The notes beneath the pieces are model-generated. The model was not told where the DNA came from, ran no database searches, and worked only from the letters and a program-made list of their open reading frames with translations. The position numbers and the translations under genes are program-made. Of a stretch of DNA of 53,699 bases, positions 1 to 53,699 are shown one piece after another. The number at the start of each line of letters is the position of its first letter. The first letter of the stretch is position 1. The stretch spans positions 1 through 53,699 of the forward strand of contig JAFGHO010000050.1 of the NCBI GenBank assembly GCA_016930085.1, written 5' to 3'. The stretch is from Spirochaetales bacterium. Lineage in GTDB: Bacteria > Spirochaetota > Spirochaetia > SZUA-6 > JAFGRV01.

Positions 1-1
1 C

Positions 2-457
2 TTTTTAGGATATACACTGACATGGCATAAAAGACCCTTGTTGAAAGTAGCTTTGAAATCAATCAAGCGCCTTAAGGGAAAGATCAAAGAGATTTTCAGG
101 ATTGGAAGGGGCAGGAGCCTTTCCCAAACCATCCAAAAACTAAAGCCGTTACTGAGAGGCTGGTTTAATTATTTCAGCCTTTCAGAGGTAAAAGGCATCT
201 TTGAAACTCTGGATGGGTGGTTGCGCCGGAGACTGCGCTGTATCTTGTGGAGACAATGGAAACGCATGATAACCCGCGCCAGGAATCTGATGAAACGTGG
301 TTTGGATGAATCCACTGCATGGAAATCAGCAGGAAACGGACGGGGGGCCTGGTGGAACTCGGGTGCCCAACATATGAATAAAGCTTTCCCAAAGAGTTAT
401 TTTGACTGTTTGGGTTTGTACTCGTTCATCGATAATTGTGCGTTAAATCGTAACTGA
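2..457 (+). CDS. ltrA: Group II intron reverse transcriptase/maturase, C-terminal part
   Basis: The frame is open to the window edge, so the protein is 5'-truncated by the window. The first visible residues (FLGYTLTWHKRP) correspond to the end of the RT domain. Next comes a maturase-X (GIIM) region with LLRGWFNYF and a basic helix-rich segment (GWLRRRLRCILWRQWKR), which binds intron RNA and promotes splicing. The protein stops about 70 residues after this region with no Cys-pair HNH endonuclease domain, so it is of the endonuclease-less type. The TTG at 38 is internal and not a start. Domain V follows the stop within 10 bases, as usual for such introns. Confidence 0.88.
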   Translation, partial: FLGYTLTWHKRPLLKVALKSIKRLKGKIKEIFRIGRGRSLSQTIQKLKPLLRGWFNYFSLSEVKGIFETLDGWLRRRLRCILWRQWKRMITRARNLMKRGLDESTAWKSAGNGRGAWWNSGAQHMNKAFPKSYFDCLGLYSFIDNCALNRN

Positions 458-463
458 CTACGA

Positions 464-534
464 ACCGCCGTATACGGAACCGTACGTACGGTGGTGTGAG
501 AGGTCGGAGGGCGTAAGCCCTCCTCCTACTCGAT
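464..534 (+). ncRNA. Group II intron domains V and VI
   Basis: Domain V: bases 464-472 pair with 487-495 in a 9-bp lower helix (one G-U). A 2-nt CG bulge at 485-486 follows, then an upper helix of 473-476 with 481-484 closed by a GAAC tetraloop. This is the standard layout of the catalytic domain. Domain VI: GGAGGGC (506-512) pairs with GCCCTCC (517-523) around a GTAA loop. A528, unpaired seven bases from the 3' end, is the likely branch point. These helices were paired by eye. Confidence 0.85.
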
Positions 535-1575
535 TGTTTCCGGTAATCGAGACCTTCGATCAGCGAGTCCAGTACGATTCCATTATGGGTGTTCCAGAAA
601 AGAACGACCTCCCCTCTCGGGAGATTATCTTTGGCGTCACTCATGAGTGCGGCGAATGTTTTTCCGGTATAGGTCCTTTCAAGAGAAACACCTTCATGTT
701 CCCCGACAAGCCGGATCGCTTCTTTGCCCTCGGGTGTCATATAGGCATATCCCTCACCGGCGAACCCGTACCTGACTTCGAGCATATCGCAGGGAAAGCG
801 GAAAAGAGGAAAGCGTGGATCGTTTTTATGCAAATACCTGTTCGTATATACGAACAGACATCTGATCTTGTTTTTATCGACGAATTTCCCGCCCAGAATC
901 GAGACCGCGTGGACCGTTGCTTCGAGACCGGTCGCGCAAAGGCCGAGTAAAATACCGGCAGTCGTTCCCATGGTTCCGGCCGCGACATAGATCCTTTCCG
1001 GTTTCGGCATGAGGCCGAGATCGATTTGTTCCCTGAGTTCGAATATGGCGCTGACAATGCCGGTGATGCCGGACGGGGTCGAGCCGCCAGACCAGATAAT
1101 TTCCGGGAACCTTCCTTTTCCCATCGCGGAAACGAAATAGTGAAATAATGAGCCCAAAAAGAGGGAGACGATATTCGAATAATAATGAATGCCGGTTTCA
1201 CAGCCCAGGAGAACGAGAAGGTTTTTCCGTACATAATCTGCACCGGGCTGCGGTAAAAGCATCGCGAGGGTTTTAGCCCCGCATTGACGGGCGTAGAGTG
1301 CCGTGGCTACCGCGTGATTCGACCCCGCATTACCCGAACGTCATCACCTCATCCGCGCCGCAGGCCGGCCCTTTTCCCAAAAGGAACTCCAGTTTCCGGA
1401 TCTTGCTTCCCCCATAGTGTTGTCCGCTGACCGCATCGTCTTTCATATAAAGCCTGTCGAGGCCGATTAATCGGCCGCTGCGATCGAGTTTTTTGACCGC
1501 CGTCGGGAATTGTCCGAGTTTTATATACGGCAGTCTTTTTTGTAAAGCCGGAAAATACTCGAATATCGGTATCAT
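535..1575 (-). pseudogene. 1-Aminocyclopropane-1-carboxylate deaminase / D-cysteine desulfhydrase family, frameshifted and cut by intron
   Basis: This is a PLP-dependent fold-II enzyme of the ACC deaminase/D-cysteine desulfhydrase family. The N-terminal part starts at 1575 behind an AAGGAAGG-type ribosome site and contains YGGSKIRKLEFLLG, whose first Lys in the family holds PLP. It stops near 1333 at TFG-stop. The next frame continues exactly where the family motif should: NAGSNHAVATALYARQCGAK, then WSGGSTPSGITG and a Gly-rich phosphate loop (AAGTMGTTAG). Removing one G from the GGG near 1335 restores one frame. The C-terminal end (FWNTHNG...LDYRKQ) is interrupted by the intron at 534/535, losing perhaps the last ten residues; the frame reads on into antisense intron to 426. 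The G-run indel could be a sequencing error. Exact substrate is not determinable. Confidence 0.8.
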
Positions 1576-1820
1576 ACCTCGTCTTCCTTCCTTTCAAATA
1601 TAGAAAAAATCAGTCAATAATGGTAGTAAAAGAAAACCGGTTTTACCGTCTTTTTTCGGCCGGCAAGATGCGATAGATAAATGACGGCCCTTTGTTTGCC
1701 ATACGGCTGTGATGACGGCGTTTACATAAGCAGGCGTGTATGGTAGGGTCGTGAACATGAGGTGGTTCACAGGACCGGTACGGTCACTGACGGCAGACGG
1801 TCCATATGAAAGGAGTCGTT

Positions 1821-2771
1821 ATGAGAATAGTATGTATCGCCGTTTTCGCTTTGATCTTCTGCAGGTGTGTCCCCCGGGAAACCCCGGAGATCGTTTCAGG
1901 GCGGACGCAAAAGCATGTCCTTTCGATCGATGCCTTGCGGGAGAGGGAGTACGCGCCTTCCCCGGTCGTTATCGAAAAAATGATATCGGAATCGGAGGAA
2001 TACATCACATACATCGTTTCGTATATGTCCGAGGGGCTGAAATTGTACGCCCTCATGAATACCCCCCGGGGCGGTGACGGCGGATACCCTTTGATGATCA
2101 TCAATCACGGCTACATCCCCCCAGACGAATATTCCACGACAAGATCTTACCGGACAATTTCCGACCGGTATGCGAAAAACGGATTTCTGGTACTCAAGCC
2201 TGATTACAGGGGGCATGACGAATCCGAAGGCAGAGGGGAAGGGCCGCTTCGAACCATCCATTACTCGATTGATGTCCTCAACCTGATCGCCTCCGCCGTT
2301 TCGATCGATGAGTGGGACAGTGAACATCTCTTTCTCTACGGCCATTCCATGGGGGGTGAGGTGACACTTCGTGTCGCAGAGGTAGCGGCCGGTATAACGG
2401 CATTCTCGCTCTGGGCCCCGGTTTCCGCGTTGATTCCGGAAAACACCCTCTATTTTATACGCCGGGATTCGTATAAAAATTCGGAATCGCATTTGACCGC
2501 CCTTCATAAAATAACATCCCGTTCGGATTATCCCGATTTATCACCGGTCGAACATACCGCCTTTATCACATCCCCGGTTGTTCTGCATCACGGCACGGAC
2601 GACGAATCCGTCCCTTTTGACTGGAGTCTGAATCTCATCGAGGCTTTCACGGAGACGGGGGTCCGTTTTATCTTTTACCGGCACCCCGGCGACAATCATA
2701 ACCTTTCCCGTTACGACTATCTCGGGCTGATCGACAAGGATATCGCCTATTTCAAAACGCTGATCGACTGA
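1821..2771 (+). CDS. Alpha/beta hydrolase, prolyl-oligopeptidase-like, probable lipoprotein
   Basis: An exported serine hydrolase of about 316 residues. The start at 1821 is preferred over the ATG at 1806 because AAAGGAG at 1809-1815 gives a 5-base spacer to 1821. The N-terminus is a hydrophobic signal ending in Cys-containing LIFCRC, which could be a loose spirochaetal lipobox. The hydrolase core has an oxyanion-region NHGY motif, nucleophile Ser about 176 in GHSMGG, Asp about 260 in HGTDDESV and His about 293 in GDNHNL, so the full catalytic triad is present. The spacing resembles dienelactone hydrolase or the S9 peptidase catalytic domain, but there is no beta-propeller. The substrate cannot be told; esterase or peptidase are both possible. 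Confidence 0.85.
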   Translation: MRIVCIAVFALIFCRCVPRETPEIVSGRTQKHVLSIDALREREYAPSPVVIEKMISESEEYITYIVSYMSEGLKLYALMNTPRGGDGGYPLMIINHGYIPPDEYSTTRSYRTISDRYAKNGFLVLKPDYRGHDESEGRGEGPLRTIHYSIDVLNLIASAVSIDEWDSEHLFLYGHSMGGEVTLRVAEVAAGITAFSLWAPVSALIPENTLYFIRRDSYKNSESHLTALHKITSRSDYPDLSPVEHTAFITSPVVLHHGTDDESVPFDWSLNLIEAFTETGVRFIFYRHPGDNHNLSRYDYLGLIDKDIAYFKTLID

Positions 2772-2834
2772 CAAAATAAATACATCGATGCGGGATAACG
2801 GCATTGAACTATAACCGTTTGTGAGTAAACCGTA

Positions 2835-3479
2835 TCAAAGGCCGTCAAGCGGGTTCCGGCCGTACCAGTTCGAGTAGGTTTTATCCGCGGGAAACCTGAA
2901 TGTCGATGAGAGAACCGGGAGGTTCTGGATGCCGAGGCTTCCGTAATCGAGATGCCAGTCGGGCGGCGGACAGTCTTTCATGAAAACGACATACATAATC
3001 GTGTCATTGAAATCGACCTCGCCCGTATTGTCCTCGATTCCGAGTTTGAAAAAATAGGCGATACCACCCTTTATAACGCCTTTGCCCAATACATCAAAGG
3101 TTTCGCCTTTTTCCCTGATCACCTTGTACTTGATATATGTTTTTTCCTGCCGGACGTCGAATATTTTCAAGCGGCAGTAATGTGTTTCATCCGTTTTCAT
3201 CCCGATCCAGATAAAATCGTGTTCAGTGGGAATGGTAAATTTCTTGAGTTGTTTAAAACTGTTTTCTTTGAGTTCTTCCCGGAAATCAACCGGCTTTTGA
3301 CAATTACCCTTTGTGTAATAAAACTCGGTGGTTATACATGTCTCTTCGTTTCGATCGCACGCATACCAGAGACCGATATAGTCGTTTTCTTCTTTGAGTT
3401 TTTTCATGTTGATGAACAGGGCGTCCCCTTTCACTCCCCCCGCGAAATCGGTCTGAATAATCTCGAAGCTTTCTTTCAT
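2835..3479 (-). CDS. Hypothetical protein, 214 aa
   Basis: I do not recognise this family. The start at 3479 is supported by AAGGAG about seven bases upstream (3486-3491 on the plus strand). There is no signal peptide or membrane segment. The sequence alternates hydrophobic and charged residues like a beta-rich soluble protein, with four Cys in the first 110 residues (ACDRNEETC, GNCQKP, YCRLK), which may be metal ligands or coincidental. It converges on the hydrolase gene and lies downstream of the rhomboid gene in the same direction, about 150 bases away. Confidence 0.7.
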   Translation of the reverse strand: MKESFEIIQTDFAGGVKGDALFINMKKLKEENDYIGLWYACDRNEETCITTEFYYTKGNCQKPVDFREELKENSFKQLKKFTIPTEHDFIWIGMKTDETHYCRLKIFDVRQEKTYIKYKVIREKGETFDVLGKGVIKGGIAYFFKLGIEDNTGEVDFNDTIMYVVFMKDCPPPDWHLDYGSLGIQNLPVLSSTFRFPADKTYSNWYGRNPLDGL

Positions 3480-3629
3480 GGCGGCTCTCCTTTTTTATCA
3501 GTCAGTGATGCCCGGTTCCGGCGGCAGATCGTTTACCAGGGCTTCTGTAATAAGTGTAGGTGCGGGAAATCGGTAATGCAAGGGGAGACGGCGGAAATAC
3601 GTGAATTATTTCAGGTATTGAAAGGCCGG

Positions 3630-5222
3630 TTACAGCTGATCCGGCGATTGCGGGACCGCCGCTTCCCGGTCATTGATTTTTTCATCCGAAAGACCGAATA
3701 TATCCGTTAATATAGCGCGTGCTTCCCCGGCAAGGATGCCTTTTCTCACGAGATCGACGAGGTCGCCGACGGCCCCGTCATGGGCGGTCTTTTCGAGTTT
3801 TATCTCGCCGTTTTCGAGTTCGGAATACAGCCTTCGGGCCTCTTCGAATCGTTCCATCCTGAGATAGCAGAGCGCGATATTGTAATGTGCATAAAGCGCG
3901 ACGACGGGATCGAGGTCGACCGCTTTTTTGGAAAGTTCGATGCACCGGGAGAAATCCCCCTTCAGATAGTATTCCCATCCGGCATTTCCGTAAACGACGG
4001 ATTTCATGCTGCGAATGACCTGACTGTCTTTATCGGCGGGGGCATGTTGCTCGAGTACTTCCAATGCCTTGATATACTGTCCTTTTTCGAAATATTCCCT
4101 GACCGCCTCGGCCGGCAGGACATTGTTCCGGTAAAACGGCGATACGGTTAAAAGTGTTATCAAAAGATACGCGGCGATTCCCGCGACACCGAGATAGCGG
4201 AGATATCGCCGGGGTGCCCTGACGGGGGGAAGGCGTCGCCTGAGAAAGAATCCCGCGCCGAGGCCGGTAAGAAGCCCGCCGATATGCCCCGCGTTGTCGA
4301 TCCCGTTGAAGGAAAACCCGATCACGAGGTTGATTCCCACGATAATGAGAAGGTTCAGCAGGATCCGGCGGGAAATCTGTTGAGGAATCTTCAGTTCCTT
4401 GGTCGCGAAAAAGGCGATAAGTGCGCCGACAATGCCGAAAATTGCGCCGGAAGCGCCTGCGCTCGCGCCGACCGGATTGAAATACAGACTGGCGACACTT
4501 CCGCCGAATCCGCTAACGAGATAGATAGTCAGAAAACCGATGTTCCCGAATAGCCGTTCCGCGAGGATGCCGAGATACCAGAGGGCCCACATGTTCACGG
4601 CAAAATGAAGCAGGCCGATATGAATGAAAACGGAAGTGGCAAGCCGCCACCATTCGTTATTGATGAGGACGAGCGGAGTCACTTTCGCCCCCCATCGGAT
4701 CAACTGATCCGCCTGGGGAGAGAATATCGAGACCCCGTTCAGCGCCATGACAATGAAGACGATCGCGTTGATTGCGATGAGGGCGATCGTTACGTAGATA
4801 CGGGGAGTGACCAGTTCGAGAAACTCACGGAAACTCATGACTTTCATACGATGTCCCGTGTTATATTCTATTGCGGCGTCATCCCGTGCGGATGAGGTCG
4901 AGGGGTGTTCGCTCTCCGGTGTATATATCTTTCCGCCGTTATCCTTTTCCGCCTCAGGTGCTTCCGTATCATTTTCAACCGGTTTTTCGGCGTTTTCAGT
5001 CGCTTCGCTTTTCATATCTGCCGTTTCCCTGTTTTCGGGCATGATCTCTTCGTTCTGCGGCTTTATGCGTATTTTACAATTGCACGGTTTTTCCGTTTTT
5101 ACCGTTTCAACAGGGACTTCCGTCCAGGAAAGGCATTCAGGACAGAGGGCTTCCTTTCCCGTATCGCTTTTCAGCACAATCAGATCGTTCCCGCAATGGG
5201 GACAGCGGAACATATTCGGCAT
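3630..5222 (-). CDS. Rhomboid-family intramembrane protease with N-terminal zinc ribbon and C-terminal TPR
   Basis: A membrane serine protease of about 530 residues. The start at 5222 (MPNMFRCPHCGN) is chosen because GGAGG sits seven bases upstream; a longer frame to 5273 lacks a ribosome site. Residues 7-30 form a zinc ribbon (C7-x2-C10, C27-x2-C30), followed by an acidic linker of about 80 residues. The six-helix rhomboid core follows, with the WWR loop-1 motif, catalytic Ser about 258 in GASGAIFG and His about 313 in NAGHIGG. After a last transmembrane helix, the C-terminal 150 residues hold TPR-like helices (ALEVLEQ, CIELSKKAVDLDP, NIALCYLRMERFEEA). The two flanking domains suggest recruitment of substrates or partners. 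Substrate unknown. Confidence 0.92.
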   Translation of the reverse strand: MPNMFRCPHCGNDLIVLKSDTGKEALCPECLSWTEVPVETVKTEKPCNCKIRIKPQNEEIMPENRETADMKSEATENAEKPVENDTEAPEAEKDNGGKIYTPESEHPSTSSARDDAAIEYNTGHRMKVMSFREFLELVTPRIYVTIALIAINAIVFIVMALNGVSIFSPQADQLIRWGAKVTPLVLINNEWWRLATSVFIHIGLLHFAVNMWALWYLGILAERLFGNIGFLTIYLVSGFGGSVASLYFNPVGASAGASGAIFGIVGALIAFFATKELKIPQQISRRILLNLLIIVGINLVIGFSFNGIDNAGHIGGLLTGLGAGFFLRRRLPPVRAPRRYLRYLGVAGIAAYLLITLLTVSPFYRNNVLPAEAVREYFEKGQYIKALEVLEQHAPADKDSQVIRSMKSVVYGNAGWEYYLKGDFSRCIELSKKAVDLDPVVALYAHYNIALCYLRMERFEEARRLYSELENGEIKLEKTAHDGAVGDLVDLVRKGILAGEARAILTDIFGLSDEKINDREAAVPQSPDQL

Positions 5223-5518
5223 TCGATTTCCTCCGTGATCGTAATAATGGCAGGGCCGCACATACAATACCATAGAAACGGGAAAACGGCAATATTAAAG
5301 GCTTTTTATCCCTGCCGTTTCAAGATACTTTTTACGTCTTCACCTCCCGGCAGAAGTCATGACGGCATGATATGCTGTCCGGTTCTTTATAGACGGCGGT
5401 TTCTTTTATCGTCAATAAGCCGAAAATGATTTTTATTGTGGTAACGACAGAAATATGGTATACTACGTCGTCAATGAAGAAAATGTAAGTGTCGGGAAAA
5501 CCGACAGGGAGAAAATAT

Positions 5519-6085
5519 ATGAAAAAAGATATCAAAATGATTGCCGCTCTCATTATATGCTTTCTTTTTCTCCCGACCGGTTGTGATTTTCACAACCCGG
5601 AGTTCATGAAGCCGGTTGAGTTGAAAACAGAAACAGTCGGCTTTACAACGACAGGAACCTATGTGTGGCAGCTCCCCGGGAACGCTTATGAAGAAGAAAT
5701 CACACTGGAAATGATAGGAGGGGGGCAAAGCGGCGGAATGGCGGAAGCGGGAGGAGGACAAAGCGGCTGTTGGTGTATCACGGAACAGGGTCAGCGTGGA
5801 AGCTGCGGGGGATACTTTCTGGAAAAAATTTTAGTAAGTAAAAACACCGAATATACCGTTATCGTGGGACAAGGTGGAAAGGGCGGTTATCTCGTGTACG
5901 GAGGAATATCAGCTTTTTCGGGAAAAGATGCCAATAAATCGACCCCTTCTGCTTCTCCAACCTGCCATCCGGAAGGGTACGGGATGGGTGGGTTAGGCGG
6001 GACATGTTCACTTTGTAATCTCTCCCCAGGCTCTCCTGGCGCATCAGGTGCGGTCTTTATCTCCTATACGGCGAAAGTTGAATAA
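5519..6085 (+). CDS. Glycine- and cysteine-containing lipoprotein
   Basis: A secreted lipoprotein of about 188 residues. The ATG at 5519 has AGGGAG seven bases upstream; an in-frame GTG at 5489 lacks this. The signal peptide ends in a good lipobox (FLPTGC). The mature part has a beta-like segment (FTTTGTYVWQLPGNAYEEEI) followed by glycine-rich stretches (IGGGQSGG, AGGGQSG, GQGGKGG, GMGGLGG), and ends in a strand-like GASGAVFISYTAKVE. Six Cys residues lie in the Gly-rich half (CWC, SCGG, TCH, CSLC) and could form disulfides. The layout recalls Gly-rich repeat domains of surface and phage-tail proteins. Function unknown. Confidence 0.75.
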   Translation: MKKDIKMIAALIICFLFLPTGCDFHNPEFMKPVELKTETVGFTTTGTYVWQLPGNAYEEEITLEMIGGGQSGGMAEAGGGQSGCWCITEQGQRGSCGGYFLEKILVSKNTEYTVIVGQGGKGGYLVYGGISAFSGKDANKSTPSASPTCHPEGYGMGGLGGTCSLCNLSPGSPGASGAVFISYTAKVE

Positions 6086-6267
6086 CAGCGTACAGCAATA
6101 GCGGTGGGCGATACGGGAAAAACCGTTCTCCTGCCGTGGAATTTCGAAACGATGCCCTTTCATTCCCCCTGAAAGTCAAGCGCCTCCGAATTAATGCATT
6201 ATTTCAGCCTGCACAGGCGTATGTCTCCTCTTTTTGTTGTTATGGAATATACCTGTAAAAGCCGATT

Positions 6268-6317
6268 CCGGGGCCGGATATCAATATCCGTCTCCGGATA
6301 TTGACCTCCGGCCCCGG
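6268..6317. repeat. Large imperfect inverted repeat (23-bp arms)
   Basis: Bases 6268-6290 and 6295-6317 are reverse complements at 21 of 23 positions around a 4-base loop (TCTC). The two mismatches are adjacent, opposite TA at 6279-6280. The arms begin and end with CCGGGG/CCCCGG. No T-run follows on either strand, so this is not a standard intrinsic terminator. It lies 183 bases after the lipoprotein stop and 40 bases before the GTG start of the next gene. Confidence 0.8.
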
Positions 6318-6356
6318 ATGCGTTAACATGAAAAGGGGAGGGGAAGGAGCGACCAG

Positions 6357-6656
6357 GTGTCATTACTGAGAAAATTCGCGGTTTCAGAGGGTCGTGCCAT
6401 GGTGCGCGTGAGGTATTCCGGTACCCATGACCGCGCGACTGTCGGTGTGTGTCCGGGGTGCTGGAATATCAGGGAACGCAGAAAGGTACTCCTGCTGAAA
6501 CTCGAAAAAATGGGGCTCGAGGTGGTACACAAAGATGACGGGCTTGACGGAATATACCGGTTCGGTAAGGGCCACGCGCCCGGCTGCAGGTATGGGCGGA
6601 TTTCTTCCGATCCGTGGAAAAGGTTTGAATCGGTTTTAAAAAAGGGAAAACCGTAG
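6357..6656 (+). CDS. Small hypothetical protein with Cys motif, 99 aa
   Basis: Not recognised. The GTG start at 6357 has AAGGAG (6344-6349) seven bases upstream. The protein is basic, with a CPGCWN motif and a later HAPGCRYG, so three Cys and a His could bind a metal ion, and an amphipathic middle (RRKVLLLKLEKMGLEVV). There is no signal peptide or membrane segment. A large inverted repeat lies just upstream and may affect its transcript. Confidence 0.6.
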   Translation: MSLLRKFAVSEGRAMVRVRYSGTHDRATVGVCPGCWNIRERRKVLLLKLEKMGLEVVHKDDGLDGIYRFGKGHAPGCRYGRISSDPWKRFESVLKKGKP

Positions 6657-6670
6657 GGGCCGAAACCCGG

Positions 6671-6686
6671 CGGGCAGCCCGTTTTT
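6671..6686 (+). terminator. Possible short intrinsic terminator
   Basis: CGGG-CAG-CCCG followed immediately by TTTTT, 15 bases after the stop of the small Cys protein gene and between two converging genes. The stem has only four G-C pairs, so it is weak. Confidence 0.35.
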
Positions 6687-6707
6687 CATGTCCGCTTTTA
6701 CGGTCAA

Positions 6708-7460
6708 TCAGTCGTTCCGGGCGATGGCGTGTTGCAGTTTTCTGTTTGCCCGCTCGTCCATCAGATATGAACGTACTTTCGGATTCTTTTTCGCATTCAC
6801 TTCCCTGAAATAGACAAACTGGACGCCGATCGACTGGTTTTTCTGGATAATCGTACAATCGACCGTATACAATTCATCACCCAGCAAAAGAGAGCAGCGA
6901 TCCAGTTTGACGCCCGGCTCCAGATCCTGGATGCGTTGCGGCAGTTTCGGGCTGAACCTGAGTCCGTCGGCGGAAATATCGATGACGCTGCCGCTTATGA
7001 GGATGAGGATTTTCGGATGCGTGAAGATAAATCCGATTTTATCCGATTCTTCGACCGGATAACGGGAATACTTGCGGTTGTCGGGGAGTTTCAGGTATCT
7101 TCGGATAATTTCTTCGAGGCGGTAGATCACGCGGTTGTTCCAGATATTGTCGGTGACGATACCGTTGATATCGAGGAAAATGGCTTTGGATGCCTCTTCG
7201 AAGGGGAAATCCTTGTCGCTGATCAGAATAAAAATACCTTTTTTCCTTGGATACTTTTCCCGCAGGACCTTGAGCAGCGGTTTCCAATGTCTGGGGTAAT
7301 CGATTTCATAGTAGATGATGATATCGAAGTCGAGGGTGTCGATTTCATTGATGACCTCGATGGGATCTCTTTTATGAATGATATCCAGGCCGAGGGGCTT
7401 AAAATGATAGTCAAGAACATCCTTGAAATAGAGTTCATAGGAAATAAATATGATATTCAT
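6708..7460 (-). CDS. PilZ-domain protein with receiver-like N-terminus
   Basis: A probable c-di-GMP effector of 250 residues. The N-terminal half (about 1-120) looks like a degenerate response-regulator fold with strands such as MNIIFISY, DFDIIIYYEID and KGIFILISD, but I see no clear phospho-acceptor set. The C-terminal half is a PilZ domain with both ligand-binding motifs: RKYSRYP (RxxxR) and DISADG (DxSxxG). The ATG directly follows the TAA of the upstream exported-protein gene, so the two are one operon and probably translationally coupled. It may act on motility or the envelope; no partner is provable here. Confidence 0.85.
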   Translation of the reverse strand: MNIIFISYELYFKDVLDYHFKPLGLDIIHKRDPIEVINEIDTLDFDIIIYYEIDYPRHWKPLLKVLREKYPRKKGIFILISDKDFPFEEASKAIFLDINGIVTDNIWNNRVIYRLEEIIRRYLKLPDNRKYSRYPVEESDKIGFIFTHPKILILISGSVIDISADGLRFSPKLPQRIQDLEPGVKLDRCSLLLGDELYTVDCTIIQKNQSIGVQFVYFREVNAKKNPKVRSYLMDERANRKLQHAIARND

Positions 7461-8414
7461 TTATTCGGTCCTGATCGGTACAACGGTATATCCGGATATG
7501 AGCCAGTATTGATCGTATTTCCTGACAGTATACGTATATTCTTTCACATCAGTATAGTCCGAATATCTGAATTTTTCAAGAACAACGACGCTTCCTTCCA
7601 ATGGCCGGTATTCCGTTTTGAGGATTTCAAACTCCGTTGGTATTGCCAGAATTGCCTGCTCTATTTTCTGAAGCATCAGGCTGTTTCTGAAGTCTTCGAG
7701 CATCTGCTGCTGTGCTTCCTGGGACGCTTTTTTGAAACGGTTCGCCCGCGAATAATTCTGGAGAAAAAGGCTTTTCAGATCGAGGTAGAGAAAAAACTTT
7801 TCCCATTGGGATTTCTGACGGGCATGCAGCATATAGGTGACCACTTCATCCGGCGGGATCTGTTCACGTTCAAGTGCCTTTCCCGTTTCCACCTCAATCA
7901 CCGCCTGCATTTCTTTGGAAACGACCGGAGGGCGTATGCTGAGTGATAGTTTATTCGATCTGATAAAAGTCGAACCCTGATACGCGAGTTCGGGATAAAA
8001 AACGGCCTGGATCGTATACAGTCCCGCCTGTTCGAATTTGACATACTCGTTCAGAATTTCCGTAAAACTGTATTCCTCCCCCGGTTCGATACTTACCTCG
8101 CGGTAAAAAACATGTTGCCTCGATGATCGTTCTGTGATAAATTTTTCCGCGTGGGGCAACGTGAGATTGGTCGGGGTTTTTACGTCGAAGTCGAGGTTGA
8201 AGAACCTGTTTGACGCGATCTTGAATCTGTAGGAACCGGTTCCATTGTTCGTGAGAGAGATTTTAACGGCGATATCGGTCTGATTGAGATAGTATATTCT
8301 CTTTTCGAAAAAACGGATGGTAACATCGATTCCTTCGACCGGCTGCGCAAAGATCAGCGGTGCGAACGACATGAGAGTGATAATAATGAAACATTGTATA
8401 CTAAAAGATTTCAT
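7461..8414 (-). CDS. Exported hypothetical protein, 317 aa
   Basis: It starts with a clear Sec signal peptide (FIIITLMSFAPLIFAQPVEG, cleavage likely after FAQ). The mature part up to about residue 150 is beta-rich and Ig-like (VKISLTNNGTGSYRFKIASN, SIEPGEEYSF, AGLYTIQAVFYPEL). The rest is helical and charged, then a final beta hairpin with a Tyr-rich RYSDYTDVKEYTYTV. An AAAAGG directly abuts the ATG. It is divergent from mfd with a 30-bp gap and feeds straight into the PilZ gene. Function unknown; a periplasmic sensor or adaptor to the PilZ partner is inference only. Confidence 0.8.
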   Translation of the reverse strand: MKSFSIQCFIIITLMSFAPLIFAQPVEGIDVTIRFFEKRIYYLNQTDIAVKISLTNNGTGSYRFKIASNRFFNLDFDVKTPTNLTLPHAEKFITERSSRQHVFYREVSIEPGEEYSFTEILNEYVKFEQAGLYTIQAVFYPELAYQGSTFIRSNKLSLSIRPPVVSKEMQAVIEVETGKALEREQIPPDEVVTYMLHARQKSQWEKFFLYLDLKSLFLQNYSRANRFKKASQEAQQQMLEDFRNSLMLQKIEQAILAIPTEFEILKTEYRPLEGSVVVLEKFRYSDYTDVKEYTYTVRKYDQYWLISGYTVVPIRTE

Positions 8415-8424
8415 CCTTTTCTTT

Positions 8425-8430
8425 TATAAT
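8425..8430 (+). promoter_or_regulatory. -10 box of mfd
   Basis: A perfect TATAAT lies 14 bases before the mfd ATG, within the 30-bp gap to the divergent gene. There is no convincing -35 at 17 bases and no ribosome site, so the transcript would have a leader of about 8 bases or less. Confidence 0.45.
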
Positions 8431-8444
8431 CTTCGGTAAAATAA

Positions 8445-11400
8445 ATGATAACATTATGTATAAATGAAATTTTAGAAAAATTAAAGGGGTATCAGCCATT
8501 TTCTCACCTAATTAATTCCTTCCGAACGGGAAAACTTCCGGTTTCGGTATTCGGAATACAGGACGGTCTCCTGCCGTTTATCGTCAGTGAGATCCACTCA
8601 CACGCGAAGGCCCCTTCTCTGGTGCTTGTTTCAACCGAAAAAGAGGCAGAAGATGTCATGGAGGATCTCAAATCGCTTTGCGGTGAAGAGGTCGTGCCGT
8701 TTCCCTGGTGGGGTGTGGCACCTTATAAGGATGTATCACCCGTGAGTTCGGTTTTTTTTGAACGGACAAGCGTTCTCGAAAAACTTCTTGCACATAAACC
8801 CGTCATTATCGTTGCCCCCCTTCGCGCATTTGTCGTCCCCCTCCCGGATCCCGTCTGGTTCAAACAACGGCTTTATACCGTAAGAAAGCGTGACGAAATA
8901 CACGCTTCGGAAGTGGGGGAACGGCTGACACAGTACGGTTATCTCCGGGTTCCAAAGGTGAGTGTCCGGGGAGAGTTTGCCGTCAGGGGCGAGGTTATCG
9001 ATATTTTTTCTCCGGATGCGGAGCATGCGATCCGTATCGTTTTTGCCTTTGATGAAGTCGAGGAAATCAGGCTTTTCGATCCCGCCACGCAGACATCCAT
9101 CTCGAGGAAGGAAGAAATCACCATTTATCCGCTGCGGGAAGTGCTTTTCACGGAAGAGACCGGAGAGGTGCTTGGGGAATCACTCCGGGACCTCGGCGTC
9201 GCGGAGGATGACATCGCGGATCTCAAAGAAAAAATCGGTCTCAATACGGAATTCGACGGTATCGAACTCTATTATCCCCTCTGTTTCCGGGGAACATACT
9301 CCCTTCTGGACTATCTTTCCCCGAATTCTTCCATATTTCTCGCGAGAAATGAAATCATGCTCACGCTTTTTGACGCCATCGAAAAGGAGTATAACGAACA
9401 ATATGCGAGGGCGAAACGCCTTGTTAAAACGTCTCCCCCGCCCGAAAGAATTCTCCTGGATTTTCCCCGTCTCGCAGAAAAAGACATGAGGAAAATACTC
9501 TTTTCATCACTCAAGAAAGAGTTTCACATGGACGGATTTCTCTTCCACTGTGATCCTCCGCGCTCATTCTTCGGCAATATTCCTTTTTTGAAGGATGAAC
9601 TGCAAAGCCTTCTCGATGTCGGGTATACCATAGTGATCTTCGGTGTCTATGAGTCGCAGGCAAAAAGGATAGAAGAGATGCTCAAGGACCTGCAGCCGAA
9701 AAAAGGGAGGCTGCTGGTTGTCCCGGCGAGTATATCCGGGGGGTTCTCCGTAGCCGAGAGAAAACTGATATGTATCAGTGAGAGCGAGATCTTCGGAAGA
9801 AAGCGGCCGATTCCCCGTTCGATAAAAAACGCGAAAACTCAAATCATCGACAGTTTCGTCGATCTCGAACCGGGCGATTACGTCGTACACCTGAATTACG
9901 GTATCGGGTTGTATTGCGGTATCGAGCGTATCCGCACCCACCTGAACGAGAGGGATTATATCCATCTTGAATACGGGGACAGTGAAATCGTGTACCTTCC
10001 CATCGAGCAGGTCAATCTTATCCAGCGGTATATCGCCCAGGAGGGGAGAAAGCCGAAACTCGACAGGATCGGGGGCAAAGGGTGGGAAAAACGGAAGGAA
10101 CGGGTACGGCGTTCGGTCGAGGATCTGGCGGACCGGCTTCTTTCCCTTTATGCAAAACGAAGGCAGCAAAAGGGATATTCCTTTCAAAAAGACAGTGAAT
10201 GGCAGAAGGATTTCGAAGCCGGTTTCCCGTTTCAGGAGACCGACGATCAACTGCGCTGTATCGAGGAAGTAAAGACCGATATGGAGGCGACACTTCCCAT
10301 GGACAGACTGGTGTGCGGTGATGTGGGATACGGGAAAACGGAGATCGCCCTCCGAGCCGCTTTCAAGGCCGTCATGGGGGGCAAACAGGTCGCGGTGCTG
10401 GCCCCCACGACAATTCTCACCGAACAACACTATGAGACCTTTACCGAGCGTTTCAGGGACTTCCCCGTTTCGATTGAAATGCTGTCCCGTTTCAGACCCA
10501 GGAGAGAACAGAAGTCGATTCTCGGGCGGCTCGCTTGCGGGGGGGTGGATATCATCATCGGGACGCACCGTCTCGTGCAAAAGGATGTCGTTTTCAAAAA
10601 CCTCGGTCTGATCGTCGTCGATGAGGAGCAGCGTTTCGGCGTGAAGCACAAGGAAATACTCAAGGAGTTGAAGGTGAGTGTGGACTGTCTGACACTCACG
10701 GCAACACCGATTCCCCGAACCCTCCATATGGCGCTGATGAAAATCCGCGATATGTCGATTTTGAACACACCGCCCCAGAACAGACTGCCGATAGAGACCT
10801 CTATTCAGGAGTTCGACTCACATATTATCGGGCAGGCGATCAGGCGTGAGGTGGAAAGGGAAGGTCAGGTCTATTTCCTTCACAATAGAATAGAAACCCT
10901 TCCCCAGACCTTTCTTTTCCTGAAAGAACTCGTTCCCGATGTTTCCATCGATATCGCCCATGGAAGGATGACCGCGCTGGAACTCGAGGATGTCATGCAT
11001 CGTTTCATCCACCGGGAATTCCGGATTCTTCTCACCACCACGATCATCGAAAACGGCATCGATATTCCGAATGTCAACACCATCATCATCAACCGGGCGG
11101 ACATGTTCGGGATTTCCCAGCTGTATCAACTCCGGGGAAGGGTTGGCAGGTCCGACGTGCCGGCTTACGCCTATCTCCTCTATCCGAAATCGAGGGTACT
11201 GAGCGAGATCGCAATGAAGCGCTTGAGGATCATATCGGATTACACGGAGCTGGGTTCGGGATTCAAGATCGCGCTCAAGGATCTCGAAATACGGGGTGCC
11301 GGTAATCTGCTCGGGCGCGAGCAGCACGGCGATATTCTTGCCGTGGGATTCGACATGTACATCAAATTACTCGATGATGTAATCGCCGAGAAGAAACACG

Positions 11401-11858
11401 AAGGAAAGGAAGAAGAGGAAGAGGTATATCTCGAACTCGAATATTCGGGATATATTCCCGATTCCTATATCAGCGAACCGGTCGAAAAAATGGAGGTGTA
11501 TAAAAAGGTCGCATCGATAACCAATGAAAGCGAACTCGAGATCATCTACGGGGAAATCACCGACAGGTTCGGTCCGCTTCCGGACGAAGTGACGAGTATT
11601 TTCTCCATCGCGGAGATACGTGTCATTTGCAAGAAACTTTCGATTTCGTCGCTCAGGGAACGGGACGGGGTGATAACCGTCGAGTTTTCTCGTCTGGCAA
11701 AGGTCTCGGCGGACAGGGTGCTGCGGCTTATACGGGAGAGCGGCGGATCGGTTTTCCTCGACAGCAGGCGGCCACAGTGCATCTGCTTTAAAATAAAAAA
11801 TATCGGACTCAGGGAAAAGGCCGAGTTCCTCAGGGACAGGCTTTCCCGGCTGGTCTGA
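8445..11858 (+). CDS. mfd: Transcription-repair coupling factor Mfd
   Basis: An ATP-driven translocase that removes RNA polymerase stalled at DNA damage and recruits UvrA. At 1137 residues it has the family's full length. In order: UvrB-like N-terminal region (1 to about 330), RNA-polymerase interaction domain near 470 (PGDYVVHLNYGIGLYCGIER), RecG-like motor with Walker A GDVGYGKTE (about 624), DEEQRFG box (about 725), TATPIPRTL, LRGRVGRSDVPAYAYLL (about 896), and the C-terminal TRCF domain (about 1010-1120). All helicase motifs appear intact. The start at 8445 has no Shine-Dalgarno sequence. It is transcribed apart from its neighbours. Confidence 0.97.
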   Translation: MITLCINEILEKLKGYQPFSHLINSFRTGKLPVSVFGIQDGLLPFIVSEIHSHAKAPSLVLVSTEKEAEDVMEDLKSLCGEEVVPFPWWGVAPYKDVSPVSSVFFERTSVLEKLLAHKPVIIVAPLRAFVVPLPDPVWFKQRLYTVRKRDEIHASEVGERLTQYGYLRVPKVSVRGEFAVRGEVIDIFSPDAEHAIRIVFAFDEVEEIRLFDPATQTSISRKEEITIYPLREVLFTEETGEVLGESLRDLGVAEDDIADLKEKIGLNTEFDGIELYYPLCFRGTYSLLDYLSPNSSIFLARNEIMLTLFDAIEKEYNEQYARAKRLVKTSPPPERILLDFPRLAEKDMRKILFSSLKKEFHMDGFLFHCDPPRSFFGNIPFLKDELQSLLDVGYTIVIFGVYESQAKRIEEMLKDLQPKKGRLLVVPASISGGFSVAERKLICISESEIFGRKRPIPRSIKNAKTQIIDSFVDLEPGDYVVHLNYGIGLYCGIERIRTHLNERDYIHLEYGDSEIVYLPIEQVNLIQRYIAQEGRKPKLDRIGGKGWEKRKERVRRSVEDLADRLLSLYAKRRQQKGYSFQKDSEWQKDFEAGFPFQETDDQLRCIEEVKTDMEATLPMDRLVCGDVGYGKTEIALRAAFKAVMGGKQVAVLAPTTILTEQHYETFTERFRDFPVSIEMLSRFRPRREQKSILGRLACGGVDIIIGTHRLVQKDVVFKNLGLIVVDEEQRFGVKHKEILKELKVSVDCLTLTATPIPRTLHMALMKIRDMSILNTPPQNRLPIETSIQEFDSHIIGQAIRREVEREGQVYFLHNRIETLPQTFLFLKELVPDVSIDIAHGRMTALELEDVMHRFIHREFRILLTTTIIENGIDIPNVNTIIINRADMFGISQLYQLRGRVGRSDVPAYAYLLYPKSRVLSEIAMKRLRIISDYTELGSGFKIALKDLEIRGAGNLLGREQHGDILAVGFDMYIKLLDDVIAEKKHEGKEEEEEVYLELEYSGYIPDSYISEPVEKMEVYKKVASITNESELEIIYGEITDRFGPLPDEVTSIFSIAEIRVICKKLSISSLRERDGVITVEFSRLAKVSADRVLRLIRESGGSVFLDSRRPQCICFKIKNIGLREKAEFLRDRLSRLV

Positions 11859-11882
11859 GGTGCCGCCGTTATGCCGGATTAC

Positions 11883-11910
11883 TTGACAGCGGACCCGGAA
11901 TCGATATAGT
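11883..11910 (+). promoter_or_regulatory. Sigma-70-type promoter of first PilZ gene
   Basis: TTGACA (11883-11888), 16-base spacer, TATAGT (11905-11910). The ATG follows 12 bases after the -10, implying a leader of only about five bases. Confidence 0.7.
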
Positions 11911-11922
11911 TAAAGCAAGGAT

Positions 11923-12276
11923 ATGGATCGACCATTCGAAAAACGGGAATATCGGCGTCTCGATATCAATATCGCGGTTTCCTACGATCTCGACAAGGGC
12001 CGGAAGTGGACTGAAACGGAGACCAAAAATCTGAGTGCCGGCGGCATCTGCCTTCTCACAAAGGAAGCACTCCAGGCCGGAACTCATCTCACATTGAAGT
12101 TCAGGCTTCCCGATACAAGCGAGTCGCTCGAGGTGAGGGGTGAAATTATGTGGAACCAAAAATATGTCATTAATGACGAGGAATATTACGATAATGGAAT
12201 AAAGTTCATCGCGATGAGTGAAAGGGAACGGGGACTGATCGGGAAATACATCGACGGTATTGCCGTTAACGGTTGA
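11923..12276 (+). CDS. PilZ-domain protein, 117 aa
   Basis: A single-domain c-di-GMP receptor. Both PilZ motifs are visible: KREYRRLD near the N-terminus (RxxxR region) and NLSAGGICLL (xxSxxG) about 30 residues later, followed by the barrel strands LTLKFRLPD and VRGEIMWN. There is no further domain. It is about 45 bases upstream of a closely related PilZ gene, and both end in a similar helix (LIGKYIDG / LIGKYVDS), so the pair comes from a tandem duplication. Its own promoter is visible. Confidence 0.92.
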   Translation: MDRPFEKREYRRLDINIAVSYDLDKGRKWTETETKNLSAGGICLLTKEALQAGTHLTLKFRLPDTSESLEVRGEIMWNQKYVINDEEYYDNGIKFIAMSERERGLIGKYIDGIAVNG

Positions 12277-12321
12277 ATGAAAGCGAAAAGCGGTGAACGA
12301 TAACAATCAATCCGGAGGAGC

Positions 12322-12672
12322 ATGGTGAAAGACAAAAGACGATACAGACGGCGGTTTATTTCATTGAACGTGGCGTACGACATGAGTCCGGAACAGCGGT
12401 GGCTCGAGTCAACGACAAGGGATATCGGAGCGGGGGGAATCTGTCTGATTACGACATCCCCGATCGAGGTCGGAAAGGTCGTCGATATCAAGTTTCATAT
12501 ACCGGACGAACAAAAACCGGTCAAAGTTTCGGGCAAAATCGTGTGGAATGAAGAGTATAAGGAGGGTGGGGGCGGCAAATTCTACAACGGTATCCAGTTT
12601 ATCCGGATCGATGAAGCGGACAGGGACCTGATCGGGAAATATGTGGACAGCGCGACCTTTCTGCGTAAATGA
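12322..12672 (+). CDS. PilZ-domain protein, 116 aa (tandem paralogue)
   Basis: A second stand-alone PilZ domain with KRRYRRRF (RxxxR) and DIGAGGICLI, where Gly replaces the usual Ser of DxSxxG. That substitution could weaken c-di-GMP binding. The strands KFHIPDEQ, SGKIVWNEE and NGIQFIRI match the first copy. GGAGG (12314-12318) lies 3 bases from ATG 12322 and 6 from the next codon, GTG 12325, so translation may really begin at the GTG. Likely an operon with the first copy. Confidence 0.9.
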   Translation: MVKDKRRYRRRFISLNVAYDMSPEQRWLESTTRDIGAGGICLITTSPIEVGKVVDIKFHIPDEQKPVKVSGKIVWNEEYKEGGGGKFYNGIQFIRIDEADRDLIGKYVDSATFLRK

Positions 12673-12702
12673 TACGAAAGACCGCATGATCGATGAAACT
12701 TC

Positions 12703-12731
12703 TTGACAGATTCGGTAAAAAACGGTAGATT
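12703..12731 (+). promoter_or_regulatory. Promoter of tRNA-Glu
   Basis: TTGACA (12703-12708), 17-base spacer and TAGATT (12726-12731). The mature tRNA starts 26 bases after the -10 box. Confidence 0.75.
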
Positions 12732-12757
12732 ATAGCGTCTTTTATCGATGAATGCGA

Positions 12758-12829
12758 GGCCCCTTCGTCTATCGGCTAGGACAGGAGATTCTCATTCTTC
12801 AAAGAGGGGTTCGATTCCCCTAGGGGCTA
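12758..12829 (+). tRNA. tRNA-Glu (anticodon CTC)
   Basis: The cloverleaf closes fully. Acceptor GGCCCCT pairs with AGGGGCT (first pair G-U). The D-arm is GTCT/GGAC. The anticodon stem GGAGA/TCTTC encloses loop TTCTCAT with CTC at positions 34-36. The T-arm is AGGGG-TTCGATT-CCCCT and the discriminator is A. CCA is not encoded, so it must be added after transcription. No terminator hairpin follows, only a run of nine A. Confidence 0.96.
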
Positions 12830-13084
12830 AAAAAAAAGGCGGGTGGTTCCGTTCAATGTCGGAAACGGATTGCATTTTATTTCGAGCCGGCACCTGACCG
12901 AACCGACCACATTCGCGTACCACGGAGGGTAACCGCTGTAATAACTTTCGAGACCGAGTGAATGATACGTAAACCGGCCCAATCGTGAATCCTGTACGGC
13001 CCCATAATCATAAAAGGTGTCTATCCCGGTTTCGAAAGACACCCTGTCCCCGAAAGCGGTAAAAAGAATATCACTGACGGATTA
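12827..13084 (-). pseudogene. Possible C-terminal remnant of a beta-barrel-like protein abutting the tRNA
   Basis: After the stop of the ATPase gene the same strand stays open for about 85 codons and ends inside the 3' end of tRNA-Glu. The translation alternates aromatic and polar residues like an outer-membrane barrel (VSFETGIDTFYDYGAV, RFTYHSLGLESYYSGY, RCRLEIKCNPFP). There is no ATG start or ribosome site; a GTG at 13042 exists. It may be a gene fragment left by recombination at the tRNA, or chance. Low confidence. Confidence 0.3.
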
Positions 13085-13792
13085 TTACTCCTCGTCGCTG
13101 ATTAGAAGCGTTTTCGGATCGAGTGAGAGATGGAGGTCGTCTCCGGGGCTTCTCCGGTGATCCTTGACGAGGTTCAGCCTGATCCTTTTTTCTTCCGGTT
13201 CCAGGAGGATGATGACCTCCGCCTTTGATTCGTAGCCGGCAAGAACGGCGGGTAGTTTTTCATTTGCCGGGGCTTTCACCGTATCACGTAACGATGCACT
13301 GAACCAGAACCTGAGGCCATTGTCCTTCGCGAAAGCCTTGATCGTTTCAAAATCCTCCTTCGAACCCGAATAAAAATCATAGCCGTCGACGGCGATGCAA
13401 TCGGCATTGAAATCCGCCTTTTGTATCATTGTTCCGATACGGTCAAGTATCTGTTGGATCGAAAGGCGTCCGGGGGTGAAGTTCATGATGATCCTGTTCC
13501 TGACGATTTCGTCGTGAACCTCCATCGCGTGTTCGAGGCTGCGCCGTCTGGCTATTTCGGTGAAAATGTCTTCGTACCACGATATGATGTGATCCGGCCT
13601 TTCCGTGAATGAGACATGGATGACATGATTTCCCTGCAAAAGCTGATCCGTCGCGATATGGACCAGACAGGCCGTTTTGCCCACTCCTTTTCGCGCCGCG
13701 ATTATCCCGATATTTCCCTTCCCGACCCCGCCGTGTTCCGAAGTGTCGAGAACGCGCAATGGGCTTTTTTTTATCAGTTCGGATTTCAGCAT
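13085..13792 (-). CDS. RecA/KaiC-like P-loop ATPase
   Basis: A 235-residue ATPase with one RecA-type core. Visible are GKGNIGIIAARKGVGKTACL (Walker A ARKGVGKT near residues 33-40), a Walker B-like strand DCIAVDGYD near 138, and a following strand FWFSAS. It lacks DNA-binding loops and repeats, so it is neither RecA nor RadA; it resembles single-domain KaiC/DnaB-like ATPases. Its ATG overlaps the TAA of the EF-G gene by one base (TAATG), indicating translational coupling. A role in translation or signalling is inference from that coupling only. Confidence 0.8.
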   Translation of the reverse strand: MLKSELIKKSPLRVLDTSEHGGVGKGNIGIIAARKGVGKTACLVHIATDQLLQGNHVIHVSFTERPDHIISWYEDIFTEIARRRSLEHAMEVHDEIVRNRIIMNFTPGRLSIQQILDRIGTMIQKADFNADCIAVDGYDFYSGSKEDFETIKAFAKDNGLRFWFSASLRDTVKAPANEKLPAVLAGYESKAEVIILLEPEEKRIRLNLVKDHRRSPGDDLHLSLDPKTLLISDEE

Positions 13793-15858
13793 TATTCCTT
13801 GCTCCTCTCCTTTTTTACAAGTTCCTCGGCGATAGAGGCCGGAACCCTTCCGTATCTGGCGAACTCCATGGTAAACTCGGCCTTGCCCTGGGACACGGAA
13901 CGAATGACGGTCGAATACCCGAACATTTCCGAAAGCGGCACTTCGGCTTCTACCTGCGAGAATGTATCGTCTTCACTTGTGCTGACGATCATCCCCCTCC
14001 GCTGATTAATCGTGGTGAGGACCGCGCCGAGAAACTCGGAGGGGCTTTCGACAACGACCTTCATCACCGGTTCGAGGATAACGGGTTCCGCTTTCATGTA
14101 GGCCTGTCTGAATCCCCCGATTGCGGCAGACTGAAAGGCGACGTCGGATGAATCCACGGGATGGAACGTCCCGTCATTAATTGTGACCTTTACCCCGACA
14201 ATCGGAAAACCGATAAGCCCCCCCTTCGAAAGACAGGCACGAAAGCCCTTTTCGCAGGACGGGATATATTCTTTCGGAATCACCCCCCCCTTGATCTCAT
14301 CGACGAACTCGAAGCCATCCTCTGAAAAGGGCTCGATGGCACCGGCGATCCGGCCGTATTGTCCGGCGCCTCCCGTCTGCTTTTTATGGGTGTAGTCGAA
14401 GGCCGCCGGCCGGGTAATGGTTTCCCTGTAGGCGACCTGGGGCATACCCGTTTCGAGTTGTACGCCGTATTCTCGCCGCATCCGTTCGATGTAGACATCG
14501 AGATGGAGTTCGCCCATTCCCCGGATCAGGGTCTGGTTCGATTCGGGGTCGACCTCGCTCTGGAACGAGGGGTCTTCTTTTGTAAAGCGATTCAGCGCTT
14601 TCGACATCGCGTCTTCGGACTTTTTATCTTTTGGTTTCAGGGCAAGGGAAATCACCGGTTCGGGAACATACATCCCGGTCATCGCATACGCGCACCCATT
14701 CTCGTTAAAGGTGTCTCCGGACACGCAATCTATTCCGAAGAGTGCGACAATATCGCCGCCCGAAGCCTCGCTTATATCTTCCATCGTTTCCGCGTGCATC
14801 CGGACCAGCCGCCCGATTCTGACTTTTTTTCTTGTTCTGATATTGGTAAGTTCGGTGCCTTTTCTAATGGTTCCCCTGTACAGCCTGATGTAGGTCAGCT
14901 GTCCGTAAGGTCCGTCTTCGAGTTTGAACGCGTGTGCCAAAGCCGGGAGAGAAGGGTCCGGTTTCAGCTCGACTTTTTTTTCGTTTTCGTTCAGATCGAA
15001 CGCGTGATGGACGACATCAACCGGGGAGGGAAGGAACCGTATAACCGCGTCAATAAGGGGTTGAACCCCCTTGTTTTTATATGCCGAACCGATAAATACC
15101 GGAGTCAATTCACGGGAAATGGTGCCTCTTCGTATCGCTTCGATAATGTGCCGTTCAGACTCTGTCCCTTCGAGGTAGTGTGCGGCAAGTTCGTCACAGT
15201 ACATCGACGCGGTCTCGATAAGTTCGATACGCATCTCGGCTGCCTCACGGGCGTACTCCTCCGGTATCTCCGATTCCGTGACTATTTCTCCCTGGGCACC
15301 ATCGAAGGTGAGGGCCTTCATGCCGACAAGGTCGATGACGCCTTTGAAATCAGCCTCGAGTCCCATCGGTATCTGCATGAGGACCGCGTTATGACCGAGT
15401 TTTTCTTTGAGTTGTTCCTTGACTTTCACGGGATTGGCGCCCACGCGGTCGCATTTGTTGACAAAGGCGAGACGCGGTACATTGTAACGGTTGAGCTGCC
15501 GGTTGACGGTGATGGATTGGGATTGAACACCGCCGACGGCGCAGAGAACGAGGATGGCACCGTCCAAAACTCGAAGCGCCCGTTCGACCTCGATGGTGAA
15601 GTCCACATGTCCCGGCGTATCGATGATATTGATCGAATGGTCTTTCCATGAGACATTCGTCGCCGCAGAGGCGATCGTGATCCCCCGTTCTTTTTCAAGG
15701 GCCATCGAATCCATGGTCGCCCCTTTACCGTCCTTGCCCCGCACTTCTCCGATGCGGTGTATCTTCTTGCAGTAATAGAGTATCCTTTCGGTAAGGGTTG
15801 TCTTTCCGGAATCAATATGCGCACTGATCCCGATATTTCTCATCTTTGTCGAATCCAT
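13792..15858 (-). CDS. fusA: Elongation factor G, mitochondrial-EFG1-like type
   Basis: A translational GTPase that moves tRNA and mRNA through the ribosome. At 688 residues it has all five EF-G domains. The GTPase motifs are intact: AHIDSGKT (G1), RGITI (G2), DTPGHVDF (G3), NKCD (G4). The N-terminal region ([50 protein letters not shown]) is much closer to mitochondrial EFG1 than to classical bacterial EF-G. This fits the spdEFG1 class described for spirochaetes, planctomycetes and delta-proteobacteria, where it performs translocation and a separate EF-G2 handles recycling. It has its own strong promoter and is coupled to the downstream ATPase gene. Confidence 0.95.
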
Positions 15859-15925
15859 ATTCCTTGTGTCCTTTTGTGAATTCTTTCCTGATTGTATTGG
15901 ATGTGCATATACAGGAAGTTACGAG

Positions 15926-15954
15926 AATATAGTCAGCATTCAAAAAAATGTCAA
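15926..15954 (-). promoter_or_regulatory. Promoter of fusA
   Basis: On the minus strand, TTGACA (15949-15954), a 17-base spacer and TATATT (15926-15931). This is one of the closest matches to consensus in the window, as expected for a translation factor. The predicted leader is about 60 bases. Confidence 0.8.
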
Positions 15955-16071
15955 GAGGAACCCCCGGTTAATTTGAATCGGGGATTGGCCTCCGTCCCCG
16001 CGGGAAGGTTTCTTTCCTGGAGGGAAGAAAGTGTTCCCAAAGACAGTGCCATTGTGTACAATTGTCGTACT

Positions 16072-16410
16072 ATGACAATGATTCAAATATTCGGACTCAA
16101 AAAATGCAGAAATACACAAAAGGCGGAGCGATTTTTCAGGGAGCGCGGCGTCGGGTTTCAGTTCATCAATCTGGAGGAAAAAGGAATGAGCAAGGGCGAG
16201 CTTGAAAGCGCGGCAAGAGCGGTAGGGATCGAAAACATGATAGACCGCGAGGGCAGGGAATACGATAAAGCCGGTATGCGGTACATGGATTTCGATATTG
16301 AAGAGGTTCTGCTTGAAAATCCTCTTCTCCTGAAAACCCCGATCGTGAGAAAGGGCGGGATGGCGGCGGCCGGGTTTATGCCGGATGAATGGAAAAAGTT
16401 TCTTCTGTGA
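16072..16410 (+). CDS. ArsC/Spx/YffB-family thioredoxin-fold protein
   Basis: A 112-residue protein of the arsenate-reductase-C/Spx superfamily. The motif FGLKKCRNTQKAERFF places one Cys (about residue 12) at the ArsC/YffB active-site position. The later PLLLKTPIVRKGG carries the conserved cis-Pro before a substrate-binding Arg. There is no CxxC, so it resembles ArsC/YffB more than Spx. Whether it reduces arsenate cannot be told. No ribosome site precedes the ATG, and a TACAAT box at 16057-16062 lies only 9 bases upstream, hinting at a leaderless mRNA. Confidence 0.85.
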   Translation: MTMIQIFGLKKCRNTQKAERFFRERGVGFQFINLEEKGMSKGELESAARAVGIENMIDREGREYDKAGMRYMDFDIEEVLLENPLLLKTPIVRKGGMAAAGFMPDEWKKFLL

Positions 16411-16425
16411 CGAATATATCGCTAT

Positions 16426-18345
16426 TCACGGCAGGGGGTATTCTCTGAATGCCTCGATCGCCTCATATTCGGCAAAACCGAGTGAATCATAAAGCCTGGC
16501 TGTCGCGCGGTTTCTTCCCTCCGCCCGCTGCCAAAACTCGCGCTTGTCTACGGGGCCGGGAAACATGGCGAGGTCTTTCTGGGATTGGTGTTTGAAGATG
16601 GCAAGACGCTTTCTCATAAGCTCGTCGGGGGAAAGGGGAACGGCCATATCGATGTGTTCGGGCTCCCATTCCTGCCATGCACCGCGGTAAAGCCAGACCG
16701 TGCAATCCCTGTACCACGGCCGTGTTTTGAGTTGTTTAAACGCAGCTTCGATAGCGCGAAAGCATATGATATGCGTCCCGTGGGGATCGGTAAGATCTCC
16801 GGCCGCATATACCTGGTGAGGTTTTACACGATCAAGAAGGTCCGCGATAAGACGGATATCTTCCTTGCCTGGTTCGCGTTTTTTCAGGTGCCTGTCCCTG
16901 TAGAACGGCATATTGAGAAAATGAAGCCGTTCTTCGGGAACGCCGCATGCTCTACCCGCCGCCTTTGCCTCTGTTTTGCGGATAAGGACCTTTATCTTGT
17001 ATACCTCCTCCGAATCACGATCCTTCGGATCCTTGTTTTTGAGAAATTGTCCGATATGGCGTTCGATCTTTTCCATTTCTTTTTGTGCGATCCCGAAGAT
17101 TGAACTGAATTCGGTAACGAAGTCCGCGAAACGGAGCGCGTCGTGATCGAAGACGGCATTGCCGCCGTCCGTCTGGTAGGCGATATGGACTTCGTGTCCC
17201 TGGTCGGTAAGGCGGATGAGGGTTCCGCCCATGGAGATGACATCGTCGTCCGGGTGTGGGCTGAATATGATGCAACGTTTGGGGAACGGCCCCCGTTGCC
17301 AGGGTTTTTTTTGTTTTTGACTCGTTTCACCGTGGGGTAAGCCGGTTTTTCCGCCCGGCCATCCGGTGATGGTAGCCTGAATATCGTGAAAGACTTCGAG
17401 GTTCGCCTGATAGGCGGACCCGTAATGATCGAGCAGGTCGTAGAGGTCGTTTTCCGAGTAATCGTCTTCAGTGAGTTTCAGAATCGCTTTTTTCTTTTTC
17501 AGGGCAAGCCACACAACGGCACGCCGCAGAAGCCTGCGGTCCCACCTGACGGCTCCTTTTATCCATGGCGTTTGAATTTTTGTCAGGTATGAGGCGGCCG
17601 CACGGTCGCATATGATCGAAATATCACGATGATTTCTGAGTGAGTGAACTGCGGGGTGTTCGGCTGAGTCTTCTTCGACCATTTTTTTGACGATACGGGC
17701 CTTTTGTTCGCCGAAGGCTAAAAGAAGAATCGATCGAGCGGTCAAAATTGTTTCCAATCCTATTGAAAACGCCTGCGGGGGGACATTCTCCTCGCCGAAA
17801 AAATCGCCCGCGGCCTCGTGACGCATAATATGATCGAGGGTGACAAGACGTGTTCTCGTTTCCGGGGGCAGTCCCGGATCGTTCAATCCGATGTGGCCCT
17901 TGTACCCGAGTACGGTAAGCAACAGATCGATCCCGCCCGCGGACCCGATTGCCCTTTCATAATCACGACAGGCGTCTTCCATACGGTCCGGCGCCATCGT
18001 ACCTTCCGGTATATGAATGTTTTCCGGTTTGATATCAACATGGCGAAAAAGATGTTCGTGCATGAACCATGTGGAACTTTGAAGCTGATCGGGCCGTATC
18101 GGATAGTATTCGTCGACATTGAAGGTGACGACGCCTTCAAAGCTTATTTTTTCTTCCCGATGAATTTTCACCAGTGTACTGTAGAGGTTGATTACGGATG
18201 GTCCGGCGACTAGACCGAGAGTGACTGTCTTCCCTTTTGCATTCCGTTCCTTTATAAGGTCGGCGATGAGACGTGCAATATGTGTGGTCGCCTCTTCGTT
18301 TGTATCATAGACGATTGCCCTGATTTTCTCTTTTTCGTTTTTCAT
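16426..18345 (-). CDS. NagB-like glucosamine-6-phosphate deaminase fused to LmbE/PIG-L deacetylase
   Basis: A two-domain enzyme of 639 residues. Residues 1 to about 270 are a NagB/RpiA-fold domain with FNVDEYYPI (base equivalent to NagB Asp72), GHIGLNDPG and a conserved Lys in FGEQKARIV. About 345-639 is an LmbE-type zinc deacetylase with SPHPDDDVISMGG and DPHGTH, the usual metal ligands. Similar fusions are known, and could in principle remove acetyl and amino groups from amino-sugar phosphates. In the NagB half, the residue equivalent to E. coli Asp141 (NDGHIAFNEP) is Lys (YKGHIGLNDP) and Glu148 is Asp, so the deaminase reaction may be altered. It has a GGGGGGT-type ribosome site. Confidence 0.87.
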   Translation of the reverse strand: MKNEKEKIRAIVYDTNEEATTHIARLIADLIKERNAKGKTVTLGLVAGPSVINLYSTLVKIHREEKISFEGVVTFNVDEYYPIRPDQLQSSTWFMHEHLFRHVDIKPENIHIPEGTMAPDRMEDACRDYERAIGSAGGIDLLLTVLGYKGHIGLNDPGLPPETRTRLVTLDHIMRHEAAGDFFGEENVPPQAFSIGLETILTARSILLLAFGEQKARIVKKMVEEDSAEHPAVHSLRNHRDISIICDRAAASYLTKIQTPWIKGAVRWDRRLLRRAVVWLALKKKKAILKLTEDDYSENDLYDLLDHYGSAYQANLEVFHDIQATITGWPGGKTGLPHGETSQKQKKPWQRGPFPKRCIIFSPHPDDDVISMGGTLIRLTDQGHEVHIAYQTDGGNAVFDHDALRFADFVTEFSSIFGIAQKEMEKIERHIGQFLKNKDPKDRDSEEVYKIKVLIRKTEAKAAGRACGVPEERLHFLNMPFYRDRHLKKREPGKEDIRLIADLLDRVKPHQVYAAGDLTDPHGTHIICFRAIEAAFKQLKTRPWYRDCTVWLYRGAWQEWEPEHIDMAVPLSPDELMRKRLAIFKHQSQKDLAMFPGPVDKREFWQRAEGRNRATARLYDSLGFAEYEAIEAFREYPLP

Positions 18346-18411
18346 AGCGCACCCCCCGTCAAACGGCCGATTGATGACAGTGTGCGGACCGCCGTACTAT
18401 TACCGCGGCCG

Positions 18412-18882
18412 TCACCGGTTGTCCCCTGTGGAGCGGTTTTCGAGAAACTCCATGATTATTCCTGATAATTCGGGCCCTCCGCAATAGGTATACCTGCCGC
18501 CGGTATAATCCCCTTCCTGGTCGATACTTACGTTGTTTTCTGCAAGGTGTTGACGAATTTCGGAAAAATCATCGACCTGAAAGGCTATGTGATGGAAGCC
18601 TTCCCCTTTTGTGCGGAGGTGGTCTTTCCATGTACTCGGTTCCCCGACCGGCTCGATAAGTTCGATCGTTACCTGACCCATGGGGAAAAACGCCAGCCGA
18701 GCCCTTGCCGCTGTCTGTTTACCTCTGTATCTGGTATGGGCGTTCTCCACGCTGTCCGTGATCGTGATTTCCGGCTGCGGCATTCTGAATATGCGGCTTA
18801 GCCGTGCCACCGCGGCCTCTATATCCTTGACAATGATACCGATCTGGCAAAGAGTTCCGATTCCCTGTTTTTTGTCTTCCAT
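18412..18882 (-). CDS. VOC (glyoxalase/methylmalonyl-CoA epimerase-like) protein
   Basis: A metal-dependent vicinal-oxygen-chelate protein of 156 residues with two beta-alpha-beta modules. It starts with IGIIVKDIEAAVARL. Later are TIELIEPVGEPS (Glu ligand), GFHHIAFQVDD (His ligand) and GIIMEFLE (Glu ligand), the pattern of methylmalonyl-CoA epimerase. No mutase gene is nearby, so the substrate is open. A GGAGGG ribosome site precedes the ATG, and the gene lies 66 bases upstream of the NagB-LmbE fusion in the same direction. Confidence 0.85.
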   Translation of the reverse strand: MEDKKQGIGTLCQIGIIVKDIEAAVARLSRIFRMPQPEITITDSVENAHTRYRGKQTAARARLAFFPMGQVTIELIEPVGEPSTWKDHLRTKGEGFHHIAFQVDDFSEIRQHLAENNVSIDQEGDYTGGRYTYCGGPELSGIIMEFLENRSTGDNR

Positions 18883-19014
18883 TATCTTCCCTCCCTTGTA
18901 TTGTTACGCGCATTGTGCTTCATTCAACCTGCCTATGTTTCAATAGACTATAAGCTTATAACGGGAAGCCGGTTTTTACAATACCTTTCACCATGTATGT
19001 ATCATCGTTACGTC

Positions 19015-19043
19015 TTGACTTTCGATATCGTATCCCGTAAACT
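19015..19043 (+). promoter_or_regulatory. Promoter of MshEN-like small protein
   Basis: TTGACT (19015-19020), 17-base spacer, TAAACT (19038-19043). The ATG begins 7 bases after the -10 box, which puts the predicted transcription start on or next to the start codon. Confidence 0.6.
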
Positions 19044-19050
19044 TTTTCGT

Positions 19051-19233
19051 ATGGCAGAAGAACGAATCGGAGATTTTCTGGTGCGTATCGGAGCCCTGAC
19101 ATCGGAGCAGGTTGACGAGATATTGAAACAGCAGAAAAAGGAACCCGACAAGATATTCGGGGTGATCGCGATCGAACTCGGCTATATCAACGACGATGCC
19201 CTTCGTGCGTACGTTGAGGAGAAGAGAAAGTAA
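19051..19233 (+). CDS. Stand-alone MshEN-like domain, 60 aa
   Basis: The start is set at 19051 (MAEERIGDFL) because the reading frame upstream to 18901 contains the promoter and unlike residues. The protein matches the first-half pattern of MshEN/GspE N-terminal domains: RIGDFLVRIGALTSEQ, then QVDEILKQQ, then FGVIAIELGYINDDAL. MshEN domains of type II secretion and pilus ATPases can bind c-di-GMP through such repeats. Here the module is alone, without an ATPase. Assignment rests on motif resemblance. No ribosome site is visible. Confidence 0.7.
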   Translation: MAEERIGDFLVRIGALTSEQVDEILKQQKKEPDKIFGVIAIELGYINDDALRAYVEEKRK

Positions 19234-19254
19234 CGAAACACACTGCCGGGCGTA

Positions 19255-20337
19255 TTATGCAAGCAGATTGATACGGGCAAAGATATAGGAAAGCGGCTCT
19301 TTCTTCAGTACCACCTTATAGCAGGTGGTACCAACGATTTGCTCGCACTCGTAATTGGGATCTTTGAGATAGTTATCGCTTCTTCTGCTGTCGAACCAGT
19401 GAACCAGGGCGATTTCACGTTCCCTGATTTCGATACATGTCATCCCGCTTTTACCAATGCCGCATCCCGCGTTGAAAAGGTTCGGAACCAGCAGGGGGGT
19501 GCTGTATAGACTCGATATGAGGCTCTGATTTTTCTTTACCTGAAAATAGCGATGTAATTCTTTTTTATATTTGAAAACAGTTTTTCCGGTGAGTTCCCTC
19601 TCGGACTCCGTCATATCCGGATACGAGCGGCAAAGCTGTTCGATGCGGAAGCGCAGATCGTCGATTTTTGAAATGGATTCGAAAAGGGGGCGGTGCGTAT
19701 GCCCGATGATCGAAATGATCTTTTGCCGTGAGGAAAAACGGTAGACGCGTTGTTCGGTGATGAATTTTTTATGGTTGCTGTAAGCCACGGAGAGGTTTTT
19801 TATGTAGAACGGCTTTGCCAGGTACCTGACGAACAAACCCGCGAGTGCATTATATCTCGTGAAAAAGAGTGAGGATTGGTGGCCGTGAAAGATATAGATC
19901 GGTATGTCGGAGTCGATGGTGAGGGAAAGGCATTCGTGGATCATGTATCCGTATCCCCGCCCCCGCCTTTGATCGAGAAGAAGGTCCTCGTCGTGATTGC
20001 CCGCCGTTTTATACAGCCGCGATTCATTGTTGAAAGCATCGAAGAGAGTGAAAACCGCTTTCCACCGTTTTCTGATTCCGTTGAGACTGAACTTCTGCAA
20101 TTCCTCGATATCCCCGTTCAGGACGAGGTGATAGCCCCCGTCATAATACGAACGTTCGAGCAGTGTCGAAAAAAGCGTCCCGTTTTTAATAAAATCGTCG
20201 TTGCTTCCCCCGTTACCGAGGTGGAGGTCGCTGAAGATGACGATTTTTTTATCTTCTGCCGGGCCGATATTATATACGTTGCGTATTGTGTCAAAAAGGT
20301 TGGTCTCCATGGAACGATATGAACTGATAATACACAT
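19255..20337 (-). CDS. Calcineurin-like metallophosphoesterase
   Basis: A 360-residue dimetal phosphoesterase. The full set of ligand motifs is present: FSDLHLGNGG (DxH), NGDIEE (GD), AGNHDED (GNHD), IFHGHQ, and IIGHTHRP (GHxH). No signal peptide or membrane segment is clear, and the C-terminus ends in a hydrophobic helix (PLSYIFARINLLA). Substrates of relatives range from UDP-diacylglucosamine to nucleotides and proteins; none can be chosen here. The start could be 20337 or the in-frame ATG METNLFD near 20310; neither has a good ribosome site. Confidence 0.88.
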   Translation of the reverse strand: MCIISSYRSMETNLFDTIRNVYNIGPAEDKKIVIFSDLHLGNGGSNDDFIKNGTLFSTLLERSYYDGGYHLVLNGDIEELQKFSLNGIRKRWKAVFTLFDAFNNESRLYKTAGNHDEDLLLDQRRGRGYGYMIHECLSLTIDSDIPIYIFHGHQSSLFFTRYNALAGLFVRYLAKPFYIKNLSVAYSNHKKFITEQRVYRFSSRQKIISIIGHTHRPLFESISKIDDLRFRIEQLCRSYPDMTESERELTGKTVFKYKKELHRYFQVKKNQSLISSLYSTPLLVPNLFNAGCGIGKSGMTCIEIREREIALVHWFDSRRSDNYLKDPNYECEQIVGTTCYKVVLKKEPLSYIFARINLLA

Positions 20338-20466
20338 AGAAACAATCGTTTTCCCTTTGTTATATTCTCCCGTCCGGCCTTAACCTCATCCGCTTTTTTC
20401 TCCTCGACAATGTACCGTGTCACCCGCCGGTGTTTCTTTACCGGTATTTATTATATAACAGACAAT

Positions 20467-20489
20467 GAGAAACCGCTAATGCGGTTCTC
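20467..20489 (-). terminator. Hairpin after transglutaminase-like gene
   Basis: GAGAACCGC and GCGGTTTCTC (minus strand) pair around an ATTA loop with one bulged T, 17 bases beyond the stop of the 20506-21642 gene. The following bases are not a T-run, so termination would be weak. Confidence 0.45.
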
Positions 20490-20505
20490 GATATTACGGG
20501 GCGCG

Positions 20506-21642
20506 CTAATTCCGAAGAATTGGAAAAAGTATTATCCAGTGGCTTTTATTTGACCATTCGGGGGGAATATCTCCTATTTCCCATCCGGTTGCAGTCGTTT
20601 CCACAAAAAAGTACCTGATGCCCCCATATGAAAGATAATCTCCAAATCCGACCTGTGCGATACCGAGCATCGCGTGCTGATAGTAGTCGCTGTAAAAAAT
20701 GGCCACATCGTATCCGAAATCTTTTAATAGCAGATAAAGGAGAACGGAACGCGAATCGCAGTCACCTTTTTTCGACCGGATCATCTCGAGCGGGGTATAG
20801 ATTCCCCAAGGAGTTTCCGGAATTTGATAGGTGGTGGCCTGGACGCAATTAATGACGAATGCGGCAAAATCCGCGTATCCCAGCGAAAGACCTTCTTTGA
20901 AGCCAAGCAACTCCTCTTTGACATGGCCGAGTCTATAGCTGTTTTGCTGGTAAAGATACCCGTAGAGATCGGAGTAGAATTCGCTGAAATCGATATCCCA
21001 GAGGGAGATATATTCACCCGTGTCTTCTGCCCTGCCGCGGAACGGCTGGAACGTATCGCGTTCGACCCGGGAGCGGTAATAATCCTCCCGGCTTATTCTG
21101 AAACCGGTGTTATATGATTTGCCCGAATGGGTCCAGTAAAATGTTGAATTGATTTCTCCATCATCGCCGGCAATACCGCTGTCCTCATCCGATCTCATCA
21201 TCCCGGTGACGGATTCGGGGAGGCTGAACTGTATATCCTCCTGTAAAAGAAGAGTGTCGTCCGATGAATTGATGACCAGAAAAGTACCCCAATATGGTTC
21301 AATCGGATTTCCGTAGGAGGTGAATGCCGAATAGGGATAATAAAACCAAAACGATTCCCCATTCCAGACGGAATGATCGTAGGGAACATAGAGGGGATCG
21401 AGGGCGATCTCCGAGTCATCGATCCATTCGGCATTTTGCGACAGGATAAAAGCCGTATGGATATATCCGTCCTTCATGGCATACACATTAAGGTCGTAAA
21501 TACGAAAATAAACCCTGTTTTCGACATTATGCTCCACCGTTATATGATCGATCTCCGCCGTCTGGGATGAAAGCGCCGTTGCGGTTATCAGGAAGACGAA
21601 GCGGATTGCAAATGAGAAAATACCGGTTTCCCTTTTCATCAT
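20506..21642 (-). CDS. Exported transglutaminase-like cysteine protease
   Basis: A secreted protein of about 378 residues. AGGAGG overlaps a GTG at 21648, so the real start is ATG 21642 (5-base spacer) or 21639. The signal peptide is FAIRFVFLITATALSSQ. The C-terminal third carries the transglutaminase-like triad: Cys in KKGDCDSRSVLLYLLL, His in YYQHAMLG and an acidic residue in TATGWEIGD. The N-terminal region is beta-rich and not recognised. It follows the DUF350 gene by about 36 bases and probably shares its transcript. Likely a periplasmic peptidase or cross-linking enzyme. Confidence 0.85.
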   Translation of the reverse strand: MMKRETGIFSFAIRFVFLITATALSSQTAEIDHITVEHNVENRVYFRIYDLNVYAMKDGYIHTAFILSQNAEWIDDSEIALDPLYVPYDHSVWNGESFWFYYPYSAFTSYGNPIEPYWGTFLVINSSDDTLLLQEDIQFSLPESVTGMMRSDEDSGIAGDDGEINSTFYWTHSGKSYNTGFRISREDYYRSRVERDTFQPFRGRAEDTGEYISLWDIDFSEFYSDLYGYLYQQNSYRLGHVKEELLGFKEGLSLGYADFAAFVINCVQATTYQIPETPWGIYTPLEMIRSKKGDCDSRSVLLYLLLKDFGYDVAIFYSDYYQHAMLGIAQVGFGDYLSYGGIRYFFVETTATGWEIGDIPPEWSNKSHWIILFPILRN

Positions 21643-21678
21643 GCTCACCTCCTTTTCCCTCTCTGATTGAGGACGGTA

Positions 21679-22203
21679 CTACCCGATTCCCTTTGGAAGT
21701 TTTGGAAAGGGGATAATGGATTCGGTGAGAAGAGTGAAGCCGTCGCCTACGATGAGGGATATCACGATGATGACAACCGCGAGGATAATACCGATCGCGA
21801 TATTGTTGTTGCGGATCTCCTCCATCTCGTTCAGTTTTTGGGTAAAGAGAGTGAAGAGAAAAAATGAAATGACGATGACGATGAACGAAAACACGAAGGC
21901 AAGTGAAAAATAAATGAGGATGTAGATGACGGCTGTTCCGATCGCCTCGCCGATTTCTTCCCGGCCGCCTAAAAGATAGCGGAATGTAGTGATAAGGGGT
22001 TCGACGATCGATTTGATGAAGTACCCGATTGAAAAAAGAACGCCCCCGATAAGGATGGCGAATGATGTATTGTACTGCTCGATCTTGTATATTTTACGGG
22101 CCCAGAAACCGATGAGTTTAAAACCGATAAAGAGAAGGATCGTACCGAGGATCAACCCCGCACCGATCTGAAACAGGGATATGACGAGAAGCTTTGTATT
22201 CAT
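21679..22203 (-). CDS. DUF350-family membrane protein
   Basis: An integral membrane protein of 174 residues with five to six hydrophobic segments. It looks like two repeats of the DUF350 unit: NTSFAILIGGVLFSIGYFI and NNNIAIGIILAVVIIVISLI. The first helix pair contains LILGTILLFIGFKLIG. The molecular role of the family is unknown. It is the first gene of a probable operon with the transglutaminase-like protein. Confidence 0.82.
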   Translation of the reverse strand: MNTKLLVISLFQIGAGLILGTILLFIGFKLIGFWARKIYKIEQYNTSFAILIGGVLFSIGYFIKSIVEPLITTFRYLLGGREEIGEAIGTAVIYILIYFSLAFVFSFIVIVISFFLFTLFTQKLNEMEEIRNNNIAIGIILAVVIIVISLIVGDGFTLLTESIIPFPKLPKGIG

Positions 22204-22404
22204 CTGATGCCTCCGGGAAGATAGAATTCACCCCCGCACGGACAGGGAGCATGCTATAAATTATAGGTCCCGGAAACAGATAGTCAAGGTTTGCACGGCA
22301 TAATTTTGGTCCGGTATGTACCATGAAAATCGGTATGACATGAGGCTGTCAAAAACGTGTAAAAGGTTCATGTACCTTCCGTGAAGTACGGGATTATCTT
22401 CCCT

Positions 22405-22413
22405 TGTTATAAT
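22405..22413 (+). promoter_or_regulatory. Extended -10 promoter of ygiQ
   Basis: TGT followed by a perfect TATAAT (22408-22413), an extended -10 element, with no clear -35. The ATG of the next gene is 27 bases downstream. Confidence 0.6.
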
Positions 22414-22439
22414 ATGAAAATTTTATTACGTTATGCTGT

Positions 22440-24116
22440 ATGTTTCTTCCCACAACCAGGAATGAATTGAAACGGTTTGGTTTCTCCGAATGCGATATTA
22501 TACTCGTGACCGGCGACACCTATATCGACAGTCCCTTCATCGGGGTCGCCTTGATCGGGAAGGTTCTTCTTGAAAAAGGGTACCGTGTGGGGATTATCGC
22601 TCAGCCCGATACCGAAAGTCCCGGGGACATCACGCGACTCGGCGAACCCCGGCTTTTCTGGGGAATTACGGGCGGATGTATGGATTCCATGGTCGCAAAT
22701 TATACGGCAACGAAGAAGTTCAGAAAATCCGACGACCTGACCCCGGGAGGAATCAACAACAGGCGGCCGGACAGGGCGGTCATCGTTTATGCAAACCTCA
22801 TCCGAAGGTATTTCAAGAACACGGCGCCCCTCGTCCTTGGCGGTGTCGAGGCGAGTCTGCGGAGAATCTGCCATTACGATTACTGGAGCAACAAAGTGCG
22901 GAATTCGGTGCTTTTCGATGCCAAGGCGGATATTCTCGTGTACGGTATGGCTGAAAAGACCGTTGCCGCGCTTGCCGAAAAACTGGACAGGGGAGAGGAT
23001 TACAGGGACCTCAGGGGCATCTGTTATCCGTCCGGAGAAATGAAGCGGGATTATATCATGTTGCCTTCGGCGGACGAGGTCGCGTCGGATAAAGAAGCGT
23101 TCGCCCGGATGTTTGCAGTTTTTTATGAAAATACAGATCCCCATGATGCACGCGGGCTTCTGCAGCGGCACGGGAACAGGTACCTCGTTCATAATCCGCC
23201 CGGATATTATGAAACGGAAGAAGAACTCGACAGAATCCACTCTCTCGATTTCGAACGGGACGTTCATCCCTGGTACGGCGTCCGGGGGCGGGTGAGGGCA
23301 TTGGATACGATCAGATTTTCGATCACCTCACACCGGGGATGCGCAGGGGAATGCAATTTCTGTTCGATATCGATCCATCAGGGGAGGGTTGTCCGGTCAC
23401 GGAGTGTGGATTCGATAGTAAGTGAAGCCGAACGGTTTAAGAACCATCCTGATTTCAGGGGAATCATTACCGATACCGGGGGGCCGACGGCAAACATGTA
23501 CGGCGCACAATGCAGGCGGTGGGCGGAACGGGGTGCATGCAGGGGGAAACGGTGCCTTTTTCCCCGAATCTGCAACCAATATGAATCGGATCACAAACGG
23601 CAGATATCGCTTCTCAAACGGCTCGAGGAGATTTCCGGTGTCAAAAAGGTATTTCTCGCATCGGGGATCAGGCACGATCTGGTCCTTTCGGATAAAAACG
23701 GCTTCGCGTACCTGGAACAGATCCTTCGTCATCATACCTCCGGCCAGCTCAAACTGGCGCCTGAACATTCGGAGGAAAAGGTACTCGCCTTGATGGGGAA
23801 GACCGGGGGAACATCCCTTACGGATTTCATGCGTATGTTCGAGCGACTCGCCGAAAAAGACGGTAAAAAACAGTTTCTCACCTATTATTTTATGGCGGCG
23901 CATCCCGGTTGTACCGGAGAGGACATGATGAAACTTGATCGGTTTATCCGGACAAACCTGAAAATCAGGCCGGAGCAGGTCCAGATTTTTACCCCCACCC
24001 CGTCAACATGGTCGACACTCATGTATTACACGGGAATAAATCCCTTCACCTGCGACCGGCTGTTTGTCGAAAAAGGCATGAAAGCAGTTCAAAGACAGAA
24101 AGACGTGATTCAATGA
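22440..24116 (+). CDS. ygiQ: YgiQ-family radical SAM protein
   Basis: A UPF0313-type radical SAM protein of 558 residues. It has the N-terminal region of the family (FLPTTRNELKRFGF, VTGDTYIDSPFIG) and the 4Fe-4S motif CAGECNFC near residue 304 (Cx3Cx2C), preceded by FSITSHRGC. Later come KFL-type strands and KLAPEHSEEKVLALMGK, typical of the family, then AHPGCTGEDM and FTPTPSTWSTLMYYTG. The reaction is unknown. There is no ribosome site before the ATG. It is preceded by its own promoter. Confidence 0.92.
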   Translation: MFLPTTRNELKRFGFSECDIILVTGDTYIDSPFIGVALIGKVLLEKGYRVGIIAQPDTESPGDITRLGEPRLFWGITGGCMDSMVANYTATKKFRKSDDLTPGGINNRRPDRAVIVYANLIRRYFKNTAPLVLGGVEASLRRICHYDYWSNKVRNSVLFDAKADILVYGMAEKTVAALAEKLDRGEDYRDLRGICYPSGEMKRDYIMLPSADEVASDKEAFARMFAVFYENTDPHDARGLLQRHGNRYLVHNPPGYYETEEELDRIHSLDFERDVHPWYGVRGRVRALDTIRFSITSHRGCAGECNFCSISIHQGRVVRSRSVDSIVSEAERFKNHPDFRGIITDTGGPTANMYGAQCRRWAERGACRGKRCLFPRICNQYESDHKRQISLLKRLEEISGVKKVFLASGIRHDLVLSDKNGFAYLEQILRHHTSGQLKLAPEHSEEKVLALMGKTGGTSLTDFMRMFERLAEKDGKKQFLTYYFMAAHPGCTGEDMMKLDRFIRTNLKIRPEQVQIFTPTPSTWSTLMYYTGINPFTCDRLFVEKGMKAVQRQKDVIQ

Positions 24117-24157
24117 AAGACCGGGGAGGATCCTGTTTGTTTCCGATACGACGACCT

Positions 24158-24337
24158 CTATCGCAGCGGGAGCCAGCCGTCCGGAGGAAAGGTGTCGTTC
24201 TTTCCCGCAATCGCCTGTTCGTATTGTGCGGTAAACAGTAAATAGGCTTCACGGATGATACGGACGGCATCGGCCGGTTCATTAATCGGTCCAAGATACA
24301 CCCCGTATAAAGCATCGATAAGATCACGACTGTCCAT
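24158..24337 (-). CDS. Small hypothetical protein, 59 aa
   Basis: A short minus-strand frame between ygiQ and rplU with protein-like composition (MDSRDLIDALYGVYLGPINE, AVRIIREAYLLFTAQYE, PPDGWLPLR). It is acidic and helical. The frame stays open for about 21 codons upstream of the ATG, reading DVGILFIDFF, but has no usable start there, so the gene may be 5'-degraded or start unconventionally. No ribosome site is seen. Not recognised. Confidence 0.45.
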   Translation of the reverse strand: MDSRDLIDALYGVYLGPINEPADAVRIIREAYLLFTAQYEQAIAGKNDTFPPDGWLPLR

Positions 24338-24402
24338 AGGGTTTTTACGGCTTTTGGTATGAAAAAAGTCGATAAATAGTATTCCGACATCGAGAACACC
24401 CC

Positions 24403-24445
24403 TTGACTATTTTCATGTTTTTCTGGTATCTTGACTGTCTATACT
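24403..24445 (+). promoter_or_regulatory. Promoter region of the rplU operon
   Basis: TTGACT at 24403-24408 with TATCTT at 24427-24432 (18-base spacer), and a second possible -10, TATACT, at 24440-24445. The two may be overlapping promoters. Transcription from either would include the rplU ribosome site. Confidence 0.6.
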
Positions 24446-24467
24446 ATTATTGCAAGAGGTGAGGGAG

Positions 24468-24782
24468 ATGTACGCACTTGTCGACATAAAAGGAAAACAG
24501 TACAGGGCAGAAAAAGGCAGTGTATTGAAAATAGACCGCGTTAAACAGGAAAAGGGAGAAAAGATAGCGTTTGATTCCGTTTTGCTCATTTCAGACGGCG
24601 GCAAAGTAAACGTCGGTACACCGTACGTCGATGGTGCCAGGGTTCAGGCTGTGGTTGAAGAACATGGGCGGGACAAAAAAATCGTGGTGTTCAAATATAA
24701 AAAGAGAAAACACTACAGGAAGAAAAACGGCCACCGTCAGCATTATTCGGTCATTAAAATACAGGATATTTCCAAGAGTTAG
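24468..24782 (+). CDS. rplU: 50S ribosomal protein L21
   Basis: A 23S-rRNA-binding ribosomal protein of 104 residues, the normal length. MYALVDIKGKQYRAEKG and VGTPYVDGARVQA with the basic KYKKRKHYRKKNGHRQ tail are diagnostic. The ATG at 24468 is chosen over the upstream in-frame TTG because a GAGG-type ribosome site precedes it. First gene of the L21-Prp-L27-Obg cluster. Confidence 0.96.
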   Translation: MYALVDIKGKQYRAEKGSVLKIDRVKQEKGEKIAFDSVLLISDGGKVNVGTPYVDGARVQAVVEEHGRDKKIVVFKYKKRKHYRKKNGHRQHYSVIKIQDISKS

Positions 24783-24799
24783 TACGGGCATATAAACGA

Positions 24800-25129
24800 G
24801 TGATTACCGTCACGATCACATTATATCCGGATGGCTGCGTGAAGGAGGTATCCGCTGCGGGACACGCCGGGTACGCGAAAAAAGGCGGTGATATTGTCTG
24901 CGCAGGGGTGACGACACTCCTCAGGTCCGCGGCAAAAGTATTATACGGGAATGAGAACGTGACGGTTTCAGGAATTGCCCCGGCTGAAGGAATCCTCCGG
25001 TTCGGTGTTTCCGATATTCCGGGAAGCGAATTTCTTTGGGTAAAGGGGATAACGGATGTCCTCATACAGGGTCTGAGTGATCTGTGTTCGGAGTTTCCGG
25101 ACAAAATGAGGATTGAAATAAAAGAATAA
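24800..25129 (+). CDS. prp: Ribosomal-processing cysteine protease Prp-like (YsxB)
   Basis: A small cysteine-protease-like protein of 109 residues. It starts at GTG 24800, 17 bases after rplU. The motif GHAGYAKKGGDIVCAGVTTL contains the catalytic His (about 22) and Cys (about 34) of Prp. In Firmicutes, Prp cleaves an N-terminal extension from L27. The L27 encoded next to it here has no such extension, so this Prp must have another role or target. Position between L21 and L27 is the usual one. Confidence 0.93.
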   Translation: MITVTITLYPDGCVKEVSAAGHAGYAKKGGDIVCAGVTTLLRSAAKVLYGNENVTVSGIAPAEGILRFGVSDIPGSEFLWVKGITDVLIQGLSDLCSEFPDKMRIEIKE

Positions 25130-25193
25130 CATTCGATGACAAACCGGGCATGTTTCCGGTCGATTCGGTTTGACGTAAAGCGGAGGAACAACA

Positions 25194-25445
25194 ATGGCAC
25201 ATAAAAAGGGCGGTGGAAGTTCAAAAAACGGGAGAGATTCGCAGTCCCAGCGACTCGGGATTAAGCGTTACAGCGGAGAAGCCGTCAGGGCGGGAACGAT
25301 TATCGTTCGCCAGCGCGGTACGAAGTTTCACCCGGGCGACAATGTCGGCAAAGGTAAGGACGATACCCTTTTTGCCCTGAAAGACGGCACTGTTGTCTTT
25401 AAAATGAGAAAAAACAGAAAGCTTATCGAAATACAGCCATCCTGA
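25194..25445 (+). CDS. rpmA: 50S ribosomal protein L27
   Basis: An 83-residue ribosomal protein whose N-terminus reaches the peptidyl transferase centre. It begins [20 protein letters not shown], the mature form, and continues [20 protein letters not shown]. An in-frame TAA lies five codons upstream of the ATG, so a cleavable extension is excluded. GGAGG precedes the start. Confidence 0.97.
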
Positions 25446-25460
25446 CAAGGTCATTGCAGC

Positions 25461-26471
25461 GTGAGTACATTTGTCGATGAAACAGTCATTGATGTGTATT
25501 CTGGTGGGGGCGGAAGAGGGGCTGTTTCATTCAGACGGGAGAAATATGTCCCTAAAGGAGGACCGGACGGCGGAGACGGAGGGAAGGGCGGGGATGTTGT
25601 CTTTATTGTCAGAAACAATCTGAAAACACTCGTTCACCTCAAACAGAAAAAGGTTTTCAAGGCAAAGAACGGGGAATCCGGGAAAGGGCAACGAAAACAC
25701 GGGAAAAACGGGGATGATGTGACGATTGCCGTGGCACCAGGCACCCTGGTCAGGGATTTTTACACGGGCGAATTATACAGGGATTTCACCGATGCGGAAG
25801 AGCGGTGGCTTTTCCTTGAAGGGGGAAGGGGCGGCAGGGGGAACTGGCATTTCAGGAGTTCGACCAGACAGACTCCACGATTCGCACAGCCGGGTGAACC
25901 TGCGAAACACAGAAAACTCATTATCGAACTCAACCTTATCGCCGATGTCGGGCTTGTGGGGCTTCCGAATGCCGGAAAATCCACGCTGCTTTCAGCACTC
26001 ACCAATGCCAGGCCCGAAATCGCCTCCTATCCCTTTACGACAAAAATACCGAACCTCGGCGTCCTGAACGTTTTCGGGAGGGAGATCGTCATCGCCGATA
26101 TACCGGGAATCATCAAGGGGGCTTCGACAGGAGCCGGATTGGGAATCAGGTTTCTCAAACATATATCCCGGACGTTTCTCATCATGCTGCTGGTCGATTT
26201 GAGTGATGACAATTATATGGCCGCAGTCGATATTCTCAGGGGCGAGCTCGAGCAATTTGCCGGCGACCGGCTTCTTTCAAAAAGCAGAATGATCGTGGGG
26301 ACGAAATGTGATATTGAGGGCACGGACGACCGTCTTTCGGAACTGAAATCCGCGTTTCCCGGTATGTGCGTTACCGGTATTTCCGCCGTGACGGGTATGG
26401 GCCTCGATACGTTAAAGAAGGACATGCTTCGTTGTTGCCATGACGATGAAACCGATACGGCCGGTCGATAG
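25461..26471 (+). CDS. obg: GTPase Obg/CgtA
   Basis: A ribosome-assembly GTPase of 336 residues. The N-terminal Gly-rich Obg fold (SGGGGRGAVSFRREKYVPKG) is followed by the G domain with GLPNAGKST (G1), FTT (G2), DIPG (G3), GTKCD (G4) and SAVTG (G5). It lacks the extra C-terminal OCT domain of Firmicutes Obg, so this is the short form. GTG start, 15 bases after rpmA. Confidence 0.96.
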   Translation: MSTFVDETVIDVYSGGGGRGAVSFRREKYVPKGGPDGGDGGKGGDVVFIVRNNLKTLVHLKQKKVFKAKNGESGKGQRKHGKNGDDVTIAVAPGTLVRDFYTGELYRDFTDAEERWLFLEGGRGGRGNWHFRSSTRQTPRFAQPGEPAKHRKLIIELNLIADVGLVGLPNAGKSTLLSALTNARPEIASYPFTTKIPNLGVLNVFGREIVIADIPGIIKGASTGAGLGIRFLKHISRTFLIMLLVDLSDDNYMAAVDILRGELEQFAGDRLLSKSRMIVGTKCDIEGTDDRLSELKSAFPGMCVTGISAVTGMGLDTLKKDMLRCCHDDETDTAGR

Positions 26472-26529
26472 ACATAAACCGGACGATCCCCGATCGAGGT
26501 AACGGCTCGACGGGCGGCTTTTGTCGTGG

Positions 26530-26558
26530 TTGCCGAACTCCCGCCTTGATAGTATAGT
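26530..26558 (+). promoter_or_regulatory. Promoter of yqeK
   Basis: TTGCCG (26530-26535), 17-base spacer, TATAGT (26553-26558). The ATG lies 15 bases beyond the -10, so the leader would be about 8 bases and lacks a ribosome site. Confidence 0.6.
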
Positions 26559-26573
26559 AGTTATTGAAGCGGT

Positions 26574-27167
26574 ATGGATAAGGAGAAAAACAGCCGTTAC
26601 TACAACATGATTTGCGATTACATTCTCCGTCATCTTTCCGAGAAGCGACGTCTGCATTGCACGGAAACAGGACGACTTGCGCACTCCCTGGCCCTGCGGT
26701 ACGGCGCATCGGGGGCAAAGGCCCTTCTCGCCGGAACGGCCCATGATATGGCTCGCGAGATGCCGGCAGGTGAGATGGTGACGTGTGCACTCCGTGACGG
26801 ATTTCCCTTGCGTAAATGGGAAAAAAAACACCCGGTGCTTGTACACGGGAGGGCGGCCGCGGTAATCCTCCGGGATATGATCGGTATTGATGAAGAGGAT
26901 GTGCTGGATGCGGTCAGGATGCATACCTTCGGCGGTCCCGATATGGGAATTATCGCGAAGGTTGTTTATATCGCCGACTATATGGAACCGACGAGGAATT
27001 TTCTCGCCGACGATTACAGGCAGGCGTTGCTCGAGGAAGATATAACGAGGATCCTTCTTTTTGTCACCGAAGAAAAAATCCGGCACGTGAAAAAAAAGGG
27101 AAGAAAGGTGATCGGCATGACAAAACAATTATACAGGAGTCTAAAAGGAGGGAAAGCCAAGGCGTAA
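26574..27167 (+). CDS. yqeK: HD-domain hydrolase YqeK (Ap4A hydrolase type)
   Basis: A 197-residue HD phosphohydrolase. Metal ligands are visible in HCTETGRLAHSLA, GTAHDMARE (HD) and HPVLVHGRA. The YqeK signature AVRMHTFGGPDMG and VVYIADYMEPTRNF is present. Characterised YqeK proteins split diadenosine tetraphosphate symmetrically. It usually sits next to nadD in an obg-nadD-yqeK order; nadD is absent here. The stop overlaps the start of the lytR-like gene by one base (TAATG). Confidence 0.93.
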   Translation: MDKEKNSRYYNMICDYILRHLSEKRRLHCTETGRLAHSLALRYGASGAKALLAGTAHDMAREMPAGEMVTCALRDGFPLRKWEKKHPVLVHGRAAAVILRDMIGIDEEDVLDAVRMHTFGGPDMGIIAKVVYIADYMEPTRNFLADDYRQALLEEDITRILLFVTEEKIRHVKKKGRKVIGMTKQLYRSLKGGKAKA

Positions 27168-28351
27168 TGAGAAAAAAAAGGCTTGATAAAAGCGTTCTAT
27201 TGCTTGCTCTTATCGTCGGTCTGATCGGTATTATGGCGGTCATGGGGTATTTATATCTCAGACCCGATGTGATGACGGTAACGATGAAAAAAGGCCAGCC
27301 GGTAAAAATACTTTTCGTTTTTTCGGAAAACGGCGAACTGCGTTTTATGGAGTTGTTTCTCTATCATCCCGTCCAGAAAAAAGGGGGCCTTTTTCATATA
27401 CCGGAGAATCTCGGGACAAAAATCGATCAACTCGACCGTGTCGATGAAATCAGTGTTCTGTATAAACCGGGAAAACTATCGGAATTGAAGAAGAAAGTGG
27501 AGCAGATCGTGGAAAGCGATATACCTTTTTATATTGACATGAGGATCGGCAATATTTCCCGCCTCGTGGATCTGCTTGAGGGGATCGAATTATATATTTC
27601 CAATCCCGTCGATACGGAATATAACGGGAAACGGATTCTCCTTCCTTCGGGCATCGTGCTGCTTGACGGGGAGAAAGTAGAAGATTATATCGGTTATGAG
27701 GAACCGAATGAAGAGGAACGGGACAAAGTATGGAGAAAGCAGAAGTTTCTCCAGGCCCTGCTTAAACGGATCGGGGAGCCTTCGGTATTGGCTTTTATGG
27801 AAAACGACGACGCGTTCAACCGCTTTTATGAGGAACTCGAAACGAACATTTCACGCCGTGATCTCCGTTCGTTTATCCGGGAAATGGCGGAGTTCGATCC
27901 GGAACATATCTATCCCGCCCGTGTCGAAGGGAAATTATACCTGGTCGAAGAGAAGGAGATTCTTTTCCCCCATTTAAAAGGTGAATATCTGAAATTGAAT
28001 GTCAAACAGCTTCTCGATACCATCTCCAGTAACGAAATTTTCGACGACGAGCAACTGACAGTGACGCTCGAAATACTCAATGGAACGGATGTCAACGGAC
28101 TCGCGAGCCGCACCGCACATCTGTATCAGAATTACGGATATGAGGTGGTTTCCGTCGGTAATGCAGACCATGACAATTATTCGGCGACCATCGTGCTTGA
28201 TCGCAAAGGCAGGTTTGATGTCGCGGAAAAAGTGGCCCAAATCATCAAATGCGAACGGGTACGCACCGAAATATCGAATACGGAACTGGAAAGTACCGAT
28301 GTGACGATAATTCTTGGAAAGGATTTCGATGGAACCAACTGTAAAAGATAA
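27167..28351 (+). CDS. LytR-CpsA-Psr family protein with LytR_C domain
   Basis: A membrane-anchored envelope protein of 394 residues. There is one N-terminal transmembrane helix (LLLALIVGLIGIMAVMGYLY), then an LCP-like catalytic region (about 40-250: IDMRIGNISRLVDLLEGIEL, LLDGEKVEDYIGYEE). A C-terminal LytR_C domain (about 300-390) contains LEILNGTDVNGLASRTA and VSVGNADHDNY. LCP enzymes attach glycopolymers to the cell wall. The typical Arg/Asp phosphate-binding residues are not all obvious, so activity is uncertain. Coupled to yqeK and overlapping rsfS. Confidence 0.85.
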   Translation: MRKKRLDKSVLLLALIVGLIGIMAVMGYLYLRPDVMTVTMKKGQPVKILFVFSENGELRFMELFLYHPVQKKGGLFHIPENLGTKIDQLDRVDEISVLYKPGKLSELKKKVEQIVESDIPFYIDMRIGNISRLVDLLEGIELYISNPVDTEYNGKRILLPSGIVLLDGEKVEDYIGYEEPNEEERDKVWRKQKFLQALLKRIGEPSVLAFMENDDAFNRFYEELETNISRRDLRSFIREMAEFDPEHIYPARVEGKLYLVEEKEILFPHLKGEYLKLNVKQLLDTISSNEIFDDEQLTVTLEILNGTDVNGLASRTAHLYQNYGYEVVSVGNADHDNYSATIVLDRKGRFDVAEKVAQIIKCERVRTEISNTELESTDVTIILGKDFDGTNCKR

Positions 28352-28697
28352 CACGCTTGTCCTCGATATTGGAAATCTCATCGATGAACATAAAGGAAAA
28401 GAGACAATCGTCCTTTATGTCGGAGATATGTGTTCATGGACGGATTATTTCGTTATCACGACGGTCAGAAGCGACGCACATTTGAAGGGACTTCTCCGCT
28501 CCCTTTCCGAATATTTCGATGCGAATAATATAGTTCCGATTAACGCGAGGAAAAATATCAATGAAAAAGGGTGGGTATTAATAGATTGCGGTAATTTTGT
28601 TATACACCTCATGGAATCCGAACAGAGAGAATTTTATGAACTTGAGCGACTCTGGTTTAAGGGTGAAGTAATATTTCATTCATCCAGGTCGTCATAA
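28329..28697 (+). CDS. rsfS: Ribosomal silencing factor RsfS
   Basis: Binds L14 on the large subunit and blocks subunit joining when nutrients are short. The protein has 122 residues with the diagnostic DYFVITTVRSDAHLKGL, KGWVLIDCGNFVIHLM and REFYELERLW. ATG 28329, with GGAAAGGA upstream, lies inside the end of the lytR-like gene (23-bp overlap). Its 3' end overlaps the end of the converging acidic-protein gene by 22 bp. Confidence 0.95.
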   Translation: MEPTVKDNTLVLDIGNLIDEHKGKETIVLYVGDMCSWTDYFVITTVRSDAHLKGLLRSLSEYFDANNIVPINARKNINEKGWVLIDCGNFVIHLMESEQREFYELERLWFKGEVIFHSSRSS

Positions 28698-29119
28698 TCG
28701 ATATCGTCGTCTATACCGTATTCATCATCGTCGTCGAGATACTCATCTGAATCGTAATCGTCGTCTTCTTCATCATCATCATCATCTTCTTCTTCATCTT
28801 CGTCATAATCGTCTTCTTCATCTTCGTCGAAATCTTCTTCGAAATCGTCATCGAAATCTTCCTCTTCTTCTTCCTCTTCCTCTTCCTCTTCTTCTTCATC
28901 GTCTTCTTCGATATCGCCCTCCAATTCATCATCGTCGATATCGTCATCGTAATCCTCGTCAAAATCATCCTCATAATCATCGAAATCGTCATCTTCGTAA
29001 TCGTCATCGACATCATCGTCCTCATAGTCGTCATAGTCATCATCGCTACCCATGATCATGAGTTGATCCGGTTCTTCATTCGCCTGATTTTTTACATCTT
29101 GTGATTTTAACGTATTCAT
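28676..29119 (-). CDS. Extremely acidic Asp/Glu-rich protein, 147 aa
   Basis: After an ordinary N-terminus of about 24 residues (MNTLKSQDVKNQANEEPDQL, then MIMG), almost every residue is Asp or Glu, broken every three to five positions by Tyr, Phe, Val, Ile or Leu. A run of 13 Glu occurs near the middle. No Lys or Arg occurs after residue 11. AAAGGGGG before the ATG supports translation. It is not a match to any domain I know. Acidic tails of this kind occur on the RNA polymerase delta subunit and on nucleic-acid mimics or histone-like chaperones; here the tail is nearly the whole protein. The coding strand is rich in GAT/GAA/GAC repeats, so expansion by slippage is likely. It converges on rsfS. 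Confidence 0.68.
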   Translation of the reverse strand: MNTLKSQDVKNQANEEPDQLMIMGSDDDYDDYEDDDVDDDYEDDDFDDYEDDFDEDYDDDIDDDELEGDIEEDDEEEEEEEEEEEEEDFDDDFEEDFDEDEEDDYDEDEEEDDDDDEEDDDYDSDEYLDDDDEYGIDDDIDYDDLDE

Positions 29120-29502
29120 TGAAAACCCCCTTTCAATAATTATAGTATGAACACTCTATGCATTTCCGTGAAAATGTCAACTACGTTGTCAAAGAAAATA
29201 TGAAGAATTTATGCTTCACCCGTTCACACTCCATATTCATTCACGGAAATTCACTCGTTTCCACATGAGAATATATGTAAAATATAGTGTGTTCGTCAAA
29301 TTAATATTTATCAAACGGATATAATTTATCAAGGGGAAAGGTGAAAAAATATTGAAAAAAACAAGATCTGATACATGAAAACATGACGATTTTCTCGAAA
29401 AACCGTGAAATACGGTGAAAATGTCATTTTCCCTGAAAACTGTTTTTAAAATGAAAAGAAAAAACCATTTACAGAGGAGTGCAACTTTCTTATTATAATG
29501 GT
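29120..29502. other. AT-rich intergenic region
   Basis: About 380 bases with no convincing gene. It must carry the promoters of the acidic-protein gene (leftward) and nadC (rightward). Variants of CCGTGAAAATGTCA recur at about 29166, 29400 and 29415, and ACGGAAATTCAC/CATTTCCGTGAAA form loose inverted copies. A TATAAT at 29320-29325 has no good -35. A GTTTCCACA resembles a DnaA box at 7 of 9 positions, but only one was seen. Confidence 0.6.
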
Positions 29503-30366
29503 ATGGATATACGGGAATTCGATCGGATTATCGATTATGCGTGTGAAGAAGATTTCGGCAATGAAGGGGACATCACTTCGGATGCGATTTTTTCGGACGA
29601 GGTCGCCCGCGCGGTCCTCATTTCCAAGGATCATGGCGTGCTTGCCGGTTCATTTTTATTCGCCGGGGTTTTCGGAAGGATAGAACCGGCAATACGGGTC
29701 GAGTTTTTTCGTTCCGACGGCGATAGCCTTGCTCCCATGGAACGAGTCGCGGTCGTCGAAGGTCCGGTCGGCCGGATTCTTCAGGGAGAACGGATAGCTC
29801 TCAATTTTTTGTCGTTCCTTTCGGGAATCGCATCCGTGACCAGAAGGTGTGTTGAGGCGGTGGGTTCCGGAAAGACCCTTATCCTCGATACAAGAAAAAC
29901 GATTCCCGGCTTCAGGAAGCTTTCAAAATACGCGGTGCGTATGGGAGGGGGGAAGAATCACCGGATGGGCCTTTATGATATGATTCTGATCAAGGATAAC
30001 CACATCGATGCTTCCGGCGGTATCACCGAAGCCGTTGCAAAGGTTAAAAAGGCGTGGGGGAGCAGGTTTACCATCGAGGTGGAGTGCCGTTCGCTCGAAG
30101 ACGTGAAAGAGGCGCTTCGGTGCGGTGTCGACATAATTCTGCTCGATAATATGGATTCAACGACAATCGGGAAGGCGGTCGAGCTGTGCTGCGGGAAGGT
30201 GAAGTGTGAAGCATCGGGCAATATGAATGAGGAGAGGATCAGGGAGGTCAGCGGGATGGGCGTCGACTATATCTCCGTCGGAATGATTACAAAATCGGTA
30301 TGCGCCTTTGATTTTTCTCTTGACATCATGATTCGGGATGCAAAGAAGAACGGTTCGGGGAAATAA
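29503..30366 (+). CDS. nadC: Nicotinate-nucleotide pyrophosphorylase (quinolinate phosphoribosyltransferase)
   Basis: Converts quinolinate and PRPP to nicotinate mononucleotide in de novo NAD synthesis. About 287 residues, the normal length. Visible motifs are EEDFGNEGDITSDA, LNFLSFLSGIAS, DTRKTIPGFRKLSKYAV (Arg and Lys active-site residues), GGGKNHRMGLYDMILIKDNH, EVECRSL and LLDNM. The start is uncertain: ATG 29503 fits the family N-terminus, while a GTG at 29479 overlaps a GAGGAG element. It is 38 bases upstream of nadB. Confidence 0.95.
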   Translation: MDIREFDRIIDYACEEDFGNEGDITSDAIFSDEVARAVLISKDHGVLAGSFLFAGVFGRIEPAIRVEFFRSDGDSLAPMERVAVVEGPVGRILQGERIALNFLSFLSGIASVTRRCVEAVGSGKTLILDTRKTIPGFRKLSKYAVRMGGGKNHRMGLYDMILIKDNHIDASGGITEAVAKVKKAWGSRFTIEVECRSLEDVKEALRCGVDIILLDNMDSTTIGKAVELCCGKVKCEASGNMNEERIREVSGMGVDYISVGMITKSVCAFDFSLDIMIRDAKKNGSGK

Positions 30367-30404
30367 GGGTGCTTGTATAGCCTTCATATACGGAAAGGAG
30401 AACA

Positions 30405-31976
30405 ATGGGGAACTCGCATGAGTTTGATCTGATCGTTATCGGGTGCGGTATTTCCGGACTCATTGCCGCAATTACCGCCGCCGAACAAGGTTGCCGTGTC
30501 GGACTGATTTCAAAAGAATCGTCGCTTTTTGAATGTAATACCTTCTACGCGCAGGGGGGAATTATCGCGACCTCACCGGATGATTCTTCCCGGCTTCTCG
30601 GTAAGGATATCACCGTCGCGGGCGACAATCTCAACAACCGGGAAGCGGTCTCCCTCCTTGCCGAAAAAGGCCCTCGACTGGTCGAGGAGTTTCTCGTCGA
30701 TAGACTGGGGGTTGATTTTTCACGGGACGATAGCGGGAATATCGACCGGACCATGGAGGCGGCCCATTCGGTGCGGAGGATATTTCATGTGAAAGACACG
30801 ACCGGTGAAAGCATCGAACGGGCGATGCTGGGGGATGCCGTATCCCGCAAAGGGATCACCCCCTTTCCCGCACACACCGTCATCGATCTCATCACCAATA
30901 CGCATAATTCACGCGACACCCAGCAGCGGTACAGATGGACCAGGGTACTCGGCGCATATGTCTACGACGAGCAAGGCGATGCCGTGCATACCTTTCTTTC
31001 GCCCGCGGTGATTCTTGCCACCGGCGGCGTGGGGAATCTCTACCTCCACACTTCCAACCCCCCCGGCGCGACCGGTGACGGGATAGCGATGGCGTCCCGT
31101 ATCGGCGCGGAGATAGTGAACGCGGAGTATGTCCAGTTTCATCCGACTATTCTCTTTCACAGGGATGTAAAACGTTTTCTCATTTCGGAATCGCTGCGGG
31201 GGGAAGGCGCCAGGCTGAAAAACAGGAAAGGGGAGTTTTTTATGGCCAAATATGAGCCGGAGCTGAAAAGTCTCGCGCCCCGTGATGAGGTTTCACGTGC
31301 TATTTTCAGAGAAATGGAACTCGAAGGCTCCGATTATGTCTGGCTTGATACTCAATCGGTAAAAGACATTTCACTCGATAAGCGCTTTCCCGCGATATAT
31401 TCCAGGTGCATGGAGGTGGGGATCGATATCGCGAGGGAATCGATTCCGGTTGTCCCCGCCGCCCATTATTTCTGCGGCGGGATCAAGGTCAATCTGTGGG
31501 GAAAGACGTCGATACCCGGGCTGTACGCGGTCGGGGAAACGGCCTGTACCGGTGTGCATGGCGCCAACCGTCTCGCGTCGGTATCTCTTCTGGAAGGGCT
31601 TTTTTTCGGAAAGCGGGCGGCGGAAGAAATCGTTAAAACAATCAGGGAGATACCCGTTAAACTCAAAAAGAGTATCCCCGACTGGGTTCATCCCAGGCCG
31701 GAGGAAGCATTCGACCCTATTCTCATCAATCAGGACATGCTCAACATCCAGAACACGATGTGGAATTATGCGGGAATTATCAGAAAACAGAAACGGCTCA
31801 ACCGGGCATTGAGTGATCTGGATTATCTTAGTCACAGAATTGAAAAGTTTTACAAACAGGCAAAAATGACGCGGAAAATCATCGAACTGCGCAACAGCGT
31901 TCTCGCTTCGAGAATCATCGTCAGGTCGGCCCTTTCGAATTCTGCCTCCCGCGGCTGCCACTATGTCGAGAAATAA
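30405..31976 (+). CDS. nadB: L-aspartate oxidase
   Basis: A flavoprotein that oxidises L-aspartate to iminoaspartate, the first step of NAD synthesis. 523 residues. The FAD-binding GCGISGLIAAITAAEQG is at the N-terminus. YAQGGI, HSVRRIFHVKDTTG, QFHPT, ESLRGEGARLKN, PAAHYFCGGI and GANRLASVSLLEG are all typical of the family. A GGAAAGGAG site precedes the ATG. Paired with nadC; nadA is not in the window. Confidence 0.96.
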   Translation: MGNSHEFDLIVIGCGISGLIAAITAAEQGCRVGLISKESSLFECNTFYAQGGIIATSPDDSSRLLGKDITVAGDNLNNREAVSLLAEKGPRLVEEFLVDRLGVDFSRDDSGNIDRTMEAAHSVRRIFHVKDTTGESIERAMLGDAVSRKGITPFPAHTVIDLITNTHNSRDTQQRYRWTRVLGAYVYDEQGDAVHTFLSPAVILATGGVGNLYLHTSNPPGATGDGIAMASRIGAEIVNAEYVQFHPTILFHRDVKRFLISESLRGEGARLKNRKGEFFMAKYEPELKSLAPRDEVSRAIFREMELEGSDYVWLDTQSVKDISLDKRFPAIYSRCMEVGIDIARESIPVVPAAHYFCGGIKVNLWGKTSIPGLYAVGETACTGVHGANRLASVSLLEGLFFGKRAAEEIVKTIREIPVKLKKSIPDWVHPRPEEAFDPILINQDMLNIQNTMWNYAGIIRKQKRLNRALSDLDYLSHRIEKFYKQAKMTRKIIELRNSVLASRIIVRSALSNSASRGCHYVEK

Positions 31977-32046
31977 GAGGTATTTGCACTGTGCCCCGTC
32001 TATGATCTTTACGACATGACAGAAAATGAGATCAAACTGGTGGAGG
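31977..32046 (+). pseudogene. C-terminal tail fragment resembling an Eco57I-type DNA methylase
   Basis: Directly after the nadB stop, in the same frame, the translation reads ALCPVYDLYDMTENEIKLVE and ends at a TGA near 32055. This resembles the conserved last residues (LYGLTEEEIKIVE-like) of Eco57I/type IIG adenine methyltransferases. Nothing of the catalytic domain remains, so it would be a deletion remnant. The match is to a short motif, so confidence is limited. Confidence 0.4.
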
Positions 32047-32053
32047 AATATGA

Positions 32054-32246
32054 ATGAAAAAATTTAAGGTACAATGGATTAAAGACACTCATTGAAAATC
32101 TGGGGCTGGTCGAGGCAGAGAGATTTATTGCGCTTATACAGCGTGAGCACTGTGACTACACCAAATGGAGGAAAAAACTCTGGAAAGATACATCCGTAAG
32201 GGATATAAGTAAGGATGCGATGCAATATCGGGAAGAAAATCAATAG
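32054..32246 (+). pseudogene. Frameshifted small protein, about 64 codons
   Basis: GGAGGA is followed by ATG at 32054 and a run of six A. In the start frame the product ends after 13 codons. Dropping one A gives a continuous frame: MKNLRYNGLKTLIENLGLVE, then AERFIALIQREHCDYTKWRK and a C-terminal DISKDAMQYREENQ. This looks like a small helical protein family often seen beside mobile or toxin-type genes (recollection, not verified). Either the gene is dead by one inserted base, or the A-run is a sequencing error or slippage site. Confidence 0.55.
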
Positions 32247-32368
32247 TATCAAATCTTTTATATTGTCGCCCGCTTTCGTATCTCATCCGTCAATTAACTA
32301 TTGAGCGTATATAAAACGATGTAATTTAAAAACGAGTACTTTCCTTTTTTGCCGTTTCTGCCGATACA

Positions 32369-33688
32369 ATGGTAAACCCGTCCGAGAGGGGAACGACAAT
32401 AGTATCGGTGGCCGCCATGATTATAATGAAGAAAATGAAGCGCCGGCTCAAGCTCTTCATGAAAAAAAAACTCAAATTTATAGCCGGGACCATGCCGCAG
32501 AAGGTCGCGGAGGGGTTCCGTACGATTTTCAATACACCATTCCGATATGCCCTCGTGCTTTGTTCTTTCGCCGTTTTTATTCTTGTTGTTTTCGATGTGC
32601 GTTATTTTTGGGATAGCCGGGGAATTGACTGGATTCGGGTGATAGCGGGGGCCCACGGGGTTTTTTTTGATGTTCTTGTTTTTGCTCTTGTCGTGCTCGC
32701 GATCGATCTTCTTCGCGAACGGCGCAAGAAAATATACAATTGTCGTGAATTGCTCAAGGATTTTTGTTTTTGGGACGACAGGGAGGGGATCTTGCGGAAA
32801 TCCGGAATTATAAGGCAGTTGAGCGACCTCGGTGCGGGGGTGCCGGCCATCAGGGGGTTGAACCTCCATGGCGCCGATCTGCGGAATCTGAAACTCAATA
32901 AATCCCGCTTTATCGGTTGTGATCTTTCGGGCGCGGATTTGAGTAATACAGAGTTGAATCATTCGAGATTCATCGTCGTTTTCGAGAATAATCAAGACAG
33001 AGACTCCGATTATTCATCGATCCGGTTCGATGGGGCAATCCTCGCAAGAACTTCTTTCTGTGACGCCCGGCTGGACAATATCGATTTTTCCTCGCTTGAC
33101 ATGAGGAGGATAAGGTTTTCCAGATCACATTTAAAGGATGCGGTGTTCATGGGAGCGTGTCTTCACTTTGCCGATTTTTGTGATTGCGATCTGCAGGGCG
33201 CGCTGTTTCTTCATGCCGATCTCTACAGGGCGCGATTCAAACGGGCCAATCTTTGCGGCGCACAATTGAGCAAGGGTAAACAGGAATCGTGGGAAAACGG
33301 ATTTTGCGCGCGTTGTCCACATGCCAATTTCGAACGCGCGGTGTTGAATAATGCCGGTCTTGCCTGGGTCGACTTGTCATACGCGAATATGGCTCACGCT
33401 CATTTTGTCAGGGCGAGGATGGATCATTGTAATCTCAGCCGGGCGAGGCTTGATGGTTCGATTTTTGTCGATGCGGATTTGCGTTCGGCTGACTTTTTTC
33501 TCGCCACGCTGGACGATGCCGATCTATCCCGTGCGAACCTCAAAGGGGCGCGACACCTCACCGTCGATCAACTCAAACACGTAAAGACCCTTTATCAGGC
33601 GTCGCTCGATGACGAACTTGTCCGGGAGATCACTGCAAGTAACCTGGGCCGTCTGCTCACCTATCCCGATAACAATACCCGCAGATGA
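32369..33688 (+). CDS. Membrane-anchored pentapeptide-repeat protein
   Basis: A protein of up to 439 residues with two transmembrane helices near the N-terminus (LVLCSFAVFILVVF and FFDVLVFALVVLAIDLL). A cytosolic right-handed quadrilateral helix follows, made of about 40 pentapeptide units of the A(D/N)LxX type (GADLRNLKLNKSRFIGCDLS, ANLCGAQLS, ADLRSADF, ANLKGA). A Cys pair, CARC, interrupts the repeats near residue 313. Pentapeptide helices can mimic DNA or act as scaffolds. The start is uncertain: internal ATGs at 32417 and 32426 are possible and none has a good ribosome site. Its stop overlaps the ispE start (ATGA). Confidence 0.85.
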   Translation: MVNPSERGTTIVSVAAMIIMKKMKRRLKLFMKKKLKFIAGTMPQKVAEGFRTIFNTPFRYALVLCSFAVFILVVFDVRYFWDSRGIDWIRVIAGAHGVFFDVLVFALVVLAIDLLRERRKKIYNCRELLKDFCFWDDREGILRKSGIIRQLSDLGAGVPAIRGLNLHGADLRNLKLNKSRFIGCDLSGADLSNTELNHSRFIVVFENNQDRDSDYSSIRFDGAILARTSFCDARLDNIDFSSLDMRRIRFSRSHLKDAVFMGACLHFADFCDCDLQGALFLHADLYRARFKRANLCGAQLSKGKQESWENGFCARCPHANFERAVLNNAGLAWVDLSYANMAHAHFVRARMDHCNLSRARLDGSIFVDADLRSADFFLATLDDADLSRANLKGARHLTVDQLKHVKTLYQASLDDELVREITASNLGRLLTYPDNNTRR

Positions 33689-34578
33689 ACGAGACGATCG
33701 CCATTCAGGCTCCCGCAAAAATAAACCTTCACCTCGAAGTGGGGGGGCTGAGAGGTGACCGTTATCATCAGCTGATCAGTCTTTTTCAGGCGGTCTCCCT
33801 ATACGATTCCCTGACGTTTCGTCGTACCGCGGGAAGCGGCGAATGTATCATCAGGGGGAATTGTCTTCTCCCGATGGAAAAAAATGTTGTTTTTCACGCA
33901 TACAAGGCTTTCATGAAGGAAACGGGTCTCAATGCGGGTGTGGCGGTCGATCTTGTCAAGGAAATACCGGAAGGCTCCGGATTGGGCGGGGGATCGAGTG
34001 ACGCGGCCGCGACGCTTTTCTGTCTCGACCGGCTTTTCCGGCAAAACATGGACGGGGCGGTGCTGGAAAAACTGGCGGCCCGTCTTGGCAGTGATGTGGT
34101 CTTTTTCTTAAAAGCGGAGGCCGCTTTAGTGACCGGAAGGGGTGAGCGCGTTATGCCGTTAACCCCCCGATCGGATTTCCATATTGTTATCGTTTATCCT
34201 GATTTTCATGTCAGCACGGTACTGGCATACGGCTGGCTCGATGAGGCGCGCAAAGAAGATGCCCATGAATATATATTCGGCATGATGCCGGAAGAAATCG
34301 CGGTGGAGTACCGGGACCTTCACCCGTCTGTCTGGAGGTTTTTCAATTCGTTTGAACCTGTGATAAAAAACCGTTTTCCTGTTTTAAATCGGATCGAAGA
34401 GGATATAAAATCGGCGGGGGCTCACATAACCGGGATTTCGGGAAGCGGGTCTTCGGTTTTCGGCCTCTTTTCCGAAAGATCCACCGCATCGAAGGCGGCT
34501 TTACCATTAATGAAAAAATATGCAAAAGTATTTGTCGTCGAGCCACTTGATAAAATGCCCCAACCTGTAGTATTATGA
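33685..34578 (+). CDS. ispE: 4-Diphosphocytidyl-2-C-methyl-D-erythritol kinase
   Basis: A GHMP kinase of the MEP isoprenoid pathway, 297 residues. APAKINLHLEVGG and the phosphate loop PEGSGLGGGSSDAAATLF are both diagnostic, and the C-terminal GISGSGSSVFGLF is motif III. It overlaps the pentapeptide gene by four bases (ATGA) and is about 90 bases before spoVG. Confidence 0.96.
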   Translation: MNETIAIQAPAKINLHLEVGGLRGDRYHQLISLFQAVSLYDSLTFRRTAGSGECIIRGNCLLPMEKNVVFHAYKAFMKETGLNAGVAVDLVKEIPEGSGLGGGSSDAAATLFCLDRLFRQNMDGAVLEKLAARLGSDVVFFLKAEAALVTGRGERVMPLTPRSDFHIVIVYPDFHVSTVLAYGWLDEARKEDAHEYIFGMMPEEIAVEYRDLHPSVWRFFNSFEPVIKNRFPVLNRIEEDIKSAGAHITGISGSGSSVFGLFSERSTASKAALPLMKKYAKVFVVEPLDKMPQPVVL

Positions 34579-34668
34579 TCGGTACTGATTATATCCTGGT
34601 TATGTTTTCCTGTTCCAGGAAATAATAACATTATGCATCTATTGAATAGTAACTGGAGGAACATGTGT

Positions 34669-34959
34669 ATGGAGATTACTGATGTTAAAATCAAGAAGGT
34701 GGTTTCGGACGGGAAACTGAAAGCATATGTCTCATTGACCTTCGATGATTGCTTTGTCGTTCATAATCTCAAGATTATTGAAGGAAAGGGAGGAATTTTC
34801 GTTGCGATGCCGAATCGGAAAACGAAAAAGGGTGAGTTCAAGGATATTGCTCATCCCATCAATTCCGATTGCAGGAGTTCTATACAAAATCGAATACTCT
34901 CCGAGTATGAAAAGGTAAAAGATCAGGATATCGAAACTGTGGAAGCAGATGAAGAATGA
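34669..34959 (+). CDS. spoVG: SpoVG family nucleic-acid-binding regulator
   Basis: A 96-residue protein starting MEITDVKIKKVVSDGKLKAY, with the family's VHNLKIIEGKGGIFVAMPNR and FKDIAHPIN. Spirochaetal SpoVG (Borrelia) is a site-specific DNA/RNA-binding regulator. ATG 34669 lies 8 bases after GGAGGA; the nearer ATG 34663 would be only 2 bases away. Its stop is 8 bases before tRNA-Gln, so both are probably on one transcript. Confidence 0.95.
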   Translation: MEITDVKIKKVVSDGKLKAYVSLTFDDCFVVHNLKIIEGKGGIFVAMPNRKTKKGEFKDIAHPINSDCRSSIQNRILSEYEKVKDQDIETVEADEE

Positions 34960-34967
34960 ATAAAGAT

Positions 34968-35040
34968 TGGGACGTCGGCAAGCGGTAAGCCACCGGTTTT
35001 TGGTACCGGCATTTCGCAGGTTCGAATCCTGCCGTCCCAG
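34968..35040 (+). tRNA. tRNA-Gln (anticodon TTG)
   Basis: Acceptor TGGGACG pairs with CGTCCCA (U1-A72, typical of tRNA-Gln). The D-arm is GGC/GCC. The anticodon stem CCGGT/ACCGG encloses TTTTGGT with TTG at 34-36. The T-arm is GCAGG-TTCGAAT-CCTGC and the discriminator is G. CCA is not encoded. It lies between spoVG and rplY, with 8 and about 50 bases on either side and no promoter of its own that I can see. Confidence 0.96.
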
Positions 35041-35089
35041 TAATCTATAAGAATAAGAATGAAAAGATTATCGAATAAGGAGCTTTACT

Positions 35090-35719
35090 ATGGAGCAAAG
35101 AACGTTACAGGGGATTGAACGTAAAAATCTGAAAAAGGGATATACCCGGGAACTCAGAAGAAAAGGTAAAATACCGGCTGTTATCTACGGACATAGCGAC
35201 CCCAGAGCCATTGCCGTTGACGGGCATGAGTTTAACTCGAAATTCAAGGTGATTTCGGAGAATATCATTATTAAATTGATGGTTGACGGTCATGTATATT
35301 CAGTTCTGGTAAAGGATTTTCAGGAGGACATTGTCACCGAGGAAATCCTGCATCTCGATTTCTTTGAGATAGAAAAAGGGAAGCACCTGAAAACACATGT
35401 ACCGATTCACACCCATGGAACGCCGATGGGCGTGAAGGAGGGTGGAATCTTCGAGTTGCTTGTCCATGAGATTGAGGTCGAATGTCTTCCGAAAGATCTC
35501 CCGGAAGACATTGCCATCGATGTCACCAACCTCATCCTCGGCCATTCGATACATGTCCGCGACCTTCCCGAAATTACGGACGTCCGTTTTTTAAACGCGC
35601 CGGATCAGGTAGTATGTACGGTCGCGCGCAAACGTGAGGTGAAGGAAGTCGAAGTAGAAGAAGAGGCGATCGGGGAAGAAGCTGAAGCGGCGGCAGAGGA
35701 GCAGCCGGAGGAGGAATAA
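35090..35719 (+). CDS. rplY: 50S ribosomal protein L25, general stress (CTC) form
   Basis: A 5S-rRNA-binding protein with two domains, 209 residues. The N-terminal L25 domain has RELRRKGKIPAVIYGHSDPR and LVKDFQEDIVTEEILHLDFF. The C-terminal TL5 domain has VPIHTHGTPMGVKEGG and LEVECLPKDLP-like VECLPKDLPEDI. A run of Glu and Ala forms an acidic tail (EVEVEEEAIGEEAEAAAEEQ). AAGGAG precedes the ATG. The end of the gene provides the ribosome site for pth. Confidence 0.96.
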   Translation: MEQRTLQGIERKNLKKGYTRELRRKGKIPAVIYGHSDPRAIAVDGHEFNSKFKVISENIIIKLMVDGHVYSVLVKDFQEDIVTEEILHLDFFEIEKGKHLKTHVPIHTHGTPMGVKEGGIFELLVHEIEVECLPKDLPEDIAIDVTNLILGHSIHVRDLPEITDVRFLNAPDQVVCTVARKREVKEVEVEEEAIGEEAEAAAEEQPEEE

Positions 35720-36297
35720 TTCTGCCACTGGTTGTTATCGGGCTGGGGAATCCCGGCAAAACCTATATGAAAACCCGGCACAATGTCGGATTTCAGACGG
35801 TCGATACGCTTGCCGAGAAAATCGGCGTGAAACTGAAGAAACTCGTATTCAAGTCCTACATCAGGGCAAAAGGCGTATATCACGGCAGGGAGATCGTCCT
35901 TGTCAAACCGCTGACGTTTATGAACAGGTCCGGCATAATCTTGGGTGACGTGCTTCGCTACGCCCGGGCGTCGATTGACGATATTGTGGTCGTGTGTGAC
36001 AACCTCGATCTCGAACCGGGTATCTGCAGGTTCAGACTGAAGGGTTCTTCCGCAGGCAACAAGGGACTCGCTTCGTTGATCGACCACGCGGGAACCCGGG
36101 ATTTCAAGCGTCTGTATATCGGCATCGGGCGTCCCCCTTTTCGCGGCGACGTTATACGTTATGTACTTGGCGTTCCCGGAAAGGAAGATCGAACCCGTAT
36201 AGCCGCTTCGATCAGGTGTGCCTCGGAAGGCATCCTCATGCTTTTGGAGAAAAGCCCGGAAGAAGTGATGAACAGTGTCAACGGCGGCGAGAGGTGA
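35719..36297 (+). CDS. pth: Peptidyl-tRNA hydrolase, probable ATT (or CTG) start
   Basis: Releases peptides from peptidyl-tRNA that has dropped off ribosomes. The family N-terminus is present in frame: PLVVIGLGNPGKTYMKTRHNVGF, here begun by ATT 35719 or CTG 35722. No ATG, GTG or TTG exists in this frame between the rplY stop and codon 35767. Starting at ATG 35767 would delete the GNPG strand and its essential Asn. GGAGG (35707-35711) lies at good distance from ATT 35719, which overlaps the rplY stop. Other motifs: catalytic His in TRHNVGF, LTFMNRSG, VVCDNLDLEPG and SAGNKGLASLI. The stop overlaps tilS (GTGA). Confidence 0.92.
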   Translation: MLPLVVIGLGNPGKTYMKTRHNVGFQTVDTLAEKIGVKLKKLVFKSYIRAKGVYHGREIVLVKPLTFMNRSGIILGDVLRYARASIDDIVVVCDNLDLEPGICRFRLKGSSAGNKGLASLIDHAGTRDFKRLYIGIGRPPFRGDVIRYVLGVPGKEDRTRIAASIRCASEGILMLLEKSPEEVMNSVNGGER

Positions 36298-37745
36298 ACT
36301 GGAAAGAAAAAACAGAAAAGGCACTTGGAGAATGTCATGTTAAAAAAGGCTTCCGGATACTGGTAGCGTATTCAGGGGGACCGGATTCGACCGCACTTCT
36401 CCATGTCCTCAAGGAACTTTCGGAAAGCTGGCGTCTTGGTCTGTTTGCCGCTTATCTCGATCACGGATTGAGAAGCCGCGGGGAAATTGAAAAGGAAGTC
36501 GCGTATATACGGAAATCCCTTGAAGTCTCGCATCTCGAGCTTTTTATTGGAAGAATACCGCAAGGCGAACTTGCCGAAATAGCGGCAAACCAATCACGCA
36601 GTATTGAAGATGTGGCGCGGGAAAAGCGGTACCTTTTTCTCGAATCGGTTTCCCGGAAGATTCACGCCGATCTCATCGCGTTAGGTCATACCGAAGACGA
36701 TCATCTGGAAACCCTCATTATGAGGTTTTTTCAGGGCTCGGATATTACGGGGCTCAATGGAATCCCGCTCAAGAGAGACAGTATTGTCAGACCCCTTTAT
36801 TATTGGTCCAGGTCCGATGTCATCCGGTTTCTGGCAGAGCGTGATATCCGATATATGACCGATTCGACCAACATGAAAACCGGATATTTGAGAAATAAAA
36901 TCCGGTTGAACCTCATTCCGGTCATTCAGAATATATTTCCCGGTTTCAGGACGAGTCTCAGGCGGTTTTCGGAAAAAACAGCTGTACTCAATGATTATTT
37001 CGACGGGGAAACCGCTTCAAGATTGAAGTGGGAAAAAGTGTCCCGCGGTTTCAGGATAAACGGTGAGGAATTCCTTTCGGCGCATGAAAAAATAAGGCTT
37101 TTTTCGCTTTATCGCGTTATTAACCGGATGGGTAAAGTCGAGAAGGGGATTAAAAAAGGCCGATTACCCTACCATTTTTTATCTGTCGTTCTGGATGAGC
37201 ATGCGGTCAGACGAAAAACCGTCATATTGCGGGGATACGGTATTATTCTTTTGTGGAAAGGAAATTATCTTTTTTGTATATCAGATATTGTCTATCCCAA
37301 AAGAATAGGTTATCTTATTATTGCAGAGAAGCGCAGGAGAGTTGTTATTCCGGATTCGGATATCATGATAGAGTTTATCCGTGAAAATACGGCAATGTCC
37401 GGTAATACCTTGGCGCAAGAAGAAAATGTCGAATATCTTGATGAAAGCAGGATCGACCATCCCCTTATTGTACGTTCGAGAATGCCAGGCGACAGAATGG
37501 ACATGGAAAAGGGGAAAAAAAGCCTTAAAAAATTGTTCAATGAATGGAAAGTGCCGGAAGCAGACCGATGGATGATACCTGTCCTCGAGGATCGGAAGGG
37601 AATAATCGGGATTCTGGGCGATTGCACCGGTGTTCGAAATCGATTCATACCCGGTGTCAAAACAGAGGGGAAAAAGGCGGCCTGCAGCCTGGGCATCAAG
37701 GTGACGAAACTGCCGGGCAGGGGCAATGAAAGCCTTCCTGAATAA
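36294..37745 (+). CDS. tilS: tRNA(Ile)-lysidine synthase
   Basis: Converts C34 of tRNA-Ile(CAT) to lysidine so that it reads AUA. 483 residues from GTG 36294, which overlaps the pth stop (GTGA). The PP-loop VAYSGGPDSTAL is at about residues 23-34, followed by DHGLRSRGEIEKEVAYI, ALGHTEDDHLETLIMRFFQG, DSTN and RNKIRLNLIP. The C-terminal domain has VRSRMPGDRM and KKLFNEWKVPEADR, as in full-length TilS. Confidence 0.95.
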   Translation: MNWKEKTEKALGECHVKKGFRILVAYSGGPDSTALLHVLKELSESWRLGLFAAYLDHGLRSRGEIEKEVAYIRKSLEVSHLELFIGRIPQGELAEIAANQSRSIEDVAREKRYLFLESVSRKIHADLIALGHTEDDHLETLIMRFFQGSDITGLNGIPLKRDSIVRPLYYWSRSDVIRFLAERDIRYMTDSTNMKTGYLRNKIRLNLIPVIQNIFPGFRTSLRRFSEKTAVLNDYFDGETASRLKWEKVSRGFRINGEEFLSAHEKIRLFSLYRVINRMGKVEKGIKKGRLPYHFLSVVLDEHAVRRKTVILRGYGIILLWKGNYLFCISDIVYPKRIGYLIIAEKRRRVVIPDSDIMIEFIRENTAMSGNTLAQEENVEYLDESRIDHPLIVRSRMPGDRMDMEKGKKSLKKLFNEWKVPEADRWMIPVLEDRKGIIGILGDCTGVRNRFIPGVKTEGKKAACSLGIKVTKLPGRGNESLPE

Positions 37746-37898
37746 CAGAATGCAAGCGTAACACCTTCCGATAATCCGGCATCGGGAAGCGGTAATGAGC
37801 GAATTGTGTTCCCGTTTTGCCATAATAAAAACCGGAAGGGGTATTTACAAAAAGGGGCTTGCCTGCAATACTATATAGTAAGACGAGGTAAGAGGAAC

Positions 37899-39782
37899 GT
37901 GAGTAGCAACGGAAATAACAATACGAATAATGAAGGCAATAATTCAAATAAGAAACTGCCGAAATTCAATTTCGGAAACCGTGCAGCTCTCATATCGTTT
38001 CTCATTCTATTGGGATTTTTCCTCTTTTTTCTGGTGTTTCAGAACAGGGATTTTATCAATGAGATTTCATATACCGATTTTCTCAAGGACTTGAAGGCGG
38101 GGAAGATATCCGCCGTCAAAATTCTCAATGACAGGATCATTCTGGGAACATACGGTACATATAAAGATGAACGAATCAGCGAATTCAGAACCGTCATACC
38201 ATATAACGACGAAAATCTCATGTCCGACCTCATCGATTCGGGAGTAAGAATTGAAGGGGGAAATATTACCCGTTCACCGATAGAGATCTTCTTTGATCTG
38301 CTTCCATGGGTGATCGGATTTCTTTTTATATGGTTTATGTTCAGACAGGTTCAGGGAAGTGGAAACAAGGCTTTTTCTTTCGGGAAAAGCCGGGCAAAAC
38401 GATATCTGGATACGGGTAAAAAGATTACTTTTGCGGATGTCGCCGGTCAGAAAGAGGCCAAATATGAGCTTCAGGAAGTGGTTGAATTTCTGAAAAACCC
38501 CGGCAAGTTTGTAAAAATTGGTGCAAAAATACCGACTGGGGTGCTTCTTGTCGGTCTGCCCGGTACGGGGAAAACCCTGCTCGCAAAGGCGATCGCCGGT
38601 GAGGCGAATGTGGCGTTTTTCCATATGTCGGGATCGGACTTCGTCGAGATGTTCGTCGGAGTCGGCGCAAGCCGTGTGAGGGACCTTTTTGACCAGGGAC
38701 GAAAAAACGCCCCCTGTATCCTCTTCATCGATGAACTCGATGCGGTGGGAAGAACACGCGGGGCCGGATACGGTGGCGGCCATGATGAACGGGAACAGAC
38801 ATTGAACCAGATGCTCGTTGAAATGGACGGTTTTGACACAAAAGACGGGGTGATAATCCTTGCCGCGACCAACAGACCGGATGTTCTCGATCCGGCACTG
38901 CTGCGGCCTGGAAGATTCGATCGTCAGGTTGTCATCGACATGCCCGACATCAACGAGAGGGAGGATATCCTCAAGATCCATTGTAGAAAAATACCGACAT
39001 CATCCGGTATCGATTTTAAAAAACTCGCACGAGCGACACCCGGAACATCGGGCGCGGATCTCGCGAATATGGTCAATGAAGCCGCCCTTTTCGCGGCGCG
39101 GAAAAACAAACAAAAGGTCGAAATGCAGGATTTCGAGGAAGCGCGGGACAAGATCCTTATGGGGATTGCAAAAAAATCGAAGATTATTCCTCCCAAAGAA
39201 CGGAAGATGACCGCCTACCACGAATCCGGGCACGCGATACTCCATTTTCTTCTCCAGAATGTAGATCCGCTGCACAAGGTTACCATTATCCCTCACGGCA
39301 GGGCTTTGGGCATGTCGCTTTCTTTGCCCGAACAGGATACCTATTCGCGCAGCAAGGCATGGCTTATCGACAGTATTACCATCAGAATGGGTGGTTATGC
39401 AGCGGAAAAACTCATCTACAACGAAACGACGACAGGTTCCCAGGCGGATATCGAGCAGGCGACGGCGATCGCAAGGAGAATGGTGTGCGAATGGGGAATG
39501 AGTGACGATCTTGGACCGATCGCGTTCGGACAAAAAGACGAACCGATATTTTTGGGAAAAGAGATAGCGAGACACAAGGAATATTCGGAGGAAACCGCGC
39601 GAAAAATCGATGACGAGATTGAAAGCATCGTCACCACATGCCTGAACCAGGCGCAAATGATGCTGAGAGACAACAAAGACAAACTCACCCTCCTGGCCGA
39701 AACCCTGGTGGTGCGGGAAACCCTCGACGGCGAAGAAGTGAGTGAGTTGCTTGGTTTCGAATACAAACGTGCCGTGGAATAG
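37899..39782 (+). CDS. ftsH: ATP-dependent zinc metalloprotease FtsH
   Basis: A membrane-bound AAA+ protease for membrane and regulatory proteins. 627 residues from GTG 37899, which has AGAGGA just upstream; the longer frame to 37806 lacks a ribosome site. An Asn-rich N-terminus is followed by a transmembrane helix ([18 protein letters not shown]), a periplasmic domain, and a second helix ([15 protein letters not shown]). The AAA module has GLPGTGKT (about 219-226), [10 protein letters not shown], and the [21 protein letters not shown]. The zinc site HESGH is near 441. The Asn-rich head ([14 protein letters not shown]) is unusual. Confidence 0.96.
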
Positions 39783-39795
39783 CGTTGATACGATA

Positions 39796-39824
39796 TTGTT
39801 GCATCCGTAAAAATTCTGTAAACT
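39796..39824 (+). promoter_or_regulatory. Promoter of TPR-HtrA operon
   Basis: TTGTTG (39796-39801), 17-base spacer, TAAACT (39819-39824). The ATG is 8 bases after the -10 and has no ribosome site, so the mRNA would be leaderless or nearly so. Confidence 0.5.
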
Positions 39825-39832
39825 GACACACT

Positions 39833-41770
39833 ATGTTTTATAAAAAGGGAATACCTATTGGAACAAAAACCCTGAGAGCCGTTATCGGTATCGCATTCCT
39901 CCTTGCCGTCTCCGGTACGGCCCTTCATGCCGATAACAAAGGGATAGCCCTGCAATACTTCGAACAGGCAGAATTACTATATAATTCCGGTAAAACGAAC
40001 GAGGCCGAAAAACTCCTTCTCAATTCCCTCCAGTTCTTTCCCAATTTCTCGGAATCGTGTTACCTTCTGGCCGTTATCTATCTGAAGGAACAAAAAACGA
40101 CCATGGAGGGGCTCGACTATCTTGATAAGGCGATAACCGGCAATTCATGGGTTAAGCGTTCACCTTCACTTGCCGGGCGCGAGGAAGGGGCGGTTTTTTA
40201 CAGGATCGGCCGTTACCGTCAGGCAAGGGATATACTTCTTGGTGTCAAAAACGTCAGGATCGAAGACGCCGTGGTATATCTTTTACTGGCAAAAACCTAT
40301 GCCGCGCTGGGGGATGAAGCACGGCTTATAAACATACTTGTTGAAGGGGAAAAGCGCTTTCCCGATGAGACGGAATTTTATCTCCTCCACGCCGATTATT
40401 ATAAAAAAAAGGGTAACGATACAGCTGCCGTGACTGTTATAAACAAAGGATTGGAAAAAATGCCGGATAACTCGTCCCTGCTTCTCCGTAAAGCCAAACT
40501 TGTCGACCGGGATGAAATAAAGGCTGAATTACTCGCGAGGTATTTCGAAACAGGCGGAACGGACCCTGAAGCGGCGATTGTCGCATTACGGGCGTCGATG
40601 GACGACATCGACCGGTATGTTTCCTTTTTTATCGGAAACGGAGGGACGATGTATATCGATCTGCTCGATGAGTTTTATACGCTCGAGCTTTCCGAAGCCT
40701 CGTATAGCGGGGCCTTCACTGAAACGGTCGAGAATTTTTCAGGTGAGAGGGTGCTTGATTCCGACAGAAACGCCTTTTTTGAAGAGAAGTATTATTATGA
40801 TAACGGAACCCTCACCCTGTGGGAACAGGATCGGAACCAGGACGGACTGCTTGAAGCAATGGTCGTGTTCAGAGACGGAATGCCGCATTCGGTCACCTTT
40901 TTCGACGATAAAGATGGTAAAAAGATGAGTGTTACCGGAACGTATTCGACATATCCCTATTGCGTTTCGCTCGCTTATGCGCAGGATGAGAAAAAAAAGG
41001 AATATCAGCTTCTTCCCCTTTCCGTTGCCCTCAGAATGTTCGACGAAGCGGTGAAAACCGATGGCACCGGGGCGGTGAAAAAAAGGTTCAGACTCCGGGC
41101 TGCAAAAGGTGTGGGATATCCCCCGGAACGGACGGCGGTGATGAATGCATTCCGTGTGGATGAATATGAGGGCGGCCGGCCGGTTTCGGCGGCGGATCTT
41201 TTAAACGGGAAATATGTGGTATTCAGACACGATACCGATGAAAACGGAACCTACGATTATATAACGGAATATTCGAAGGGAGTTCCTTCCTTCGGAAGAA
41301 GAGATCTGGACGGTGACGGCATCTATGAGATTGAGGAAGTGTATAAAAAAGGGAAATTGGATAAAATCATCTACAATCATGACAGTGATAATCATCCCGA
41401 TTGCATACAGTATTATTCGGCTGATTTTACCCTCTATGAAACCCACTGGGATTACAATAGTGACGGCAGGATCGACGCGAAGGAGGTCCGAAAGGAGAAA
41501 GGAAAAACCGAATATCTTTTCTCAACGCGGTACAACGGAAAATTCGATCTGGATGTCGTGTTTGTCGGTGATAAACTCGTACGCATGGAAAGAAACGGTC
41601 GTCGGCTATCGGTGCAGCCGGGCCGCACCAAAGGTGTCTACTGGATAGGTAAAAAGGGCCGTGAGTTCGAGGTCGAATTACGGGAGTCTGCCGGTATTTA
41701 TCATAATAACGGTAAGATATATTTTATTTTCAGATACAACGATAATATATATATAGAGGTGGTGGAATGA
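39833..41770 (+). CDS. Exported TPR protein with calcium-loop-like repeats
   Basis: A 645-residue secreted protein. The signal peptide is AVIGIAFLLAVSGTALHADN. TPR-like helices cover about 35-240 (ALQYFEQAELLYNSGKTNEA, FYRIGRYRQARDILLG, AAVTVINKGLEKMPDNSSLL). The C-terminal half carries at least four Asp-rich loops like calcium-binding dockerin/EF-hand loops: DRNQDGLLE (about 332), DTDENGTYD (about 466), DLDGDGIYE (about 492) and DYNSDGRID (about 540). They occur in beta-rich repeats resembling cell-surface repeat domains. Its stop overlaps the next start (ATGA), so it is co-translated with the HtrA-like protease. Confidence 0.82.
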   Translation: MFYKKGIPIGTKTLRAVIGIAFLLAVSGTALHADNKGIALQYFEQAELLYNSGKTNEAEKLLLNSLQFFPNFSESCYLLAVIYLKEQKTTMEGLDYLDKAITGNSWVKRSPSLAGREEGAVFYRIGRYRQARDILLGVKNVRIEDAVVYLLLAKTYAALGDEARLINILVEGEKRFPDETEFYLLHADYYKKKGNDTAAVTVINKGLEKMPDNSSLLLRKAKLVDRDEIKAELLARYFETGGTDPEAAIVALRASMDDIDRYVSFFIGNGGTMYIDLLDEFYTLELSEASYSGAFTETVENFSGERVLDSDRNAFFEEKYYYDNGTLTLWEQDRNQDGLLEAMVVFRDGMPHSVTFFDDKDGKKMSVTGTYSTYPYCVSLAYAQDEKKKEYQLLPLSVALRMFDEAVKTDGTGAVKKRFRLRAAKGVGYPPERTAVMNAFRVDEYEGGRPVSAADLLNGKYVVFRHDTDENGTYDYITEYSKGVPSFGRRDLDGDGIYEIEEVYKKGKLDKIIYNHDSDNHPDCIQYYSADFTLYETHWDYNSDGRIDAKEVRKEKGKTEYLFSTRYNGKFDLDVVFVGDKLVRMERNGRRLSVQPGRTKGVYWIGKKGREFEVELRESAGIYHNNGKIYFIFRYNDNIYIEVVE

Positions 41771-43638
41771 CTGACCCGCGGTTTCATAAACAAACCGGAT
41801 CGAATCATAAACATGTCAAGAGGAGGAATCTCGAGGTATATAGGGTGGGAGTGCTGTTTCCGGCGGGTGTGTTCCTGCTGTTATTTCCATTGTTTTCCTT
41901 GATTTCATGTCGAACCCAGGGGAAACCGGTCGTGGCGGTAAAACCGCTTACCGAGGTTTATATCGAAGATGTGGAGAAACTCATCGACGATGAAAAACTC
42001 ATGTACGCACTCCAGGATATCGCCTTTCTCAAAAAAAATAATAATGGAATCGGAAACGAAGTGCTGGAAGACCTGGAGAACAAGGTATATGAAAAGGTGG
42101 CCGCGCAATTCCGGGACTATCTCGAAAAAAAAGAAATTAATAAGGCGGCGGCGCTTTATCGATCGCTTGCCACTATCGGAAAAACGGACCTGCTTCCCGG
42201 CTGGTCGTATAAACGGATTCTCTTTTCGATTGCCGGGGAGGAGGTGGAAAAAGGAAACAGGGCGTCTGCCGTAATGATCTACCTCAAGGCTATGGAAACG
42301 GAAGAGTGTGACGCCGAAGATTTCGCGACCATGATTTCCCTCGCCTCAGAGATAGGCAACACGAAGGCGATAAAAAAAATATCGGATGTTATGAATGGTC
42401 TTGGAATCCCCGTAAAGAAAGAATACATGGAGTTGTTATCGGGAAAGACGACCAAGGCGGAAATGATGAACGGAACGGCGATCATCTGGGTGGATAAAGG
42501 GATAAAAATCGAACAGGGGTACGGGATACCGGATCGCGTGCTTGGCAGCGGGTTTTTTGTCGATTCACGCGGATACATGCTCACCAACCACCATGTTATC
42601 GAGAGCGAAGTCGATCCGGAATATGAAGGATTTTCCAGGCTTTATATCCGTCTTTCAAAAAATGTCAATGAACGGGTGCCGGCCAAAGTCGTTGGATACG
42701 ACAGGATATTCGATCTGGCTCTTTTAAAGGTATCGATCACCCCGGATTACGTTTTTTATTCGGCGGGTGATGTCGAGGTTGAGCCTGGTGACAAGGTAAA
42801 CGCGATAGGAGCGCCGCTCGGGCTTGAAAACACATTGACCTCCGGAATTATCTCCAATGTTTCCAGAAGATTTATCCAGATGGGCGATGTGATGCAGATA
42901 GATGCACCGGTTAATCCGGGTAACAGCGGCGGGCCGCTTCTCGATGATAATGACAATCTGGTCGGTGTCGTTTTCGCGGGACTCGAAATGTTTGAAGGCC
43001 TTAATTTCGCGATTCCCTATAATTGGGTAAACATGGTGTTTCCCGGTCTTTTCGAGGAGGGAGAAGTCATCCATCCATGGCTCGGTCTTGCGTTGGCGGA
43101 AAACGAAAAGGGGCTTGAGGTCATTTATACCGTTCCCGGGGAACCTGCCTGGAGGGTGGGAATACAGAAAGGGGATATTATCGAAAGCCTCGACGGTTCC
43201 CCGTTCAAGTCGATAAGAGATATTCAGGAAGCGATATTACGGTTCGAACCGGAAACCCTGATGAAGCTTTCATGGAAAAGGGGCGACTCGTCTGTTGAAA
43301 GTATCATTTGCCTCGGGAAGCGCCCGTTCAGTCCGATCGAATACGCGATAAAGCGTGATATAAAAGAAAATATTATCATTCCCCTTTTCGGTATGGAGAT
43401 AAAAGCCGTTAAAAATTTCTTATGGGATACCGAGTATGTAGTGAATCGAGTGTATCAGGGTTCTATTGCCGATAATTCCGGTATTTCGGAAAACGATCCG
43501 CTGAGTATTCAGCGATGGCGTTTGGATATGGAGAACAGGATCGCGATTATCCAGGTTTTTGTGAAAAAAAGAAAGGCAGGGTTTTTCGAGAATATTGTTC
43601 AACTTGCAGCGTATCTCGAGACGGATAATTTTCTGTAA
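41767..43638 (+). CDS. HtrA/DegP-like serine protease lipoprotein
   Basis: A 623-residue envelope protease. The long basic N-terminus is followed by a hydrophobic segment ending LFSLISC, a probable lipobox. A helical region (about 60-220) precedes the trypsin-like domain with GSGFFVDSRGYMLTNHHVIE (His about 273), DLALLKV (Asp about 316) and NPGNSGGPLLDD (Ser about 386), so the triad is complete. A PDZ domain follows (GLEVIYTVPGEPAWRVGIQK), then a divergent second PDZ-like region. It is coupled to the TPR protein gene by a 4-base overlap. Probably a quality-control or signalling protease. Confidence 0.92.
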   Translation: MTDPRFHKQTGSNHKHVKRRNLEVYRVGVLFPAGVFLLLFPLFSLISCRTQGKPVVAVKPLTEVYIEDVEKLIDDEKLMYALQDIAFLKKNNNGIGNEVLEDLENKVYEKVAAQFRDYLEKKEINKAAALYRSLATIGKTDLLPGWSYKRILFSIAGEEVEKGNRASAVMIYLKAMETEECDAEDFATMISLASEIGNTKAIKKISDVMNGLGIPVKKEYMELLSGKTTKAEMMNGTAIIWVDKGIKIEQGYGIPDRVLGSGFFVDSRGYMLTNHHVIESEVDPEYEGFSRLYIRLSKNVNERVPAKVVGYDRIFDLALLKVSITPDYVFYSAGDVEVEPGDKVNAIGAPLGLENTLTSGIISNVSRRFIQMGDVMQIDAPVNPGNSGGPLLDDNDNLVGVVFAGLEMFEGLNFAIPYNWVNMVFPGLFEEGEVIHPWLGLALAENEKGLEVIYTVPGEPAWRVGIQKGDIIESLDGSPFKSIRDIQEAILRFEPETLMKLSWKRGDSSVESIICLGKRPFSPIEYAIKRDIKENIIIPLFGMEIKAVKNFLWDTEYVVNRVYQGSIADNSGISENDPLSIQRWRLDMENRIAIIQVFVKKRKAGFFENIVQLAAYLETDNFL

Positions 43639-44218
43639 CCCATTAATTCCGAAGTGTTTTGTGGTATGTATGATTGAATTTGTCATATCATGCACAAATT
43701 TTCAATTTTTGCGGTTGGTATAGGTGTTTTCTGGAGACGAAGTATCCAAAAGGGTGAATAATGACTCGTATACATTGTAGGCAGTCGATCATGACCTTGT
43801 CAATGTTGAATGATAATATACAATTGTCGTAAATTCCTTCGAGGATTTACTTGTATGCTCTTCTCCTCGATACTCCATTACTTAAATATTTTTTCGAATT
43901 CTTCGATAACTTTATTTCCATATTTCTCAACAAAAACCAAAAATAACTCCAATAATCCCCTTGCCGGCTGAGCACTACTATAACAATTCAAATCCGCATG
44001 CAAAAGCTTTATCTTCGATACATCCAATAATCATTCTCATGCATTGTATAACGCTAAAAAACTGCGTGCTGCTTTAAATTTTTCCTAAAATATGACAATA
44101 ATTAAACCCTGCTGAATCTTGACCCCCAATGACCGAAGTCTATTTTCTATGTTTTTCATTTCTTTCGAGTTCCGGCAAAGCGGTGTGATCATCAAATAGA
44201 AATAAAAAATACTATATT
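43639..44218. other. AT-rich intergenic region with decayed coding traces
   Basis: About 580 bases without an intact gene before the rex promoter. The minus strand between about 43882 and 44090 translates, with two stops and no start, into protein-like segments (see the separate entry). Around 44118-44135 the text CTTGACCCCCAATGACC resembles IS21-type element ends, but only by memory. No other gene, tRNA or terminator is visible. Confidence 0.5.
43882..44090 (-). pseudogene. Decayed coding remnant
   Basis: The minus strand reads KFKAARSFLALYNA, stop, E, stop, then LDVSKIKLLHADLNCYSSAQ, PARGLLELFLVFVEKYGNKV and IEEFEKIFK before a TAA at 43882. The amino-acid composition is that of a real helical protein, but stops and a missing start make it inactive. 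A possible TTG start at 44025-44027 would give 48 residues. Not recognised. Confidence 0.35.
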
Positions 44219-44236
44219 TTGTGAAAAAAATCACAA
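44219..44236. promoter_or_regulatory. Rex operator 1
   Basis: TTGTGAAAAAAATCACAA, an inverted repeat matching the known Rex operator consensus (TTGTGAnnnnnnTCACAA). It lies 7 bases upstream of the -35 box. Confidence 0.88.
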
Positions 44237-44242
44237 AATAAC

Positions 44243-44272
44243 TTGACATTCCCCTCGCCCGCAATGTATATT
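44243..44272 (+). promoter_or_regulatory. Promoter of rex-serC-serA
   Basis: TTGACA (44243-44248), 18-base spacer, TATATT (44267-44272). The -10 box is the left end of the second operator palindrome, so Rex bound there would block RNA polymerase. Confidence 0.82.
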
Positions 44273-44300
44273 ATTTGTGAAAGATTTCACAAATAATATA
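44267..44300. promoter_or_regulatory. Rex operator 2 within a 34-bp palindrome
   Basis: The core TTGTGAAAGATTTCACAA (44275-44292) fits the Rex consensus. The symmetry extends outward with TATATTA on the left and TAATATA on the right, giving 34 bp with only the central pair mismatched. It covers the -10 box and the transcription start. Confidence 0.9.
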
Positions 44301-44313
44301 CATGGAGAAAAAT

Positions 44314-44976
44314 ATGAGGGAAAGGGGTAAATGTATACCCGAACTTTCTATCGTCCGCCTCTGCCAGATGTATCGATATCTGGAAGATTGCAATCGTCAT
44401 GGAATAACAACCGTGTTTTCTCCTGAAATCGGTGAAAATCTCGGGGTCCAGGCACATACGGTCCGTAAGGATATCAGCCGCCTTGGCGAGATCGGCAATA
44501 CGGCGGCCGGTTATGATGTAAAAAACCTGAAAGCCCATATCTATCGCCATCTCAATCTGCAAAAGAAGCGGAATGCGTGCGTCGTCGGTCTCGGAAGACT
44601 GGGCCAGGCGATCATCAATTACCAGGAGTTTTTCGAGGGAAGTTACAGGATCAAAGCCGGATTTGATTCGAATATTAATACCCTTGAGATGATCAATACG
44701 ACGATTGATCTTTATCCTTCATACAGAATTTCCGAAATCGTTCAAACATACCGGATCGAACTTGCCGTTATCGCGGTTCCCGCCGGTTCGGCACAGCAGG
44801 TATGCGACAGGCTTGTCGAGGGTGGTGTTCGCGGTATCATTAATTTCGCACCCGTTATTGTGAGAACAGGAAAAAAAGGGGTCATTATTCGTAATAGTGA
44901 TCTCTATGGCGAGTTCAGAATTCTTTCGACATTGATGGATCAATCCAGGGCTCCGGCTGCATTTTACAGCAGGTAA
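44314..44976 (+). CDS. rex: Redox-sensing transcriptional repressor Rex
   Basis: A dimeric repressor that leaves DNA when NADH binds. About 220 residues. The N-terminal winged helix contains [12 protein letters not shown] and [16 protein letters not shown]. The Rossmann domain has [11 protein letters not shown] (GxGxxG) and [19 protein letters not shown]. The C-terminal swapped helix ends the protein. ATG 44314 has GGAG six bases upstream; the ATG at 44302 directly follows the operator and has none. The gene's own promoter carries two Rex operators, so it is autoregulated, together with serC and serA. Confidence 0.95.
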
Positions 44977-45017
44977 TGCCCTTTGTAATGATAAATTTAT
45001 TTGACAAGGAGATTATT

Positions 45018-46100
45018 ATGAAAAGAGTGTACAATTTTTCCGCTGGTCCTGCGATGCTGCCCGTATCGGTGTTGAAAAAGGCGCAGGAGGAAATGCTCGA
45101 TTACGGCGGAAGCGGGATGTCGGTCATGGAAATGAGCCACCGCGGTTCCGTTTTCGCGGGCATACTCAAGGAAGCGACCGAACTCCTGCGTGAGGTGATG
45201 GGTGTGCCGTCGAACTACAAGATCCTCTTTCTCCAGGGAGGCGCATCGCTTCAGTTTGCCATGGTGCCGGTCAATCTTTTCAGAAAAAGCAGAAAGGCCG
45301 ATTTTATCCATACCGGTGCGTGGTCGAAAAAGGCCATGGCGGAGGCGAAAAAACTGGGAACCGTGAATGTGGTCGCCTCATCGGAAGACAAAAACTTTAC
45401 TTATATCCCCGATTGGGACGACAACGCCTTCAGTCCGGACGCCGATTACGTTCACATCACGACGAACAATACGATTTACGGGACCAGGTTTACGACGTTT
45501 CCCTCAACGGGGAATGTCCCGCTCGTCGCGGATATGTCCTCCAATATCCTCTCCGAGGCCGTGGATGTATCGAAATTCGGCATCATCTACGCGGGCGCAC
45601 AGAAGAATATCGGACCTGCGGGCGTTACCGTGGTCGTCATAAGGGAGGACCTTCTCGGACATGCACCGGAGAAAACCCTTTCGATGCTCGATTATAAAAT
45701 ACAGGCGGACAATGATTCCTGTTACAATACCCCGCCCTGCTACAGCATCTATATCGCAATGATGGTCTTCAAATGGATAAAGGACCAGGGAGGCCTTGCC
45801 GCGGTCGAAAAGACGAACAAGGAGAAAGCGAAGCTGCTGTATGATTATCTGGACGAATCGGCAATGTTCAAAAGTCCCGTCCGGCCAAAGGACAGATCGA
45901 TCATGAACGTTCCCTTCGTGACGGATTCGGATGAATTGAACGCGGCATTTATCAAGGAAGCCGCGAACCGGGGATTGGTCACCCTGAAAGGACACCGCTC
46001 GGTGGGCGGAATGAGGGCGAGTATTTATAACGCGATGCCGGTCGAAGGCGTTAAAAAACTCATCGAGGTAATGAAAAAATTCGAACATGATAATCGTTAG
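45018..46100 (+). CDS. serC: Phosphoserine aminotransferase
   Basis: PLP enzyme converting 3-phosphohydroxypyruvate to phosphoserine. 360 residues from ATG 45018 (AAGGAG six bases upstream). [52 protein letters not shown] and the PLP-Lys motif [12 protein letters not shown] are all characteristic. It follows rex by 41 bases and precedes serA by about 35. Confidence 0.97.
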
Positions 46101-46134
46101 TTCGAAGAAACCGACATGACAAGGAGGAAGCAAC

Positions 46135-47298
46135 ATGTACAAGATACAGACATTGAATAAAATTTCAGCGATAGGACTCGAAGGCCTGCCGAGAGACAGA
46201 TACGAGGTGGCCTCCGAGATTCTCAATCCGGACGCGATCATTGTCCGGAGTTTCGATATGCATACCATGGATTTTCCCCCGTCGCTCAAGGCAGTCGCGC
46301 GGGCGGGGGCGGGTGTCAATAATATACCGATTGAAAAGTGCACCGGAAAGGGTATTGTGGTATTCAATACACCGGGGGCGAACGCGAACGCCGTCAAGGA
46401 ACTTGTTCTGGCATCGCTTTTTCTCAGCTCGCGGAAGATTTACGACGGTATTGCCTGGGCAAAAACGCTCGCGGGCAAAGGTGATGAAGTTCCCAAACTC
46501 ATCGAAAAAGGCAAATCCAGTTACGCGGGGCCCGAAATTATCGGGAAAAAACTCGGGGTCATCGGTCTGGGGGCGATCGGGGCGATGGTCGCCAACGACG
46601 CGCTTTCACTCGGTATGCAGGTCATGGGATTCGACCCGTTCATTTCGGTCGCTTCCGCCTGGGGATTGTCGCGGAACGTGAAACGGGCGAACGTTCTCGA
46701 AACCCTTGTCGCCGAATCGGACTATATTTCCATGCACGTCCCCCTGACCGACCAGACGCGGGGGCTGCTCAACAAGGAACGCTTCGCGCTCATGAAAAAG
46801 GGGGTACGCATCCTCAATTTCTCGAGGAACGGACTCGTCAATAATGAAGACCTCAGGGAGGCGATCGACCAGGGTATTGTGGCGGCCTATGTCACCGATT
46901 TTCCCGACGACAACCTCCTCAATATGCCGAATGTGATCGGCATTCCCCACCTCGGGGCTTCGACTCCCGAAGCCGAGGACAACTGCGCGGTCATGGCGGC
47001 CGACCAGGTGATGGATTTTCTCGAAAACGGGAATATCACCAATTCCGTGAATTTCCCGGCATGCTCCATGCCGCAGTCCGGCAAGAAAAGGATCATCGTC
47101 GCGAACAGGAACATCCCCAATATGGTCGGACAAATTACGACGCTTCTTGCGGGCAACAAGATCAACATCGCGGATATGATCAACAAGCACATGGGCGATT
47201 ACGCTTATAACATCATCGACCTCGACAGCGAGATTTCGGAAGAAAACATCGACAAAGTCAGAAAAATCGAGGGCGTCATCATGGTTCGGGTTATTTAG
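46135..47298 (+). CDS. serA: D-3-phosphoglycerate dehydrogenase
   Basis: NAD-dependent first enzyme of serine synthesis. 387 residues, the short form with a C-terminal ACT domain (about 315-387: RIIVANRNIPNMVGQITTLL). ARAGAGVNNIPIEKCTGKGI, GVIGLGAIGAMVANDALSLG (NAD fold), HVPLTDQTRGLLN, NFSRNGLVN and GIPHLGASTPEAEDN (catalytic His) are present. Control by Rex would tie serine synthesis to NADH level, which makes sense because this step produces NADH. AAGGAGG precedes the ATG. Confidence 0.96.
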   Translation: MYKIQTLNKISAIGLEGLPRDRYEVASEILNPDAIIVRSFDMHTMDFPPSLKAVARAGAGVNNIPIEKCTGKGIVVFNTPGANANAVKELVLASLFLSSRKIYDGIAWAKTLAGKGDEVPKLIEKGKSSYAGPEIIGKKLGVIGLGAIGAMVANDALSLGMQVMGFDPFISVASAWGLSRNVKRANVLETLVAESDYISMHVPLTDQTRGLLNKERFALMKKGVRILNFSRNGLVNNEDLREAIDQGIVAAYVTDFPDDNLLNMPNVIGIPHLGASTPEAEDNCAVMAADQVMDFLENGNITNSVNFPACSMPQSGKKRIIVANRNIPNMVGQITTLLAGNKINIADMINKHMGDYAYNIIDLDSEISEENIDKVRKIEGVIMVRVI

Positions 47299-47313
47299 CC
47301 CGGGCCGGTCAGG

Positions 47314-47335
47314 GGCGGCACCGGCCGGTGCCGCC
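47314..47335 (+). terminator. Perfect GC-rich palindrome after serA
   Basis: A 22-bp perfect palindrome, GGCGGCACCGG/CCGGTGCCGCC, starts 16 bases after the serA stop and is followed by GTCTTGTCC. As RNA it could fold into a very stable stem, but without a T-run it may need another factor. Confidence 0.55.
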
Positions 47336-47462
47336 GTCTTGTCCTCCGTTCCTTCCTCGAAAAGCGCGACATTTCCCCCGACTTTTTTTTGTTTCACTTT
47401 ATTTTTCGCCTTCCGTGTAGTATACTTTTTCTTAAAGAGACTAACGATAAAAGGAGTCTGCC

Positions 47463-47915
47463 ATGGCAAGAAAAATACTCCCCCTCTTTCTCCTTTTTTC
47501 CCTTACGATGTGCGCGACCCTCAATGTCCGGCAGGAGGAGACGGCGCTTATAGATATTATAGGACTGATCAATGACGGTGACGGCGCCGGGCTGGCGGAA
47601 CGTTCCCGAACCCCCTTTCTGCTGGACGGGGAAATCGTGATGATGAGTGCGGATATGAGGGCACTCTGGAACAACCTCGCCGCGTCGGGGTTCGGCATCA
47701 CGGGCGCGGTCGTGACGTCGGTTGAAAGAACCGGAAAGGAAACCTACCGGGAGTTTTCTCCGGCCATGGAGGTGGAGGTTTTTTTCCGGAAATACGTCCC
47801 CCCGACGGCCGTGGTGTCGCATATCAGCTCGAACGAAGGGGAGTACATCTTCCTGACCGCACGGGGCAGGGGGAACCGGACGCTCCTCTACGGCTTCAAA
47901 GGACCGGTGCTATGA
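47463..47915 (+). CDS. Probable lipoprotein, 150 aa
   Basis: AAAAGGAG lies eight bases before the ATG. The signal segment LPLFLLFSLTMC ends in a Cys that may be lipidated. The mature part is a small alpha/beta protein (LIDIIGLINDGDGAGLAERS, then VEVFFRKYV). It resembles SnoaL/NTF2-like secreted domains in layout, but I cannot confirm this. Its stop overlaps the FecR-domain gene (ATGA), so the two are coupled. Confidence 0.7.
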   Translation: MARKILPLFLLFSLTMCATLNVRQEETALIDIIGLINDGDGAGLAERSRTPFLLDGEIVMMSADMRALWNNLAASGFGITGAVVTSVERTGKETYREFSPAMEVEVFFRKYVPPTAVVSHISSNEGEYIFLTARGRGNRTLLYGFKGPVL

Positions 47916-48931
47916 AAAAAACGATTGTGCTTTTTTTGACATTTGCGTGTTTTACCCCCGCGATTTGTACGGCGGATTCCTACCTGGATTACGCCGACGG
48001 GGAGGTCGATATCAGGGACCTAAAGGGCGCGATGTATGAAGCAGTCGAAGGCGACGAGCTTCTCGTCGGGTATTCGGTGATCACGGGTCCTGACGGATAC
48101 GCGGAAGTGCAGTCCGACGGCTCCCTGATCCGGATCAACGAAAACACCATATTCAAACTCATGGAAACGGAAAAGGAAGGGAAAAAGACCGATGTCCTCT
48201 CGTGCCTCGCGGGCTCGGTATATCTCAAGATGAAAAGCCTCACCGAAGACGAAAACGGCCCCCTCATTACAACACAGAGTGCCGTGCTGGGGGTCAGGGG
48301 TACCGCCTTTTCCGTTTTTACCGGGATCGACGGCGCGAGCCTTATCGCCGTCGACGAAGGGAAGGTGGCGGTCAGCGCGGCGGGCGAGTCGGTCGAACTC
48401 GCGGCGGAAGAAGGGGTCGAGGTCAGGCCCGGCGAGGCGCCCGGAGAAAAGTTCCCGGTTCTTCGGGGCAAACTCGATTTCAGAACGTGGAACGAAGCCC
48501 GCCTCGTGGAGTTCGATAAGGACCCGGTCGAGGCGATCGGGCGGGTGAAAAGGCAGATGGACGTCCTCATCGCGAAACTCGAAGAGGAACTTGAGGCCCA
48601 TAAGGAGAGTCTCTACCGAAGGAACGAGGCACACGGGAAACTCGAAGCTTTTGGGGAAAACGAGAAGAACGAGCGTGAAAAATATTACAAGGAGACGGTA
48701 TTCCCCATCGAGGTCGAAACAAGCTACCGGTACCTCAATGTCCGCTATTATGCTCTTTCCGCGCTGTCGCTTCGACGCTATGTCTGCGGAAGGATGTACG
48801 TGACGATGAAAACGTCCTATATTAATAAGAGGGGAAACACGGTCTACGAAGCCTTTCTCCGGGTATACGGTGAGATCCTCTCATCCTATACCGGACACGT
48901 GGTCCCCCATCTCGTCGCGGCGGACATCTGA
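47912..48931 (+). CDS. Exported FecR-domain protein
   Basis: A secreted protein of 339 residues with signal peptide TIVLFLTFACFTPAICTADS. Residues about 25-170 form a FecR domain (SYLDYADGEVDIR, GYAEVQSDGSLIRINENTIF, GSVYLKMKSL, TTQSAVLGVRGTAFSVF, VDEGKVAVSAAGESVEL). FecR domains occur both in iron-signalling anti-sigma proteins and in many spirochaetal surface proteins. There is no sigma factor nearby, so the second is more likely. The C-terminal half is helical and charged (VKRQMDVLIAKLEEELEAHK). Confidence 0.85.
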   Translation: MKKTIVLFLTFACFTPAICTADSYLDYADGEVDIRDLKGAMYEAVEGDELLVGYSVITGPDGYAEVQSDGSLIRINENTIFKLMETEKEGKKTDVLSCLAGSVYLKMKSLTEDENGPLITTQSAVLGVRGTAFSVFTGIDGASLIAVDEGKVAVSAAGESVELAAEEGVEVRPGEAPGEKFPVLRGKLDFRTWNEARLVEFDKDPVEAIGRVKRQMDVLIAKLEEELEAHKESLYRRNEAHGKLEAFGENEKNEREKYYKETVFPIEVETSYRYLNVRYYALSALSLRRYVCGRMYVTMKTSYINKRGNTVYEAFLRVYGEILSSYTGHVVPHLVAADI

Positions 48932-48977
48932 CCGTGATCCGATGCCCGGTTTTTTACCCTGAAAGGAGGAATGATCG

Positions 48978-49415
48978 ATGAAAAAATATTGTGTTTACCT
49001 TGTGACGTTTCTGGCATTATCCGCCCTTCTGATGGCGGGGCTCGCTTCCTGCGATCTGTTTCCGGTCTCGATCGAACAGCGGATTTCAATGTTCGAGGAC
49101 GATTTGAACACATCAGGCAGGGGTGATATCTACCTCCACTTTCACCCGCAGGAGACGGCGATGTACGATCAGATAAAAAACCCCGCTTTTTTCGAAGGCA
49201 GCCCGCTCGATTATGATAACGAGCCGTTTACGATTACGATTTCAAGCGGTCCCACGTCTATCGGAGGAGGGCAGGAACAGCTGACGGGGACTTTTTCACA
49301 TCAGTATGATTCTTTTTCTCTTTTACTCATCATGATGCAGGCAAACGACAGTGATGACTGGCTTATCAAGGAATTCGATCTTGATGGAGGAACCTTTGAA
49401 ATAAAGCGGGAATAG
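48978..49415 (+). CDS. Lipoprotein, 145 aa
   Basis: AAAGGAGG precedes the ATG. The signal peptide with lipobox LMAGLASC is clear. The mature part begins DLFPVSIEQRISMFEDDLNT and is beta-rich and acidic, ending GGTFEIKRE. It looks related in length and layout to the lipoprotein at the start of this three-gene cluster. Function unknown. Confidence 0.78.
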   Translation: MKKYCVYLVTFLALSALLMAGLASCDLFPVSIEQRISMFEDDLNTSGRGDIYLHFHPQETAMYDQIKNPAFFEGSPLDYDNEPFTITISSGPTSIGGGQEQLTGTFSHQYDSFSLLLIMMQANDSDDWLIKEFDLDGGTFEIKRE

Positions 49416-49472
49416 CCCTCCGCGTTCTTTCACACGCACTGCGCCTCAGCGGTCCTTCGCTTACCGGAACGA

Positions 49473-52400
49473 TCAATTATGAGTGAACTTGTTCAGCATA
49501 TCGATCCTGCAATTGGAACGGCACTTTTTATATATGTTTTTCAGATGGGTATTTACCGTATGCGGGGAGACATTGAGCCGGTCTGCGATCTCCTTGTCCG
49601 CGTACCCCTGCCTGACGAGCAGGATAATCTGCTTTTCCTTTTCCGTGATATTGTACAGCCTGCACCGTTCGTCAAAAATTTCAGTGTGTGTTTCTTCCTC
49701 CCCGTCCCCGTCCAGGAAAAACCGGAAAAGCCGTTCCCGGAGTTGAATCGTGTCCGCCCGTTTCTGGTGATCCTTCAGCTTTACGAGGGAATCTATTTTA
49801 TGGACGACTTCGTCGATCAGGAACGGCTTGCAGATATAATCCACGGCCCCGAGCGAGAGGCCGCGGAGTTTGTCGTCGACCCTGGCGGTCAGAAAAAGAA
49901 AGGGGACATGCAGGTACTCACGGATTTCCGCTACCGTACGGTGAAACTCCCATCCGTCCATGACCGGCATCATGATATCGGAAACGATCACATCCGGGGG
50001 ATGCCGCATGCTTTTCAACGTTTCCAGAGCGGTTTTCCCGTTCCGCGCGGTGACGACATTATAACGGGTCCCGATGGTTTCTCCCAGGTAGGAAAGCAGC
50101 TCTTCATTATCCTCTACCAGCAGGATGTTCTTTTTTGCCGCTTCCGTCGTCTTCCCGGGGGAAAGGGAGCTTCCTCCGCTTTCAACCGCATCATGTCGAG
50201 CCCCGGTTTCCGGCGTGATAAAGGGATGGACAAAGACGGCATCCTCATAATAGCGGTGATGGTCGTATACCGGGCCGCCTTCGGGTTTCAGGACGCAGTC
50301 GATCCCGCCGTCCGACGCCCCCCCGTCCGCCGTGTGGAGGGAACCGGATTGCACGGCGCTACCGGCTTTAGCGTTTTCTTTTTCCTCAGCCGGGCGCCTG
50401 AACGCGGGGAGGAGGATGGTGAAGGTCGTCCCTTTTCCCGGCGCGCTTTGCACCGATATACTCCCGCCGAGGAGGCCGATATATTCTTTCACGATGGAAA
50501 GCCCGATCCCCGTACCGCTGTATCTCCTCGTGCTGGAACCGTCCGCCTGGCGGAAGCGTTCGAAAATAAAGGGTAGTTCTTTCTCCGGTATACCGATCCC
50601 ATTGTCCGAAATGACGATTTTCAGCAGTCCCGTGGACATTTCATCGGGCGTTCCCGAAGTATGGGGCCGGACGTGCGGTTTTGTCCGATAGGTTTCCGGG
50701 GCAAAGGGGAATGCCGTTTCCAGACATATGGAGCCCCCGTCCGGAGTGAATTTGAATGCGTTGGAAAGGAGGTTCGAAAGGATTCGGAGTATCTTGTTTC
50801 TGTCCGAATAGACGGAAACAGGCCCGCCGGGGACGTTGACCGTCCAGTTCATGTTCCTGCTCGAAGCCAGGGAAGAAAAGGACGAACGAATCGATGCCAT
50901 TAATGAAGAAAAATCAAAATACTCGGGGGAAAGCTGCATCCGGCCCGCGTCTATCCTTGAAAGGTCGAGGACCTGGTTGATTATATTAAGCAGGTGGTAA
51001 GCGTTTCGCCGTGCGCCCGAGATCAACCCGGCGGCCTTTTCCGGAAGCCCCGATGTGGTATTCATCAAATTCTCAAGGGGCCCGAGGATGAGGGTCAGGG
51101 GTGTTCTGAGTTCATGGGTGATATTCTGGAAGAACTCTGTTTTATATCGGTCTTTTTCCTTGAGCTGCGTATTTATGCTATGTAATTCCTTTGTACGGGC
51201 TTCGACTTCCTTTTTGAGATTCAGGCTGAGGTATTCGGCTGTTTTAAAGGCACGGGAAAATCGTTTGGAAAGGATTATCGACTGGAGAACGAGAAAGACG
51301 ATATTGCCGTAATGAACACTGTCCGGATTCGAGGGCAGGGATCGTATGAATACGGTCACGACATTATAGACGATAAAAAAGAGAAAAATGAGATATCCCC
51401 CGAAAATGTAAGGGAATTCCTTTTGCGCGGTACGACGGGCTTTCATCAGTATATAAAATATATATCCGCAATATATGGCTATGGTAAAGTAAAAGGCAAA
51501 GACCATTCCGGCAACGATCCATGCCGGGACGATAAGGATATATATCGTTTCAAGGACGATAAAGATGAGGCCGGCGCGGACGGTATTCCTGAATACGGCG
51601 GGCCACCTTATCGTATAAAGCTCTTTCACATATAAAATAAAAACCGGAAAGGCCCATATGACCGATATCCCTTCCAGTTTGAGCCGGACGCTGAAAATAT
51701 GCGGGAGTGTCGCGGGTAATATCACATCGATTTTCAAATTCAAATAGCGCACGAAGCATATAATACAGAAAACGAAGAAATAGAGACTTGCCCTGTCACT
51801 CTTTCGTTCCAGCCAGAGAACAAAATGATAGCAGGACATCATAAACAGGATACCGAGAATAACCGCGTATTGAAAAATATCCATGCACAGGTGCCGCGTC
51901 AACTGGTTCATCGTTCCCAGCTTGAGACTATGGGAAGGTCCCCCGAAATTGTTGATAAAGTTGGATATTTTCCAGGATATGACGTATTCCCGGGTATCCG
52001 GGGGAAGGGGAATGATGACAGGAAGGAATCTGGGCACAGACCCTTTTCTGGTATCGCCGGCCTTTCCGGATTCCGCGATTTTTTTGCCATTGACATAGAA
52101 AACGGATGAAGTGAGACTCATTTTGCAGTATAGGCCGATGGGGGTTTTCGAATTGCTTTTCAACCGTAAACGGAGCCAGCAATACCCGAAACGTTCTCCC
52201 GTCCGGTCATTCCAGTTGCCCGGCACCTTGAAATTTTCCCATGCCGAATCATCGTAATCCGTACCGGTGAAATCGGGATCGTCCCGCATCCATGTGAATT
52301 TCCAGTCCCCCGTCAGGTCGATTATCCCGTCCTTCTCGAATTCCCAATCGCCCGTATCGATACGGCCATTCTGAATGCATGGTGCCGTTTTTTGTAAACC

Positions 52401-52493
52401 GGAATGACAGGAATAAGCAATGATACCGGTAACAATAATTGCCAGTATCGCGGGAAACGTTTTCGATCGACGATTATTTTTCAATTTTCTCAT
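49473..52493 (-). CDS. Hybrid sensor histidine kinase with 7TMR-DISM sensor, receiver and LuxR output
   Basis: A 1006-residue one-protein phosphorelay. After an N-terminal signal/anchor (possible lipobox IIAYSC) comes a periplasmic beta-sandwich sensor (GIIDLTGDWKFTW, YCWLRLRLKS), typical of 7TMR-DISM proteins that may bind carbohydrates. Seven transmembrane helices follow (about 200-410), then HisKA with FFQNITHELRTPLTLILGPL (His about 459), and HATPase with NLLSNAFKFTPDGG and GTGIGLSIVKE. A receiver has DIMMPVMDGWEF (Asp about 837), and a C-terminal LuxR-type HTH ends the protein (GYADKEIADRLNVSPHTVN). Having its own DNA-binding domain, it may regulate genes directly from the membrane. A secreted glycosidase gene is its upstream neighbour. 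Confidence 0.93.
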   Translation of the reverse strand: MRKLKNNRRSKTFPAILAIIVTGIIAYSCHSGLQKTAPCIQNGRIDTGDWEFEKDGIIDLTGDWKFTWMRDDPDFTGTDYDDSAWENFKVPGNWNDRTGERFGYCWLRLRLKSNSKTPIGLYCKMSLTSSVFYVNGKKIAESGKAGDTRKGSVPRFLPVIIPLPPDTREYVISWKISNFINNFGGPSHSLKLGTMNQLTRHLCMDIFQYAVILGILFMMSCYHFVLWLERKSDRASLYFFVFCIICFVRYLNLKIDVILPATLPHIFSVRLKLEGISVIWAFPVFILYVKELYTIRWPAVFRNTVRAGLIFIVLETIYILIVPAWIVAGMVFAFYFTIAIYCGYIFYILMKARRTAQKEFPYIFGGYLIFLFFIVYNVVTVFIRSLPSNPDSVHYGNIVFLVLQSIILSKRFSRAFKTAEYLSLNLKKEVEARTKELHSINTQLKEKDRYKTEFFQNITHELRTPLTLILGPLENLMNTTSGLPEKAAGLISGARRNAYHLLNIINQVLDLSRIDAGRMQLSPEYFDFSSLMASIRSSFSSLASSRNMNWTVNVPGGPVSVYSDRNKILRILSNLLSNAFKFTPDGGSICLETAFPFAPETYRTKPHVRPHTSGTPDEMSTGLLKIVISDNGIGIPEKELPFIFERFRQADGSSTRRYSGTGIGLSIVKEYIGLLGGSISVQSAPGKGTTFTILLPAFRRPAEEKENAKAGSAVQSGSLHTADGGASDGGIDCVLKPEGGPVYDHHRYYEDAVFVHPFITPETGARHDAVESGGSSLSPGKTTEAAKKNILLVEDNEELLSYLGETIGTRYNVVTARNGKTALETLKSMRHPPDVIVSDIMMPVMDGWEFHRTVAEIREYLHVPFLFLTARVDDKLRGLSLGAVDYICKPFLIDEVVHKIDSLVKLKDHQKRADTIQLRERLFRFFLDGDGEEETHTEIFDERCRLYNITEKEKQIILLVRQGYADKEIADRLNVSPHTVNTHLKNIYKKCRSNCRIDMLNKFTHN

Positions 52494-52627
52494 CTATTTT
52501 TATTCATAGACCACTATGTGCGAAAAAATTATATGCTGATCGGTATATTTTCTTATACCATGGGATATACCGGACACCGGATATGCCGCAGAAGGCATAC
52601 ACCGGCTGTGATTTTCTTTTGGCAGGT

Positions 52628-52664
52628 AAAAAAAGGCCTGTCCGATAATGTTCGGACAGGCCTT
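52628..52664 (-). terminator. Intrinsic terminator of glycosidase gene
   Basis: On the minus strand a 13-bp perfect stem (arms 52633-52645 and 52652-52664, 6-base loop) runs directly into seven T. It lies 38 bases after the glycosidase stop. Confidence 0.88.
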
Positions 52665-52701
52665 CATCGGATATAGCGCCCTCGGGGGCGTTTTTTCGTT
52701 A

Positions 52702-53699
52702 TTACTTCGACTGCCGGCAGTAATTCTGAAGCAGTACCCTTGCCTCGCCGCAAATATCGAAACTTCCCCATCCGCCCAACATCTCTATGCAGAATATCGT
52801 GGCGCCCAGTACGTAAGCATCCTGGCGCAGATTGTCGTCATACCATTTCAACTGCTCGACATAGTCCTGAGCGTTCGTGAAATCTTTCCACCCCCCGCCG
52901 TGGCCGATGACTCCCCCGTCGATGCCGCATTCGGTAATAACGGCATTGATCACGCGATTGGTCGGTATGAGGTATTGATTGTATAATTTCCGGTACCTCA
53001 GTGTGTGCCATCCGTCCCCGATCATCGATGGGGCGTCGTATTCGTGAAGCCCCAATATTCCCCCGTGTGCCATTGCCGCATCGATCGCTTCGTAAAACCT
53101 TTGAATGATGGCAGGGTTGGTGACATCCGGGGTGCCCTGGCTGAAATTGCCGATACAGGCCTTTCTGCCGTGCTGGGCGAGAATTTCGACACGGCGGACT
53201 TCAAAAGCATTGTACCACACCATCGCGCCTTCGCTTCCGACACCCGGTTCGTTCAGTCCTTCCCAGTAATCGACATCGGGATTGTTCAAAATCGTATTCC
53301 CGAACTGGTTCCACCAGAGTTGCGCCTGTGCCCGTGCGTCCGCTTCGTCCCATTCTTTTCCCGCCGGCTGATTCGGTATGAATAGTCTCGCGATTACCCT
53401 GGTATTGGGGGAGACCGATTTGATCTGTTTTACCCAGCCGACTTCATTCAGCACTTTTACGAATCCCGGTTGGGCGGCCTGAATAAATTGACCGGATTCC
53501 CCGAACCCGTTGCAAAAGGCGGTATGAATTGTCAGTTTGCTTCGTGTCGGTGGGGGCGGGGGTGTGGGCGGGGGCGTCGGGAGATCTCCGACGTGGATGA
53601 CGGCCGAATCATGCAAAACGCCGTCACAGGAAACGGTAAAGGTGTAGGTGCCGGAAGAGGGCGGGATGATGCGCTCTTCATTGGCAGGGGAGCAGCGGA
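52702..53699 (-). CDS. Secreted clan GH-A glycoside hydrolase, N-terminus beyond window
   Basis: The frame is open to the window edge. The first visible part (SSGTYTFTVSCDGVLHDSAV) is the end of an Ig/PKD-like domain. A linker follows (PTPPPTPPPPPTRSK), then a catalytic domain of about 280 residues. This has strand IHTAFCNGFGE, the acid/base Glu in YWEGLNEPG, and a probable nucleophile Glu in VITECGIDGG, the spacing of clan GH-A TIM barrels. The GH family cannot be set by eye. Pro linkers plus Ig-like modules are typical of extracellular polysaccharide-degrading enzymes. It has its own terminator. Confidence 0.85.
   Translation of the reverse strand, partial: RCSPANEERIIPPSSGTYTFTVSCDGVLHDSAVIHVGDLPTPPPTPPPPPTRSKLTIHTAFCNGFGESGQFIQAAQPGFVKVLNEVGWVKQIKSVSPNTRVIARLFIPNQPAGKEWDEADARAQAQLWWNQFGNTILNNPDVDYWEGLNEPGVGSEGAMVWYNAFEVRRVEILAQHGRKACIGNFSQGTPDVTNPAIIQRFYEAIDAAMAHGGILGLHEYDAPSMIGDGWHTLRYRKLYNQYLIPTNRVINAVITECGIDGGVIGHGGGWKDFTNAQDYVEQLKWYDDNLRQDAYVLGATIFCIEMLGGWGSFDICGEARVLLQNYCRQSK

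Follow-up and report, generated by a model that had tools for sequence, protein, structure and literature searches.

A CTG codon next to the rplY stop is the probable start of pth and is conserved across much of a spirochaete class

We find that the gene for peptidyl-tRNA hydrolase (pth) in a contig of 53,699 nucleotides from a Spirochaetales bacterium (the whole stretch of DNA analysed, hereafter the window) very probably starts, on the evidence of conservation in the order and in the class, at a CTG codon (35722..35724, plus strand) located 2 nt past the stop codon of rplY, the gene for ribosomal protein L25/Ctc. We regard the junction as a variant, found class-wide, of a known feature, namely a conserved non-canonical start at a tight gene junction, and it seems fairly likely that the CTG start of pth goes together with translational coupling to rplY.

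In the window the gene order is tRNA-Gln, rplY, pth, tilS and ftsH, an arrangement that suggests the class Spirochaetia. The rplY open reading frame (35090..35719, plus strand) runs from an ATG start to a TAA stop (35717-35719) and is assigned by PF01386, PF14693 and TIGR00731; pth (35722..36297, plus strand, TGA stop at 36295-36297) lies directly 3' of rplY and out of frame with it. The tRNA-Gln gene (anticodon TTG, 34967-35041) is situated between a small open reading frame (34633-34959) and rplY. On the other side of pth, tilS probably starts, judging from sequence and frame, at a GTG (36294..36296, plus strand) that overlaps the pth stop (GTGA), forming an adjoining junction that is also tight but has an ordinary start codon.

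The identity of the enzyme is clear, as the predicted protein exceeds the curated cut-offs of both peptidyl-tRNA hydrolase family models at full length (PF01195, 182.2 bits against a cut-off of 27, profile positions 1-183 of 183; TIGR00447, 163.5 bits against a cut-off of 100). Because the Pfam and NCBIfam Pth models begin to match at residue 5 of a translation started at ATT 35719, the N-terminus is genuine coding sequence, and solved Pth structures align from residue 3 of the same translation. The pth-frame codons ahead of the GLGNPG motif are GGA GGA ATA (35716) ATT (35719) CTG (35722) CCA CTG (35728) GTT GTT ATC GGG. Our search for ATG, GTG or TTG in this frame upstream of the first Pth strand gave none; the first such codon is the ATG at 35767, behind that strand, and no canonical start gives the complete conserved N-terminus. 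This in-frame reading, together with the conservation of CTG described below, bears out the original prediction, made from the letters of the window, that pth lacks a canonical start before 35767 and has a non-canonical one linked to the end of rplY. Pth is generally essential in bacteria, and no PF01195 gene other than this pth was found in the assembly (96% complete); the enzyme therefore appears to depend on a non-canonical start in this organism. A scan of genome contigs gave two distant matches and no others.

To identify the start codon, the rplY-pth junction was compared in the available genomes of the window's order (n = 25), with the start column defined as the sixth codon ahead of the first G of GLGN. 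CTG occupies this column in 19 of the 25 genomes and ATG in three; in one more genome, L022, the CTG is displaced by one codon towards GLGN, which makes L022 the 20th CTG genome of the order, and the remaining two genomes (G016 and G020, family f3) gave no clear call. As CTG also codes for leucine, we tested the start column at the nucleotide level. All leucine codons in it are CTG (19/19), whereas Pth columns with leucine in all 25 sequences contain mixed synonymous codons with CTG in only 6-11 of 25 (Fisher test of the start column against four such all-leucine columns, ~4e-8, phylogeny uncorrected). The rare codon itself is kept across relatives, and because it is CTG and not ATT that is kept at the nucleotide level in independent relatives, chance is disfavoured as an explanation of the junction. 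In G002, which belongs to the same genus as the CTG-using G004, the rplY stop lies 64 nt from pth and an ATG is found at the exact position of the CTG, and two f3 genomes with rplY-pth gaps of 39 and 46 nt likewise have ATG at this position. A strict link between the start codon and the distance from rplY holds inside the order but fails across the class.

The comparison was then widened to the class, with 103 pth genes linked to rplY, in most cases one for each genus, from 39 families. CTG starts 43 of them, ATG 24 and TTG or GTG 13, with no clear call for the remaining 23, and CTG-started pth occurs in 18 of the 39 families. A Pth tree, with weak support at many of its forks, requires a minimum of 12 switches between CTG and canonical starts and shows clear clustering of the two; the CTG start thus seems to be ancient in the class and to have been swapped with ATG repeatedly. 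Among 20 loci sampled in the other classes of the phylum we saw no CTG start, and those that were read have ATG, TTG or GTG. As for rplY itself, almost every locus of the class has an ATG or GTG start, and CTG was sought there and not seen. An unlinked second pth of the class starts with ATG in 22 and with TTG in two of 24 loci by our own reading, and never with CTG; this second, divergent gene is found away from rplY, with ATG, in many genomes of the class (L051-L079). At several loci (L090, L095, L097, L111, L091/L143, L116 and L132) neither ATG, GTG, TTG nor CTG is sensibly placed before pth, and ACG, ATC or ATA starts, starts within rplY, or fusions are possible there. In another class, many f53 genomes have two tandem pth-like genes ~90 nt apart (L168 (G496), G480, G464 and G459).

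The CTG in the window is preceded by a Shine-Dalgarno sequence, GGAGGAGG (35707..35714, plus strand), that lies within the last rplY codons, ends 7 nt before the CTG and is predicted to pair with the anti-Shine-Dalgarno at -11.4 kcal/mol. The usual layout of the junction in the order is GAG GAG TAA NNN CTG. At the second-last rplY codon, 19 of the 20 CTG genomes of the order have GAG and none has GAA, in contrast to positions further upstream in the rplY tail, at which GAA (68) outnumbers GAG (42). GAG at this codon preserves a GAGGA core, with the Shine-Dalgarno about 6 nt upstream of the CTG; judged from such sequence patterns, the upstream Shine-Dalgarno signal is also under selection. Median Shine-Dalgarno pairing is -7.8 kcal/mol for CTG starts versus -3.6 kcal/mol for ATG starts (Mann-Whitney p ~1e-6, phylogeny uncorrected), a comparison that is not fully independent of the start calls since these relied on the distance to GLGN and, in a supporting role, on the Shine-Dalgarno itself. 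The stronger Shine-Dalgarno at CTG starts fits the reported trend of weaker starts toward compensation by stronger Shine-Dalgarno sequences (PMC5622118).

With only a few nt from stop to start and the Shine-Dalgarno inside rplY, the locus has the layout of a coupled gene pair. Between the rplY stop and the CTG the window has 2 nt, and 35 of 42 CTG loci have 0-4 nt. At some loci the CTG is found 9-23 nt past the rplY stop, with a Shine-Dalgarno of its own, and at others in the wider class an ATG start is just as near to rplY as the CTG ones; because distant CTG starts and close ATG starts both occur, tight coupling is neither strictly needed nor sufficient for CTG.

The sequences show the start position, its conservation at the nucleotide level, the conserved Shine-Dalgarno and the tight spacing; coupling, low output and sensitivity to IF3 are our inference. 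We propose that GGAGGAGG, carried by the closing codons of rplY, would position the ribosome for the CTG: a ribosome that ends L25 would remain at the junction, retained by the Shine-Dalgarno, and the same ribosome would re-initiate with fMet-tRNA on the weak CUG, and Pth output would thereby be low and track the translation of L25. Free 30S subunits with IF3, on the other hand, would seldom initiate at the pth CUG. IF3 represses GTC and AUU starts (PMC5472188), and by analogy an IF3-dependent tuning of the pth CUG is plausible. More tentative, and on balance unlikely, is the extended reading of a class-wide pth CUG start that operates mainly by L25 re-initiation and is filtered by IF3, with the rarer ACG, ATC and ATA used at the junction in sister genomes. 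Two other candidates were rejected. An altered initiator tRNA finds no match with the single CAG-loop pattern used in the search, and the one initiator-type tRNA found has the normal anticodon CAU. An RNA hairpin masking the CTG is present in the fold of the window, but this fold is no better than shuffles (z -1.12); median predicted start accessibility is 0.35 at CTG loci versus 0.63 at ATG loci, with composition uncontrolled.

Alternatively, the CTG could chiefly act as a sensor of initiation fidelity that IF3 represses, such that Pth rises when IF3 is limiting, in the manner of infC with ATT and Streptomyces sigR with GTC, and the coupling to rplY is secondary. We regard this as improbable: IF3 does repress non-canonical starts in both E. 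coli and Streptomyces (PMC5472188), Pth functions in translation and CTG is retained though ATG is only one change away, but a Shine-Dalgarno this strong looks like a means of offsetting a weak codon, and infC, in the genome of the window, appears to start with TTG.

Far less probable is a start at ATT (35719..35721, plus strand), overlapping the rplY stop, which the original prediction had preferred while naming ATT or CTG as the start. ATT is a known rare start and one of two overlapping GGAGG copies (35707-35711) lies 7 nt upstream of it, in agreement with the predicted good placement of the GGAGG in the rplY tail, but GGAGGAGG would suit ATT or CTG about equally, and CTG rather than ATT is favoured because CTG is conserved. 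At the ATT position relatives have CAT, TAT, CTC, TTT, GCC and others, varying even inside the family; the codon that follows is always CTG or ATG. Thus, of the two codons named, comparison of the junction in relatives, as had been proposed, upholds CTG and not ATT, with ATG in 3/25, and the predicted overlap gives way to a start that begins 2 nt after the TAA.

We give even less credence to the absence of a separate pth start, with stop readthrough or frameshifting at the end of rplY producing an L25-Pth fusion. In many relatives rplY and pth do share a reading frame, and only one codon separates the stop from the CTG, yet the phase varies (the genes are out of frame in the window, L022, L027, L084 and L096), and a fusion would neither demand CTG over other leucine codons nor explain ATG in the same place. 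It is equally hard to credit an error in the sequence, or true initiation at the ATG (35767..35769, plus strand) with a shortened Pth, for although the assembly consists of 135 contigs and is probably a metagenome bin, and although this ATG is the first canonical start in the pth frame, the same CTG recurs in many independent genomes (including the single-contig genome G025), and the ATG, located behind GLGNPGKTY, is not conserved and would cost the first strand, GLGNPG and the conserved Asn.

CUG accounts for ~0.024% of annotated bacterial starts, its output in E. coli is ~0.86% of that of AUG (PMC9845219, PMC11497404 for both), and of 61,358 ancestral AUG starts a change to CUG was reconstructed for only 2 (PMC5622118). 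The CTG starts annotated so far in bacteria are scattered and share the codon with pth; what differs in pth is that CTG is kept at one orthologous gene over much of a class. Our search of the open-access literature found no CUG-started pth or rplY-pth start, and a description may exist elsewhere. Ordinary coupled pairs, whose stop and start overlap or abut, resemble rplY-pth in this spacing of a few nt and in a Shine-Dalgarno located in the upstream gene, but usually start with ATG, GTG or TTG. Like pth, infC (ATT in E. coli, ATC in Streptomyces) is a translation gene with a conserved near-cognate start and a good Shine-Dalgarno; it differs in codon and gene, and its autoregulation by IF3 has been demonstrated (as cited in PMC5472188), whereas pth, at the tight rplY-pth junction, is known from sequence. 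The infC of the genome of the window (L170) has an apparent TTG start behind AAGGAGG, not an ATT of the E. coli type. Streptomyces sigR (GTC; PMC5472188) also has a conserved rare start that gene finders miss, shares its operon with a tightly coupled gene and is IF3-sensitive in experiments (PMC5472188); unlike in pth, the codon is GTC and not CTG, and it opens the upstream gene, whereas in pth the rare codon opens the downstream one.

At this one housekeeping gene, a codon that is very poor in E. coli has been retained across a class with matching selection on the Shine-Dalgarno. This suggests that the pth start annotations in many such genomes need checking, because gene-finding programs as a rule expect ATG, GTG or TTG. 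The junction also opens to testing whether near-cognate starts are regulatory and whether re-initiating ribosomes are able to use codons that free subunits refuse. If pth is indeed translated by L25 re-initiation and filtered by IF3, then the enzyme that rescues dropped peptidyl-tRNA would be set by ribosomal-protein synthesis and by the fidelity of initiation.
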